Assembly (NCBI GenBank): GCA_030431775.1
Contig: JAUIHW010000032.1
Span: 1 to 45,477, forward strand
Source: Gammaproteobacteria bacterium
GTDB taxonomy: Bacteria; Pseudomonadota; Gammaproteobacteria; Pseudomonadales; JAUIET01
Reading direction: 5' to 3'
Length of the DNA stretch: 45,477 bases
How positions within the stretch are numbered: the first letter of the stretch is position 1; every line of letters starts with the position of its first letter. The position numbers and the translations under genes are program-made. This document shows positions 1-45,477 of this stretch, piece by piece. The notes below the pieces were generated by a model, which saw nothing but the letters and a program-made list of their open reading frames with translations, did no database searches and was not told the origin of the DNA.

Positions 1-848
1 GCTCCATCGATGGTGGTATGCAATTCGTTTCTGGCACCCGGTATGCGATGACGGAACACCTCAGCCCAGGGGGCAGTACTGGGGTCTTGGTCGCTGAAGG
101 CGGTTACAAACGGTTTGCGCCATTGTTCAAGAGCCTGCCACACGGCCCGGTTTTCGTCGCTGCCGGGCATGCTCTCGTCTATTGGTATCAGTTCCGGAAA
201 TGCCAGCGCCCCTGCTTTGTATGACGCATCAGGGAAGGGCGCGTCATAGGCCTTCATTACAGCCGGGCTCAATGCCGTGCTGCTGACACCGGCCACGATA
301 TCGGCAACCGGCAAATCATCAGCCGCGGCTACCGTATCGACCCATTGTTTAACAAGATCGCCCGGCCAATCAGCGATGCCTGCCGGTGGTGGCTGGTTGT
401 TTGGCAAAAGCGTATTCGCAGCGATGACTGCAGAGAACTTCTCGGGCTGCCGGGCCAGCGCGCTCAAGCCTATCGGCCCTCCCCAGTCCTGGCCAACCAG
501 CACAATATTGCTTAGCTCGAGCTGGTTGATGAACTCGGTCATCCAATTGACAAACTGCGCGTAGGAATAGTCCTCGCGGTGCCGCAGTTTGTCAGAACGA
601 CCAAAGCCGATATGATCGGGAGCGATTGCTCGGATACCGGCAGCGCTTAAACAGGCTAGAACGGTTCGCCAGGCAAAACTCCAGCTCGGCTCGCCGTGTA
701 ATAGCAGTACACTGGGTCGGCTTGAAGATGCACCATGGTCTATATAGTGCATGCGCAGCGAGCCGTGCTGCTCCCCATCTATATGGATGTATTTGGGCGG
801 GTAGGGAAAATCCGGCAGCTTGGTAAAGCGGTGATCAGGAGTTCGCAA
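1..848 (-). CDS. Haloalkane dehalogenase (subfamily I like), 3' end cut by window edge
   Basis: Alpha/beta-hydrolase that would cleave carbon-halogen bonds of haloalkanes by water (EC 3.8.1.5), in the cytoplasm. 282 codons are visible; about 25 C-terminal residues, with the catalytic His, lie beyond base 1. Seen: an RTPDHRF start typical of the DhlA group, the HGEPSW oxyanion motif (residues 51-56), nucleophile Asp121 followed by halide-binding Trp122 in GQDWGG, and a likely catalytic acid Asp255 in FSDQDP. The last visible residues (HTTIDG) fit the run-up to the catalytic His. No ATG occurs in frame near the start. I placed it at a TTG (846-848) just before RTPD; another TTG lies further upstream inside avtA. 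The gene follows avtA after about 16 bases on the same strand, so co-transcription is likely. Family sure; substrate unknown. Confidence 0.85.
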   Translation of the reverse strand, partial: MRTPDHRFTKLPDFPYPPKYIHIDGEQHGSLRMHYIDHGASSSRPSVLLLHGEPSWSFAWRTVLACLSAAGIRAIAPDHIGFGRSDKLRHREDYSYAQFVNWMTEFINQLELSNIVLVGQDWGGPIGLSALARQPEKFSAVIAANTLLPNNQPPPAGIADWPGDLVKQWVDTVAAADDLPVADIVAGVSSTALSPAVMKAYDAPFPDASYKAGALAFPELIPIDESMPGSDENRAVWQALEQWRKPFVTAFSDQDPSTAPWAEVFRHRIPGARNELHTTIDG

Positions 849-864
849 TACCGAGGCGGATAGC

Positions 865-2124
865 TCAGCCGGTGTCGTAGGCTTGCTGGACTTCTTTGGC
901 AATGATTTCAAACCCACGTTGTACTTTGCTTGCTTCCTGCGAATAGGAGACCCTGATGCATTCGTTCTGGTGGCGCCAGGTCTCATCAACGCCGATAAAA
1001 AACGGTTCGCCAGGCACCACGAGCACACCGCGCTGCTTCAACCGTTGATAAAGCTCGCGCGAAGGAATTGGCAAACCCTCAAACCACAGCCACAAAAAAA
1101 AGGCACCTTCCGGCCGGTGGATATGATACGGCAGCGTTTGCCCCAACAGGCGACGCAACTCGGTGACACAATGCTCGGCTCTGGCCTGGTAAAACGGCCG
1201 GATTATATCGTTGCTGAGCGCATCGATAGCATCATCGCGCAACAGGCGTTTGCCAATGGCAGGGCCCAGTGTGCCACAGGCAAGGCTGGCGATCGTATTA
1301 GCATTACTTAAGGCACGGGCAAATTCTTCACTGGAGACAATGATACCGGTTCGTGCGCCGGGCAGGCCAAGCTTGGACAGGCTCAATGCCAGGATCACAT
1401 TATTATTCCAAAGCGGTTGTGCGCTGCTGAATAAGATATTTGGAAAGGGTTGTCCATAGGCGCCGTCGATCAGTAAGGGCACATTCCGTTCTCTGGCAAT
1501 CGCATCCAGCTGCTGTACTTCGGCGTCAGTGAGCACATTACCAGTCGGGTTGGTTGGCCTGGACACGCACAGTGCTGCGACATCGTCATCAATGCTTAGT
1601 TGAGAAAAATCCACATGGTACTTGAACTGTTTATTGTCCAGGTGTTCGATTTCCGGGCGTGTTGCAGAAAAGAAATCTCTGCTTAAACCAGCGTCCCGGT
1701 AGCCAAGGTACTCTGGGCTCAGCGGCAGATGCAAGCGCCGGTGGCTGCCATCCGGCATGTGGCCAGCCAACAGATTCGCAATCAGAAAAAAAGCGGACTG
1801 ACTGCCGTTGCAAACGGAAATATTGGCCGCACTGAGTGGCCAGCCATAATGGCGCTTGAGGTAAGCGGCCATTTCAGTGCGAAACTCCAGGTCGCCCTGC
1901 GGACTTTGATAAATGCCGAGCATGGAGTGGCGAGCCGTGGGGCTGTCCAGAATTGTCTGCAAATGCCGTTTAAACAGGGCGTCTGCTTCTGGGATATGGG
2001 CCGGGTTACCCCCACCCATGAAAATGGCCTCCGGGTTTTCATTCAGGGCAACCCCAAGGTCATCCATCAATTCGACAATACCGGACTGCCCGGCAAATTT
2101 CTCGCCGAAGGCGGATAGTCTCAT
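865..2124 (-). CDS. avtA: Valine--pyruvate aminotransferase (AvtA-like)
   Basis: Class I/II PLP aminotransferase, 419 residues, expected to make valine or alanine by transferring an amino group between 2-oxoisovalerate and alanine/pyruvate (EC 2.6.1.66), cytoplasmic. It resembles E. coli AvtA along its whole length: FGEKF near the start, the GGGNPA-IPE stretch (38-45), NGSQSAFF (106-113), SRPTNPTGNV (188-197), Asp220 for the PLP pyridine nitrogen, the Schiff-base Lys251 in SLSKLGLPG, and PEGAFFLWLWF near residue 335. ATG start with an AGGG ribosome site 6 bases upstream. It lies 49 bases downstream of gcvP on the same strand and upstream of the dehalogenase. Substrate choice is inferred from similarity to AvtA. 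Confidence 0.9.
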   Translation of the reverse strand: MRLSAFGEKFAGQSGIVELMDDLGVALNENPEAIFMGGGNPAHIPEADALFKRHLQTILDSPTARHSMLGIYQSPQGDLEFRTEMAAYLKRHYGWPLSAANISVCNGSQSAFFLIANLLAGHMPDGSHRRLHLPLSPEYLGYRDAGLSRDFFSATRPEIEHLDNKQFKYHVDFSQLSIDDDVAALCVSRPTNPTGNVLTDAEVQQLDAIARERNVPLLIDGAYGQPFPNILFSSAQPLWNNNVILALSLSKLGLPGARTGIIVSSEEFARALSNANTIASLACGTLGPAIGKRLLRDDAIDALSNDIIRPFYQARAEHCVTELRRLLGQTLPYHIHRPEGAFFLWLWFEGLPIPSRELYQRLKQRGVLVVPGEPFFIGVDETWRHQNECIRVSYSQEASKVQRGFEIIAKEVQQAYDTG

Positions 2125-2173
2125 ATTAACCCTGTACTAAGAGGTCTCGCCGGATTATACCGTATACCGTCTA

Positions 2174-5053
2174 TTAGCTCTGCTCATAAGCACTCATTGG
2201 CTGGCAGCTGCACACCAGGTTGCGATCACCAAACACGTTGTCAATGCGCCCGACCGGTGGCCAATATTTATTGTGTCGAATTTCCTCACAGGGATAGGCA
2301 GCTTGCTCGCGGCTGTAAGGGTGAGTCCAATCGGCGGCCAGGCACTGATGCGCCGTATGCGGCGCATTGACCAGTACGTTGTCCTGTTCGTTGCTGTTGC
2401 CAGCTTCAATGTCGGCGATTTCCTGACGGATGCTGATCATCGCGTCACAGAAACGATCCAGTTCGGCCAGTGATTCGCTTTCCGTTGGCTCCACCATTAA
2501 GGTGCCCGACACAGGGAAGGACATGGTTGGTGCGTGAAAGCCATAGTCGATCAGGCGTTTCGCCACATCTTCCACCTCAATGCCAGTACTTTGCTTCAGA
2601 GGGCGCAGGTCAAGAATGCACTCATGTGCCACCCGTCCACGCTCACCCACGTACAGAATGGGGTAATGCGCCTGCAGTCGTTCGGCAATGTAATTGGCGC
2701 TAAGCATGGCGGCCTCAGTGGCCTGACGCAGCCCGCGGCTGCCCATCATGGTGATATACATCCAGCTGATGGGCAGAATACTGGCACTGCCCCAGGCGCT
2801 GGCGGCTACCGGGCCGACCAAGGAGTAGTCAGATGGCAGGTCGGCGTGACCGGGAAGAAAGGGCTGAAGATGAGCACCGACGCCGATCGGACCGACGCCG
2901 GGACCGCCGCCCCCATGCGGAATACAAAAGGTTTTGTGCAGGTTAAGATGGGAGACGTCGCCGCCAAACCGCCCCGGATAACAGATGCCCAGCATGGCGT
3001 TGAGGTTGGCGCCATCGATATACACCTGACCACCATGGCGGTGAACCACATCGCAAACTTCCTGCACCTGCGATTCGAACACTCCATGCGTGGACGGATA
3101 AGTAATCATAATCGCGGCGAGACGTTGGCTGTGGGCTTCGGCCTTGCTGTTAAGGTCCGCAAGGTCAACGTTGCCTTCCTCGTCGCAATTCACAACAACG
3201 ATGTTCATGCCGCACATCTGTGCCGAAGCCGGGTTGGTGCCATGCGCTGAGGCGGGGATCAGGCAGACATCGCGCTGAGCTTCACCACGACTCTCATGGT
3301 AGGCTTTAATTGCCAGCAGGCCGGCGTACTCACCCTGAGACCCGGCGTTAGGCTGCAATGAGACTGCGGCATAACCGGTGACTGTGCATAGCTGTTGCTC
3401 AAGCTCGGCGATCATCTCACGGTAGCCTTGAGTTTGTTCTGCAGGTGCAAACGGATGAATGCGCGCGAACTCTGGCCAACTCACCGGCAGCATTTCGCTG
3501 GTGGCATTGAGTTTCATCGTACAGGAACCCAAGGGAATCATCGCGCGATCCAGGGCAATATCCTTGTCGGCCAGCTGCCGCAGATAGCGCAGCATTTTGG
3601 TTTCCGAATGATGGGAGTTAAAAACCGGGTGACTGAGGATGGCATCCTGGCGTAACAGCTTGTCCGGGATCGCACTGGCTGTTTGTCTGGCCACAGCTGA
3701 GAAGCTTTGCTTGCTCGCCGCAAGCAGTTGCCAAAGCTGTTCTACCAATTCGGGTGTGCTGGTTTCATCCAGCGATATACCCAGCTCCTGCTGCTTGATT
3801 GGCCGCAGGTTAATCCGCTGTGCATTGGCGAGTTTAAGAATTTTGCCAATATCTTTTTCAGGGCGGATACGAAGCGTGTCGAATATGGGGCCTTCGCTTA
3901 CGCTCAGACCACTGTTGACCAACCCTGTACGCAGTACATTGGTCAGAAAATGGGTGCGTTCGGCGATGCGGCGGATACCGGTCGGACCGTGGTAAACAGC
4001 AAAGCTGGCCGCCATAATCGCCAGCAGCGCCTGAGCCGTACAGATATTGCTGGTCGCTTTTTCCCGTCGAATATGCTGCTCACGGGTTTGCAGCGCCAGT
4101 CGATAGGCAGGCTGTCCGGCGCTGTCCACCGACACCCCGACGATCCGGCCAGGCAATGACCGCTTAAATTTTTCTCGGCAGGCCATGTAGGCAGCATGTG
4201 GCCCGCCAAAACCCAGTGGCACGCCGAATCGCTGGGTGTTACCCACGGCGATGTCCGCATTCATGGCGCCCGGTGATTTCAGCAGGGCCAGCGCCAGAAT
4301 ATCGGCGGCCATAATCGCGAGAGCCTTGTGATTATGCGCTGCATCAATGATGGATTGAAAATCCCGGATAATGCCATCGTCACCGGGGTATTGCAGCAGT
4401 ACGGCAAAGAAGTCGCCATCGCTGAGTAAGCGCTGAGGATCATCAACGACCACTTCCACGTCCAGGTAGCGGGCCCGGGTTTCAATCACTGCAATGCTTT
4501 GTGGGAAGCAATTGCGATCCACCAGAAAACGCTTACTTTTGCTTTTACCGACCCGTTGCGCCAGGCTCATGGCCTCAGCACAGGCGGTAGCCTCATCCAG
4601 CAAGGACGCGTTGGCGATATCCATGCCGGTCAGGTCGCCCACCATGGTTTGAAAGTTGAGCAAGGCCTCCAGACGGCCTTGTGAGATTTCTGGCTGGTAA
4701 GGCGTGTAGGACGTATACCAGGCCGGATTTTCCAAAACATTGCGCTGAATGATCGCCGGTGTAAAACAGTCGTAGTACCCCTGGCCAATTAATGATGTGA
4801 ACACCTGGTTTTTGTCGGCCAAGGTTCGAAGCCTGTTCAATGCCTGTTGTTCGCTTGCTGCTGCCTCCAGATTGAGCGGAGAGTCATCGCGGATGGCATC
4901 CGGCACAATCTGGCCGATCAGCTCATCCATGCTGGAAAGTCCGAGGCTGGCGAGCATTTTTTTCTGATCCTGCTCGGTCAGACCAATATGGCGGGTAGAA
5001 AATTCCTCGATCATTGTGTCCGGGAGGGTGCTGATAGGTTCCGCTGCAGTCAT
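2174..5053 (-). CDS. gcvP: Glycine dehydrogenase (decarboxylating), glycine cleavage P protein
   Basis: P protein of the glycine cleavage system (EC 1.4.4.2): PLP-dependent decarboxylation of glycine and transfer of the aminomethyl group to lipoyl-GcvH. At 959 residues it is the one-chain form, the usual length in gammaproteobacteria. Seen: STRHIG N-terminus (19-24), the N-terminal half with [14 protein letters not shown], the PLP Lys in [16 protein letters not shown] (about residue 705), and the C-terminal [19 protein letters not shown] motif. Its ATG lies one base after the gcvT stop with AGGAAA as ribosome site, so translation is probably coupled. There is no gcvH between gcvT and gcvP or anywhere in the window; the H protein must come from another locus. 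Confidence 0.97.
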
Positions 5054-5054
5054 G

Positions 5055-6197
5055 CTATTTCCTGTGATAGTTTGCTGTGATGAACGGCATTTTTTGTACC
5101 GTTACCATGACCTTTCTGTTACGCAAGCTCGCGTTCAGCTGTGTGCCGGCTTGCGCGAGATTAGCGGATACATAGGCCATAGCGATCGGTGCGTTCACGC
5201 TTGGCCCAAAACCGCCGCTGGTAACCTGGCCGCACTCATTGCCGTGCTCATCAAACAGTTCCGCACCTTCGCGAACCGGTGCACGACCGCTTATTGCAAG
5301 ACCAACCCGCTTGCGCGCCGCGCCGTGGCTGATTTGTTCTAGAATTACCTGCGCACCGGGGAAGCCGCCGGCTTTATCGCCACCAGAACGGCGGCTTTTG
5401 CTGATTGACCAACTTAGCCCGGCTTCGACTGGGGTCGTCGATTCGTTCAGATCCTGACCATAAAGACACAGGCCAGCCTCCAGGCGCAGCGAGTCACGTG
5501 CGCCCAGTCCGATTGGCTGGCAGTGCTGGTTGCTTAGCAGGCGGCGCGCGATGGCATCCGCGCAGGTATTGGGTATGGCAATCTCGAACCCATCCTCGCC
5601 TGTGTAACCGGAGCGTGACACCAGGCATTCAACCCCGGATACGGCCATACGTGACGCCTGCATAAACCCCAGTTCACAGGCTTCAGGGGCAAGCTCTTCG
5701 AGCACAGCCGCCGACTTCGGCCCCTGCAGTGCCAGCAGGGCATGACCGGTAATTTTCTGCAGCTCACAGTGACTGCCAATCTGCTCTGACAGGTAGTCGA
5801 AGTCGGCGACTTTACAGGCAGCATTCACTACCAGGAAAAATTCATCCTGTGCCAGGCGGGTGACAATAAGGTCATCGCGAATTCCACCATCGTCGTTGGT
5901 CAGTTGCGTGTACTGTTGCTGGCCCATCGCCAGTGCTTCGCAGTCTATGGGCAGGACCTTTTCCAGAGCCACTGCTGCGGACTCTCCGCGCACCTGGATC
6001 TGGCCCATATGCGAAACGTCGAACAGCCCTGCGTCTGCTCGGGTATGTCGGTGCTCAGCCATGATGCCGGCTGGAAACTGCACGGGCATGGCATAGCCTG
6101 CGAAAGAGACCAGCTTTGCACCGAGTTCCTGGTGCAGTTTGAACAGGGGAGTCTTCTTTAAGCCTTGTTCCCCGGATGATTCTGGAGTATCGGCCAC
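5055..6197 (-). CDS. gcvT: Aminomethyltransferase, glycine cleavage T protein
   Basis: T protein (EC 2.1.2.10): takes the aminomethyl group from lipoyl-GcvH, releases ammonia and forms 5,10-methylene-THF. 380 residues, close to the usual 360-375. Seen: the [22 protein letters not shown] start, [39 protein letters not shown] and [18 protein letters not shown], all diagnostic of GcvT and not of the DmdA or sarcosine oxidase relatives. The start is GTG, preceded by GGAGG at 5-base spacing, which decides it. First gene of the gcvT-gcvP unit. The promoter region is shared with a divergent LysR gene and carries an ATAC-N7-GTAT box. Confidence 0.96.
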
Positions 6198-6224
6198 TGG
6201 GACCTCCGTTCAAATACTCCGACT

Positions 6225-6243
6225 ATATACTGGCTTTGTATAT
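6225..6243. promoter_or_regulatory. LysR-type regulator box ATAC-N7-GTAT between gcvT and lysR
   Basis: Bases 6225-6243 form a perfect inverted repeat, ATATAC, seven bases, GTATAT. The core ATAC-N7-GTAT equals the recognition-site consensus known for BenM/CatM-type LysR proteins and fits the T-N11-A rule. It sits in the 108-bp gap between gcvT (minus) and a lysR gene (plus), the classic place for a LysR protein to control itself and its divergent neighbour. Confidence 0.6.
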
Positions 6244-6264
6244 TTGATAAGTTTATAGTTTCAA
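6237..6264 (-). promoter_or_regulatory. Candidate sigma-70 promoter of gcvTP
   Basis: Read on the minus strand, TTGAAA (6259-6264) is followed after 16 bases by TATACA (6237-6242), about 40 bases upstream of the gcvT GTG. The -10 hexamer lies inside the LysR-type box at 6225-6243, so the regulator would compete with polymerase if both calls are right. Both hexamers are imperfect and the region is AT-rich, so the call is tentative. Confidence 0.4.
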
Positions 6265-6305
6265 TGCATGTATTTAAAATTATTATGAGGTAAGCGATAC
6301 AACGC

Positions 6306-7169
6306 GTGGCCAGCTCTATCCTGCCATTGGAAGTGTTACGCTCTTTTAGCGCCATCGCAGAGACCGGCAGTGTTACCCGTGCTGCAGAGCTCATCGGCCG
6401 CTCACAGCCCGCACTGAGTTTGCAATTAAAGCGCCTGGAGGATCAAGTGGGCCGACCGTTGTTTGTACGCGACGCCAATCAGTTGCGACTGAATGACGAT
6501 GGCCGACGGCTTCTCGGTTATGCGCAGCGGATGCTGACGCTAAATGACGAGGCGTTGGCGTATTTTCAGGGGCCGGTCATGGGTGGCCGGGTGCGTTTTG
6601 GTGTGCCCAGTGAATTTGCAAGTACGGTGTTACCCCAGGTGATAGGCCGCTTTAGCCGGCTGTACCCGGGGGTGACATTGGAAGTCACATCCAGTTTGAG
6701 TGAAAACCTGATTCAGGGTTACCAGCGAAACGAATTCGACTTGATTCTGGCGCTGCATGATCGCCCCGGGGCCGGGCGCAAAGCGGATAAGGCCTGGGTG
6801 CGAAATGATGAACTGGTTTGGCTTGGCAATGCGCGTGCCCTGCAAAGCACGAATGCGCCAGTTCCCCTGGTGGTCGCTCCTGAGGGCTGCATTTATCGCA
6901 AGAGAATGTTACAGGTACTGAAGCAGACCGGACGGCGTTGCACTATCGTTTATACCAATCCGGACCTCAGTGGCATCGCTGCAGCAATTGATGAGGGCCT
7001 GGGAGTGACTGCGCTGGCGCGAACCACGGTGCCCAAAGGGCAGCGAGCACTGCAAGGGCCGGACATCCCGGAATTGGGTAGCATCAGCGTCAGTCTGCGG
7101 TGTCGGCGCAGTGCCCGCAACCCCGCAATTGAACGGTTGGAACAGGAAGTTCGTGCCGGCTTGCTGTGA
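6306..7169 (+). CDS. LysR family transcriptional regulator (LrhA-like)
   Basis: DNA-binding regulator of 287 residues. The N-terminal winged helix-turn-helix (about residues 7-66) has AETGSVTRAAELIGRSQPALS and LKRLEDQVGRPLF; the remainder matches the periplasmic-binding-protein-like effector domain. The pattern LEVLRSF...LNDEALAYF resembles the LrhA/HexA branch more than GcvA. The only usable start is a GTG at 6306: an in-frame stop lies at 6291-6293, and a GAGG about 15 bases upstream is somewhat far. Divergent from gcvT with a shared LysR box, so it likely controls gcvTP and itself (inference). Its effector is unknown; glycine or a related amino acid is a reasonable guess. Confidence 0.9.
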   Translation: MASSILPLEVLRSFSAIAETGSVTRAAELIGRSQPALSLQLKRLEDQVGRPLFVRDANQLRLNDDGRRLLGYAQRMLTLNDEALAYFQGPVMGGRVRFGVPSEFASTVLPQVIGRFSRLYPGVTLEVTSSLSENLIQGYQRNEFDLILALHDRPGAGRKADKAWVRNDELVWLGNARALQSTNAPVPLVVAPEGCIYRKRMLQVLKQTGRRCTIVYTNPDLSGIAAAIDEGLGVTALARTTVPKGQRALQGPDIPELGSISVSLRCRRSARNPAIERLEQEVRAGLL

Positions 7170-7186
7170 CGCATGCCTGGACGTGC

Positions 7187-7211
7187 AAAAAAAACCGCCC
7201 CGAAGGGCGGT
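7187..7211 (-). terminator. Rho-independent terminator of amt
   Basis: On the minus strand ACCGCCC, the tetraloop TTCG, GGGCGGT, then an unbroken run of about eight T. Stem 7194-7200 with 7205-7211; T-run (A on plus) 7187-7194. It lies about 40 bases after the amt stop codon. On the plus strand the stem follows lysR, but the poly-A is on the wrong side, so it mainly serves amt. Confidence 0.9.
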
Positions 7212-7252
7212 AGAGAGCACTCGCTAGGAGTGCCTGGTCAGAGGACCGGGTG

Positions 7253-8521
7253 TCAGCCGTTGCTGACGAATTCCGGGTAGGCTTCGATGCCGCACTCGGC
7301 GATATCCACACCGCTGTACTCATCTTCCTCGCTGACACGAATACCCATGATGCTCTTGATCACAAACCAGACTATGAAGCTGGCAACAAACACCCAGACG
7401 AAAATCGTCAGTGCGCCTATGATCTGTCCGCTGAAGGACACGTCGCCATTGGTGAATGGAACAGCAAGCAAGCCCCATAATCCAACCGTGCCGTGCACGG
7501 AAATAGCACCCACAGGATCATCGATGCGCAGTTTATCCAGAGTGATGATGGAGAACACCACGAGGACGCCGCCAACGGCACCAATCAGGGTGGCGGCGAC
7601 CGGCGTTGGGGTTGAAGGCTCTGCGGTAATCGCTACCAGTCCAGCCAGAGCGCCGTTCAGCGCCATGGTCAGGTCGGCCTTGCCGAACATGATGCGAGCC
7701 GTCAGCAACGCTGCGACCAGGCCACCGGCTGCGGCCGTGTTGGTGTTCAGAAACACCATGGCGACTGAATTGGCGTTGGCCACGTCGCCGAGTTTCAAAA
7801 CAGAGCCGCCGTTGAATCCGAACCAACCCATCCAGAGAATAAACATACCCAGGGTGGCGAGCGGCATGTTGGCGCCCGGAATTGGCTGAACTTCGCCATT
7901 CGGACCGTATTTGCCCTTACGAGCGCCTAGCAAGAGGACACCCGCTAACGCGGCAGCTGCGCCGGCCATATGCACAATACCGGAACCGGCAAAGTCGGAA
8001 AAGCCGAGGTCGCCGAGTGTGTAAAGGCCAAACACGGACTGGCCTCCCCAGGTCCAGCTGCCTTCCAGCGGGTAGATGAAGCCCGTCATGAAAACAGCGA
8101 AGACCAGAAACGCCCAGAGCTTCATGCGTTCCGCAACGGCACCAGAGACAATCGACATAGCCGTCGCAACGAACACAACCTGAAAGAAGAAGTCCGACGC
8201 GGAGGAATAAACAGCACCACCATCGAAGCCAGCTTCTGCCGAGGCCGCCAAAGCGTCTTCGACCAGCGTGTCCCCGCCGGCAATGCCACTTAGAAACAAG
8301 GTGCTGTCATACATGATCATATAGCCGCACACCATGTACATTAGGCAGGCAATGGCAAACAGCGCAACGTTCTTGGTGAGTATTTCGGTGGTATTCTTGG
8401 TGCGAACCAAGCCAGCCTCCAGCATCGCAAAGCCGGCGGCCATCCACATGACCAATGCCCCACAGACGAGAAAGTAAAAAGTATCTATCGCGTACTGGAG
8501 CTCGTAAATCTGATTTTCCAT
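7253..8521 (-). CDS. amt: Ammonium transporter, Amt family
   Basis: Inner-membrane ammonium channel/transporter of 422 residues with about 11 membrane segments. Seen: MLEAGLVRTKN after the first segment, SWTWGG (155-160), Asp176 in DFAGSGIVH with the first pore His at 184, and the second pore His at 343 in VGAISVHGTVGLWG; these are the Asp and twin-His of AmtB-type pores. ATG start with GAGG seven bases upstream. In many proteobacteria amt follows glnK (a PII protein), but no glnK is next to it here. A sigma-54-type promoter upstream and a strong terminator downstream make it a single-gene, probably nitrogen-controlled unit. Confidence 0.96.
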   Translation of the reverse strand: MENQIYELQYAIDTFYFLVCGALVMWMAAGFAMLEAGLVRTKNTTEILTKNVALFAIACLMYMVCGYMIMYDSTLFLSGIAGGDTLVEDALAASAEAGFDGGAVYSSASDFFFQVVFVATAMSIVSGAVAERMKLWAFLVFAVFMTGFIYPLEGSWTWGGQSVFGLYTLGDLGFSDFAGSGIVHMAGAAAALAGVLLLGARKGKYGPNGEVQPIPGANMPLATLGMFILWMGWFGFNGGSVLKLGDVANANSVAMVFLNTNTAAAGGLVAALLTARIMFGKADLTMALNGALAGLVAITAEPSTPTPVAATLIGAVGGVLVVFSIITLDKLRIDDPVGAISVHGTVGLWGLLAVPFTNGDVSFSGQIIGALTIFVWVFVASFIVWFVIKSIMGIRVSEEDEYSGVDIAECGIEAYPEFVSNG

Positions 8522-8558
8522 TCTGAATCCTCAACAGGCGGGTGAACGCCTCTGCAAT

Positions 8559-8574
8559 TGCACTATGCGTGCCA
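8559..8574 (-). promoter_or_regulatory. Sigma-54 (RpoN) promoter of amt
   Basis: Minus strand TGGCACGCATAGTGCA fits the RpoN consensus TGGCACG-N4-TTGCA at every fixed position except the first T of the -12 block. The invariant GG (-24) and GC (-12) have the right spacing. It lies 38 bases upstream of the amt ATG. I found no clear NtrC palindrome further upstream. Nitrogen-limited expression is the expected outcome. Confidence 0.75.
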
Positions 8575-8771
8575 GTCCAAGAAAAACCATTTCAAACATA
8601 TACTTACGGCGTTTTCAAAGAAATAGTCTAGGATTGTCCCCGAGGCCTGTGCGCCATCATTGCCCGGCGATGACCGTCAGTGCACTCTTGTGGGCCTTAA
8701 CTGGATCGCAACCTGCTGTGTGGCAAAAGCCAGTTACACTACAGCTTTGGCCTCTGGGGGAAAGCGGGTAA

Positions 8772-9188
8772 ATGGTAGAAGTGCAGGTAAAAAAAGAAAT
8801 CGCGGCAGGCATTGAAGCGTGCTGGGCTCTGTTCAGCAAGTTTGGAGACCTGTCCTGGATTGATGGTGATCAACAGGTGGAAGTCATCGGGGAGGGGGTT
8901 GGTATGATCCGCCGTTTGACTATGCCGGGTATGGAGCCCTTCGATGAGGTGTTGCTTGCGATGGACGACGCCGCGCACAGTTATACCTACAGTATCCCAA
9001 AATGCGCGATCATCCCGTTTGACAATTATGTTGCTGAGGTAATGCTGAGCGGTGATGCGAACCGTTGTGAGGTGCGTTGGACCTCCAGTTTCGACGAAGG
9101 CGGAATGGATGCGGAGCAGGCTAAAGAGCTGATTGCCGCCAATTACCGCATGATGCTGGATATGGCGGCGCAAAAATTGACAGCGTGA
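8772..9188 (+). CDS. SRPBCC family protein (polyketide cyclase/dehydrase-like)
   Basis: Small 138-residue protein of the START/Bet v 1-like (SRPBCC) fold, which encloses a hydrophobic cavity for lipids or other small ligands. Seen: the opening beta strand VEVQVKKEIAAGIEACWALFSKFGDLSWID, the GVGMIRRLTMPG turn, and the C-terminal helix with AKELIAANYRMMLDMAAQKL. ATG at 8772 with purine-rich GGGGGAAAG upstream. No catalytic residues are assigned for this family, so its ligand is unknown. The tRNA-Ala promoter overlaps its last codons. Confidence 0.8.
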   Translation: MVEVQVKKEIAAGIEACWALFSKFGDLSWIDGDQQVEVIGEGVGMIRRLTMPGMEPFDEVLLAMDDAAHSYTYSIPKCAIIPFDNYVAEVMLSGDANRCEVRWTSSFDEGGMDAEQAKELIAANYRMMLDMAAQKLTA

Positions 9189-9205
9189 TTTCAGCTACGT
9201 AGAAT
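9177..9205 (+). promoter_or_regulatory. Sigma-70 promoter of tRNA-Ala
   Basis: Perfect -35 TTGACA (9177-9182), a 17-base spacer, and -10 TAGAAT (9200-9205, five of six). A GC-rich discriminator (CGCCGCC) follows, the usual mark of stringent control of stable RNA genes. The predicted start is about 10 bases before the mature tRNA. The -35 element is inside the last codons of the SRPBCC gene. Confidence 0.8.
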
Positions 9206-9222
9206 CGCCGCCTTCCCTCCGT

Positions 9223-9298
<76 letters not shown>

Positions 9299-9408
9299 TT
9301 TCAACGACCGCAATTCAAGCTTGCAGGCGTGGGTTCAACAGGGCTCAGCCGGTTATAATCCTCCTTGGTAAAGCATTGATTTCTGACTGAACACCGGGAG
9401 CACAACCT

Positions 9409-10536
9409 ATGGGACCATTGCACGGACTGACTTTTATTGAGATGGCTGGAATCGGGCCAGCCCCTTTTGCCGGCATGTTGTTTGCCGATATGGGTGCTCG
9501 AGTGATCAGCGTAGAGCGCGGTCGCAGCGGTGGCATACTCCCTGGTGACTGCACGCGTCGCGGCAAGGAAAGTATCGCGCTGAATCTGAAGTCTGATTCG
9601 GGCGTGGCCATATTACTGGATATGGTGGAGCGCGCCGACGTGCTGTTTGAAGGCTTCCGTCCTGGGGTAATGGAACGCTTGGGCGTTGGTCCGGAGCAGT
9701 GTCTGGCGCGCAACCCTAAGCTGGTATTTGGAAGAATGACCGGTTGGGGGCAGGAAGGCCCACTGTCGCACGCGGCTGGCCACGACATTAACTATATATC
9801 GCTAACCGGCGCGTTGCATGCAATCGGTCGGGCGGGTGAAAAGCCGGTACCGCCATTGAACCTGGTCGGGGACTATGGCGGTGGGGCGATGTTTCTGGTG
9901 GCCGGTATTCTGGCCGCGGTGATCAGTGCCAGAGAAACTGGAAAGGGCCAGGTCGTTGATGCCGCGATGACCGACGGGTCTGCATTGCTGTTATCAATGT
10001 TTTCCAGCTTTCGGCAGCAGGGCATGTGGTCACTGGAACGCGAGAACAACATGCTTGATGGTGGTGCGCATTATTACGACAGCTACGAAACCGCCGATGG
10101 CAAATACATTTCGATAGGCAGTATTGAGCCGCAGTTTTACGCTGAACTGCGAGAAAAAGCCGGCCTGAATGATGATATATATGCCGAGCAGAATACGCAG
10201 CAGGTCTGGCCTGAGCTGAAGCAGCGATTGACTGAAGTATTCAAGAGCAAGACGCGTGAGCAGTGGTGTGAACTGATGGAAGGGTCTGACGTTTGTTTTG
10301 CGCCAGTACTCGATCTGGATGAAGCCCCCCAGCACCCGCATAATCAGGCCCGCCAAACCTACATCACAGTGGATGGCGTGACGCAACCGGCGCCGGCGCC
10401 GCGTTTCAGCGATACGCCCAGCGGGGTACATAGCGGGGCTGCCGCATTGGGCGCGGACACCGACAAAGTACTGGAATGGTTGGGCCGCGATACGAGTCAG
10501 GTTGAGGCGCTGCGTGAGGATGGTGTCCTGCCCTGA
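9409..10536 (+). CDS. CaiB/BaiF family CoA transferase, alpha-methylacyl-CoA racemase-like
   Basis: 375-residue class III CoA-transferase family protein, closest to alpha-methylacyl-CoA racemases (EC 5.1.99.4), which interconvert (R)- and (S)-2-methylacyl-CoA so that branched or sterol side chains can enter beta-oxidation. Catalytic residues line up almost exactly with M. tuberculosis MCR (His126, Asp156, Glu241): His125 in AGHDINYI, Asp155 in LVGDYGGG, and Glu240 in GSIEPQFY. The LNLKSDSGVAILLDMVERADV-FEGFRPGVMERLG region is the CoA-binding signature. ATG start with GGGAG eight bases upstream. Stands alone between tRNA-Ala and the convergent metF-like gene. The racemase call is stronger than a transferase call because of this triad. 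Confidence 0.88.
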   Translation: MGPLHGLTFIEMAGIGPAPFAGMLFADMGARVISVERGRSGGILPGDCTRRGKESIALNLKSDSGVAILLDMVERADVLFEGFRPGVMERLGVGPEQCLARNPKLVFGRMTGWGQEGPLSHAAGHDINYISLTGALHAIGRAGEKPVPPLNLVGDYGGGAMFLVAGILAAVISARETGKGQVVDAAMTDGSALLLSMFSSFRQQGMWSLERENNMLDGGAHYYDSYETADGKYISIGSIEPQFYAELREKAGLNDDIYAEQNTQQVWPELKQRLTEVFKSKTREQWCELMEGSDVCFAPVLDLDEAPQHPHNQARQTYITVDGVTQPAPAPRFSDTPSGVHSGAAALGADTDKVLEWLGRDTSQVEALREDGVLP

Positions 10537-10585
10537 AGCAGGCCGAACTTGGCGCGGTCTGGTTGCTCTTCAGCCACGACCGGAT

Positions 10586-11476
10586 CTACCCGATAGCGCT
10601 TGGCTCTTGCAGTTTGGTCGCGTAGCTGTTGATCCAATCGACCGTTCTTTGCAGGCCCCCAAAGGGGTAAAAGTGCAAATCCACTGTTCCATGAGAGGGC
10701 GTAAGCCGCCTGGCAAGTACGTCCACCATCTGGTCCGGTCCCGCCGTGCCAATCAGTTTGCTGATCGACACACCGTACTTTTTCATGACCGCGGCCGAAG
10801 CACCCACGCCACAGCGAGAGGCAAACTTCAACAGCAGCTTAATATTGGCAGGACCTGGTATACCAACGCGAACCGGAGCTTCAATACCGTACGACCGCAG
10901 GTCTAACAACCACTGTTCAACAGCATCCGGGTCGAAGCAGAACTGAGTGACGATACGCGGATTCATGCCACGCTCACGCACTATCTGGCATTTTTGCTGC
11001 AGTACAGTGAAGCATTCTTCACGGCTCATGCAGGGATGCCCGTCCGGATGACCGGCAAGACCGATTTCCTGGATTCCATAGTATTCATACCAACCGCTTT
11101 CCAGCAATGCTCTGGTATCTGGGTATGGCCCTAGAGCTTGTGCTGGGTCACCGGCAACGGCAAGGCAATGCTTAACTCCTGCTTCCTTGACCATCCGGCT
11201 TAGCATGCCGGTAAAGTCGCCCTCAGAGAGCAGGCGGCGAGCAGAGAAGTGCGGCGTCGGCTGAAAACCCAAGTCTTGAATTAATTTAGCGGCGTCCAGC
11301 CTTGCTTCCAGCGTTTCCCCGGGCAGAAAAGCGATGGCGACCGCTGTCTTGGGCGGCAGTTTTGCAGCCACCTCTCGCAAGCCTTGCAGATCCTTGGCCG
11401 TGATTTCGATGGAGTATCCGTTCGTGATGCAGGTCGATTGCTGGAACCCTGCCGAGTGGTTGTTTGCAATGCTCAT
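10586..11476 (-). CDS. Methylenetetrahydrofolate reductase family protein (divergent MetF)
   Basis: 296-residue TIM-barrel flavoprotein, the same length as E. coli MetF, expected to act between 5,10-methylene-THF and 5-methyl-THF. Conserved: Glu24 in YSIEITAKD (E. coli Glu28), His76 in TPHFSARR, Asp110 in AGDPAQ (E. coli Asp120), and Gln178 in IVTQFCFD. Missing: the FFPP segment after the first Glu (here ITAKD) and the Arg of RGD (here AGD). These changes mark a side branch often linked to C1 catabolism (demethylation or methylated compounds) rather than methionine synthesis; that role is inferred. ATG start with GGAGCAGG seven bases upstream. Convergent with the racemase-like gene. Confidence 0.8.
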   Translation of the reverse strand: MSIANNHSAGFQQSTCITNGYSIEITAKDLQGLREVAAKLPPKTAVAIAFLPGETLEARLDAAKLIQDLGFQPTPHFSARRLLSEGDFTGMLSRMVKEAGVKHCLAVAGDPAQALGPYPDTRALLESGWYEYYGIQEIGLAGHPDGHPCMSREECFTVLQQKCQIVRERGMNPRIVTQFCFDPDAVEQWLLDLRSYGIEAPVRVGIPGPANIKLLLKFASRCGVGASAAVMKKYGVSISKLIGTAGPDQMVDVLARRLTPSHGTVDLHFYPFGGLQRTVDWINSYATKLQEPSAIG

Positions 11477-11702
11477 TTGTTTGCCTGCTCCAAAACCAAT
11501 GGTGGCCTAAGCCGGTTTAGCCAGGCGAAAATGCACTCACGGGTAAACAGAGCACATTGCAAAGCTGACTCAACATGGATTGTGACTGAGCCGGATCGGC
11601 TTGATAAGCCCAATGACTATCTGAGGATTTTCTGTGCCGGTTTTGAGAATGTATTGGCGCAGAGCTGGGAAAGTTTTTGGTAATAATTGCAAAGAGTGAA
11701 AT

Positions 11703-11721
11703 ATCACGGCGCGATCGTGAT
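11703..11721. repeat. Inverted repeat ATCACG-N7-CGTGAT, candidate operator
   Basis: Perfect six-base arms (11703-11708 and 11716-11721) around a seven-base centre. The right arm repeats directly as CGTGATTGTGAT (11716-11727). It lies about 225 bases upstream of the metF-like start. It could bind a dimeric regulator; no regulator gene is adjacent. Confidence 0.35.
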
Positions 11722-11732
11722 TGTGATGTATA

Positions 11733-11761
11733 CAAAAACAGACTACCAGACGCGCCCTGGT
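11733..11761 (-). terminator. Weak terminator-like hairpin after the phasin-like gene
   Basis: On the minus strand ACCAG, seven bases, CTGGT, then AGTCTGTTTTTG. The five-base stem is short and the T-run starts six bases late, so this is only a possible terminator, about 30 bases after the stop codon. Confidence 0.35.
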
Positions 11762-11791
11762 CAGCGCGCCTCGCAGACTGTCGGCGGCTGC

Positions 11792-12310
11792 TTAGCGCAC
11801 TCGCTTTCGCAGATCCTTGATGGCCTTGCTCAGGCGATCCACCTGTTTGTCAAAGTCCTTTGACGTCGGTACGTTGGCCTGTTTAACCATTTTTTCAACT
11901 TGATCGACCAGTTTTTCGCCGCGCTTCACCAACTCTTTCTGAGTGCTGGGTGCTTCCTTGCGGGCTTTCTCAATCGCTTCACGAGCATTGTGAAGCTGAT
12001 CCTGAATCTCCTCAAAAACTTTAGCGTACAAACCAAGATTGGCCATCATCAAGCGGCGAGCACCGCTGGACAGCTGCTCTATGCCAGTTGCTTTCGGTTT
12101 TGCCCGGCTTGAAGTTGTTCGGCGCTTAGTGGTGGATGTGCGCTTGCTCGCAGCGGTTTTTTTGCGCGGCGCGCTTGCTTTTTTTCTTGCCGGGGTTTTC
12201 TTTTTCGCGGTGCTGCGCTTTACCGCTTTTTTGCTGACTTTCTTGCGGCTGCTAGCCGTTTTTTTTGCAGCTGTTTTTTTCTTTGCAGCCGCCTTTTTCT
12301 TTTGAGCCAT
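11792..12310 (-). CDS. Basic-tail (histone H1/AlgP-like) protein with phasin-like C-terminal domain
   Basis: 172 residues. Residues 1-74 are almost only Lys, Ala, Arg, Ser and Thr in KKxAAKK-type repeats, as in histone H1-like and PhaF/AlgP tails that bind DNA without sequence preference. Residues 83-172 are helical, and ARRLMMANLGLYAKVFEEI plus ELVKRGEKLVDQVEKMV match the phasin pattern (GLGAYA...LVKEGEK) of proteins that coat polyhydroxyalkanoate granules. In Pseudomonas PhaF the order is phasin first and basic tail last; here it is reversed. The frame extends to 12358, but the ATG at 12308-12310 has AGGAG at good spacing and starts MAQKKK, so I chose it. Roles in granule or nucleoid organisation are inferred. 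No pha genes are nearby. Confidence 0.75.
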   Translation of the reverse strand: MAQKKKAAAKKKTAAKKTASSRKKVSKKAVKRSTAKKKTPARKKASAPRKKTAASKRTSTTKRRTTSSRAKPKATGIEQLSSGARRLMMANLGLYAKVFEEIQDQLHNAREAIEKARKEAPSTQKELVKRGEKLVDQVEKMVKQANVPTSKDFDKQVDRLSKAIKDLRKRVR

Positions 12311-12444
12311 AACGTTCTCCTGAGTTGCTCTACTGTCGGCGTAAATCCAAACCGCCATCAGTAGAGTGTGCGCCTTTTTTATTAGAGATTCAATTCCCTG
12401 ACAGGTAGGGTATTATTGGGCGCAACAAAATACCGAGAATAACA

Positions 12445-13791
12445 ATGCAAGAAAATCGAGGTAGGTTCAGCTCGCGAATAGGGTTTCTTCTGGCGGCCGC
12501 CGGAAGTGCTGTGGGGTTGGGCAATATATGGGGCTTCCCTACGCAGGCCGCAAGCAACGGCGGGGCGGCATTTCTACTTACTTACCTGGTGCTCGCGTTC
12601 TGCCTGGCGTACCCGGTGCTTATGGTGGAGCTGGTTCTGGGGCGCCACGCACGCGGTAACCCAATAACGGCATTGCGGCGTATTTCCTCAGGCGAACGCA
12701 CCCGTGCCGGGGCTACGCTAATTGGTAGCGTCGGCGTTCTGGTGGCCTCTCTTATTTTGAGTTTTTATTCGATCGTTGGCGGCTGGATGCTGGCCCATTT
12801 CCTGTCGGCCATTGCCGGTTTGGCAGGCTTCGATCAGTGGTCTGCCTGGTTAACCGGATTTTCCTGGCAACGCAACGTTCTGTTCACTCTGTTTTTTATG
12901 CTACTGACCATTAGAATTGTTTCTAAAGGTGTTGAAAGCGGCATAGAACGCTGGTCTACCCGACTGATGCCATCGTTAATCCTGATGCTGCTGTTGTTAA
13001 CCCTGTACGTACTGACTTTAGACGGGGCAATGCAGGGCTTGAAAAGTTATCTGATACCTGATTTCAGCAGGCTTTGGTCGCCATCTTTGATTGTCAGTGC
13101 ATTGGGGAGTGCTTTCTTTTCCCTGTCGCTGGGAGTCGGGACAATGTTGATCTACGGTTCCTATGTTGATGAAAGCGAGAGTCTCCCGAGCCTTGGAGCA
13201 CAAGTCACTTTGCTGGATGTGGGCGTCGCCGTACTGGCCGGCTTTCTGGTGATGCCGGCGATGTATGTTGCCGCTCACAATGGTGTAGAGATTTTTTCGG
13301 CCAGTGGTGAATTGATTTCAGAGGACACTCTCATTTTTTCGGTGCTGCCTGCATTGTTTGATACGATGGGTGTTGCAGGGGTGTTAGTTGGACTGGCTTT
13401 TTTTCTGCTGATGTCTATTGCTGCACTGACCTCCTCGATTTCCATGCTGGAGGTACCTGTTGCCACATTGATCGAGAACTCATCGCTGGAAAGGGGGCGC
13501 TCCGCTTATCTGGTTGGAGCGGTTATTTTGGTCGTTAGTCTGCTTATAATCAGTCAGTTTTCCAGCCTATTTGGGTTTGTCGTCGCGCTGACAACCCGCT
13601 ACAGCCAGCCGTTACTGGGCATGCTGTTTTGTATTTATCTCGGTTGGATATGGCATCGTGACCAGGTGTTGCAGGAACTCAAGCGTGGTTCGCCCGATGT
13701 GGCCCAGGGGCTATTCTGGAAAGTGTGGCCAGTCTGGGTTAAGTACGTTTGCCCGGTTTTTGTACTGTTGATATTCTGGCAGGCGCTATAA
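12445..13791 (+). CDS. Sodium-dependent transporter, NSS (SNF) family
   Basis: 448-residue inner-membrane symporter of the neurotransmitter:sodium symporter family (LeuT fold), expected to import an amino acid or amine with Na+. Seen: RIGFLLAAAGSAVGLGNIWGFPTQA at 10-34, the unwound first segment that holds substrate and sodium. The gate Arg of the usual GNxWRFP is Gly here. NGGAAFLLTYLVL follows, then about ten more hydrophobic segments, including the SxGxGxM-like FSLSLGVGTMLIYGSY. ATG start preceded by GAGAATAACA. It ends four bases from the convergent small gene. Substrate not predictable. Confidence 0.92.
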   Translation: MQENRGRFSSRIGFLLAAAGSAVGLGNIWGFPTQAASNGGAAFLLTYLVLAFCLAYPVLMVELVLGRHARGNPITALRRISSGERTRAGATLIGSVGVLVASLILSFYSIVGGWMLAHFLSAIAGLAGFDQWSAWLTGFSWQRNVLFTLFFMLLTIRIVSKGVESGIERWSTRLMPSLILMLLLLTLYVLTLDGAMQGLKSYLIPDFSRLWSPSLIVSALGSAFFSLSLGVGTMLIYGSYVDESESLPSLGAQVTLLDVGVAVLAGFLVMPAMYVAAHNGVEIFSASGELISEDTLIFSVLPALFDTMGVAGVLVGLAFFLLMSIAALTSSISMLEVPVATLIENSSLERGRSAYLVGAVILVVSLLIISQFSSLFGFVVALTTRYSQPLLGMLFCIYLGWIWHRDQVLQELKRGSPDVAQGLFWKVWPVWVKYVCPVFVLLIFWQAL

Positions 13792-13795
13792 GACG

Positions 13796-14032
13796 CTACG
13801 CCATTGACAGGTGGCTTCTCAATGCTCGGTTAAGTCGCGGCGGGGCCAAACGCAGATATTCAACGAGGTGTGCGCTGGCGAGCTCTGCTGAGCAGCGGTC
13901 GCGAAATGGCCCCATCACCCGACCTTCCCGAGTTTTGCTGATCCATTTGCCTGCAACATGGGCGCAGCGGCCGCTGCGGTCATAACTGCAGTAAGATTCT
14001 CCGGCTCGTAACGGCTGGTTTTGCGTCTGCAT
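13796..14032 (-). CDS. Small Cys-containing protein of unknown function
   Basis: 78 residues, not recognised. The frame is open further upstream to a TTG at 14108-14110, but the ATG at 14030-14032 has GGAGAA seven bases ahead and is preferred. Three Cys occur: two in CSYDRSGRC near residue 15 and one in RDRCSAELAS. The tail is rich in Arg and Leu. No signal peptide or membrane segment. Its stop lies four bases from the convergent NSS gene, so the two genes are packed tail to tail. The good ribosome site and packing support a real gene; function unknown. Confidence 0.5.
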   Translation of the reverse strand: MQTQNQPLRAGESYCSYDRSGRCAHVAGKWISKTREGRVMGPFRDRCSAELASAHLVEYLRLAPPRLNRALRSHLSMA

Positions 14033-14173
14033 CGGTAACTTCTCCAGGCTGACTTGGTTCTTGCCCTCAGCAAGTTGGAGTACTGTACTGATCGAGTGCA
14101 AAACCGGCAATGTCGCTTATCGGTTAAGTATTTGTTCTGTCAGCCTTTTCCTGAAAATGTGATGCGGTTCACA

Positions 14174-15082
14174 TTACTCGGAAGGAGGCGCTTGATACGC
14201 ATGACCCCAAACATCGCCTACCGTTGATACGGTGGGCGTGAAAGTGTTCCAGTCCAGCTGCAAGCCGTCATAACCGTACTCCACGGCAATACCCCCGGGG
14301 GCAATGACGTAGAAGCTCAGCATATTGTCGTTGCAGTGGCGCCCCAGTGAGGCCATCAGAGGGAGACCAGCTGCGTTTACCCGATCCAAACAGCTGCCAA
14401 CCTCATCGATACTGCCTACCTCCAGCATCATATGGATGCAGCCTACCGGGCTTGGCCCGTTGAATAATGCCAGACTGTGGTGACGGGGGTTATCTGCATG
14501 CATAAAAAGCACCCGCATCTCGGGAGCGCCTTCAGCCGGCGCGGGCAATCGGAGGTCGTCGCTGTCGCCAAAACCAAGCACTTCTTTATAAAAATTGTGA
14601 GTTTCTTCAATGTCTGGCGCTGGTAATACCACATGCCCCATGCCCATATCGCGAGTAATAAAACGCTCAATACCCTGAGGCGATTCGAAATCACAGGCGC
14701 ATTCCTCAGGCAGTGTTCGGCCATGGTAGATTTCCAGTGTGTTGCCGGCTGGGTCCTGCAAACGCACAAACTCGCTGACACAGCGTTCGGACGCTTCCGC
14801 GTCTGAGCCGTTCGAATACTGAACGCCTGATTTTGTGAGTTGTTCAAGGATCTCCAGGTAGGCTGCAGCAGAGGCCATTTCCCAACCACTGGCCAGCAAG
14901 CGGTCTTCGCCATTTGCGCTGACCATGATACGAAATGGCGCGTCGTCGGCTTTTAGGAAAGAGCTGTTGCTGTAGTCGCTCCGCTCTACTGCCATGAGGC
15001 CCAGAATGTCGACGCCGAACGATTTCCAGGCGCCGGCTTGTTGTTCGCTGATGTGCAGGTAGCCAAGATTTGCAACTGGCAT
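14174..15082 (-). CDS. Two-domain extradiol ring-cleavage dioxygenase (BphC/VOC family)
   Basis: 302-residue type I extradiol dioxygenase with two vicinal-oxygen-chelate domains (about 1-135 and 145-290). Such enzymes use Fe(II) and O2 to cleave catechols next to the hydroxyls, as BphC and HsaC do. All expected residues are present compared with BphC of LB400: iron ligands His150, His217, Glu268; active-site His202, His249 and Tyr258. The first domain carries no metal set, as in the family. ATG start with AAGGA seven bases upstream. No other ring-degradation gene is adjacent, so the substrate cannot be given. Active enzyme very likely. Confidence 0.88.
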   Translation of the reverse strand: MPVANLGYLHISEQQAGAWKSFGVDILGLMAVERSDYSNSSFLKADDAPFRIMVSANGEDRLLASGWEMASAAAYLEILEQLTKSGVQYSNGSDAEASERCVSEFVRLQDPAGNTLEIYHGRTLPEECACDFESPQGIERFITRDMGMGHVVLPAPDIEETHNFYKEVLGFGDSDDLRLPAPAEGAPEMRVLFMHADNPRHHSLALFNGPSPVGCIHMMLEVGSIDEVGSCLDRVNAAGLPLMASLGRHCNDNMLSFYVIAPGGIAVEYGYDGLQLDWNTFTPTVSTVGDVWGHAYQAPPSE

Positions 15083-15240
15083 GTCGTATTCCTTTGTTAA
15101 GTGCGTTAGGTCACCATTCTACAAAGGCTAGAAGCAAACTCACATGAACAAAGCCACAGAATTGGCGGCTTGGACTATGCTTATACAGGGCCGGCAAACC
15201 GCTGAATGTCCAAGCGCATTATTTTAATTAAAACACGTCA

Positions 15241-17499
15241 ATGCATTCACTGCTTAAGAGTCAACTGGATATGGCCGGTTTAAGACCGGACGAGTCGCCC
15301 ACGGCTGACCAGTGGCAGGCTTTTATTGAGCGGGTAGGCGTTGCTTACCGGCAGGCGGACGAAGACCGCAGTGTTTTGGAAAAAGCAGCCCAGCTGGCAT
15401 TGAAACGATCATCGGCTGAGACAATCGAGCCGCCTGGCAGTCAGAACAGGTGGCAACAGGCCACGTCCCCCCAGCAAGCCCGGCTTTTATTGGACGCCAG
15501 CCCGGATGCCGTCATGCTTTTGAACGCTGAGCTCGCCCTTGTGGCCAGTAATAACCTCGCAGCATTGTTGCAACCAGGTGGGGCAGAAAGACCCAAGGAA
15601 CTTGGTGACGAGGACATCGTCGGTATTATCGGAGTGGATGTGTACGCTCAGATCAAAATTGCAGCCCAGGCGGTATTGCAAAGCCAGCAGAGTCGACGGT
15701 TGATCTTTGACGTGTTCCAAGGCCGGGGCACCCAAACATTTGAGGCCCGCGTGGTGCCGTTGCGAGCCAATACGCAAACTCCGGTTGCCGTTTTTATCCG
15801 CAATTGGACGCCGATCGCGCGAGCAAACCGGGCCGCACAAATGTACAAAGACCTGTTCGATGCGGCCAGTGAGGGCATGATGCTGCTGGACAAAAACCAG
15901 CGCGTGATTCTGCTGAATCGCGCTTTTGAAAGCATGTCCGGACAGACCGCGGAGCAATTAAAAGCTCAAGACAACCCAAGCTTTTTCGATTCCGCTGGAA
16001 AATCTCTTGATACGGAGATCTGGTCCCACGTCTATTACCATGACACCTGGTCCGGGGAGGCCGCCTTCGATCATGAACATGGCATGCAGGTGCCGGTCTG
16101 GCTGACCGTGGATGCACTCAAGGACCGGGACGGCAACAATACCCATTTTCTGATTCTCAGCAGTGACATTTCCCAGTTGAAAGAAACTCAGGAGAAGCTG
16201 GCGCATTTGGCGACTCACGATCAACTCACAGGACTGACTAACCGGGCGTATTTTCAGGACCGCCTCAGCGGAGCAATTGCGCGCAGCTGTCGTTCAGGTG
16301 CGCCGGGCGCACTGTTTTTTATGGATCTGGATAACTTCAAAGTCATTAATGACACACTCGGCCATCCAGTCGGTGACAGTATGCTGGTGGAAATGGCCGC
16401 TCGTCTCAAGAAGTTTGTCCGCGATGGTGAACTGGTGTCACGAATCGGTGGCGATGAGTTTACTTTGGTTGTTGAAAATCTGGCGCGTGCTGAAGACGCG
16501 GCCATCGTGGCGCAACGAATTTTGAAGCAGTTTGAGCGCCCGTTTCCGTGTGCCGGCCAGGAACTTGATATTGGTTGCAGCATCGGGATCAGCGTGTTCC
16601 CGCAAGACGGAGAGGATCGGGACAAAATAATTCGCCAGGCCGATACCGCCATGTACAGCGCCAAGCAGGCGGGTCGTAATACCTTTAAATTCTACACGTC
16701 ACAGTTAACCCACAAGGCTGTGCAGGACTTCTCTGTAGAAACCCAGCTAAAACGCGCGATTGATCGCGACGAGTTATTCTTAACCTACCAGCCACAGTTC
16801 GACATGAAACGCCGTCGGCTGATCGGTGCGGAAGTGTTGGTTCGCTGGAACAATGAACAGCATGGCATGGTATCTCCGGCGGAATTCATACCCATTGCAG
16901 AGGCAAACGGTCTGATCGAGGAAATTGGCGCCTGGGTGCTGGATCGTGCCTGCCGCCAGATTGCCAACTGGCGCCATTGCGGCGGTGTGCCTTGTCTGAT
17001 CTCGGTGAACGTATCCAGAGTCCAGCTGGTAGCACCGAATTTCGTTCAACTGGTTCAGGATACCTTGGCCAGGCACTCGGTTGCAGGCCAAGAACTGGAG
17101 CTGGAGGTTACTGAAAGCGCATTGACAGCATCCGAGAAGCTGGTCATCCAAAACCTGAATGGTCTGAGAGAGTTGGGTTGTAAGATTGCGATTGATGACT
17201 TCGGTACAGGCTATTCGTCCCTGTCCAGTCTGAAAAAATTCCCACTTGATCGCTTGAAAATCGATCGTTCGTTTGTCCAGGACCTGGGGCAGGACGCAAA
17301 CGCTGATGCTATTATTGCAGCGATCATAGCGTTGGCGAAATCGCTTGGGTTGAGCGTTATCGCTGAGGGAGTGGAAGACCAACAACACGTTAAGGCCTTG
17401 TTGAAAAAAGGTTGTCGCGAAGCGCAGGGCTACTTCTATAGCAAGCCACTTCTGGCGCAGGATTTTCGCGAATTTATACTCAAATCGCGTCGAGCCTGA
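15241..17499 (+). CDS. PAS-GGDEF-EAL cyclic-di-GMP enzyme
   Basis: 752-residue signalling protein without membrane segments. Order: N-terminal helical part (1-75), PAS-like domain (about 80-190), PAS (about 200-315, with LFDAASEGMMLLDKNQRVILLNRAFESMSG), GGDEF (about 322-485) and EAL (about 500-745). The GGDEF motif is intact (403-407) in RIGGDEFTLV; the inhibitory site reads RDGE rather than RxxD, so product inhibition may be weak. The EAL signature is EVLVRW at 531, and the catalytic set is kept: Asn590, Glu625, Asp652-Asp653 in DDFGTGYSS, Lys673, and AEGVE near 710. Both cyclase and phosphodiesterase activities are possible. ATG start without a strong ribosome site. Single gene between the dioxygenase and the VOC-ABC1 operon. 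Confidence 0.93.
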   Translation: MHSLLKSQLDMAGLRPDESPTADQWQAFIERVGVAYRQADEDRSVLEKAAQLALKRSSAETIEPPGSQNRWQQATSPQQARLLLDASPDAVMLLNAELALVASNNLAALLQPGGAERPKELGDEDIVGIIGVDVYAQIKIAAQAVLQSQQSRRLIFDVFQGRGTQTFEARVVPLRANTQTPVAVFIRNWTPIARANRAAQMYKDLFDAASEGMMLLDKNQRVILLNRAFESMSGQTAEQLKAQDNPSFFDSAGKSLDTEIWSHVYYHDTWSGEAAFDHEHGMQVPVWLTVDALKDRDGNNTHFLILSSDISQLKETQEKLAHLATHDQLTGLTNRAYFQDRLSGAIARSCRSGAPGALFFMDLDNFKVINDTLGHPVGDSMLVEMAARLKKFVRDGELVSRIGGDEFTLVVENLARAEDAAIVAQRILKQFERPFPCAGQELDIGCSIGISVFPQDGEDRDKIIRQADTAMYSAKQAGRNTFKFYTSQLTHKAVQDFSVETQLKRAIDRDELFLTYQPQFDMKRRRLIGAEVLVRWNNEQHGMVSPAEFIPIAEANGLIEEIGAWVLDRACRQIANWRHCGGVPCLISVNVSRVQLVAPNFVQLVQDTLARHSVAGQELELEVTESALTASEKLVIQNLNGLRELGCKIAIDDFGTGYSSLSSLKKFPLDRLKIDRSFVQDLGQDANADAIIAAIIALAKSLGLSVIAEGVEDQQHVKALLKKGCREAQGYFYSKPLLAQDFREFILKSRRA

Positions 17500-17533
17500 T
17501 ACTATTTCGGCTTTCTGAACCGTGGAGAGTAGT

Positions 17534-18010
17534 ATGTCGCAGCGACCATTTCGGGTCCTTGGAGTTCAGCAGATTGCCGTTGGTGGGCAGGACAAAGGCG
17601 CCTTAAAAAAATTCTGGGTTGATATGCTGGGTTTGCAATACAGCAGCACCTATCGCAGCGAAAAAGAAAATGTTGATGAAGACATTTGTCAAATCGGGGT
17701 CGGTGCAGCAACCGTCGAGCTTGACTTGATGCAGCCGTTAGATCCGGAAAAACGACCGAAGGTTCATGAGCCTGCCCTTAACCACATTGGCCTATGGGTG
17801 GATAATTTGCCGGCGGCAGTTGAATGGCTGGAACAGCAGGGTGTGCGTTTTACGCCAGGTGGTATTCGCGCTGGAGCGGCGGGTCATGACGTATGTTTCA
17901 TCCATCCTAAAGGCAATGAACAGGCCCCAATCGGTGCCGAGGGTGTCCTTTTGGAGTTGGTGCAAGCGCCCGAAAGCGTCATTAGCGCGTTTGCCGAACT
18001 GGGGGCTTAA
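17534..18010 (+). CDS. VOC family protein, glyoxalase I/methylmalonyl-CoA epimerase-like
   Basis: 158-residue single-chain vicinal-oxygen-chelate enzyme with two beta-alpha-beta-beta-beta units. The metal ligands appear to be Gln13 (VQQIAV), Glu62 (ATVELDL), His84 (LNHIGLWV) and Glu141 (GVLLELV). The Gln/Glu/His/Glu set matches human-type glyoxalase I rather than methylmalonyl-CoA epimerase (His/Gln/His/Glu), although the overall look is epimerase-like. A GTG four codons earlier is possible, but the ATG at 17534 has GGAG at good spacing. Eleven bases upstream of the first ABC1 kinase gene, so probably one operon. Substrate uncertain. Confidence 0.78.
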
Positions 18011-18021
18011 GTAGCCGATTG

Positions 18022-19464
18022 ATGGCCAAGAAAAAGCCGCGTGGCAGGAAAAGCCCCACGGAACATTCGGCTCTGCAACGCGGCCTTGGCGTGTCTTTGG
18101 CAGGAGTAAAAGCAGGTACAGCAATTGCTTGGGGTGATTTACGGCGGCGTCTGGGATCGGATTCACCCGAGCACGAGCGCAGCGCACTGCTGCGGCGTGA
18201 AGCCGAACAGTTTGTTGTAGAGCTTGGTCGTCTTAAAGGCAGCTACGTCAAGATCGGGCAATTACTTTCAGAGTTTGGTGAGCATTTGCTGCCAGAGGAG
18301 CTAACTGAAGCTCTGCAAATGCTAAATTCTGAGACTGAACCTCTGCCGTGGGAGAGTGTTCAGCAGGCCGTACAGGTAGCAATACGTGGCCATGAAACGC
18401 GCGTTGAGATTGAAGAGCATGCCTTTGCAGCTGCTTCGCTGGCGCAGGTTCATCGTGCTACATGGCGAGCACCTCGCCGTCGTGCGCAGACCATCTGCTT
18501 AAAAGTACTTTATCCGGGCTTGCTCGATACGATCGATGCGGACTTTAACCATGTCGTTCGCATGCTCCAATTTGGGCGCTTTCTACCCGCTGGGCGTCAG
18601 TTCAACAGCTGGCTTGAAGCCATGCGCGAGCAACTGCGTCTTGAGACGGACTATCGTCACGAGCTGCAGATGATGCAGAGCGTTGCAACGCTGGTGACAC
18701 AGCTCTGCGAAACCAGCCCAGCTCTGGAGCCTGGCCGTCTTGCGCTGCCGCTGCCTATCGAGCAATTCTGTACCGACAAGGTCATGGCAATGGAATATGT
18801 GGTGGGCTATCGAGTGGGCGATTCGTTTGTGCAACAATTGTCGCAGCGCCGGCGCAATGCATTGGCAAAAGCCATGCTTGAGCTCTTTTTCGCCGAGGTG
18901 TACTCCTGGGGCGTTATCCAGACCGATCCCAATTTTGGAAACTACCTGATTAAACCGAGCCAGCAATTGCGTGGTGATGGCGCCGAGCCCGACCAACTGG
19001 TATTACTCGATTTCGGTGCCGTTCGACGACCGTCAGAAGAGTTCATCGAACACTTGCGTGCTGCTATCTATCATGGCCTGTTCGGGGAAACCCGTGCTTT
19101 GGAGCAGGCATTGATCGGCATGGGTTGTCTGCGGGAGGACAGTGGTGCCAGCGCGCGAAAGACCTTTTGTGATTTTTGCCGTGCTATTCTCGAGCCATTA
19201 CGCCCAGCCGAGCAGCTGCCAAGCGAATACCTGAATGCCTCTGGCCAGTACCAATGGGCGCATTCTGAATTGATTAAACGGGTGGGTAAGCTCGGTGCAG
19301 CTGCCAGTCTGAATCACCAGTTCAGTTTGCCTGCTGTGGAATTCACGCTGGTGGCCAGAAAATTGATTGGTGTATTTACATTTCTGGCCGTTCTGGGGGC
19401 TGAGTTCAACGGTCACGACATCGCCTGGCGTTACACTCGCGCCTGGCAAAAGACAGCAGGTTGA
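18022..19464 (+). CDS. ABC1/UbiB-family atypical kinase, first of a tandem pair
   Basis: 480 residues of the ABC1 (ADCK/UbiB) protein-kinase-like family, which influences isoprenoid lipid and ubiquinone metabolism through ATP binding or hydrolysis. Seen: a basic start (MAKKKPRGRK), the family-defining K77-x-G-Q80 in YVKIGQ, Ala-rich loop AAASLAQVH (137-144), Lys161 in ICLKVLYPG, the LETDYRHE motif, the catalytic loop TDPNFGNY (301-308), and the metal site D330FG. It lacks the C-terminal membrane helices of UbiB and is shorter (UbiB about 545), so it is probably not the housekeeping UbiB. The start is an ATG directly after an in-frame TTG; ribosome site weak. Four bases separate it from the second kinase. 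Confidence 0.88.
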   Translation: MAKKKPRGRKSPTEHSALQRGLGVSLAGVKAGTAIAWGDLRRRLGSDSPEHERSALLRREAEQFVVELGRLKGSYVKIGQLLSEFGEHLLPEELTEALQMLNSETEPLPWESVQQAVQVAIRGHETRVEIEEHAFAAASLAQVHRATWRAPRRRAQTICLKVLYPGLLDTIDADFNHVVRMLQFGRFLPAGRQFNSWLEAMREQLRLETDYRHELQMMQSVATLVTQLCETSPALEPGRLALPLPIEQFCTDKVMAMEYVVGYRVGDSFVQQLSQRRRNALAKAMLELFFAEVYSWGVIQTDPNFGNYLIKPSQQLRGDGAEPDQLVLLDFGAVRRPSEEFIEHLRAAIYHGLFGETRALEQALIGMGCLREDSGASARKTFCDFCRAILEPLRPAEQLPSEYLNASGQYQWAHSELIKRVGKLGAAASLNHQFSLPAVEFTLVARKLIGVFTFLAVLGAEFNGHDIAWRYTRAWQKTAG

Positions 19465-19468
19465 CGCA

Positions 19469-20797
19469 ATGGCGGCAAAAAAGCATCGAAAAGTGCCGAC
19501 CGGAAGAGTCAATCGATTGGGCCGGGTTGCCGGCCTGGCGGGCAGTCTGGCTGGTGGAATGCTCGCGGAAGGCGTGCGTAAAGTCCGGGCCGGTGAAGGA
19601 TTCAAGGCCGGGGATTTATTATTGACCCCAGCCAATGCCCGGCGGGTTGCTGACGAGCTGGCCAATATGCGCGGTGCGGCCATGAAGCTTGGCCAGATTC
19701 TATCGATGGATACTGGCGAGTTGCTGCCACCGGAATGGACGGAGGTGTTAGCCAGACTGCGCTCTGACGCCGACGCAATGCCTCCGTTGCAGCTGGAAGC
19801 TCAGCTCGAATCGGCGTTAGGCGATGAGTGGCCAGAGTTGTTGTATGACTTTCAATATGCGCCAATCGCCTCAGCATCCATAGGCCAGGTTCACCGGGCT
19901 ATTGGACCGGACGGTAAGCCGGTTGCGTTGAAGATTCAATACCCCGGTATAGCAACCAGTATTAACTCTGACGTGGACAATATTGCCTCGGTACTGCGTT
20001 TAAGTGGGGTATTGCCAGACGGTATTGATATTCAACCACTGCTTGACGAAGTCAAAGTGCAGTTACGTGACGAGGCGGACTATCGAATTGAAGCCGGCTT
20101 TTTGCAAGACTATTCACGCAGGCTTGCAGGCGATGAGCGCTTCGCTGTGCCGGTCCTCTATGAGGAGCTTTCCGGGGAAACGGTGTTGTGCATGGAGTTC
20201 ATGGCGGGCGACCCGGTAGAGTCTGCTGTGCAACAAGGTGCACGCGAGGCCAGCCGTGTCATGGAAGCATTGATCGACTTGATGTTTATAGAGTTGTTTG
20301 ACTGGAATATGGTCCAGACCGACCCCAATTTTGCGAACTATTTATATCGGCCGGATAACGGAAACATTGTTCTGCTGGATTTTGGTGCAACTCGGCGCTT
20401 CAAGCGCAGTTTTGTCAACCAATACAAGCGTCTCGCCAAAGCAGCCTTGGACGGAGACCGTTCGGCAATGGTAAAGGCCGCAGAGAAGCTGGGTTATCTG
20501 GGCAAGAATGTCGCCTCTGAGGTCAGAGAGGGGCTGCTCGACATCTTTGAAATCGGTGCTGAGCCGATGCTGCTTGATGAGCCTTATGATTTTGCATCAT
20601 CGGACCTGCCAGGACGCATTCAGGAAGCTGGCCTGGCTTTACAGGTGCTCATTCAGCGGGACAACCGCGGCTGGCACAACCCGCCGGTGGATGCGATGTA
20701 TTTTCATCGCAAAATCGGCGGAATGTTCATGCTGGCCGATCGTATGGGCGCCTCGGTCAATGTTCACCGCATTGTGAAAGCTTACATCGACGCCTGA
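19469..20797 (+). CDS. ABC1/UbiB-family atypical kinase, second of a tandem pair
   Basis: 442 residues, same family as its upstream neighbour but clearly diverged. Seen: basic start MAAKKHRKVPTGRVNRLGR, a Gly/Ala-rich hinge, K73-x-G-Q76 in MKLGQIL, the ASASIGQVHRA loop (135-144), Lys155 in VALKIQYPG, DEADYRIEAG, the catalytic loop TDPNFANY (284-291), and D304FG. No membrane segments. The frame runs upstream inside the first kinase gene, but the ATG at 19469, four bases after its stop, gives the normal family N-terminus. Together with the VOC gene these form a three-gene unit; a complex of the two kinases is an inference. Confidence 0.9.
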   Translation: MAAKKHRKVPTGRVNRLGRVAGLAGSLAGGMLAEGVRKVRAGEGFKAGDLLLTPANARRVADELANMRGAAMKLGQILSMDTGELLPPEWTEVLARLRSDADAMPPLQLEAQLESALGDEWPELLYDFQYAPIASASIGQVHRAIGPDGKPVALKIQYPGIATSINSDVDNIASVLRLSGVLPDGIDIQPLLDEVKVQLRDEADYRIEAGFLQDYSRRLAGDERFAVPVLYEELSGETVLCMEFMAGDPVESAVQQGAREASRVMEALIDLMFIELFDWNMVQTDPNFANYLYRPDNGNIVLLDFGATRRFKRSFVNQYKRLAKAALDGDRSAMVKAAEKLGYLGKNVASEVREGLLDIFEIGAEPMLLDEPYDFASSDLPGRIQEAGLALQVLIQRDNRGWHNPPVDAMYFHRKIGGMFMLADRMGASVNVHRIVKAYIDA

Positions 20798-20810
20798 ACG
20801 AATTACAGGT

Positions 20811-20830
20811 ATCATTGAGAATCATTCTCG
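20811..20830. promoter_or_regulatory. Fur box upstream of feoA
   Basis: TGAGAATCATTCTCG (20816-20830) is a 7-1-7 inverted repeat of the Fur type. The 19 bases from 20811 agree with the classic Fur consensus at about 13 positions. It ends 13 bases before the feoA ATG, so iron-bound Fur would block transcription or its start. Confidence 0.85.
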
Positions 20831-20843
20831 TTAATGAAAACCT

Positions 20844-21071
20844 ATGCTGTTTGCTGACCTTAAGCCTGGCGACCGGGCATTAGTTAAGAGCTTCGCCGAT
20901 CTGGATGCCTCCTATCGCCACCAGCTGATGAATCTTGGCCTGACCCCAGGCACGGAGTTGTTGGTACAACGACTTGCTCCACTGGGTGACCCGGTGGAGA
21001 TCAAGGTTCATGGTTACCATCTGTGTCTGCGGCGGGATGAAGCTGCCGCCATCCAGGTGGAGCGCCTGTAA
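20844..21071 (+). CDS. feoA: Ferrous iron transport protein A
   Basis: 75-residue cytoplasmic SH3-like protein that helps FeoB in Fe(II) uptake. Seen: LKPGDRALVKSF, LMNLGLTPGTELLVQRLAPLGDPVEIKV and LCLRRDEAAAIQV, the full FeoA pattern. Its stop overlaps the feoB start in TAATG (21069-21073), so the two are translationally coupled. A Fur box lies just upstream. Confidence 0.95.
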   Translation: MLFADLKPGDRALVKSFADLDASYRHQLMNLGLTPGTELLVQRLAPLGDPVEIKVHGYHLCLRRDEAAAIQVERL

Positions 21072-23230
21072 TGCCCGCTGCGAAATCTGAACAGGGCCCG
21101 TTAGTTGCCCTGGTAGGTAATCCTAATGCGGGCAAAACCACGCTGTTCAACCAGTTGACCGGGTCCCAGCAGCGTGTTGGCAATTGGTCTGGGGTAACAG
21201 TAGAAAAGAAGTCTGGCGAGATTCAACTGGCGGACAAAAGACTGACTCTGGTGGACTTGCCGGGTACCTACAGCCTGCAGAGATCAGAACATACGCTGTC
21301 GCTGGATCAGCAAATTGCCCAGCAATTTGTTATGGATCATCAGGCGGATGCGTTTATCAATATCGTTGATGCCTCCAGCCTGGAACGTGGGCTGTTTTTA
21401 ACGATGCAGCTGCTGGAATGTGGGGTGCCAGTGGTGGTCGCCTTGAACATGATGGATGTGGCGAAGCGGCGCGGTTTGCAGGTTGATGTACGGGAAATGA
21501 GCCAGCGACTCGGTTGCCCTGTTGTGCCAATTGTCGCCAGTCGACGCCAGGGCATTGCGGACTTGCTGGAAAAGCTCGAACAGCAACTTGATATGCCATT
21601 CGGCGACGTCAGCCTATCGGCACAAGCCACTGAAAAAGACATCAATAGTCGCTATGAGGCCATTGCTCAGTTGTTGTCGAAGGTCCGCTCCATAGAGCCA
21701 CAGTCGGCGCTCACAACAACCGAGCGTATCGATAGCGTAGTACTGAACAGGTTTATTGCGCTGCCACTGTTTTTGGTCATCATGTACTTGATGTTCATGT
21801 TCACGATTCATCTGGGTGGCGCATTCATTGATGTATTTGATGGTGTGGCCGGGGTTTTATTCGTAGAGGCTCCACGCCATTTTCTTGAAGGACTGCCGGT
21901 ACCCGCCTGGCTGGTGACCGCACTGTGTGACGGCTTGGGCGGCGGTGTGCAGCTGGTAGCCAGTTTTATCCCGATCATTGGCAGTTTGTTCCTATTTCAG
22001 TCGGTATTGGAGACCTCCGGCTATATGGCGCGGGCGGCGTTTATCGTCGACCGATTAATGCGCTCTCTGGGCTTGCCTGGCAAGTCTTTTGTGCCACTGA
22101 TTGTTGGTTTTGGTTGCAACGTGCCGTCAGTAATGGGAGCCAGAACTCTCGATCGGCACGCGGACAGGCTGTTGACCGTATTGATGGCACCTTTCATGTC
22201 CTGCGGTGCCCGTTTGACGGTGTATGTACTGTTCGCGACCATGTTCTTTCCGGATAACGCAGCCAATGTGATTTTCCTGCTCTACTTGATCGGCATACTG
22301 CTTGCTGTTTTTACTGGGCTCGCGCTGAAGCGTCAATTGTTTGGCAACTCGGCGTCGCATTTCATCATGGAACTGCCCAACTATCATGTGCCGCATTGGC
22401 GGAGTGTGTTAATTCTTGCCTGGAACCGGCTAAAAGGATTTGTAGTACGCGCCGGAAAGGCGATTGTGTTAGTTGTGTTATTGTTGAACTTTGTCAACTC
22501 CTGGGGAGTTGATGGCAGCTTTGGCAATCAGGATACCGAGCAGTCGATGCTGTCACATATTGGTAAGCAGATCACGCCGCTGTTTGGGCCCATTGGGGTC
22601 AGCGAGGATAACTGGCCAGCCACCGTCGGTATTTTCAGCGGGGTATTCGCCAAAGAAGTGGTCATCGGTACTTTGGATGCATTGTACGGAGGGATTGCCA
22701 GCGCCCAATCCACGACAGAGGCGGGCACAGCAGGGGCTGAAAGTCTGATGGTGCAACTTGCTGCCGCTTTGCAAACAGTACCTGACAACCTTTCAGAGCT
22801 TGCCGATGTGTGGGGAGATCCGCTGGGAATTGGTGTAGAAGACCTGAGTGATGCCACTGCAGCTGCTGATGCTCAGGGCGTGGAGCTCTCGACTCTGAGC
22901 GTGATGCAGAGCTTATTTCAGTCCCCACTGGCAGCCTTCGCCTACCTGGTGTTTGTATTATTGTATATGCCTTGTGTGGCGACGCTGGGTGCAATCTACA
23001 AAGAAGTGGGCGCATTTTGGGCCATATTCTCGGCCAGTTGGAATACCATACTGGCCTATACCTCAGCTGTTCTTGTTTATCAGTCGGGCATGCTCACGAT
23101 TGCACCTGTAAAAGCCGTCGTGATGATTATGTCGATGCTGTTAGTCCTGACCCTGGCCTGGTTTGTTCTGATATATTTCGCACGAAAGGAGGCTAGCACG
23201 GATGACTTGATTCCGGTGGTTAACCTCTGA
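21071..23230 (+). CDS. feoB: Ferrous iron transporter B
   Basis: 719-residue inner-membrane Fe(II) transporter with an N-terminal G domain. Nucleotide motifs: G1 GNPNAGKT (16-23), the G2 Thr in SGVTVEKK, G3 DLPG (62-65), G4 NMMD (126-129). A helical GDI-like region follows, then two Gate regions (GFGCNVPSVMGARTL, and CGARLTVYVLFATMFF) and a C-terminal set of membrane helices with FVLLYMPCVATLGAIYKE. No feoC follows; the next gene is an unrelated lipoprotein 27 bases later. Full length, active in appearance. Confidence 0.97.
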   Translation: MPAAKSEQGPLVALVGNPNAGKTTLFNQLTGSQQRVGNWSGVTVEKKSGEIQLADKRLTLVDLPGTYSLQRSEHTLSLDQQIAQQFVMDHQADAFINIVDASSLERGLFLTMQLLECGVPVVVALNMMDVAKRRGLQVDVREMSQRLGCPVVPIVASRRQGIADLLEKLEQQLDMPFGDVSLSAQATEKDINSRYEAIAQLLSKVRSIEPQSALTTTERIDSVVLNRFIALPLFLVIMYLMFMFTIHLGGAFIDVFDGVAGVLFVEAPRHFLEGLPVPAWLVTALCDGLGGGVQLVASFIPIIGSLFLFQSVLETSGYMARAAFIVDRLMRSLGLPGKSFVPLIVGFGCNVPSVMGARTLDRHADRLLTVLMAPFMSCGARLTVYVLFATMFFPDNAANVIFLLYLIGILLAVFTGLALKRQLFGNSASHFIMELPNYHVPHWRSVLILAWNRLKGFVVRAGKAIVLVVLLLNFVNSWGVDGSFGNQDTEQSMLSHIGKQITPLFGPIGVSEDNWPATVGIFSGVFAKEVVIGTLDALYGGIASAQSTTEAGTAGAESLMVQLAAALQTVPDNLSELADVWGDPLGIGVEDLSDATAAADAQGVELSTLSVMQSLFQSPLAAFAYLVFVLLYMPCVATLGAIYKEVGAFWAIFSASWNTILAYTSAVLVYQSGMLTIAPVKAVVMIMSMLLVLTLAWFVLIYFARKEASTDDLIPVVNL

Positions 23231-23257
23231 GTCAAACAATAACGGAGAGGAAGAATC

Positions 23258-24550
23258 ATGAATGTGGCCGAGAACATTATGAAACGCGGTTTAAGCCTGG
23301 CGCTGTTGCTTGCATTGCTGCTGTCCGTGGCAGCCTGTAGCGGCGACGATGACCATCGGGAAGCGGCTGAGCAAGCGACCCAGAATGAGGCTGAACCGCT
23401 CCCCGAACCGCCTGACTCGCAGGCGAGTGTGGCGCTGCAGAACCTGTTGCAAACGATCGAAGATACGCAGCAAAAATTCGTCACCCCACAGATGGGGGTT
23501 ACGGACGCCTACACCGCCGGTGAAGCCAACCGCCTGATTGCACATATTCTGCACACGGGCTTGCAGTTTTGGTTAGAGGCGAACCCCAGTCGCCCTCAGT
23601 TCAAGCAGTACGTCACAACCAATCGCAAATTACTCGGCGACAATCCGGATTCCATTTATTACTTTGCTGCGATCAATGATGACCAAACTTATGTCATCCG
23701 TGGCAACATCGGAGCCGCTGTGTTCACTTCGTTCACTGTCGAAGCGGGCAGCCAGGAAGGTAATGCTGCGCACCGCTCAGTATCATCGATTAGCGATAAC
23801 GAAATGAATATCGATGCTGCGGGCAATTACGAAATTACAGTGAGCCGCCGAAAGCCGAAAACCGGCGACTGGTTGAAGCTGGAAGAGGGGGCATCACAGA
23901 TAACCACGCGGCATTACCACGAAAGCAAGCTTTCGATCGCAGCCGACCCGACCGCGCAAATGGACATTTCGATCTCAGTGATTGATCCTGAGCCGCTCGA
24001 GCCGTACGGAGGGGACGAACTGGTGGCCGCGCGCTTGAACCACGTGGCTAATTTCATCAAAGGGCATGCGCCGATGGCAATGACTCCGACCACACCCGAA
24101 CTGGCAAAGAAATTTGGCTGGATTACTCTGGAGCCCAATACCATTGCCCAGCCAGCGCAGTGGATCAGTTCGAAAGATGAGAATGCCTATGGCAACACCC
24201 ATGCCTACTACAGTTACGGCCCGTATCAGCTGGATGAAAACCAGGCACTGGTTATCGAAGGACGATTTCCGGCGGCGCGCTTCGCAAACCTCGTTTTGTG
24301 GAACCGCTATATGCAAAGCTATGATTTTGCCAACCGGCAGATATCGTTAAATCGTAACCAGATCACTTATGAAGAAGACGGCAGTTTCCGCATAATTGTT
24401 GCTCATCAAGACCCTGGTCTGCCCAACTGGCTGGACACCGAAGGGCGTGAAAAGGGGCAAATTTACTGGCGTTGGGTGTTCCCTCAAACTGAACCGGAAG
24501 CTCCAACCGCCCGCGTCGTGGACTTCGACGAGCTGGATGACCTCGACTGA
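23258..24550 (+). CDS. Lipoprotein with DUF1214-type domain
   Basis: 430 residues. A signal peptide with lipobox LSVAAC places the lipid-modified Cys at residue 27, followed by GDDD; an Asp at +3 does not clearly predict inner-membrane retention. The N-terminal linker is acidic (about 30-60). The rest has the look of DUF1214/DUF1254-related proteins: DNPDSIYYFAAINDDQTYVIRG in the middle and, at the end, NRNQITYEEDGSFRIIVA with LPNWLDTEGREKGQIYWRW. GGAGAGG before the ATG at 23258 supports this start; a later Met (23279) would also leave a signal peptide. Function unknown. It is 27 bases after feoB, perhaps read through from it, and faces a P450 gene tail to tail. Confidence 0.8.
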   Translation: MNVAENIMKRGLSLALLLALLLSVAACSGDDDHREAAEQATQNEAEPLPEPPDSQASVALQNLLQTIEDTQQKFVTPQMGVTDAYTAGEANRLIAHILHTGLQFWLEANPSRPQFKQYVTTNRKLLGDNPDSIYYFAAINDDQTYVIRGNIGAAVFTSFTVEAGSQEGNAAHRSVSSISDNEMNIDAAGNYEITVSRRKPKTGDWLKLEEGASQITTRHYHESKLSIAADPTAQMDISISVIDPEPLEPYGGDELVAARLNHVANFIKGHAPMAMTPTTPELAKKFGWITLEPNTIAQPAQWISSKDENAYGNTHAYYSYGPYQLDENQALVIEGRFPAARFANLVLWNRYMQSYDFANRQISLNRNQITYEEDGSFRIIVAHQDPGLPNWLDTEGREKGQIYWRWVFPQTEPEAPTARVVDFDELDDLD

Positions 24551-24559
24551 ATAAAAGCC

Positions 24560-25819
24560 TTACCCGGCCAGTACCTTGCCGGCTGCTGGCTCGGGGTCGA
24601 AGCCGATTCGCATGCTGTGCAAGCCGTTTACGAAGAACGATTTGATAAAATGCGGTGGCTCAAGGAAGTGTGGATTGCGCAGGCGTGGTAATACTTCCTC
24701 CAGCATGATCTTTATTTCCAGTCGGGCAAGATGAGTGCCAAGACAGAAGTGCTGACCAATCCCGAAGGCGCGATGTTCCTTATATAAGCTGGGCATGCGC
24801 TCAGCACGGCGCACATCGAATTGCATGGCATCGTCGCCAAATACCGACTCGTCGTGATTGATCGTGTGGTAATGCATGACCACTTTGTCGCCTTTCTTCA
24901 GTTGCACGCCGGCCAGCTCCAAATCTTCAGTGACCATGCGGCGCATGGTGATAAACGAGGTGTTATAGCGGAGGATTTCCTCCACCGCGTTGTCGATTTT
25001 ATCCGGGTTTTCCAGAAGATAATCGATTTGCTCAGGGTGTTCGATCAACAGGCGCATACCCTGTGAAATGGCTGTTCGTGTGCTGTCATTGCCTGCGGTA
25101 ATCAGGGTAAGAAAGACCATGCCGAATTCGGCATCGTTCAATGGCTCACCATCTACTCGGCCTTCCAGCAGGCGCCCTAACAAGTTATCTTTTGGGTTGG
25201 CTCGATATTTGGCGGCCAGCTCCAGTGCGTAGGTAATCAGTTCGACTGATGCCTGCCTGGCTTCTTCCATACCTGTATCGCTATCCGGATCATCCGCAAA
25301 AAACATCAAATTGGTCCAGTCAAAAAACTGCTGCCGTTCTGATGACGGTATGTCGACCATTTCAAGAATGGCGATTAATGGCAATTCGGCCGCCACTTCT
25401 CGTACGAACTCACACTCACCGCGAGGCGCAACCGCGTCGACGACTTCGCGGGCGATTTCGCGAAAACGCGCTTCATGGCTATTAATGGCACCCGGTGTAA
25501 ATACATCACGAACGATTCGGCGGTGCTTCATTTGCTCCGGTGGGTCCATATTCAGAAACACCAGACGACTGCCTTCGATGGCTTCGTCATCCTGCTCTCC
25601 GGCATGTGCGGTGCGCGCATAGGATGAAAACAGCTGCGGGTTCTTGCTGATGAAGTCGCATTCGGCGCGCCGGGTCACCATCCAAAATGGTACCCCGTTG
25701 ACCGGGTCATCAAAACGCACCAGTGGGCCGCGTTCGCGAATCTTGCGCAGCTCGTCATATGGCATTCCTGCGCCGTAGCAGTTTGGGTCCAGGGGATTGT
25801 CAAAGGGGCATTGATTCAT
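24560..25819 (-). CDS. Cytochrome P450
   Basis: 419-residue soluble bacterial P450 with heme-thiolate Cys359 in FGIGQHFCLG, the ExxR pair Glu281/Arg284, and the oxygen-binding I-helix AGNDST (242-247). NMDPPEQMKHRRIVRDVFTP (90-109) is typical of the CYP125/CYP142/CYP124-like branch that hydroxylates sterol side chains or branched lipids; that substrate is an inference. ATG start with AAGAG seven bases ahead. It needs a ferredoxin and reductase, and neither is encoded nearby. Nine bases separate it from the convergent lipoprotein gene; 269 bases with no called gene lie upstream. Confidence 0.93.
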   Translation of the reverse strand: MNQCPFDNPLDPNCYGAGMPYDELRKIRERGPLVRFDDPVNGVPFWMVTRRAECDFISKNPQLFSSYARTAHAGEQDDEAIEGSRLVFLNMDPPEQMKHRRIVRDVFTPGAINSHEARFREIAREVVDAVAPRGECEFVREVAAELPLIAILEMVDIPSSERQQFFDWTNLMFFADDPDSDTGMEEARQASVELITYALELAAKYRANPKDNLLGRLLEGRVDGEPLNDAEFGMVFLTLITAGNDSTRTAISQGMRLLIEHPEQIDYLLENPDKIDNAVEEILRYNTSFITMRRMVTEDLELAGVQLKKGDKVVMHYHTINHDESVFGDDAMQFDVRRAERMPSLYKEHRAFGIGQHFCLGTHLARLEIKIMLEEVLPRLRNPHFLEPPHFIKSFFVNGLHSMRIGFDPEPAAGKVLAG

Positions 25820-26088
25820 TGGCTAACTCTTGGTTGGTACAAATTACCGTAAGATATGTGTGCTGAAATTAATACCGATATTGAGCAGGATGGGCCTTTC
25901 CCAGCCATCCGTAAACTCTCTTTCTCTTTGTTCCTGGAGTTTGTGTTCGGCGTCCATACCACAGAGCAGACCCAAAAAACTCAATCCAGACCAATATCGC
26001 TATGCCGTACCCATTTCGGTACATGGCTTTATACGGATGCTAGCGGAAAAAAATACCGCCAGCATGACGATTGAATTAGAAACTCACG

Positions 26089-26655
26089 CTACTTGTAGGT
26101 CACCACAAGATAAGCCACCAACACCTCTGTCCCCATATTCTTGATACAGTGCTCGGTGTCGGCACGATATTGGGCGCTGTCTCCCTGGTTTAACTGGCAT
26201 TTTGTACCGCCTGAGGAAAGCTCGGCGCGCCCCTGGCTCACAGTGAACAGCTCGCGGGTGCCATCGTAATGGGCGGCACTGGCAAGCGCCCCACCGGGCT
26301 GTAATTGCAGCTCATAGAACTCAACCTGCTTTTCCATGTGCAGTGGCGACAGGGTGCGGATGCGGCAATTGTCATCAGAGCGAAACAGATTGTTTGGGTC
26401 ATTGCCGTGTACGATTTCGATACCACTGTTGGAACTCGGGTTGTCCACAAGCTCTCCAATACTCATAGAGAAAACCTGAGCGATGCGATAGGTAACCGCC
26501 AGCGTGGGGTTGGCCTGGCCGCGTTCTATCTGACTGAGCATGGAACGGCTTACTCCGGAGGCCGCCGCCAGCTGGTCCAGGGTAAAGCTGTTTTCCTGGC
26601 GTAATTGCTGTACGCGTCGGCCCAAAAATTCGCTGGAGGGTTCGGATTCAGCCAT
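26089..26655 (-). CDS. XRE-cupin transcriptional regulator
   Basis: 188-residue regulator: helix-turn-helix of the XRE type at about 10-65 (LGRRVQQLRQENSFTLDQLA, SRSMLSQIERGQANPTL) and a C-terminal cupin barrel (about 110-185) that should bind a small ligand. This layout is typical of regulators of amino-acid and amine catabolism such as PuuR. ATG start with GGA nine bases upstream. Divergent from tdh-kbl across 81 bases that hold a perfect palindrome, so it probably controls threonine breakdown and itself (inference). Confidence 0.9.
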   Translation of the reverse strand: MAESEPSSEFLGRRVQQLRQENSFTLDQLAAASGVSRSMLSQIERGQANPTLAVTYRIAQVFSMSIGELVDNPSSNSGIEIVHGNDPNNLFRSDDNCRIRTLSPLHMEKQVEFYELQLQPGGALASAAHYDGTRELFTVSQGRAELSSGGTKCQLNQGDSAQYRADTEHCIKNMGTEVLVAYLVVTYK

Positions 26656-26669
26656 GTTATTCCAAAATA

Positions 26670-26725
26670 GTAGATAAAAATCTTTTATATTGTAGAAAAA
26701 CCGTTATTATATTGGAAAGTTTCCA
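26670..26725. promoter_or_regulatory. Operator region between xre-cupin and tdh: palindrome and direct repeats
   Basis: TGGAAAGTTTCCA (26713-26725) is a perfect 13-base palindrome 11 bases before the tdh ATG. Upstream, GTAGATAAAA (26670) and GTAGAAAAA (26692) form a direct repeat 22 bases apart, about two helix turns. The whole gap is AT-rich. These are the best candidate sites for the XRE-cupin protein. Confidence 0.5.
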
Positions 26726-26736
26726 TTAAATCGAAC

Positions 26737-27762
26737 ATGAAAGCACTGGTTAAACGCAAGGCCGAACCCGGCTTATGGCTGGAGGAGGTTGAAACCCCGA
26801 GCCCTGGTATTAATGATGTCCTTATTCGGGTACAACGCACTGCGATCTGCGGTACGGACCTACACATCTATAACTGGGATAACTGGGCGGCGAAAAACGT
26901 GCCGGTCCCATTGGTGGTTGGCCACGAATTTGTCGGCGAAATCGTGGAGGTGGGTGCCAATGTCAATGATTTCTATCCTGGGCAGGTGGTTTCCGGCGAA
27001 GGCCACGTCGTGTGTGGGCGGTGTCGCAACTGCATGGCTGGCCGGCGCCATTTGTGTGCGGACACCAGCGGTGTGGGCGTGGACCGCGCGGGCGCTTTCG
27101 CAGAATACCTGGTATTACCCATGTCCAATGTCTGGGAACATCGTGCGGGTATTGACCTCGATGTGGCGGCGCTGTTCGATCCATTTGGTAATGCTGTGCA
27201 TACCGCGCTGCAATACGACCTGCTCGGTGAAGACGTGCTCATCACGGGAGCGGGTCCGATTGGCGCGATGGCCGCAGCGATATGCCGCCATGCGGGTGCG
27301 CGGCACGTAGTCATTACGGACATTAACGAGCAGCGCCTTGAACTGGCCAGGCAAATGGGGGCCGACCGAGCCGTCAATGTGAGTAATGAATCGCTGGCCC
27401 AGGTGCAGCGTGAGCTGAATATGGCGGAGGGCTTTGATGTCGGCCTGGAAATGTCAGGCAGCCCGCAAGCTTTTAACGACCTGCTGAATAATATGTGTCA
27501 TGGTGGCAAGGTCGCCATTCTCGGTATTCCCGCAGAAGATACGTTGATTGACTGGAATAGAGTGATCTTTAATATGCTGACATTGCGCGGCATCTACGGG
27601 CGAGAAATGTACGAAACGTGGTACAAAATGTCGGTGTTTATCGAGTCAGGGCTGGATATATCACCGGTCATTACCCACCGCTTAGGGTATCAGGAATACC
27701 AAACCGGATTCGAGCTTATGAACAGCGGTCAGGCGGGCAAAGTGATTTTGAATTGGGACTGA
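26737..27762 (+). CDS. tdh: L-threonine 3-dehydrogenase
   Basis: 341-residue zinc- and NAD-dependent medium-chain dehydrogenase (EC 1.1.1.103) that oxidises L-threonine to 2-amino-3-oxobutanoate. Catalytic zinc ligands Cys38, His63 and Glu64 with the relay Thr40/His43 in CGTDLH; structural zinc Cys93, Cys96, Cys99 and Cys107; NAD fold [17 protein letters not shown]; the specificity region [15 protein letters not shown] as in E. coli Tdh. Same length as E. coli Tdh (341). One base separates its stop from the kbl ATG. Confidence 0.96.
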
Positions 27763-27763
27763 T

Positions 27764-28963
27764 ATGAGTGAACACTACCTGGACCATGTGAGCCGCCAGC
27801 TGGCTGAGATTGAAGCGTCCGGTCTGCGCAAAGCTGAGCGCGTAATGACCAGCCCTCAATCATCACATGTCAAGGTGCAGGCAGACGGTGAGCAGCGGGA
27901 GATGCTAAATCTGTGCGCTAACAATTATCTCGGGCTGGCACAGCACCCGAAGGTACATGCAGCTGCAGCGCAAGGTATGGATGAATGGGGCTATGGCCTG
28001 GCGTCGGTACGTTTTATTTGTGGCACACAGTCGGTGCACAAACAACTGGAAAGCGCTCTCAGTACCTTTTTGCAGAAGGAGGATACTATTTTGTACCCTT
28101 CCTGTTTCGATGCCAACGGCGGCCTGTTTGAAACTTTGCTGGACGAAAAGGATGCCGTTATCTCTGACCAACTCAATCACGCCAGTATTATTGATGGGAT
28201 TCGCTTGTGTAAAGCTCAGCGGTATCGTTATCTCAACAGTGATATGGCGGATCTGGAGGCGCAGTTAAAAGCGGCAGACTCCCGCGGTGCGCGGTTCAAG
28301 CTGATTACCACCGATGGGGTATTTTCCATGGATGGCTATTTTGCTAAGCTCAGCGACATCTGCGATCTGGCACAGCGTTACCAGGCCTTGGTTCACGTCG
28401 ACGACTGCCATGCGACCGGTTTTATCGGTGCAGGCGGTCGAGGCAGCCCTGAGCGCAGCGCTTGTCTGGACCGGGTTGACATAATCACCGGTACAATGGG
28501 TAAAGCCCTTGGCGGCGCCAGCGGCGGGTTTACCAGTGCTCACGGACCGATTGTGGAATTGTTGCGCCAGAAATCGCGCCCTTATCTATTTTCCAACAGT
28601 GTCGCACCGGCGGTAGTGGCCGGTGCGCTCAAGGCTCTGGAGTTGGTGGCTGATGACAGTGTTCTGCGTGATCGTTTGCAGCGCAATACGGAACGCTTTC
28701 GCGAAGGTTTGCAGGAACTGGGCTACGAATTGTTGCCAGGCGAGCACCCGATTATTCCAGTGATGGTCTACGATGCCAGCAAAGCCGCGCAGCTTGCGCA
28801 TGGCATTGTTGAGCACGGAGTCTACGTAACGCCGTTTTCCTTTCCAGTGGTGCCGCGCGGTAAGGCTCGAATTCGAACCCAGATGTCGGCCGCGTTTAGC
28901 GACGACGATATTGATCAGGCCTTGGCGGCCTTTGCTGCTGTCAGGAAGGATGTTTTTAATTAA
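27764..28963 (+). CDS. kbl: Glycine C-acetyltransferase (2-amino-3-ketobutyrate CoA ligase)
   Basis: 399-residue PLP enzyme of the alpha-oxoamine synthase family (EC 2.3.1.29). It splits the Tdh product with CoA into glycine and acetyl-CoA. Seen: [10 protein letters not shown] (53-62), [34 protein letters not shown] (211-220) and Schiff-base Lys247 in [14 protein letters not shown]. The pairing with tdh distinguishes it from bioF, a paralogue also in this window (33661-34827). The glycine produced can feed the gcvTP system at the left of the window. Confidence 0.96.
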
Positions 28964-28995
28964 GCAGGTGCCAGGGTAAGCTTGCTAGGGCATCG

Positions 28996-29424
28996 CTAGG
29001 TAAGCCCTGCTAGCTCCGCCGGTGACAAATTCAGCTCTTTGGCGACCATATTGAAGAACTGCACTTCGGAGTCGCTGACCCGGCCATCGGCCCGAAACAC
29101 TTCTTTCAAAGCATTCACAATGCTCTGGCGTTGTGCGGGGTCAATTTTCGGGCCGATGTTGGCGAGGTACTTTTCCAGCGGCGCCGCTTCATAGATCTCA
29201 GACGCAGCAGCTACTCGGATTTCGGCCGCGCTCACATCACTGCCCAGCGTTGCGCATAAAATCTCCTTGACCTTTGCCACTTCCCGGTCGTCGGTCAACA
29301 GGTCGGCGCGGGTCGCTCGCGCCAGCGTCATCACGAGCATTTCCTGGAATAACTCGTCTTTTTCCTTCTCATCGTCCAGGGTACCGAAAAATTTCTTTAT
29401 TTTTGCGAGGCTACCGAGCGACAT
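28996..29424 (-). CDS. TerB-like (tellurite-resistance B domain) protein
   Basis: 142 residues, all helical, no signal peptide. The TerB/DjlA-type fold has two similar acidic loops, here RATRADLLTDDREVAKV (about 37-52) and VFRADGRVSDSEVQFF (about 108-123), whose Asp and Glu may bind a divalent metal. ATG start with AGGAG at good spacing. No other ter genes are present, so tellurite resistance should not be assumed; many bacteria carry such lone TerB-like proteins of unknown role. Convergent with kbl. Confidence 0.8.
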   Translation of the reverse strand: MSLGSLAKIKKFFGTLDDEKEKDELFQEMLVMTLARATRADLLTDDREVAKVKEILCATLGSDVSAAEIRVAAASEIYEAAPLEKYLANIGPKIDPAQRQSIVNALKEVFRADGRVSDSEVQFFNMVAKELNLSPAELAGLT

Positions 29425-29502
29425 GGCTGACTCCTGATTTTCATTATACTGATGCGCCGGTTCACCCGGTCGCCCTCAGTATCTCACTAACTATTGGGCG
29501 GT

Positions 29503-30015
29503 TCAAGCAAACCAGGTTTCTAATGGGAAGTAGCGCAGGCCTCGCTCGGTTTGACGAGACTCAAACAGGGAGAAGCGATCCACGTGCACGCGAAAACATG
29601 GTTCGGTCAGCGGTGTAGCCACATTGTGCTCAACTCCCCGTGCAACCGTAAGGTGCGGTACGTACTTGCTCCTGGCCTGCTTGATGCCGACCGACCGTGG
29701 TGCTTTCTGCAAGGCAGAGGCCAGCTCAAGCAAGGCGGGGGGAGCTTGTGAAGGACCCACCCATAGTATCCCGGGTTTGGGAAAATAACCTGTTTGATCG
29801 AGAATCAGCTCGCAAGGGTTGCACAGTACTCGGTCTGCGTATGTGACCAGTCTTGCCAGTTGGTCGTTTGAAGTCTGGCCGACAAAGCACAAAGTAATAT
29901 GATAATTGGACTCAGTTACCGGCCTGGGCAGTGCCGGCCAGGACTGTTTGACCCAGCGGGCGAGCCGAGCACGGGTGGACGCATCAGGTTGAAAAGCGAA
30001 GAAAGTCCGCCGCAA
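29503..30015 (-). CDS. thpR: RNA 2',3'-cyclic phosphodiesterase (ThpR/LigT family)
   Basis: 170-residue 2H phosphoesterase. The two catalytic HxTx motifs are HITL (39-42) and HLTV (121-124). Family members open 2',3'-cyclic phosphates at RNA ends to 2'-phosphates and can ligate tRNA halves. RRTFFAFQPD at the start is typical. The start is TTG (30013-30015), supported by a strong GGGAGG about nine bases upstream. It lies 25 bases after bioA on the same strand, so the bio operon may run into it. Cytoplasmic. Confidence 0.88.
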   Translation of the reverse strand: MRRTFFAFQPDASTRARLARWVKQSWPALPRPVTESNYHITLCFVGQTSNDQLARLVTYADRVLCNPCELILDQTGYFPKPGILWVGPSQAPPALLELASALQKAPRSVGIKQARSKYVPHLTVARGVEHNVATPLTEPCFRVHVDRFSLFESRQTERGLRYFPLETWFA

Positions 30016-30040
30016 TCAGACTACCTCCCTAGTTGGCCCG

Positions 30041-31336
30041 TCACGAAGTTTGCAGGTAGCCAAAGATGGCCTCGCACAAGGTATCAATGTCTTGTTGGCT
30101 ACAGATGTAAGGCGGCATCAGGTAGATGAGTTTGCCGAATGGTCGAATCCATGCACCGCAGCGAACGAAATACGCTTGTGCGGCGGCGACATCCACTGAA
30201 GATTTTAGCTCGACTGCACCGATAGCCCCGCAAACGCGGGTTTCCGCACAGATATCCAGACCAGCGCAAGGCTCCAAACCCTCCTGCAAGGCCTGTTCCA
30301 ACCAGCTGACCTGCTGTTGCCAGTCGCCTTGCTCAAGCAGGTCCAAGCTGGCGTTGGCGACAGCGCAAGCGAGTGGGTTACCCATGAAGGTGGGCCCATG
30401 CATCAGCGGTCCGCCCTGACTGATACCTTGCGCTACTTTTTTACTGGTCAAGGTGGCGGCTAAAGTGAGATAACCTCCCGTCAGTGCCTTGCCGACGGTC
30501 ATGATATCCGGCTGCGCTCCGGCCCACTCCCAGGCAAACAGCTTGCCGGTACGACCAAAGCCGGTTGCAATCTCATCGTAAATCAACAGCACATCCAACT
30601 CATCACAGGCCCGTCTGAGCTCAACCAGATAGTTTGGGTGATAAAACCAAATGCCTCCGGCCCCCTGGACAATAGGTTCCACAATCACGGCGCACAGTTC
30701 GTGGTGGTGTTGTTCTAACAGCCGACGCATGGGGGTAAAGTCTTTGGGGTCCCAATCATCACCGAAGCGGCAGCGCGGTTGCGGCGCGAAAAGGTGGCCT
30801 GGTAACAGATGGGTGAACAGCGAATGCATACCAGTCACCGGGTCGCAGACCGCCATAGCGCCAGCCGTATCGCCGTGGTAGCCATTGCGAAGCGCCAACA
30901 GTCGACCCTTGTCCTTCAGGCCAGTGGCCTGGTAATACTGGGCGGCCATCTTAATCGCGACTTCAACACTGACTGAACCAGAGTCGGCAAGAAACAGATG
31001 CTGCATATCCGGAGGGCTGACATCCAGCAGGCGTTTCCCAAGCCGTGCAGCGGGTTCATGTGTCAGGCCACCAAACATGACGTGTGACGCGATCTCTGCT
31101 TGTTTTTTTAAGGCGTCATTCAAATGGGGGTGGTTGTAGCCGTGAATGGCACACCACCAGCTGCTCATTCCATCCACCAGGGATTCGCCAGAGTGCAATT
31201 GGATACGGGTTCCTGTTGCTGACTTGAAAGGGTAGCAGGGAAGAGGTTCGCTGGCAGAGGTATATGGGTGCCACAGGTGCTGTCGGTCAAAGTCCAGCCA
31301 CTCCTGAACCTCCGGGTCCAGCGGGGTATTAGCCAT
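30041..31336 (-). CDS. bioA: Adenosylmethionine-8-amino-7-oxononanoate aminotransferase
   Basis: 431-residue class III PLP aminotransferase (EC 2.6.1.62) that converts KAPA to DAPA with S-adenosylmethionine as amino donor, the antepenultimate step of biotin synthesis. Seen: HLWHPYTSASE at the start (diagnostic of BioA), DGMSSWWCAIHGYNHP (55-70), DSGSVSVEVAIKMA, Asp254 in IYDEIATGFGRTG, Schiff-base Lys283 in VGKALTGGYLTLAA. The ATG lies 8 bases inside the end of bioD, so they overlap. Last bio gene of the operon. Confidence 0.96.
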   Translation of the reverse strand: MANTPLDPEVQEWLDFDRQHLWHPYTSASEPLPCYPFKSATGTRIQLHSGESLVDGMSSWWCAIHGYNHPHLNDALKKQAEIASHVMFGGLTHEPAARLGKRLLDVSPPDMQHLFLADSGSVSVEVAIKMAAQYYQATGLKDKGRLLALRNGYHGDTAGAMAVCDPVTGMHSLFTHLLPGHLFAPQPRCRFGDDWDPKDFTPMRRLLEQHHHELCAVIVEPIVQGAGGIWFYHPNYLVELRRACDELDVLLIYDEIATGFGRTGKLFAWEWAGAQPDIMTVGKALTGGYLTLAATLTSKKVAQGISQGGPLMHGPTFMGNPLACAVANASLDLLEQGDWQQQVSWLEQALQEGLEPCAGLDICAETRVCGAIGAVELKSSVDVAAAQAYFVRCGAWIRPFGKLIYLMPPYICSQQDIDTLCEAIFGYLQTS

Positions 31337-32027
31337 TGATGATTGGGTCCAGGTTCAAATGTTCAGCCACAGCTTGTGCGCTGGCTGGTTGCAGCGCCGG
31401 CACTGTACCCAGGCAGGGAGCGTCGATGTGACTGTGCAAGTAGTCCAGATTGTCTTGCTGATAGGGCATTTCGTCCAGGCAGTTAGCCACCCAGCCGGCC
31501 AGTTCAACACCGCTGGTGCGAATGGCGTTCACAGTTAACATACTGTGGTTAAGACCGCCGAGTTTCAGGCGAATGACGGCAATCGCACGGCAGGCGTGGC
31601 TGTCGGCCAGGCCCCGGGCCAGGTCAGCCAGTGTCTCGCAATCATTCAAGGGGACCAGCCAGCCGCCAGCACCTTCGACAATTGCCAGGTCGGGTGCTGT
31701 TTGCAGTGCACGACAGCAATGCTGGTGCAGGTGCGAACTGCTGATCGAAATACCGGCATTTGCCGCTGCAATATGTGGCGCGATCGGAGGTTTCAAACAC
31801 ATTGGGTTAACCTCGTCGTAAGGCAGCTTGACCGAGCTGTTATGAATCAACTGTTCGGCGTCGTCATTGCGCAAGCCCTTGGCGGTGCTAACGGCGCCAG
31901 CGGCCACCGGTTTCAGTCCCAGAGTGCTCAGCCCGAGCTCGCGCGCTTTATAAAGTAGGCCTGCACCAACCAAGGTTTTGCCGCTCTCAGTGTCGGTTCC
32001 AGTGATAAAAAAGGTGCGAGTTGTCAT
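31329..32027 (-). CDS. bioD: Dethiobiotin synthetase
   Basis: 232-residue ATP-dependent carboxylase (EC 6.3.3.3) that closes the ureido ring of dethiobiotin from DAPA and CO2. Seen: P-loop GTDTESGKT (10-18), LKPVAAGA with catalytic Lys, EGAGGWLVPL near residue 118. 72 bases separate its ATG from the bioC stop, the only sizeable gap in the operon. Confidence 0.95.
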   Translation of the reverse strand: MTTRTFFITGTDTESGKTLVGAGLLYKARELGLSTLGLKPVAAGAVSTAKGLRNDDAEQLIHNSSVKLPYDEVNPMCLKPPIAPHIAAANAGISISSSHLHQHCCRALQTAPDLAIVEGAGGWLVPLNDCETLADLARGLADSHACRAIAVIRLKLGGLNHSMLTVNAIRTSGVELAGWVANCLDEMPYQQDNLDYLHSHIDAPCLGTVPALQPASAQAVAEHLNLDPIING

Positions 32028-32099
32028 GGGGCGCTAGTGTAACATTTGGAGCCATTTTTGCGACGGGCCATCAATATCGGTCAAGCTGAACCTGGCGCT

Positions 32100-32885
32100 C
32101 TACTTTGGTTTATGCAGCACAACGTAGAGCGTGCGGTAACGCAGCGGTATCCCTGATGCTTCACGAAACTGCTCAAAGCTGGCCTCGACAGCGCGATACT
32201 GATTGCGTGTTAACAGCCCGGCTCGGGCATTGCTGAGTACAGTGTTAACACCGGTCTGCCGAAGATTTTTGAGCAAGGCTTTTGCAGAAGGAAAGTGCAG
32301 TTGTTCGGTGCGTGCGCGAAACGCCTGTAATTGCCAGGGGCTGTTCAAAAGCAGACGATATTGCTCAGCGACAGTTGCAAATTCATTGGTGTGCTCGTAG
32401 TCATCGATGCTCGCCCAGGCCTGATGTACCTCATCAAGAGTACCGCAGGCCAGGGTGCTGAATGCCAGTGTGCCACCGGGGCGCACCACCCGATGGGCTT
32501 GCTGCAACACATGTTGCAGGCCCTGGCACCATTGCAGCGCCAGACTGGAGAACAGCACATCCACACTGTTGCTTGCCAATGGCAATTGGTCAGCATCGGC
32601 AACGCATAAGCACCGCTGGCGTTTGCTGAGCTTGCTTGCCTCGCGCAACATTCCATAGCTCAGGTCCAAACCAATCAGCTTGGCGGTAGGGTAATGCTCT
32701 TGTAATCGTGGAAATACCAAGCAGGGGCCGCAACCGAGATCAACGACGGTGTCAGCACTTTGGGCAGGCAGCATGCTCAATAATTGCTGTTCCACCTGCT
32801 TTTGCAAAATGGCATGGTCTGCGTACACTGAAGCGGCCCGCGAGAAATTGTTTGCTATTCGCGGTTTTTCTGAGCTGGAACTCAT
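32100..32885 (-). CDS. bioC: Malonyl-ACP O-methyltransferase
   Basis: 261-residue SAM-dependent methyltransferase (EC 2.1.1.197) that masks the carboxyl of malonyl-ACP so that fatty-acid enzymes can build pimeloyl-ACP methyl ester. Seen: IANNFSRAASVYADHAILQKQV typical of BioC, SAM motif I VVDLGCGPCLVFPRL, GLDLSYGML, LPLASNSVDVLFSSLALQWC. The frame is open to 33059, but the ATG at 32883-32885 overlaps the bioH stop as ATGA and gives the normal N-terminus; the longer start would bury 58 residues of bioH-antiphase sequence. Confidence 0.94.
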   Translation of the reverse strand: MSSSSEKPRIANNFSRAASVYADHAILQKQVEQQLLSMLPAQSADTVVDLGCGPCLVFPRLQEHYPTAKLIGLDLSYGMLREASKLSKRQRCLCVADADQLPLASNSVDVLFSSLALQWCQGLQHVLQQAHRVVRPGGTLAFSTLACGTLDEVHQAWASIDDYEHTNEFATVAEQYRLLLNSPWQLQAFRARTEQLHFPSAKALLKNLRQTGVNTVLSNARAGLLTRNQYRAVEASFEQFREASGIPLRYRTLYVVLHKPK

Positions 32886-33664
32886 TGGGTCAGCTCGTGC
32901 CAGTGGGACAGTACACTTTGCGGCTGCTCCAGCCACACAGCGTGTCCACCCGGGCTTGCCAGCAGCCGGATTTGTACAGTTTGCCGGTGCTGACTTTGCA
33001 GTTCTGCCATCGCCGCAAACGGCGTGATGGCGTCCTGCTCGGCGAATACCAGAGTGCAAGGGCCGGTGAGCCCGTTCAATGCCGGGCGCGCATCCAGCAA
33101 TGCCAGCTCCTCAAGACAAAGCGCGGCTTGTTGCGCGTCGAATGCCGCGCTTTGCCAGCATTCCTGCAGGCTTTTGCGAAGGCGCCCTGCCTGCTTGCAA
33201 CCGAGAGTGCATAATGCGGCGAATGACTGTAAAAGCCTGCCGGGTTTTGTTCTTAGCTGCTGCTGAAATTCGCTAATAGTTGCGTCGGTAATGGCCCAGG
33301 GCCAGTCCCGGCGTTGCACAAAACAGGGGTTGCTGCCCAAGCATAGCAGGCCGCGTATATCCAGGCGGTATTGCGCCTGCCTAGCCATCAGTTGCATGGC
33401 AAGGCTGCCCCCAAAAGACCAGCCGACTAAAATCGTCGGTGTTTCAGGCTTGAGTCGGGTGCACAGCCAATCCAGCAGCTTCTGGCCGGATGCCAGCGAA
33501 GCGCCATCAATTCCAGGCAAAGAAATGCAGCGAAATTGCAGGGAGGAAGGGCTGTGTTGTTGCAACACCACCAGCAGCGGCTGCATAAAGGCTGCTGGAA
33601 TGCTCCAGCCAGCGATTACCACGACATCAACCGGGCTTCTTGGCAACGACAGCTCGCTGTTCAC
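32882..33664 (-). CDS. bioH: Pimeloyl-[ACP] methyl ester esterase
   Basis: 260-residue alpha/beta-hydrolase (EC 3.1.1.85) that removes the methyl group added by BioC, freeing pimeloyl-ACP for BioF. Catalytic triad visible: Ser83 in GWSFGG, Asp in AEQDAITP (about 211), His in GGHAVWLEQP (about 242). Starts with GTG, overlapping the bioF stop as GTGA; the bioC start overlaps its own stop. Tight coupling within the operon. Confidence 0.93.
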   Translation of the reverse strand: MNSELSLPRSPVDVVVIAGWSIPAAFMQPLLVVLQQHSPSSLQFRCISLPGIDGASLASGQKLLDWLCTRLKPETPTILVGWSFGGSLAMQLMARQAQYRLDIRGLLCLGSNPCFVQRRDWPWAITDATISEFQQQLRTKPGRLLQSFAALCTLGCKQAGRLRKSLQECWQSAAFDAQQAALCLEELALLDARPALNGLTGPCTLVFAEQDAITPFAAMAELQSQHRQTVQIRLLASPGGHAVWLEQPQSVLSHWHELTQ

Positions 33665-34827
33665 TCGCTCATCCGTAAGGCTTCAGCGGTGGCGTCCACC
33701 AATTGTTGAATATCCTGCTCACAGTGTTCAGCGCTTAAAGTAACGCGCAGGCGGGCTGTCCCTTTTGGAACCGTAGGCGGACGGATCGCGGTCACCAAAA
33801 TGCCCCGTTTGCGAAGCTGACTGCTGACCTGCAGGGCGCGCGCGCTATCACCGAGCGGAATAGGCTGTATCGGTGTTGCGGAAGGCAGTAGCGGTACGCT
33901 TAAGCGTTTGCAGCTGGCCTGAAAAAATTGTACCAGGGAGCGCAAATGTTGTTGTCGCCAGGCTTCATCCTGCACAATACGTAAGGCTTCACGGCTGGCC
34001 GCAGCAAGTGCCGGCGGCAGGGCGGTGGTGTAAATATATGGGCGTGCGAACTGCAGCAGTGTTTCGATCAATTCGTCACTGCCGGCCACAAAAGCGCCAA
34101 AGGTACCAAAAGCTTTGCCCAGCGTTCCAACGAGCACTGGGATCTCTGCCTGCCCGAGGCCTTCTACCGATACAGCGCCACCACCGTTGTTGCCGAGCAC
34201 GCCCAGTCCATGGGCGTCATCGACCATCACAACGGCCGCATGTTGTTGGGCGGTAGCGAATATGTCGCCAAGTGGTGCGATATCACCATCCATGCTGAAT
34301 ACACCGTCGGTCACAATCAGCCTTCTTCTGGCTAGGCTTCTGCGCAGGCGGCGTTGCAGATCGCCTACGTTGCAATGCTGGTAGCGCTGGCAACGGGCAC
34401 CGCTTAACCGGCCGCCATCCAATAGCGAGGCGTGATTAAGCCGATCGTGAAAGACCGCATCGTCCTTGTTCATAAGGGTTGATAGGACTGCCAGGTTCGC
34501 CATGTAACCCGTCGAAAACAATAAAACCCGGTCACGGCTGGTAAACGCGGCCAGCTCTTGCTCAAGCGCCGTGTGCTCGCGGCTGTGGCCGTTTACCAGA
34601 TGCGACGCTGTTGAGCCGACACCACTGCGTTGGGCGCTGTCGCCTAACGCTTCAACGAGTCGAGGGTGATTGGCAATACCGAGATAATCGTTGCTGCAGA
34701 ACACTTTGTAGTGCTCGCCATTGTGGCTGACTTCTGTGGCAGACTCCCGCTGCCAGGTATCCCGGCTACGCCACAAATTATCGGCCTGGCGGTCGTGTAA
34801 CGCCTGACTCAGCTCAGGCCATGGCAT
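33661..34827 (-). CDS. bioF: 8-amino-7-oxononanoate synthase
   Basis: 388-residue PLP alpha-oxoamine synthase (EC 2.3.1.47) joining pimeloyl-ACP and L-alanine to KAPA. Seen: FCSNDYLGIANHP (43-55), [45 protein letters not shown] (202-212), Lys238 in VGTLGKAFGTFGAFV. The GTASxLVxG and GTFGAF patterns set it apart from kbl. ATG shares one base with the bioB stop (TGATG). Confidence 0.96.
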   Translation of the reverse strand: MPWPELSQALHDRQADNLWRSRDTWQRESATEVSHNGEHYKVFCSNDYLGIANHPRLVEALGDSAQRSGVGSTASHLVNGHSREHTALEQELAAFTSRDRVLLFSTGYMANLAVLSTLMNKDDAVFHDRLNHASLLDGGRLSGARCQRYQHCNVGDLQRRLRRSLARRRLIVTDGVFSMDGDIAPLGDIFATAQQHAAVVMVDDAHGLGVLGNNGGGAVSVEGLGQAEIPVLVGTLGKAFGTFGAFVAGSDELIETLLQFARPYIYTTALPPALAAASREALRIVQDEAWRQQHLRSLVQFFQASCKRLSVPLLPSATPIQPIPLGDSARALQVSSQLRKRGILVTAIRPPTVPKGTARLRVTLSAEHCEQDIQQLVDATAEALRMSE

Positions 34828-35870
34828 CAGTTCAGGCTGGCGTTGTAATACAGGGGTGGCGTGCGTTGAGCCTGTTGTGAACTGCTCGACACACCGTTAC
34901 TGTTGTCGCCTGACAGAGGCTCGATACCGATACCGAGCTTGTTCAACAGCTGCTCATCCCGGGACTGTCCGGGGTTTGCCGTGGTCAGCAGTTTGTCTCC
35001 GTAAAATATCGAGTTGGCACCGGCCATAAAGGCCAAGGCCTGGGTCTCATCGCTCATGGTTTCACGTCCGGCCGACAAGCGAACATGGGACGTCGGCATC
35101 AGGATGCGGGCCACCGCGATGCAACGAACAAACTCGATAGGATCCGTATCTTCCACATTTTCCAGCGGTGTGCCTGGCACCTTGACCAACATGTTGATCG
35201 GCACACTCTCGGGGTGCATCGGCAGATTGGCCAGCTCGCACAGCAGCCCGGCCCGATCACTGGCTTGCTCACCCATGCCGATGATGCCGCCGCTGCATAC
35301 CTTCATGCCGGCTGAGCGTACGTGGTGAAGTGTATCCAGCCGGTCTTGATAGCTGCGAGTGGTAATGATTTCGGAATAAAACTCCGGTGATGTATCCAGA
35401 TTATGGTTGTAGTAATCCAGCCCAGCGTCGGCCAGGCGGTCGCTTTGTTCGGCACTGAGCATGCCTAGCGTCATGCAGGTTTCCAGGCCAAGTGCTTTCA
35501 CGCCTCGAACCATTTCCTCGAGCAACGGCATATCCTTTTCGGGCGGGTTTTTCCAGGCGGCACCCATGCAGAAGCGGGTTGCGCCACTGGCGGCCACTTC
35601 TCGCGCTTCTGCCAGTACGCGCTCAACCTCCATGAGTTTCTCTTTCTCCAGCTCGGTGTTGTAATGTCCGGATTGCGGGCAATACTTACAGTCTTCCGGG
35701 CAGGCGCCGGTTTTGATGGAAAGCAGCGAGCTTGCCTGCACCTGATTGGGGCTGAAGAACTGGCGGTGAACGGTTTGTGCCCGCATCAACAGGTCGATAA
35801 ACGGCAGCTCAAAAAGCGCCTGTACTTCAGGCAGTGTCCAGTCATGGCGAACTTGCGTAGACTCGGTCAT
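34827..35870 (-). CDS. bioB: Biotin synthase
   Basis: 347-residue radical-SAM enzyme (EC 2.8.1.6) that inserts sulfur into dethiobiotin. [4Fe-4S] ligands Cys57, Cys61, Cys64 in ACPEDCKYC; ligands of the sacrificial [2Fe-2S] cluster in [26 protein letters not shown] and the Arg of SAGRETM. First gene of bioB-F-H-C-D-A. The C-terminal 30 residues are Ser/Gln-rich, as in other family members. I see no BirA-type operator upstream; a different inverted repeat is present. Confidence 0.97.
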
Positions 35871-35898
35871 AGGAATCTTAGTCCGAATAAAAGCCGGT

Positions 35899-35904
35899 AT
35901 TATA
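35899..35904 (-). promoter_or_regulatory. Candidate -10 element (TATAAT) of the bio operon
   Basis: Perfect TATAAT on the minus strand, 28 bases upstream of the bioB ATG. At 17-base spacing the -35 position reads CTGCAC, a poor match, so activation or loose recognition is likely. It is the only good -10 in this short divergent region. Confidence 0.45.
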
Positions 35905-35916
35905 CTGGCAACTGGA

Positions 35917-35933
35917 CGTTCGTGCAGCGAACG
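35917..35933. promoter_or_regulatory. Inverted repeat CGTTCG-N5-CGAACG at the bioB promoter
   Basis: Perfect six-base arms (35917-35922 and 35928-35933) around TGCAG, covering the -35 position of the candidate bio promoter in the bioB-symporter gap. It differs from the E. coli BirA operator (TTGTAAACC). Candidate site for an unknown regulator. Confidence 0.45.
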
Positions 35934-35971
35934 CAGACAATAGCGCGTTGCACAATAACGATCGCAAAATT

Positions 35972-37639
35972 ATGGATGTATTTAATCAATTACTGCTGGC
36001 AATGGACCAGTACCTTGGCGGAGCTTTTTGGTTTCCCTACCTGTTGCTTGGTACCGGTCTGTTTTTCTCGATATACCTGGGCCTGCCACAGCTACGTTAT
36101 TTTGGACGTGCCTGGCGGGTATTGCGAGCGGACAAAGATTCCAGGGACGCTGCTGGTGACACCAGTCACTATCAGGCCTTGACCACGGCGTTGTCTGGCA
36201 CGGTGGGCACTGGCAATATCGGTGGTGTTGCGTTGGCGATTTACCTGGGTGGACCGGCGGCTCTGTTCTGGATGTGGGCGACTGCGTTTTTCGGCATGAC
36301 CACCAAGTTTGTTGAGGTATCACTGGCGCACAAATATCGCGAAAGTACTGCTGATGGCACCATGGCCGGCGGGCCGATGTACTACATGGACAAAGGATTG
36401 AACATGAAGCCAGTTGCGGTTCTGTTTGCATTGGCAACGGTGCTCAGCTCCTTTGGCTCTGGGAGTCTTCCCCAGATTAACAATATCGCCCAGGCGATGA
36501 ACAGCACCTTCGGAATTGATACGGTGGTCACTGGCGCGGTTGCCGCGGTGTGTCTGGCTTTGGTGATTATAGGCGGCATTCGCCGCATAGCTGCGTTTAC
36601 CGCGAGTGTTGTACCGGCCATGGCGGTCTTGTATCTGATCGGTGCTGCCGGGGTTATTCTTGCCAACCTTGACAATATTTTGCCCTCGCTTGGGGCCGTG
36701 TTTCGTGACGCATTTACCGGGTCAGCCGCCAGCGGAGGCTTTCTGGGGGCCACTTTCGCTTACGTTTTCAATCGCGGAGTGAACCGCGGCCTGTACTCGA
36801 ATGAAGCCGGCCAGGGCTCGGCACCCATTGCCCACGCATCAGCGCGTACCAAGGAGCCTGTGTCTGAGGGGCTGGTGTCATTGCTGGAGCCTTTTATTGA
36901 CACCATCGTGATTTGCACCATCACAGGGTTGGTCATTCTGTCCTCGGGGGTCTGGACCGAAAAGTTTGAAAACCGTTTCCAACGGACGGATACCATGGTC
37001 GTTGCCGGAGCGTATTCGGATCAGTCTGAAGCTGATCGACAAGCCCTGTTCCAGTATCTTTCCGGGTTGGAGGGGCATGGCGTTGAGCCGTATTCCGGGG
37101 TTATCACGGTGCAGCAGGGGGTGCCAAGGTCAACCGGCTTTACCGTGTTGCACGCGCGCTCGATTGCTGAGGATATCAGGATATATCAGCCAGCTAATGA
37201 CTCAGGTGAAGGGGCACTTTTTTCCGGACAGCTGCATGTGGTTGACGGTGCCGTGGCCGACACTGATGTGATTCTGGAGGGCCGTTCGCTGATTCACTCA
37301 GCCAGCCTGACCACCGAGGCATTTGCGCGTGGCTACTTCGGCGACTATGGCAAAATTATCGTTGCAATCGGGCTGATGCTGTTCGCTTTCTCCACATCGG
37401 TGTCCTGGTCATATTACGGCGATCGTGCAGTGATCTATCTCGTGGGTGAACGTGGGGTGATGCCCTATCGGATTGTTTTTGTGATTGCATTCTTTTTTGC
37501 CGCCTTCTCTGACACCAGTTTGATTTGGAATATCGCAATGGTTACGGTTGCGCTGATGACCATACCCAATGTGATTGCGCTATTGCTGATGCGCAAGGAA
37601 GTGAAAGCAATGCTGAATGATTACATTGCCAGGCATTAA
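35972..37639 (+). CDS. Alanine/glycine:cation symporter (AGCS family) with large extra loop
   Basis: 555-residue inner-membrane Na+ or H+ symporter for alanine or glycine (AgcS/DagA type). Seen: [18 protein letters not shown], the signature [19 protein letters not shown] (72-90), [35 protein letters not shown] (267-289), and [16 protein letters not shown] late in the protein. Typical members have about 450-480 residues. Here about 115 extra residues (329-443) separate ILSSGVW from [10 protein letters not shown], between two membrane segments; they look soluble and mixed alpha/beta. The frame allows a TTG start eight codons earlier (35948); the ATG at 35972 is preferred on homology, neither has a clear ribosome site. 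Divergent from bioB. Confidence 0.9.
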
Positions 37640-37659
37640 CCACATGGGAGCAGGATTAC

Positions 37660-38298
37660 ATGATGGATTTACGTGATGTTCGTCGAGAATACCGCGGAAC
37701 CCCGCTTGGGCCCGACGATCTGGCCAAAGACCCGATCACCGAGTTTGCTCGCTGGATGACGTTGGCGCGAGAGTATCAGCCTGAGGATGCCACCTGCATG
37801 GTGCTGGCAACCTCCAGCAAAACTGGTCTGCCCGCTGCACGCACGGTATTGCTTAAACATTTTGATGAGAGCGGTTTTTGTTGGTACACCAATCTGGCCA
37901 GCGACAAAGCTCGGGATCTGGCAGAAAATCCGCAGGCGGCGCTGCACTTTTATTGGTATTCGCTGTTTCGTCAGGTCAGGATAACAGGGCGGGTCAAGGA
38001 ATTGTCGCGTGCTGAGGCGCAGGCCTATTTTAAAGAGCGCCCGATTGGATCAAGGATATCCGCGTTGGTCTCCCGCCAAAGCCGCGCCATAGCCAGCCGC
38101 GAGGAGCTGGAATCCGCCGCCAGAGAGGCTGAGCAGCAATACGCGGATAAGGACATTCCCTGTCCACAAGACTGGGGTGGCTACCTGTTGCTGCCCGGCG
38201 TGATTGAGTTCTGGCAGGGCCGCGAAAACCGGCTGCACGACCGCTTTCAATATTCCTTGGTCGACGGCAGCTGGCAAATGCAACGCCTGCAACCATAA
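37660..38298 (+). CDS. pdxH: Pyridoxine/pyridoxamine 5'-phosphate oxidase
   Basis: 212-residue FMN enzyme (EC 1.4.3.5) that makes pyridoxal 5'-phosphate. Seen: MRREY-like DVRREYRGTPL, DPITEFARWM, ATCMVLATSSKTGLPAARTVLLK, GFCWYTNLASDKARDLAENPQAALHFYW, RQVRITGRVKELSRAEAQAYF, RPIGSRISALVSRQS and the C-terminal IEFWQGRENRLHDRFQY. Complete. An AGGA precedes the ATG; a second ATG follows directly. Supplies the cofactor of five enzymes encoded in this window. Confidence 0.97.
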   Translation: MMDLRDVRREYRGTPLGPDDLAKDPITEFARWMTLAREYQPEDATCMVLATSSKTGLPAARTVLLKHFDESGFCWYTNLASDKARDLAENPQAALHFYWYSLFRQVRITGRVKELSRAEAQAYFKERPIGSRISALVSRQSRAIASREELESAAREAEQQYADKDIPCPQDWGGYLLLPGVIEFWQGRENRLHDRFQYSLVDGSWQMQRLQP

Positions 38299-38300
38299 TC

Positions 38301-38330
38301 GCGTGATATTCTCATCGCCTAAAATCACGC
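38301..38330. repeat. Inverted repeat GCGTGAT/ATCACGC after pdxH
   Basis: Seven-base arms at 38301-38307 and 38324-38330 with a 16-base loop, just after the pdxH stop and before the SDR gene. CTTTAGTTT follows, so it may be a weak terminator, or an operator of the SDR-LLM pair. Confidence 0.35.
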
Positions 38331-38373
38331 CTTTAGTTTGTGGACAATCGCAATTCATCATGTAGGGGGAACT

Positions 38374-39135
38374 ATGGCAACAACCGGGCAATTCAGTGGT
38401 CAGGTGGCTTTGTTAACGGGGGCTGCTTCCGGTATTGGAAGGGCAACGGCGCTGCGCCTGGCAGAACAGGGCGCCGCCGTGGCATTGGCTGATATAGACG
38501 CGGACGGACTGCAACAAACCGTTGATGCCATTAGCAAAATTAACGGCACCGCTTACAGTTTGTCATTCAATGCGATGGCAGAGACAGATTGTGCGCGCAT
38601 TGTGCAGGACACGGTTGAGCATTACGGGCAGCTCAATATTCTCGGCAATATTGCCGGCATCGCGGGCTTTTATCATCTCGCTGAACTGACTGGCGATGTC
38701 TGGAATCGTTTTCTGCAAATTAACCTGACCGCGCCCATGATTCTATGTCGAGAAGCGATGCCGCACTTATTGAAAACTGAAGGCTGTATTGTAAACATTT
38801 CATCAACGGCTGGCGTTGGCGGGCAAGCCTACAATACCGCCTATGTGGCCAGCAAACATGGCTTGCTGGGCCTGACCCGAAGTTTGGCCTTAGAGTTTGC
38901 CAAGCAAAAAGTGCGAATCAATGCAATTTGTCCGGGCGGAGTGGCTACTCCTTTGAATGATAAGCTGCGCTGGGCTGATAATATGGATGAGTCCCTGGTC
39001 AAGCGCCTTTTTCCGCTGATGGACAAGTCCGCGTCGGCTGAAGAGATTGCCGGGGTCTTTGCTTTTCTATGCTCCACCGAAGCGTCTTTTGTCACCGGGG
39101 CTGATTGGGTAATTGATGGCGGCCAAACACTGTAG
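38374..39135 (+). CDS. Short-chain dehydrogenase/reductase (classical SDR)
   Basis: 253-residue NAD(P)-dependent oxidoreductase with Rossmann fold. Seen: cofactor motif TGAASGIGRA (15-24), NIAGIAG (about 91), catalytic Ser in NISSTAGVGG, Tyr-x3-Lys in YVASK, PGGVATPL and a C-terminal VTGADWVIDGGQTL. Asp after the second strand (ALADIDAD) suggests NAD rather than NADP. The frame starts earlier (38338), but the ATG at 38374 has GGGGGA upstream and gives the usual N-terminus. Eleven bases before the LLM gene, so a two-gene unit. Substrate unknown. Confidence 0.9.
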   Translation: MATTGQFSGQVALLTGAASGIGRATALRLAEQGAAVALADIDADGLQQTVDAISKINGTAYSLSFNAMAETDCARIVQDTVEHYGQLNILGNIAGIAGFYHLAELTGDVWNRFLQINLTAPMILCREAMPHLLKTEGCIVNISSTAGVGGQAYNTAYVASKHGLLGLTRSLALEFAKQKVRINAICPGGVATPLNDKLRWADNMDESLVKRLFPLMDKSASAEEIAGVFAFLCSTEASFVTGADWVIDGGQTL

Positions 39136-39146
39136 GAGTTGGTTTT

Positions 39147-40148
39147 ATGACACATCGAAAGCGTATCGCTTTATCCTTGCCGGCGCCCTCGGGTTCTGTG
39201 CAGGACACTATTGAGCTGGCGCAACAGGCTGAGGCTGCGGGCTATGACGATCTCTGGCTGGCCGACGCCGGCGGCCTGGATGCTCTGACGCTGGTGCCAA
39301 TTCTGTTGGAGCACACCTCCCGGGTGCGGGTAGGTATTGCAGTGGTGCCGATTTATACTCGCACCCCCGCGGTGCTGGCCAGCACATTTGCAGTGATTGC
39401 CCAAGCGTATCCTGGTCGCTTTATCCCGGGGCTCGGAACATCAAGCCACGCCATTATTGAGCGTTGGCATGGTCTGAACTTCGAGAAGCCTCTTACTCGA
39501 ACCAAAGAGACCGTAGCGCTTTTACGCAGCATGCTGGCGGGTGAGAAAACCCGTTTCTCCGGTGACACTTTGACTAGCAATGGCTATGTCCAGGCGCCGA
39601 CCGAACCGGCGCTGCCCATTTATCTGGCGGGTTTGCGGCCCAAAATGGTTGAAACAGCGGCCGAGATTGGCGATGGCGTGATCTTGAACCTGTTTCCTCG
39701 CAGTGCATTGCCGAAGATCATGGCGCACGTCGCTACCGGTGCCGAGCGGGCGGGCAAAACCGCCCAACAAATTGAGGTTGTCTGCCGGCAGATGGTCGCT
39801 GTGACCGATGACAAAGCACAAGCGCGGCAGGCGTTCAGGGCATCGTTTGTTTCCTACTACGCAACGCCGGTTTACAACAAGTTCCTCGACTGGTGTGGTT
39901 TTCCTGATGCTGCACGGGAAATCAGAGAAGGCTGGGCGGCCAAAGATCGAGAACGCACGGCGGCAGCTTTACCAGATGATTTAATTGATGAAATCGCAGT
40001 TATCGGTGATGCCCCGGAGTGCCAGCAGATCATCAGGGAATGTGCGGACGGCGGTATTCATACCAATATTATTGCCTGTATGTATCCAAGCCCTGACATT
40101 CTGTCCGCAACTACCGGTGCTTTCCAGGCAGGGCAGTTTGACTGGTAG
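39147..40148 (+). CDS. LLM class flavin-dependent oxidoreductase
   Basis: 333-residue luciferase-like TIM barrel that uses FMN or F420. Seen: AEAAGYDDLWLADAGGLDALTL (28-49), VRVGIAVVPIYTRTPAVLA, GRFIPGLGTSS, LPIYLAGLRPKMVETAAEIGDGVILN. The GLGTSS and YLAGLRPKM patterns are common in the F420-type branch, but cofactor choice cannot be read with certainty. ATG with TAGGAG eight bases ahead, 11 bases after the SDR stop. Probably acts with the SDR on the same unknown compound. Confidence 0.88.
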   Translation: MTHRKRIALSLPAPSGSVQDTIELAQQAEAAGYDDLWLADAGGLDALTLVPILLEHTSRVRVGIAVVPIYTRTPAVLASTFAVIAQAYPGRFIPGLGTSSHAIIERWHGLNFEKPLTRTKETVALLRSMLAGEKTRFSGDTLTSNGYVQAPTEPALPIYLAGLRPKMVETAAEIGDGVILNLFPRSALPKIMAHVATGAERAGKTAQQIEVVCRQMVAVTDDKAQARQAFRASFVSYYATPVYNKFLDWCGFPDAAREIREGWAAKDRERTAAALPDDLIDEIAVIGDAPECQQIIRECADGGIHTNIIACMYPSPDILSATTGAFQAGQFDW

Positions 40149-40328
40149 TCAAGCCACGATGTTGTTCGCCGCTTATTGATTGTTCAGATGTGAAGAATCG
40201 ATCATGCGATAATTTGATTTAGCTTATAAAAGTAAGCATCTGGCAGCAAAGGCATTTTACATTTAAGGGCAAATTGACGCCGTAAAAATCGGTATTAATC
40301 CGCATTTTTGCTGTGTATTCTTCACGGC

Positions 40329-40342
40329 TTGCCGGCCGGCAA
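40329..40342. promoter_or_regulatory. Perfect 14-base palindrome upstream of mltD
   Basis: TTGCCGGCCGGCAA is its own reverse complement, 40 bases before the mltD-like start. The flanks (GGCTT ... CCGG ... AAGC, about 40326-40364) could also fold as a longer hairpin in the leader. The remaining 40149-40328 is AT-rich with no gene seen. Confidence 0.4.
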
Positions 40343-40382
40343 CTCCCAGCCGGTGATCTTAAGCAACCTGTAGATTCTGGCC

Positions 40383-42470
40383 GTGAAACCAATTGATGCG
40401 CCGCTGGCGCTCTTATGTCAAGCACTGTTACAGCGAATTCGCTGGGCAAGCCTGATGGGTCTGTGGCTCAGCCTGTGTGCCTGGCCCTTGTTGGCCGATC
40501 CATTTGCCAGACCACCGCATGTAGAAAAAGCCGTGCAGTTCTGGCGCCAGGTATATGCCGAAATTGATACGCAAAGCGGTTTGATACACGACAATCGTAA
40601 CCCTGAAATTGTTTATGAATTGCTGTTATTGGACCGCGGTGACACGCCCAGAATACAACAACGCGACATCGACCGAAGGCTGCGGGACTATCGCCGTTTG
40701 CTCACAGACATGGCGCAGCGTTCGCCAGCTCATTACACAGAGGAGCAGCGTCGAATACAGGCACTGTGGGGGGCAAATGTCGATCCAGAGGAGCTAACAC
40801 GAGCGGCCAAACAGGTGCGCTTCCAGCGCGGTCAGGCCGACCGTTTCAGAGAAGGCCTTGAGCGGCAACGGAAGTATCATGCTCTGGTTACCGGAGTGCT
40901 CAAAGAGCACGGCCTTCCCGCACAATTGGCGGCCATTCCACATGTAGAGTCATCCTACAACCCGAACGTGACCTCACATGCGGGCGCAGCTGGCTTGTGG
41001 CAGCTGATGCCGGCGACCGGGCGGCGCTTCCTCGAAGTGTCTTCGCAGCGCGACGAGCGGCTTGATGTTCGCAAAGCCACCCAGGCAGCCGCACGATTAC
41101 TGAAGCACAATTATGCCGTGTTACAGAATTGGCCTCTGGCCATCACAGCCTATAATCGTGGCCTTGCTGGTGTACGTCGCGCGGTTCGGGAAAGCGGCAG
41201 CGATGACATAGGGGTGATTACGCGCGACTATGAAGGGCGAGCATTTGGCTTTGCATCGAGAAATTTCTATGCTGCTGTGTTGGCCGCCAGTGATGTGTCT
41301 TCAGGCGGGCAGGCGGGCAAATTGCAGCCCGGTGACTTCACAACGGTAAGGCTGGAGCAATTTTTATCGGCGGCCGCAATTCGCGATGAGTTCCAGCTGG
41401 AAATGTATGAATTACAGCGGCTTAATCCAGAGCTTGAGGTTCGATACTGGAACGGGGAGAAGCTTCTGCCGGCCGCCCGTAACCTTCGCCTTCCCTTGAA
41501 AGTGGGCAATGGAGCGTTGGCAGCACTCAGGAGCCTGGAAGCACTGGAGGGGCAGGCAGAGCAATTAACCGACCGTTATTATCGGATTCAGAAGGGTGAC
41601 AAGCTGGCGCTGCTGGCCAACAAGCTGGATACCCAGCTGCAGGATCTGATGGACATTAACCGGGTTCGCTCTTCGCACCGAATTATGGCGGGCAACATTC
41701 TTCGCTTGCCGGCTGCTATGGTCGCCGGCCTGCCAGCCAACGCACAAGTGAGTCGGCAATATGCCAATCTTAATCCGCAGGAGTCTGCCCCGGCTCAGCA
41801 AGTTGAGAACGACTTTGCTCTCGTGTATGGAGTGCTGCGTGATAATGGTGCGGAGCGGGACTTGCACCGCTATGCATTTGAAGCCATGGGGCTGGCTAGT
41901 CCATCGCCCTGGGACCTTCGGGTGGCCGCATCCATTGACAGCCTGCTCGCGGTACCGCAAGCTCTGCGTGCGCCCGACCATCGCGATAATCAACTGCTGG
42001 CTTATAACGAGTTTGATCATGCACAGTTGAATGCTGACCCGGCTGACTACCTGGTTGCAGATGATCATAGTATTGAAATTCAAGCAGGTGAAACACTTGG
42101 CCATTACGCCCATTGGTTGGGAGTGAGTTCAGGCCACCTCAGAAAACTGAATGGCCTCGCCTACCGTAAGTCAGTTGTCATTGGCAAACGCTTTAAGCTT
42201 GATTTTTCCGAGGTTGGCAGAGAGCAATTCGAAACAGCACGGCGCGAGTATCATCAGGCCATGCAGGCTGGCTACTTTGCCCGTCATCGCATTGCGGGTG
42301 TCCACACACACGCGCTGAGCACAGGAGACAACCTGTGGGAGTTGGCGACGTCTGAATACTCGATTCCGATCTGGCTTTTACGCCAGTACAACCCGGACCT
42401 GGATTTCAGTTCAGTTCTGCCGCTTAAATATGAGCTGAATATACCGCTGGTTGAGCAAAAAAACACGTAA
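40383..42470 (+). CDS. mltD: Membrane-bound lytic murein transglycosylase D-like, with LysM domains
   Basis: 695-residue periplasmic or membrane-attached enzyme that cuts peptidoglycan glycan strands to 1,6-anhydro ends. Signal peptide near residues 17-38 (RIRWASLMGLWLSLCAWPLLA), without a lipobox Cys. A helical region follows, then the Slt family 1 catalytic domain (about 165-310) with catalytic Glu189 in HVESSYNP, AGAAGLWQLMPATGRRF and ITAYNRG. Three LysM-like peptidoglycan-binding repeats follow at about 397-442, 557-607 and 640-690. E. coli MltD is 452 residues with two LysM, so this is a longer relative with about 110 residues between its first two. Starts with GTG; a later ATG (40455) would shorten the signal n-region. 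Confidence 0.9.
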   Translation: MKPIDAPLALLCQALLQRIRWASLMGLWLSLCAWPLLADPFARPPHVEKAVQFWRQVYAEIDTQSGLIHDNRNPEIVYELLLLDRGDTPRIQQRDIDRRLRDYRRLLTDMAQRSPAHYTEEQRRIQALWGANVDPEELTRAAKQVRFQRGQADRFREGLERQRKYHALVTGVLKEHGLPAQLAAIPHVESSYNPNVTSHAGAAGLWQLMPATGRRFLEVSSQRDERLDVRKATQAAARLLKHNYAVLQNWPLAITAYNRGLAGVRRAVRESGSDDIGVITRDYEGRAFGFASRNFYAAVLAASDVSSGGQAGKLQPGDFTTVRLEQFLSAAAIRDEFQLEMYELQRLNPELEVRYWNGEKLLPAARNLRLPLKVGNGALAALRSLEALEGQAEQLTDRYYRIQKGDKLALLANKLDTQLQDLMDINRVRSSHRIMAGNILRLPAAMVAGLPANAQVSRQYANLNPQESAPAQQVENDFALVYGVLRDNGAERDLHRYAFEAMGLASPSPWDLRVAASIDSLLAVPQALRAPDHRDNQLLAYNEFDHAQLNADPADYLVADDHSIEIQAGETLGHYAHWLGVSSGHLRKLNGLAYRKSVVIGKRFKLDFSEVGREQFETARREYHQAMQAGYFARHRIAGVHTHALSTGDNLWELATSEYSIPIWLLRQYNPDLDFSSVLPLKYELNIPLVEQKNT

Positions 42471-42478
42471 GCGGCCAG

Positions 42479-43690
42479 TCAACTGGCGCGACGAGCAAGC
42501 AATGCCAAAATGATGGACATAGCGCAGTAGCCTGCACCGATCCAGCCCAATTGTTCAAAAGACACGCCTGCATCAAGCGCCCACCCCATGGCGACCGGCG
42601 ACAGCGCCGAGAAAAGTACTGCGGTCGCTGACGTGGCTGATTTTATTGAGCCTAAGTAACGCGTGCCATAAAGCTCGGCATAAAGAGGACTGCTTGCTGA
42701 GGCAACGCTACCTGCCGTCAGTGCCATCAGGCATAAAAACAAGCCGGCAGACCAAGCTGCATGCATTGTTGCCAGACTGATACAGGCGATGCCAATCGGT
42801 AGTGGTAGCCAGGCGATCAACCGCATCGCGCCAATGCGATCAACCAGACGCCCGCCTGCCAGGGCTGCAAACATTGAGGTAATTGCATACGCTGCGAACC
42901 AGAAGCTCCAATCATGCAGGGACCAGGACTTGGACTCCACGAGATGCACGGAGTGAAAAATAAAACCGGTGAATAACAAGGCCGCACTGCAAACCGCAGG
43001 TAATAAAAGGTAAAACCGGTGGTCTCGCAGCACTTCGTGACGTTGCCAGTGCCGACGCGAATCGTCTACTGAAGTTTCCATCGCCTGCACCGAAGCTTCA
43101 TATTGACGGTGCCGAACGGCGTGCCGTGCCAGCAGACGGTGTAACAGGGGAATCATCACAACTAGAGAGAAGCCTGCGCACATCAAGAGCAATTCTCTCC
43201 AGTCCAGCAGCACCAGCGCTGCAACAATCAGCGCGGGCAATAATGCCTCTCCAAAGCGGTAGCCCATGCTGCTCAAGGCATTGGCGGTACCCGGGCTAGA
43301 CCTTATATAACGAACCATTGTGGTGGAGGCCGTCATCATCATCAGGCTCTGGCCGAATTGGCGCAGCAACAGCAGTGCGAGCAGCAGTGACCAGGTGCCC
43401 TGGCTGAAAGCGAGGCAGACACATGCTGTTGCCACGCCGGCAACGACCAGGAGAGCGAAACGGCGAAGTGGCACGCGATCGAGAAAGGTACCGCTCCACA
43501 CAATAATGACGGCACTCAGCAAGGTTGCTGCGGAATACAGGAAGCCAAAATCGCCGTGGCTAAGACCCATGTCCGAGCGCAATTCTCCACTGAACAATGC
43601 AATGAAATAAGTTTGTCCCGGGGCTGACCAGAAAGTCATTAGAAAGCCGAACAACAATAACCGCCACTCGCGCTGAATGAGTTGCTTCAT
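42479..43690 (-). CDS. MFS transporter
   Basis: 403-residue inner-membrane permease with 12 predicted segments in two halves split by a charged loop (about 190-220). Seen: the GxFLDRVPLRR motif A after segment 2 and a related GGRLVDRIGAMR after segment 8. FWSAPGQTYFIALFSGELR near the start is seen in MFS proteins of marine gammaproteobacteria with unknown substrates. ATG with AAGGA upstream. Convergent with mltD (8-base gap) and 60 bases downstream of the 98-residue gene on the same strand. Confidence 0.9.
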   Translation of the reverse strand: MKQLIQREWRLLLFGFLMTFWSAPGQTYFIALFSGELRSDMGLSHGDFGFLYSAATLLSAVIIVWSGTFLDRVPLRRFALLVVAGVATACVCLAFSQGTWSLLLALLLLRQFGQSLMMMTASTTMVRYIRSSPGTANALSSMGYRFGEALLPALIVAALVLLDWRELLLMCAGFSLVVMIPLLHRLLARHAVRHRQYEASVQAMETSVDDSRRHWQRHEVLRDHRFYLLLPAVCSAALLFTGFIFHSVHLVESKSWSLHDWSFWFAAYAITSMFAALAGGRLVDRIGAMRLIAWLPLPIGIACISLATMHAAWSAGLFLCLMALTAGSVASASSPLYAELYGTRYLGSIKSATSATAVLFSALSPVAMGWALDAGVSFEQLGWIGAGYCAMSIILALLARRAS

Positions 43691-43750
43691 CGGGTTCCTT
43701 GCATTGCCCGCAGCGCAGCCGGCGCAGGGGCGGGTGTGAATATAGGGCGT

Positions 43751-44047
43751 TTAGAGACCGTCCAGCATCAGATTGTGGCTGAAGCTGACCAAGTCACATA
43801 CACGCACAATGTGCTGTGGGCGCTCCTGAAAGGTCTGTTCCAGGAACTGGTCAGCTTCTTCCCAACTGGCAGTGTAAAAAGGGTGGCCACGCAAAGCAAT
43901 CGGCGTAAGGTAGCCATCTTGTCGTTTCAGTATTTGTACCTGGATAAGACCGTCACGAAGCTGCATGGCAAGGGCGTATACATCATCGCAGCCAATGCCG
44001 TGGATTGCACTGACTACGCCATCAATGTCTTCGTCTGTAAAATGCAT
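43751..44047 (-). CDS. Conserved-looking small protein of unknown function
   Basis: 98 residues, not recognised. No signal peptide; acidic (ends FSHNLMLDGL); GIGCDDVYALAMQLRDGLIQVQILKRQDGYLTPIALRG suggests alternating strands and helices, and ASWEEADQFLEQTFQERP a helix. ATG start with AGGG about ten bases ahead. Codon use is ordinary and no other frame competes, so it is probably real. It may be co-transcribed with the MFS gene. Confidence 0.6.
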   Translation of the reverse strand: MHFTDEDIDGVVSAIHGIGCDDVYALAMQLRDGLIQVQILKRQDGYLTPIALRGHPFYTASWEEADQFLEQTFQERPQHIVRVCDLVSFSHNLMLDGL

Positions 44048-44289
44048 TGCAAGACCCTATGCGGTTGGTTGAGCCAAGCGGTTCTTAACGATAGACGCCT
44101 CTGGAGCATGGACACAAGCTGTCATCTGTTGGACCGATAAAGGTACCAACTGTTTCATTATTATTGTTAGGTAAGCGTACACTAATTAATGCTTGCGCTA
44201 TATTATCATTATCCAAGATCTCGGCCAAAAAAACAGCAATTAGTTTGCAAATTGTGCGCAGGCTTTGTGTGCTTGTGATTGGTAGCACT

Positions 44290-45027
44290 TTATTTCCGTC
44301 GAACAAGCGGAGCAAACAGGCCGTATTGCCAAAGGCGCATGGCCAAAACCACGGTTACTCCGGGTCGCTCGGCCAGTGGGAGCTGCGCATCATCATCGTT
44401 CAGGTCATCAAACTCGCGGACCAGTCTTTCCAGCTTGCGTTGAAACTCGGCGTTTGCTCGGGGCGATAACATACCGTTGAGGACGATGAGCTGCTCGCCC
44501 TCCTGATTGAAACGCGTCGCGAAATACTCGCGACCGATGTTCTCCTGAAAGAAACGTTGAATGGGTCCGTTGTTCCGCCAGGCGAAATTGGCGGCTATGA
44601 GCAGTTTGATGCGGTTTCGTGGCAACAGTTCTATGATTTTGAGGCGATCTAATAAGGCCAGTTTCCGGATGCAGTCAGTTTCCGCAATCGTGTAAACCTT
44701 GCAGATGTCCTCCAGCGTCCAGCGGTTGAGGACACAAATCGTGACCAGTAACAGCTCAATATCGCTGGCTATCTGCTGTTCTTGCTCCTCGGTCAGCTGC
44801 TGGAGCAGTGGCTGTCGTTCCTGCATGAATTGAACGAGATCACTGATTTCCAAAGACATCAATTGGCAGACTTTTTCGAGACGAGCGAGGCTGAGATTCT
44901 GGCCAGAAAGAAGTCGTTTGACGCTTGCTTCAGACAAGTCGAGTGCAGAGGCGACATCGGCGTACTTTAACCCATGAGCTTTCAGGTTGCTTTTGAGCGC
45001 GTGGATGATGGAATTGACCTGCGGCAC
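44290..45027 (-). CDS. XRE family regulator with uncharacterised C-terminal domain
   Basis: 245-residue protein. An XRE helix-turn-helix at about 7-62 (LKSNLKAHGLKYADVASALDLSEASVKRLLSGQNLSLARL) is followed by a long helical domain of unknown type (about 75-240), with FFQENIGREYFATRF in the middle. Starts with GTG, AAGGA about ten bases upstream. An inverted repeat lies 18 bases before its start, so it is probably self-regulated. It faces a divergent small gene. The 240 bases after it are AT-rich and gene-free. Confidence 0.82.
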   Translation of the reverse strand: MPQVNSIIHALKSNLKAHGLKYADVASALDLSEASVKRLLSGQNLSLARLEKVCQLMSLEISDLVQFMQERQPLLQQLTEEQEQQIASDIELLLVTICVLNRWTLEDICKVYTIAETDCIRKLALLDRLKIIELLPRNRIKLLIAANFAWRNNGPIQRFFQENIGREYFATRFNQEGEQLIVLNGMLSPRANAEFQRKLERLVREFDDLNDDDAQLPLAERPGVTVVLAMRLWQYGLFAPLVRRK

Positions 45028-45045
45028 GTGCTTCTTTTTCCTTAA

Positions 45046-45062
45046 GTATCAATATTCGATAC
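45046..45062. promoter_or_regulatory. Inverted repeat GTATC-N7-GATAC upstream of xre
   Basis: GTATCAATATTCGATAC has perfect five-base arms and lies 18 bases upstream of the XRE start codon, in the gap shared with the divergent 95-residue gene. Likely operator for the XRE protein. Confidence 0.5.
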
Positions 45063-45161
45063 ATTATAGATAGAGATATGCAACTTCAGGCATATTGGTT
45101 TTAAATATAGCTACCATTGTGGATACTGCGATCATTAAATAAGCAAAACAAGGCGGGTCGC

Positions 45162-45449
45162 ATGGCAAATACACAATCACCTACAGTACGCGATGGCGCG
45201 GCCTGCCTATGCTGTGAGGCCACAGAGAATCGTAAAGCCGTCGTCGGTTCGCTGGTGCGGGATTGTCGGGCCGCAGTAGCGGCGGCGAAAGTCCGACGAA
45301 CGCGAATCAGGCGATTGAAGGCGCAAATGCCCAGCCGGCAATACGACTACCTGAGCCTGCAAACTGATCAACACATTGCCCAATTGGAGCAACGCTTGCG
45401 ACTTTTATTGGCCTGGAATAAGAAGCACGACAATAACAGCCCAGGGTAA
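45162..45449 (+). CDS. Small protein with CxCC motif, unknown function
   Basis: 95 residues, not recognised. ACLCC at about residue 14-18 could bind a metal. It continues with a very basic helix (about 35-57, rich in Arg, Lys and Ala) and a Leu-rich heptad-like helix (TDQHIAQLEQRLRLLLAW), so DNA or RNA binding is conceivable. The ATG at 45162 gives this length; an in-frame start further upstream lacks support, and the ribosome site (GGCGGG) is moderate. Divergent from the XRE gene, which may control it. Confidence 0.5.
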   Translation: MANTQSPTVRDGAACLCCEATENRKAVVGSLVRDCRAAVAAAKVRRTRIRRLKAQMPSRQYDYLSLQTDQHIAQLEQRLRLLLAWNKKHDNNSPG

Positions 45450-45477
45450 TGAGATTTTGGAAAGCGGGCGGCGATAG

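Follow-up and report, generated by a model that had tools for sequence, protein, structure and literature searches.

The window analysed here is a stretch of 45,477 nucleotides. In it, a gene for a VOC protein is followed by two genes for ABC1 kinases, ABC1-a and ABC1-b (hereafter a and b) (Table 1). Eleven bases separate the stop codon of the VOC gene from the ATG of a, and four bases separate the stop codon of a from the ATG of b, which is the layout given in the preliminary description of the locus. The genes feoAB follow the kinase pair. A Fur-box-like palindrome of 13 bases (GAGAATCATTCTC) stands before feoA and suggests that feoAB is a unit separate from a-b. The full 19-base Fur consensus has no match at up to three mismatches, and scans for promoters and terminators returned nothing beyond chance level.

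Table 1. Features of the locus and of its surroundings (positions in the window).
Feature	Position	Strand	Remarks
HsaC-like dioxygenase	14174-15082		275 bits (cut-off 450)
VOC (Glyoxalase_4) protein, 158 aa	17534..18010	+	Pfam PF13669, 114.6 bits
ABC1-a, 480 aa, COQ8-like atypical kinase/ATPase	18022..19464	+	PF03109, 137.4 bits; QTDPNFGN clade
ABC1-a KxGQ motif	18250..18261	+	KIGQ, residues 77-80
ABC1-a alanine-rich loop	18427..18438	+	AAAS, residues 136-139; invariant in 24 rows
ABC1-a catalytic loop	18919..18942	+	QTDPNFGN, residues 300-307
ABC1-a DFG	19009..19017	+	residues 330-332; invariant in 24 rows
ABC1-b, 442 aa, COQ8-like atypical kinase/ATPase	19469..20797	+	PF03109, 197.1 bits; QTDPNFAN clade
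ABC1-b KxGQ motif	19685..19696	+	KLGQ, residues 73-76
ABC1-b alanine-rich loop	19868..19879	+	ASAS, residues 134-137
ABC1-b catalytic loop	20315..20338	+	QTDPNFAN, residues 283-290
ABC1-b DFG	20378..20386	+	residues 304-306; invariant in 24 rows
Fur-box-like palindrome ahead of feoA, 13 bases	20817..20829	+	GAGAATCATTCTC
CYP125-like P450	24560-25819		

Both kinases are members of the ABC1/UbiB family, their Pfam scores (Table 1) lying far above the curated cut-off of 22.9 bits. They share 29% sequence identity. Both have the KxGQ motif, the alanine-rich loop, the ATP-binding lysine, a QTDPNF(G/A)N catalytic loop and DFG. That all catalytic motifs are present in both had been noted before, and they are conserved in two chosen alignments of 24 rows, one per kinase; KxGQ of a is found in at least 90% of the rows, short of invariant. 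The best solved relative by sequence is COQ8B for either protein, at 1.9e-81 for b and, far weaker, at 1.2e-25 for a. The predicted folds superpose on COQ8A with Z 34.8 (rmsd 3.0, 376 aligned residues) for a and Z 39.3 (rmsd 2.3, 372 aligned residues, 34% identity) for b, and non-ABC1 kinases rank far below the ABC1 entries when the Foldseek matches are re-examined by fold comparison. Both kinases are COQ8-like, since COQ8 is the best solved relative by sequence and by fold (the kinase tree has no COQ8 row). They score only 100.6 (a) and 133.3 bits (b) against the UbiB equivalog profile TIGR01982, which has a cut-off of 487.55 bits.

C-terminal membrane helices are a feature of UbiB, and both kinases had been described as lacking them. 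In a scan for hydropathy over 19 residues, which is not a topology prediction, b shows no such stretch (maximum 1.24) and a is borderline (1.77 at residues 441-459, with an arginine and a lysine inside the stretch); the C-terminal stretch of the UbiB from the same genome reaches 2.08. The genome codes for three full-length ABC1 domains, those of the pair and that of a UbiB-like gene on contig C50, and has three weak partial matches barely above the cut-off. Many genomes of the order return several matches per genome to a, so the assumption that ABC1 proteins normally occur singly was too strong.

The conserved unit is the a-b pair, which is kept throughout Halieaceae and in the genus of the window. 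A search anchored on a found 94 named loci, and the best 80 were analyzed, 56 of them titled Halieaceae or one of its genera. By tblastn, 66 of the 80 have the a-b tandem. In five of the 14 others the contig ends at the gene or shortly after it, which leaves 66 of 75 testable loci. Haliea salexigens and Luminiphilus syltensis are among the cultured Halieaceae with the tandem. In 66 of 67 tandems (including the window), the stop codon of a and a possible start codon of b are no more than 20 bases apart; a 4-base overlap is seen in 22 tandems when the nearest start is chosen, a choice that biases towards short gaps.

The VOC gene is not part of this unit. It adjoins ABC1 in one of the 80 named loci and in two of the 12 genomes of the order that carry it, these being the window and its single genus mate, where the order VOC-ABC1-ABC1 is the same. 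Nine of the ten other VOC loci were fetched, and none has an ABC1 gene; in the tenth genome, no contig carries both VOC and a listed ABC1 match. Gene order thus rules out the trio as a conserved unit, and VOC is a chance or genus-level neighbor. In the preliminary description, the two kinases may form a hetero-complex that works on a lipid or quinone-like compound made or modified by the VOC enzyme. The tight spacing in the window and the shared gene order in the genus mate speak for this idea, but the gene order elsewhere has already largely refuted it, and it is hardly tenable. The isoprenoid or lipid-like nature of the substrate is supported indirectly by the neighbors discussed below; its production by VOC is unsupported.

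The two kinases are indeed diverged. In a tree of 88 rows chosen from 181 prepared, they fall into two deep clades (SH-aLRT 92 for the a group, 96 for the b group), each with its own single-gene relatives. The tree rules out recent duplication, and the tandem itself is widely kept. With UbiB as the single outgroup row, and its branch very long, the tree does not fix the root among a, b and a third clade (HGDPHAGN).

The pair is not obligate. Within the order, the tandem occurs in five of the nine genomes that hold both a and b, and a is absent from six of the 15 genomes with b. No b was found in any of the seven "a only" genomes searched (some of which are incomplete drafts); this search showed no b in three Parahaliea genomes. 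As a-only and b-only genomes exist, any hetero-complex of a and b cannot be obligate everywhere. Seven association tests were made over 145 genomes, with p values that are uncorrected and with genome size uncontrolled; b occurs in 9 of 49 genomes with a against 6 of 96 without (p 0.04), and at the level of families the association is absent (p 0.71). Among 369 genomes of the wider class, 23 match b and nine match a at E 1e-60, counting the window's own genome in both and including three genomes in which a and b both hit a single gene. No tandem was seen outside the order in this set, where three genomes of one family carry a and b apart. Pairwise distances correlate at 0.888 between a and b and at 0.875 between a and the large subunit of a neighboring dehydrogenase (34 loci; partial correlations 0.44 and 0.51). 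The value for a-b is hardly above that for the neighbor, which indicates co-inheritance, not interaction, so the mirror-tree approach gave no proof of a complex.

More often than any other neighbor, VOC included, a two-subunit acyl-CoA dehydrogenase is encoded with a-b, just upstream. A tblastn search places its small subunit no more than 400 bases ahead of a in 46 of the 80 named loci, and the large subunit precedes the small one in all 44 loci whose contig reaches that far. Tcur3483 and Tcur3481, which are the subunits of a single enzyme (6wy8), are the best solved relatives of this dehydrogenase pair. In the genus of the window, the dehydrogenase pair is encoded at another locus, so that any link there would be in trans. 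Among the 49 named tandem loci with more than 2.7 kb of upstream sequence, 19 have no adjacent dehydrogenase, and AtuA and carboxylase genes are interposed in three of these 19. One genome (G105) has a-b without a dehydrogenase orthologue, and another (G076) shows the reverse. The association tests reveal no link between a and the large subunit, with p 0.31 over genomes and 1 over families; for b, p is 0.011 by genome and 0.27 by family.

AtuA and AtuC/F are reported to function in the use of acyclic terpenes (PMC4847356). In three of the 80 loci (L133, L142, L194), the dehydrogenase genes are separated from a-b by genes for a biotin carboxylase and AtuA; contig ends truncate L142 and L194, and a carboxyltransferase gene was identified in L133 only. 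AtuA in line with a-b is missing from the other 77 loci, but these AtuA and biotin carboxylase counts derive from ORF clusters and may be low, a greedy ORF caller having lost genes in L116, L117 and L140. Two genomes of other families that are devoid of the pair (L198, L200) have the same dehydrogenase beside carboxylase and AtuA genes.

The window has an HsaC-like and a CYP125-like gene (Table 1), both of which the genus mate has at matching places. Isolates of Halieaceae include steroid degraders (PMC5790920). CYP125-like genes are associated with a (17 of 49 genomes against 5 of 96; 8 of 20 families against 2 of 27, p 0.011) and with b (7 of 15 genomes against 15 of 130; 5 of 8 families against 5 of 39, p 0.0067). 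HsaC-like genes are linked to a by genome (p 0.00023) and to neither kinase by family (p 0.57 for a); in two genomes of one family, such a gene and a lone gene of the a type are some 4 kb apart (G112 C522, G139 C30). None of the 145 genomes passes the HsaC cut-off, and a search of the other 79 named loci detected neither of the window's two genes (E 1e-40, 33% identity). A steroid-only reading is rejected on these three grounds; steroids are one possible substrate class.

We tentatively propose that a and b form an ATP-driven, COQ8-like pair that may serve the catabolism of hydrophobic, isoprenoid-type acyl compounds. By analogy with COQ8, each kinase would use ATP at a membrane face to move a hydrophobic lipid of the isoprenoid type, to present it or to regulate how it is handled. 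The pair would thereby assist soluble enzymes that degrade branched acyl-CoA compounds (isoprenoid or sterol side-chain-like), with a and b acting either as partners or as opposed regulators. A more specific version is rather doubtful: a dedicated two-protein ATPase system of the COQ8 type, encoded in operons of marine Halieaceae, might deliver membrane-embedded isoprenoid- or sterol-derived compounds to the two-subunit acyl-CoA dehydrogenase and an Atu-like carboxylase/lyase route. COQ8B with ATP was reported to raise CoQ1 output about fivefold, with phosphorylated CoQ intermediates not detected, and to phosphorylate the enzyme COQ3 (PMC7615680). Given the latter, the pair may phosphorylate proteins instead of handling lipids. 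Literature outside subscription, covered by titles and abstract openings, yielded nothing on bacterial tandem ABC1 genes or on ABC1 genes with acyl-CoA dehydrogenases.

The same COQ8-like sequences and folds are compatible with control of ubiquinone, where a and b would set its amount or placement with opposite signs, ubiquinone being required when many acyl-CoA dehydrogenases pass electrons to the quinone pool. Opposing UbiB-family proteins are described in yeast (Cqd1/Cqd2, PMC8346625), and the separate UbiB-like gene in the genome makes a and b extra. Many genomes, however, tolerate a or b alone, and the neighbors that were identified include no quinone gene; we consider this explanation unlikely, though worth keeping in view. 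A role on wax ester or triacylglycerol bodies, as proposed for plastoglobule and cyanobacterial ABC1 proteins, is improbable. It would account for the wax ester synthase/DGAT gene downstream of the pair in 21 of the 80 loci, and it has parallels in a Nostoc ABC1 kinase proposed as a lipid-droplet protein (PMC7660261) and in ABC1K1, which affects the placement of plastoquinone between plastoglobules and thylakoid (PMC11613423). The DGAT gene, however, is convergent and confined to part of the clade, and the window has feoAB in its place.

The adjacency of kinase-fold and acyl-CoA dehydrogenase genes also evokes ACAD10/ACAD11; a or b would then phosphorylate a hydroxyacyl-CoA, and the dehydrogenase pair would remove the phosphate. 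The kinase domains of ACAD10/ACAD11 are, however, of the APH type and not ABC1, and both kinases have kept KxGQ, which hinders kinase action in trans. Such activities are united in ACAD10/11 (PMC11342911), but the lack of detectable phosphorylated CoQ intermediates with COQ8B (PMC7615680) also counts against small-molecule phosphorylation, which is very improbable here.

The action of COQ8-type proteins on lipids is difficult to investigate in mitochondria. The two bacterial genes are co-inherited and often stand beside genes for catabolic enzymes whose substrate class can be defined, and close relatives that are missing one member, such as the three Parahaliea genomes in which no b was found, are natural knock-outs. 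The pair thus offers a simple growth phenotype to test and may allow lipid handling to be told apart from quinone biosynthesis. The VOC component of the first reading is to be dropped. The ABC1 family is known for the handling of isoprenoid quinones in biosynthesis; what is new is a paired variant with a testable substrate class.

The pair shares with COQ8A/COQ8B (ADCK3/4) the fold from roughly residue 55 onwards (with the Z scores given above), KxGQ, the alanine-rich loop, a catalytic loop of the QTDPN type and DFG. It differs in being bacterial, in being a tandem from two separate clades, often with catabolic neighbors, and in having no strong hydrophobic stretch in b and a borderline one in a. 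The UbiB of the same genome has the PF03109 domain in common with a and b but has a HADMHPGN catalytic loop and a hydrophobic C-terminus. MABP-1 (Rv3197), which is reported to bind macrolides, and MSMEG_1954 share the fold (Z 20.8 to 28.4); a and b reach only 82 and 146.4 bits with the MABP-1 profile (NF050082), which has a cut-off of 800 bits. Yeast Cqd1 and Cqd2 are likewise two UbiB-family proteins in one process (PMC8346625), although they form no operon and are likened to a-b by description, not by sequence. The Atu genes named in PMC4847356 (atuABCDEFGH) include no ABC1, whereas biotin carboxylase, AtuA and acyl-CoA dehydrogenases stand in line with a-b in L194, as do carboxylase subunits, AtuA and acyl-CoA dehydrogenases in L133.

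The tandem of the ABC1 kinases ABC1-a and ABC1-b is real and ancient, and lies inside a known family. The three reading frames, gaps (11 and 4 bases) and motifs in the preliminary description of these kinases and the preceding VOC gene were confirmed by re-reading the window and by domain search. The kinases share 29% identity, and their catalytic residues are conserved in chosen 24-row alignments, so that neither resembles a pseudokinase. When ABC1-a was used to scan named bacterial genomes, 94 relatives were obtained, of which the best 80 loci were retained; 56 of these carry titles naming Halieaceae or genera of Halieaceae (counted by hand), and two (L173 and L175) derive from one assembly. 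By tblastn, ABC1-b lies directly downstream of ABC1-a at 66 of these best 80 loci, four being cut inside b. Five of the 14 loci without an adjacent b stop at or close after the a gene (L128, L155, L167, L179, L193), so that the tandem is found at 66 of 75 testable loci. Across 67 tandems, counting that of the window, the nearest possible start of b was chosen; in 66 it is at most 20 bases from the a stop and in 22 it overlaps a by 4 bases. A tree built from 88 chosen sequences separates a from b, as groups with SH-aLRT support of 92 and 96 respectively; either group has single-gene relatives of its own, and in both the window pairs with its genus mate's locus (L115). Branches near the root are uncertain because the UbiB branch is long. 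The tree bears out ancient paralogues, the alternative having been recent duplicates. Literature searches, judged on titles and abstract openings, returned no prior description of the arrangement. In one locus (L165:8891-11380), the ABC1-a open frame has 829 aa, being either possibly fused to an upstream gene or overlong. The order also has a third clade of ABC1 proteins (L052, L053, L055, L056), in which HGDPHAGN replaces QTDPNFxN.

Features of the window and their positions
Feature	Position	Strand	Remark
HsaC/BphC-like extradiol dioxygenase	14174-15082	-	score under HsaC cut-off
VOC gene	17534-18010		upstream of the kinases
ABC1-a	18022-19464
ABC1-b	19469-20797
Perfect 13-base palindrome GAGAATCATTCTC, Fur-box-like	20817-20829		before feoA, feoAB's own
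CYP125-like P450	24560-25819	-	338.8 bits to an entry named CYP125MRCA

The pairing is not obligatory. Truly single a loci number nine among the best 80 of 94; b was absent from all seven genomes searched among those of these nine, some being incomplete drafts, and the remaining two loci (L121, L161) are contigs of genomes (G053, G114) that carry b elsewhere. In the order sample of 145 genomes, match lists gave an a-type gene in 49, a b-type gene in 15 and both in nine, adjacent in five of the nine. The genes are associated by genome (p 0.04) and not by family (p 0.71); association p values for these 145 genomes, here and below, come from seven uncorrected tests with genome size uncontrolled. 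Among 369 genomes of the class, b was matched in 23 and a in nine at E 1e-60, a threshold at which no further tandem was seen.

The VOC gene does not belong to the conserved unit. Its protein has relatives in 12 of the 145 order genomes (E 1e-10), and it adjoins ABC1 only in the window and its single genus mate. No ABC1 gene lies within the stretches of nine fetched loci of the other ten; in the tenth genome (G097), VOC is on a different contig from the listed ABC1 matches. Of the best 80 of 94 loci, anchored on ABC1-a, one (the genus mate's) has it. The proposed VOC-ABC1-ABC1 trio thus does not stay together among the genomes searched, and VOC as partner was discarded on gene order.

An acyl-CoA dehydrogenase and Atu-like context takes its place as the setting of the pair. 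Among the best 80 of 94 loci, a small dehydrogenase subunit lies less than 400 bases upstream of a at 46, preceded by the large subunit in all 44 whose contig extends that far; a third dehydrogenase occurs at 33, a glutathione transferase at 37, and at eight (seven tandem) the transferase immediately precedes a with no dehydrogenase found in the stretch. The best solved relatives of the subunits are the two chains of 6wy8, Tcur3483 and Tcur3481; similarity to PimC/PimD and IpdE2 models scores far under the cut-offs. Biotin carboxylase and AtuA lie between dehydrogenases and pair at L133 (with a carboxyltransferase), L142 and L194, and the same dehydrogenase is near AtuA-like and carboxylase genes in pair-free genomes of other families (L198, L200). 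The window's genome and its genus mate encode the dehydrogenase pair at a separate locus (73% and 55% identity to L125 proteins on contig C57 of the window's genome; 72% and 59% on C2 of the genus mate). One genome (G105) has a-b without the dehydrogenase pair and another (G076) the reverse, so the coupling is loose. For the large subunit there is no association with a (p 0.31 by genome, 1 by family), and one with b by genome only (p 0.011; family p 0.27). The genus mate's dehydrogenase locus (L196) also encodes an AMP-binding enzyme, a luciferase-like oxidoreductase, another dehydrogenase, an SDR and an APH-type phosphotransferase, a set that could form a 4-hydroxyacyl-CoA route. On contig C9 of G021 (L199), a further ABC1 gene, whose product shows 33% identity to ABC1-b, has a TetR regulator as neighbour and is separated from the dehydrogenase pair by about 7.5 kb.

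The HsaC-like and CYP125-like genes of the window lie on either side of the pair, both on the opposite strand; feoAB follows the pair. CYP125 (steroid C26 monooxygenase) is closest to the P450 among solved structures, and the genome has three further relatives at E 1e-90; a second HsaC-like dioxygenase shares contig C57 with the dehydrogenase pair. Halieaceae include reported steroid degraders (PMC5790920). CYP125-like genes are commoner with a (17/49 vs 5/96 genomes; family p 0.011) and with b (7/15 vs 15/130; family p 0.0067). HsaC-like genes are linked to a by genome (24/49 vs 18/96, p 0.00023) and not by family (p 0.57), and are not associated with b in the 145 genomes (p 0.37 and 0.44). 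In L085 (G112, contig C522) and on contig C30 of G139, some 4 kb separate such a gene from a lone a-type ABC1 gene.

Several roles may be weighed. Ubiquinone control by the pair is one rival. COQ8B and COQ8A are the closest solved relatives of both kinases by sequence (strong for ABC1-b, 1.9e-81; weak for ABC1-a, 1.2e-25); neither reaches the UbiB or MABP-1 profile cut-off, and the window's genome has a UbiB-like gene besides, on a different contig. Another is action at storage lipid bodies; a convergent wax ester synthase/DGAT gene lies downstream at 21 of the best 80 of 94 loci. Small-molecule kinase action is the third.

ABC1-a and ABC1-b often share loci with enzymes for branched acyl-CoA breakdown. 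We infer, as the simplest reading of COQ8-like fold, catalytic residues and neighbours, that they may serve that pathway by handling a hydrophobic lipid of isoprenoid type, acting as partners or as opposed regulators. According to PMC8346625 and PMC7615680, the ATPase activity of COQ8 rises with CoQ intermediates and cardiolipin; the protein is proposed to pull out hydrophobic precursors or to organise the enzymes, and it also phosphorylated COQ3. AlphaFold modelled both kinases, each with a mean pLDDT of about 82, and COQ8A is the top fold match of the models of ABC1-a (Z 34.8, rmsd 3.0, 376 aligned) and ABC1-b (Z 39.3, rmsd 2.3, 372 aligned). The two kinases share this fold and the catalytic residues with COQ8.
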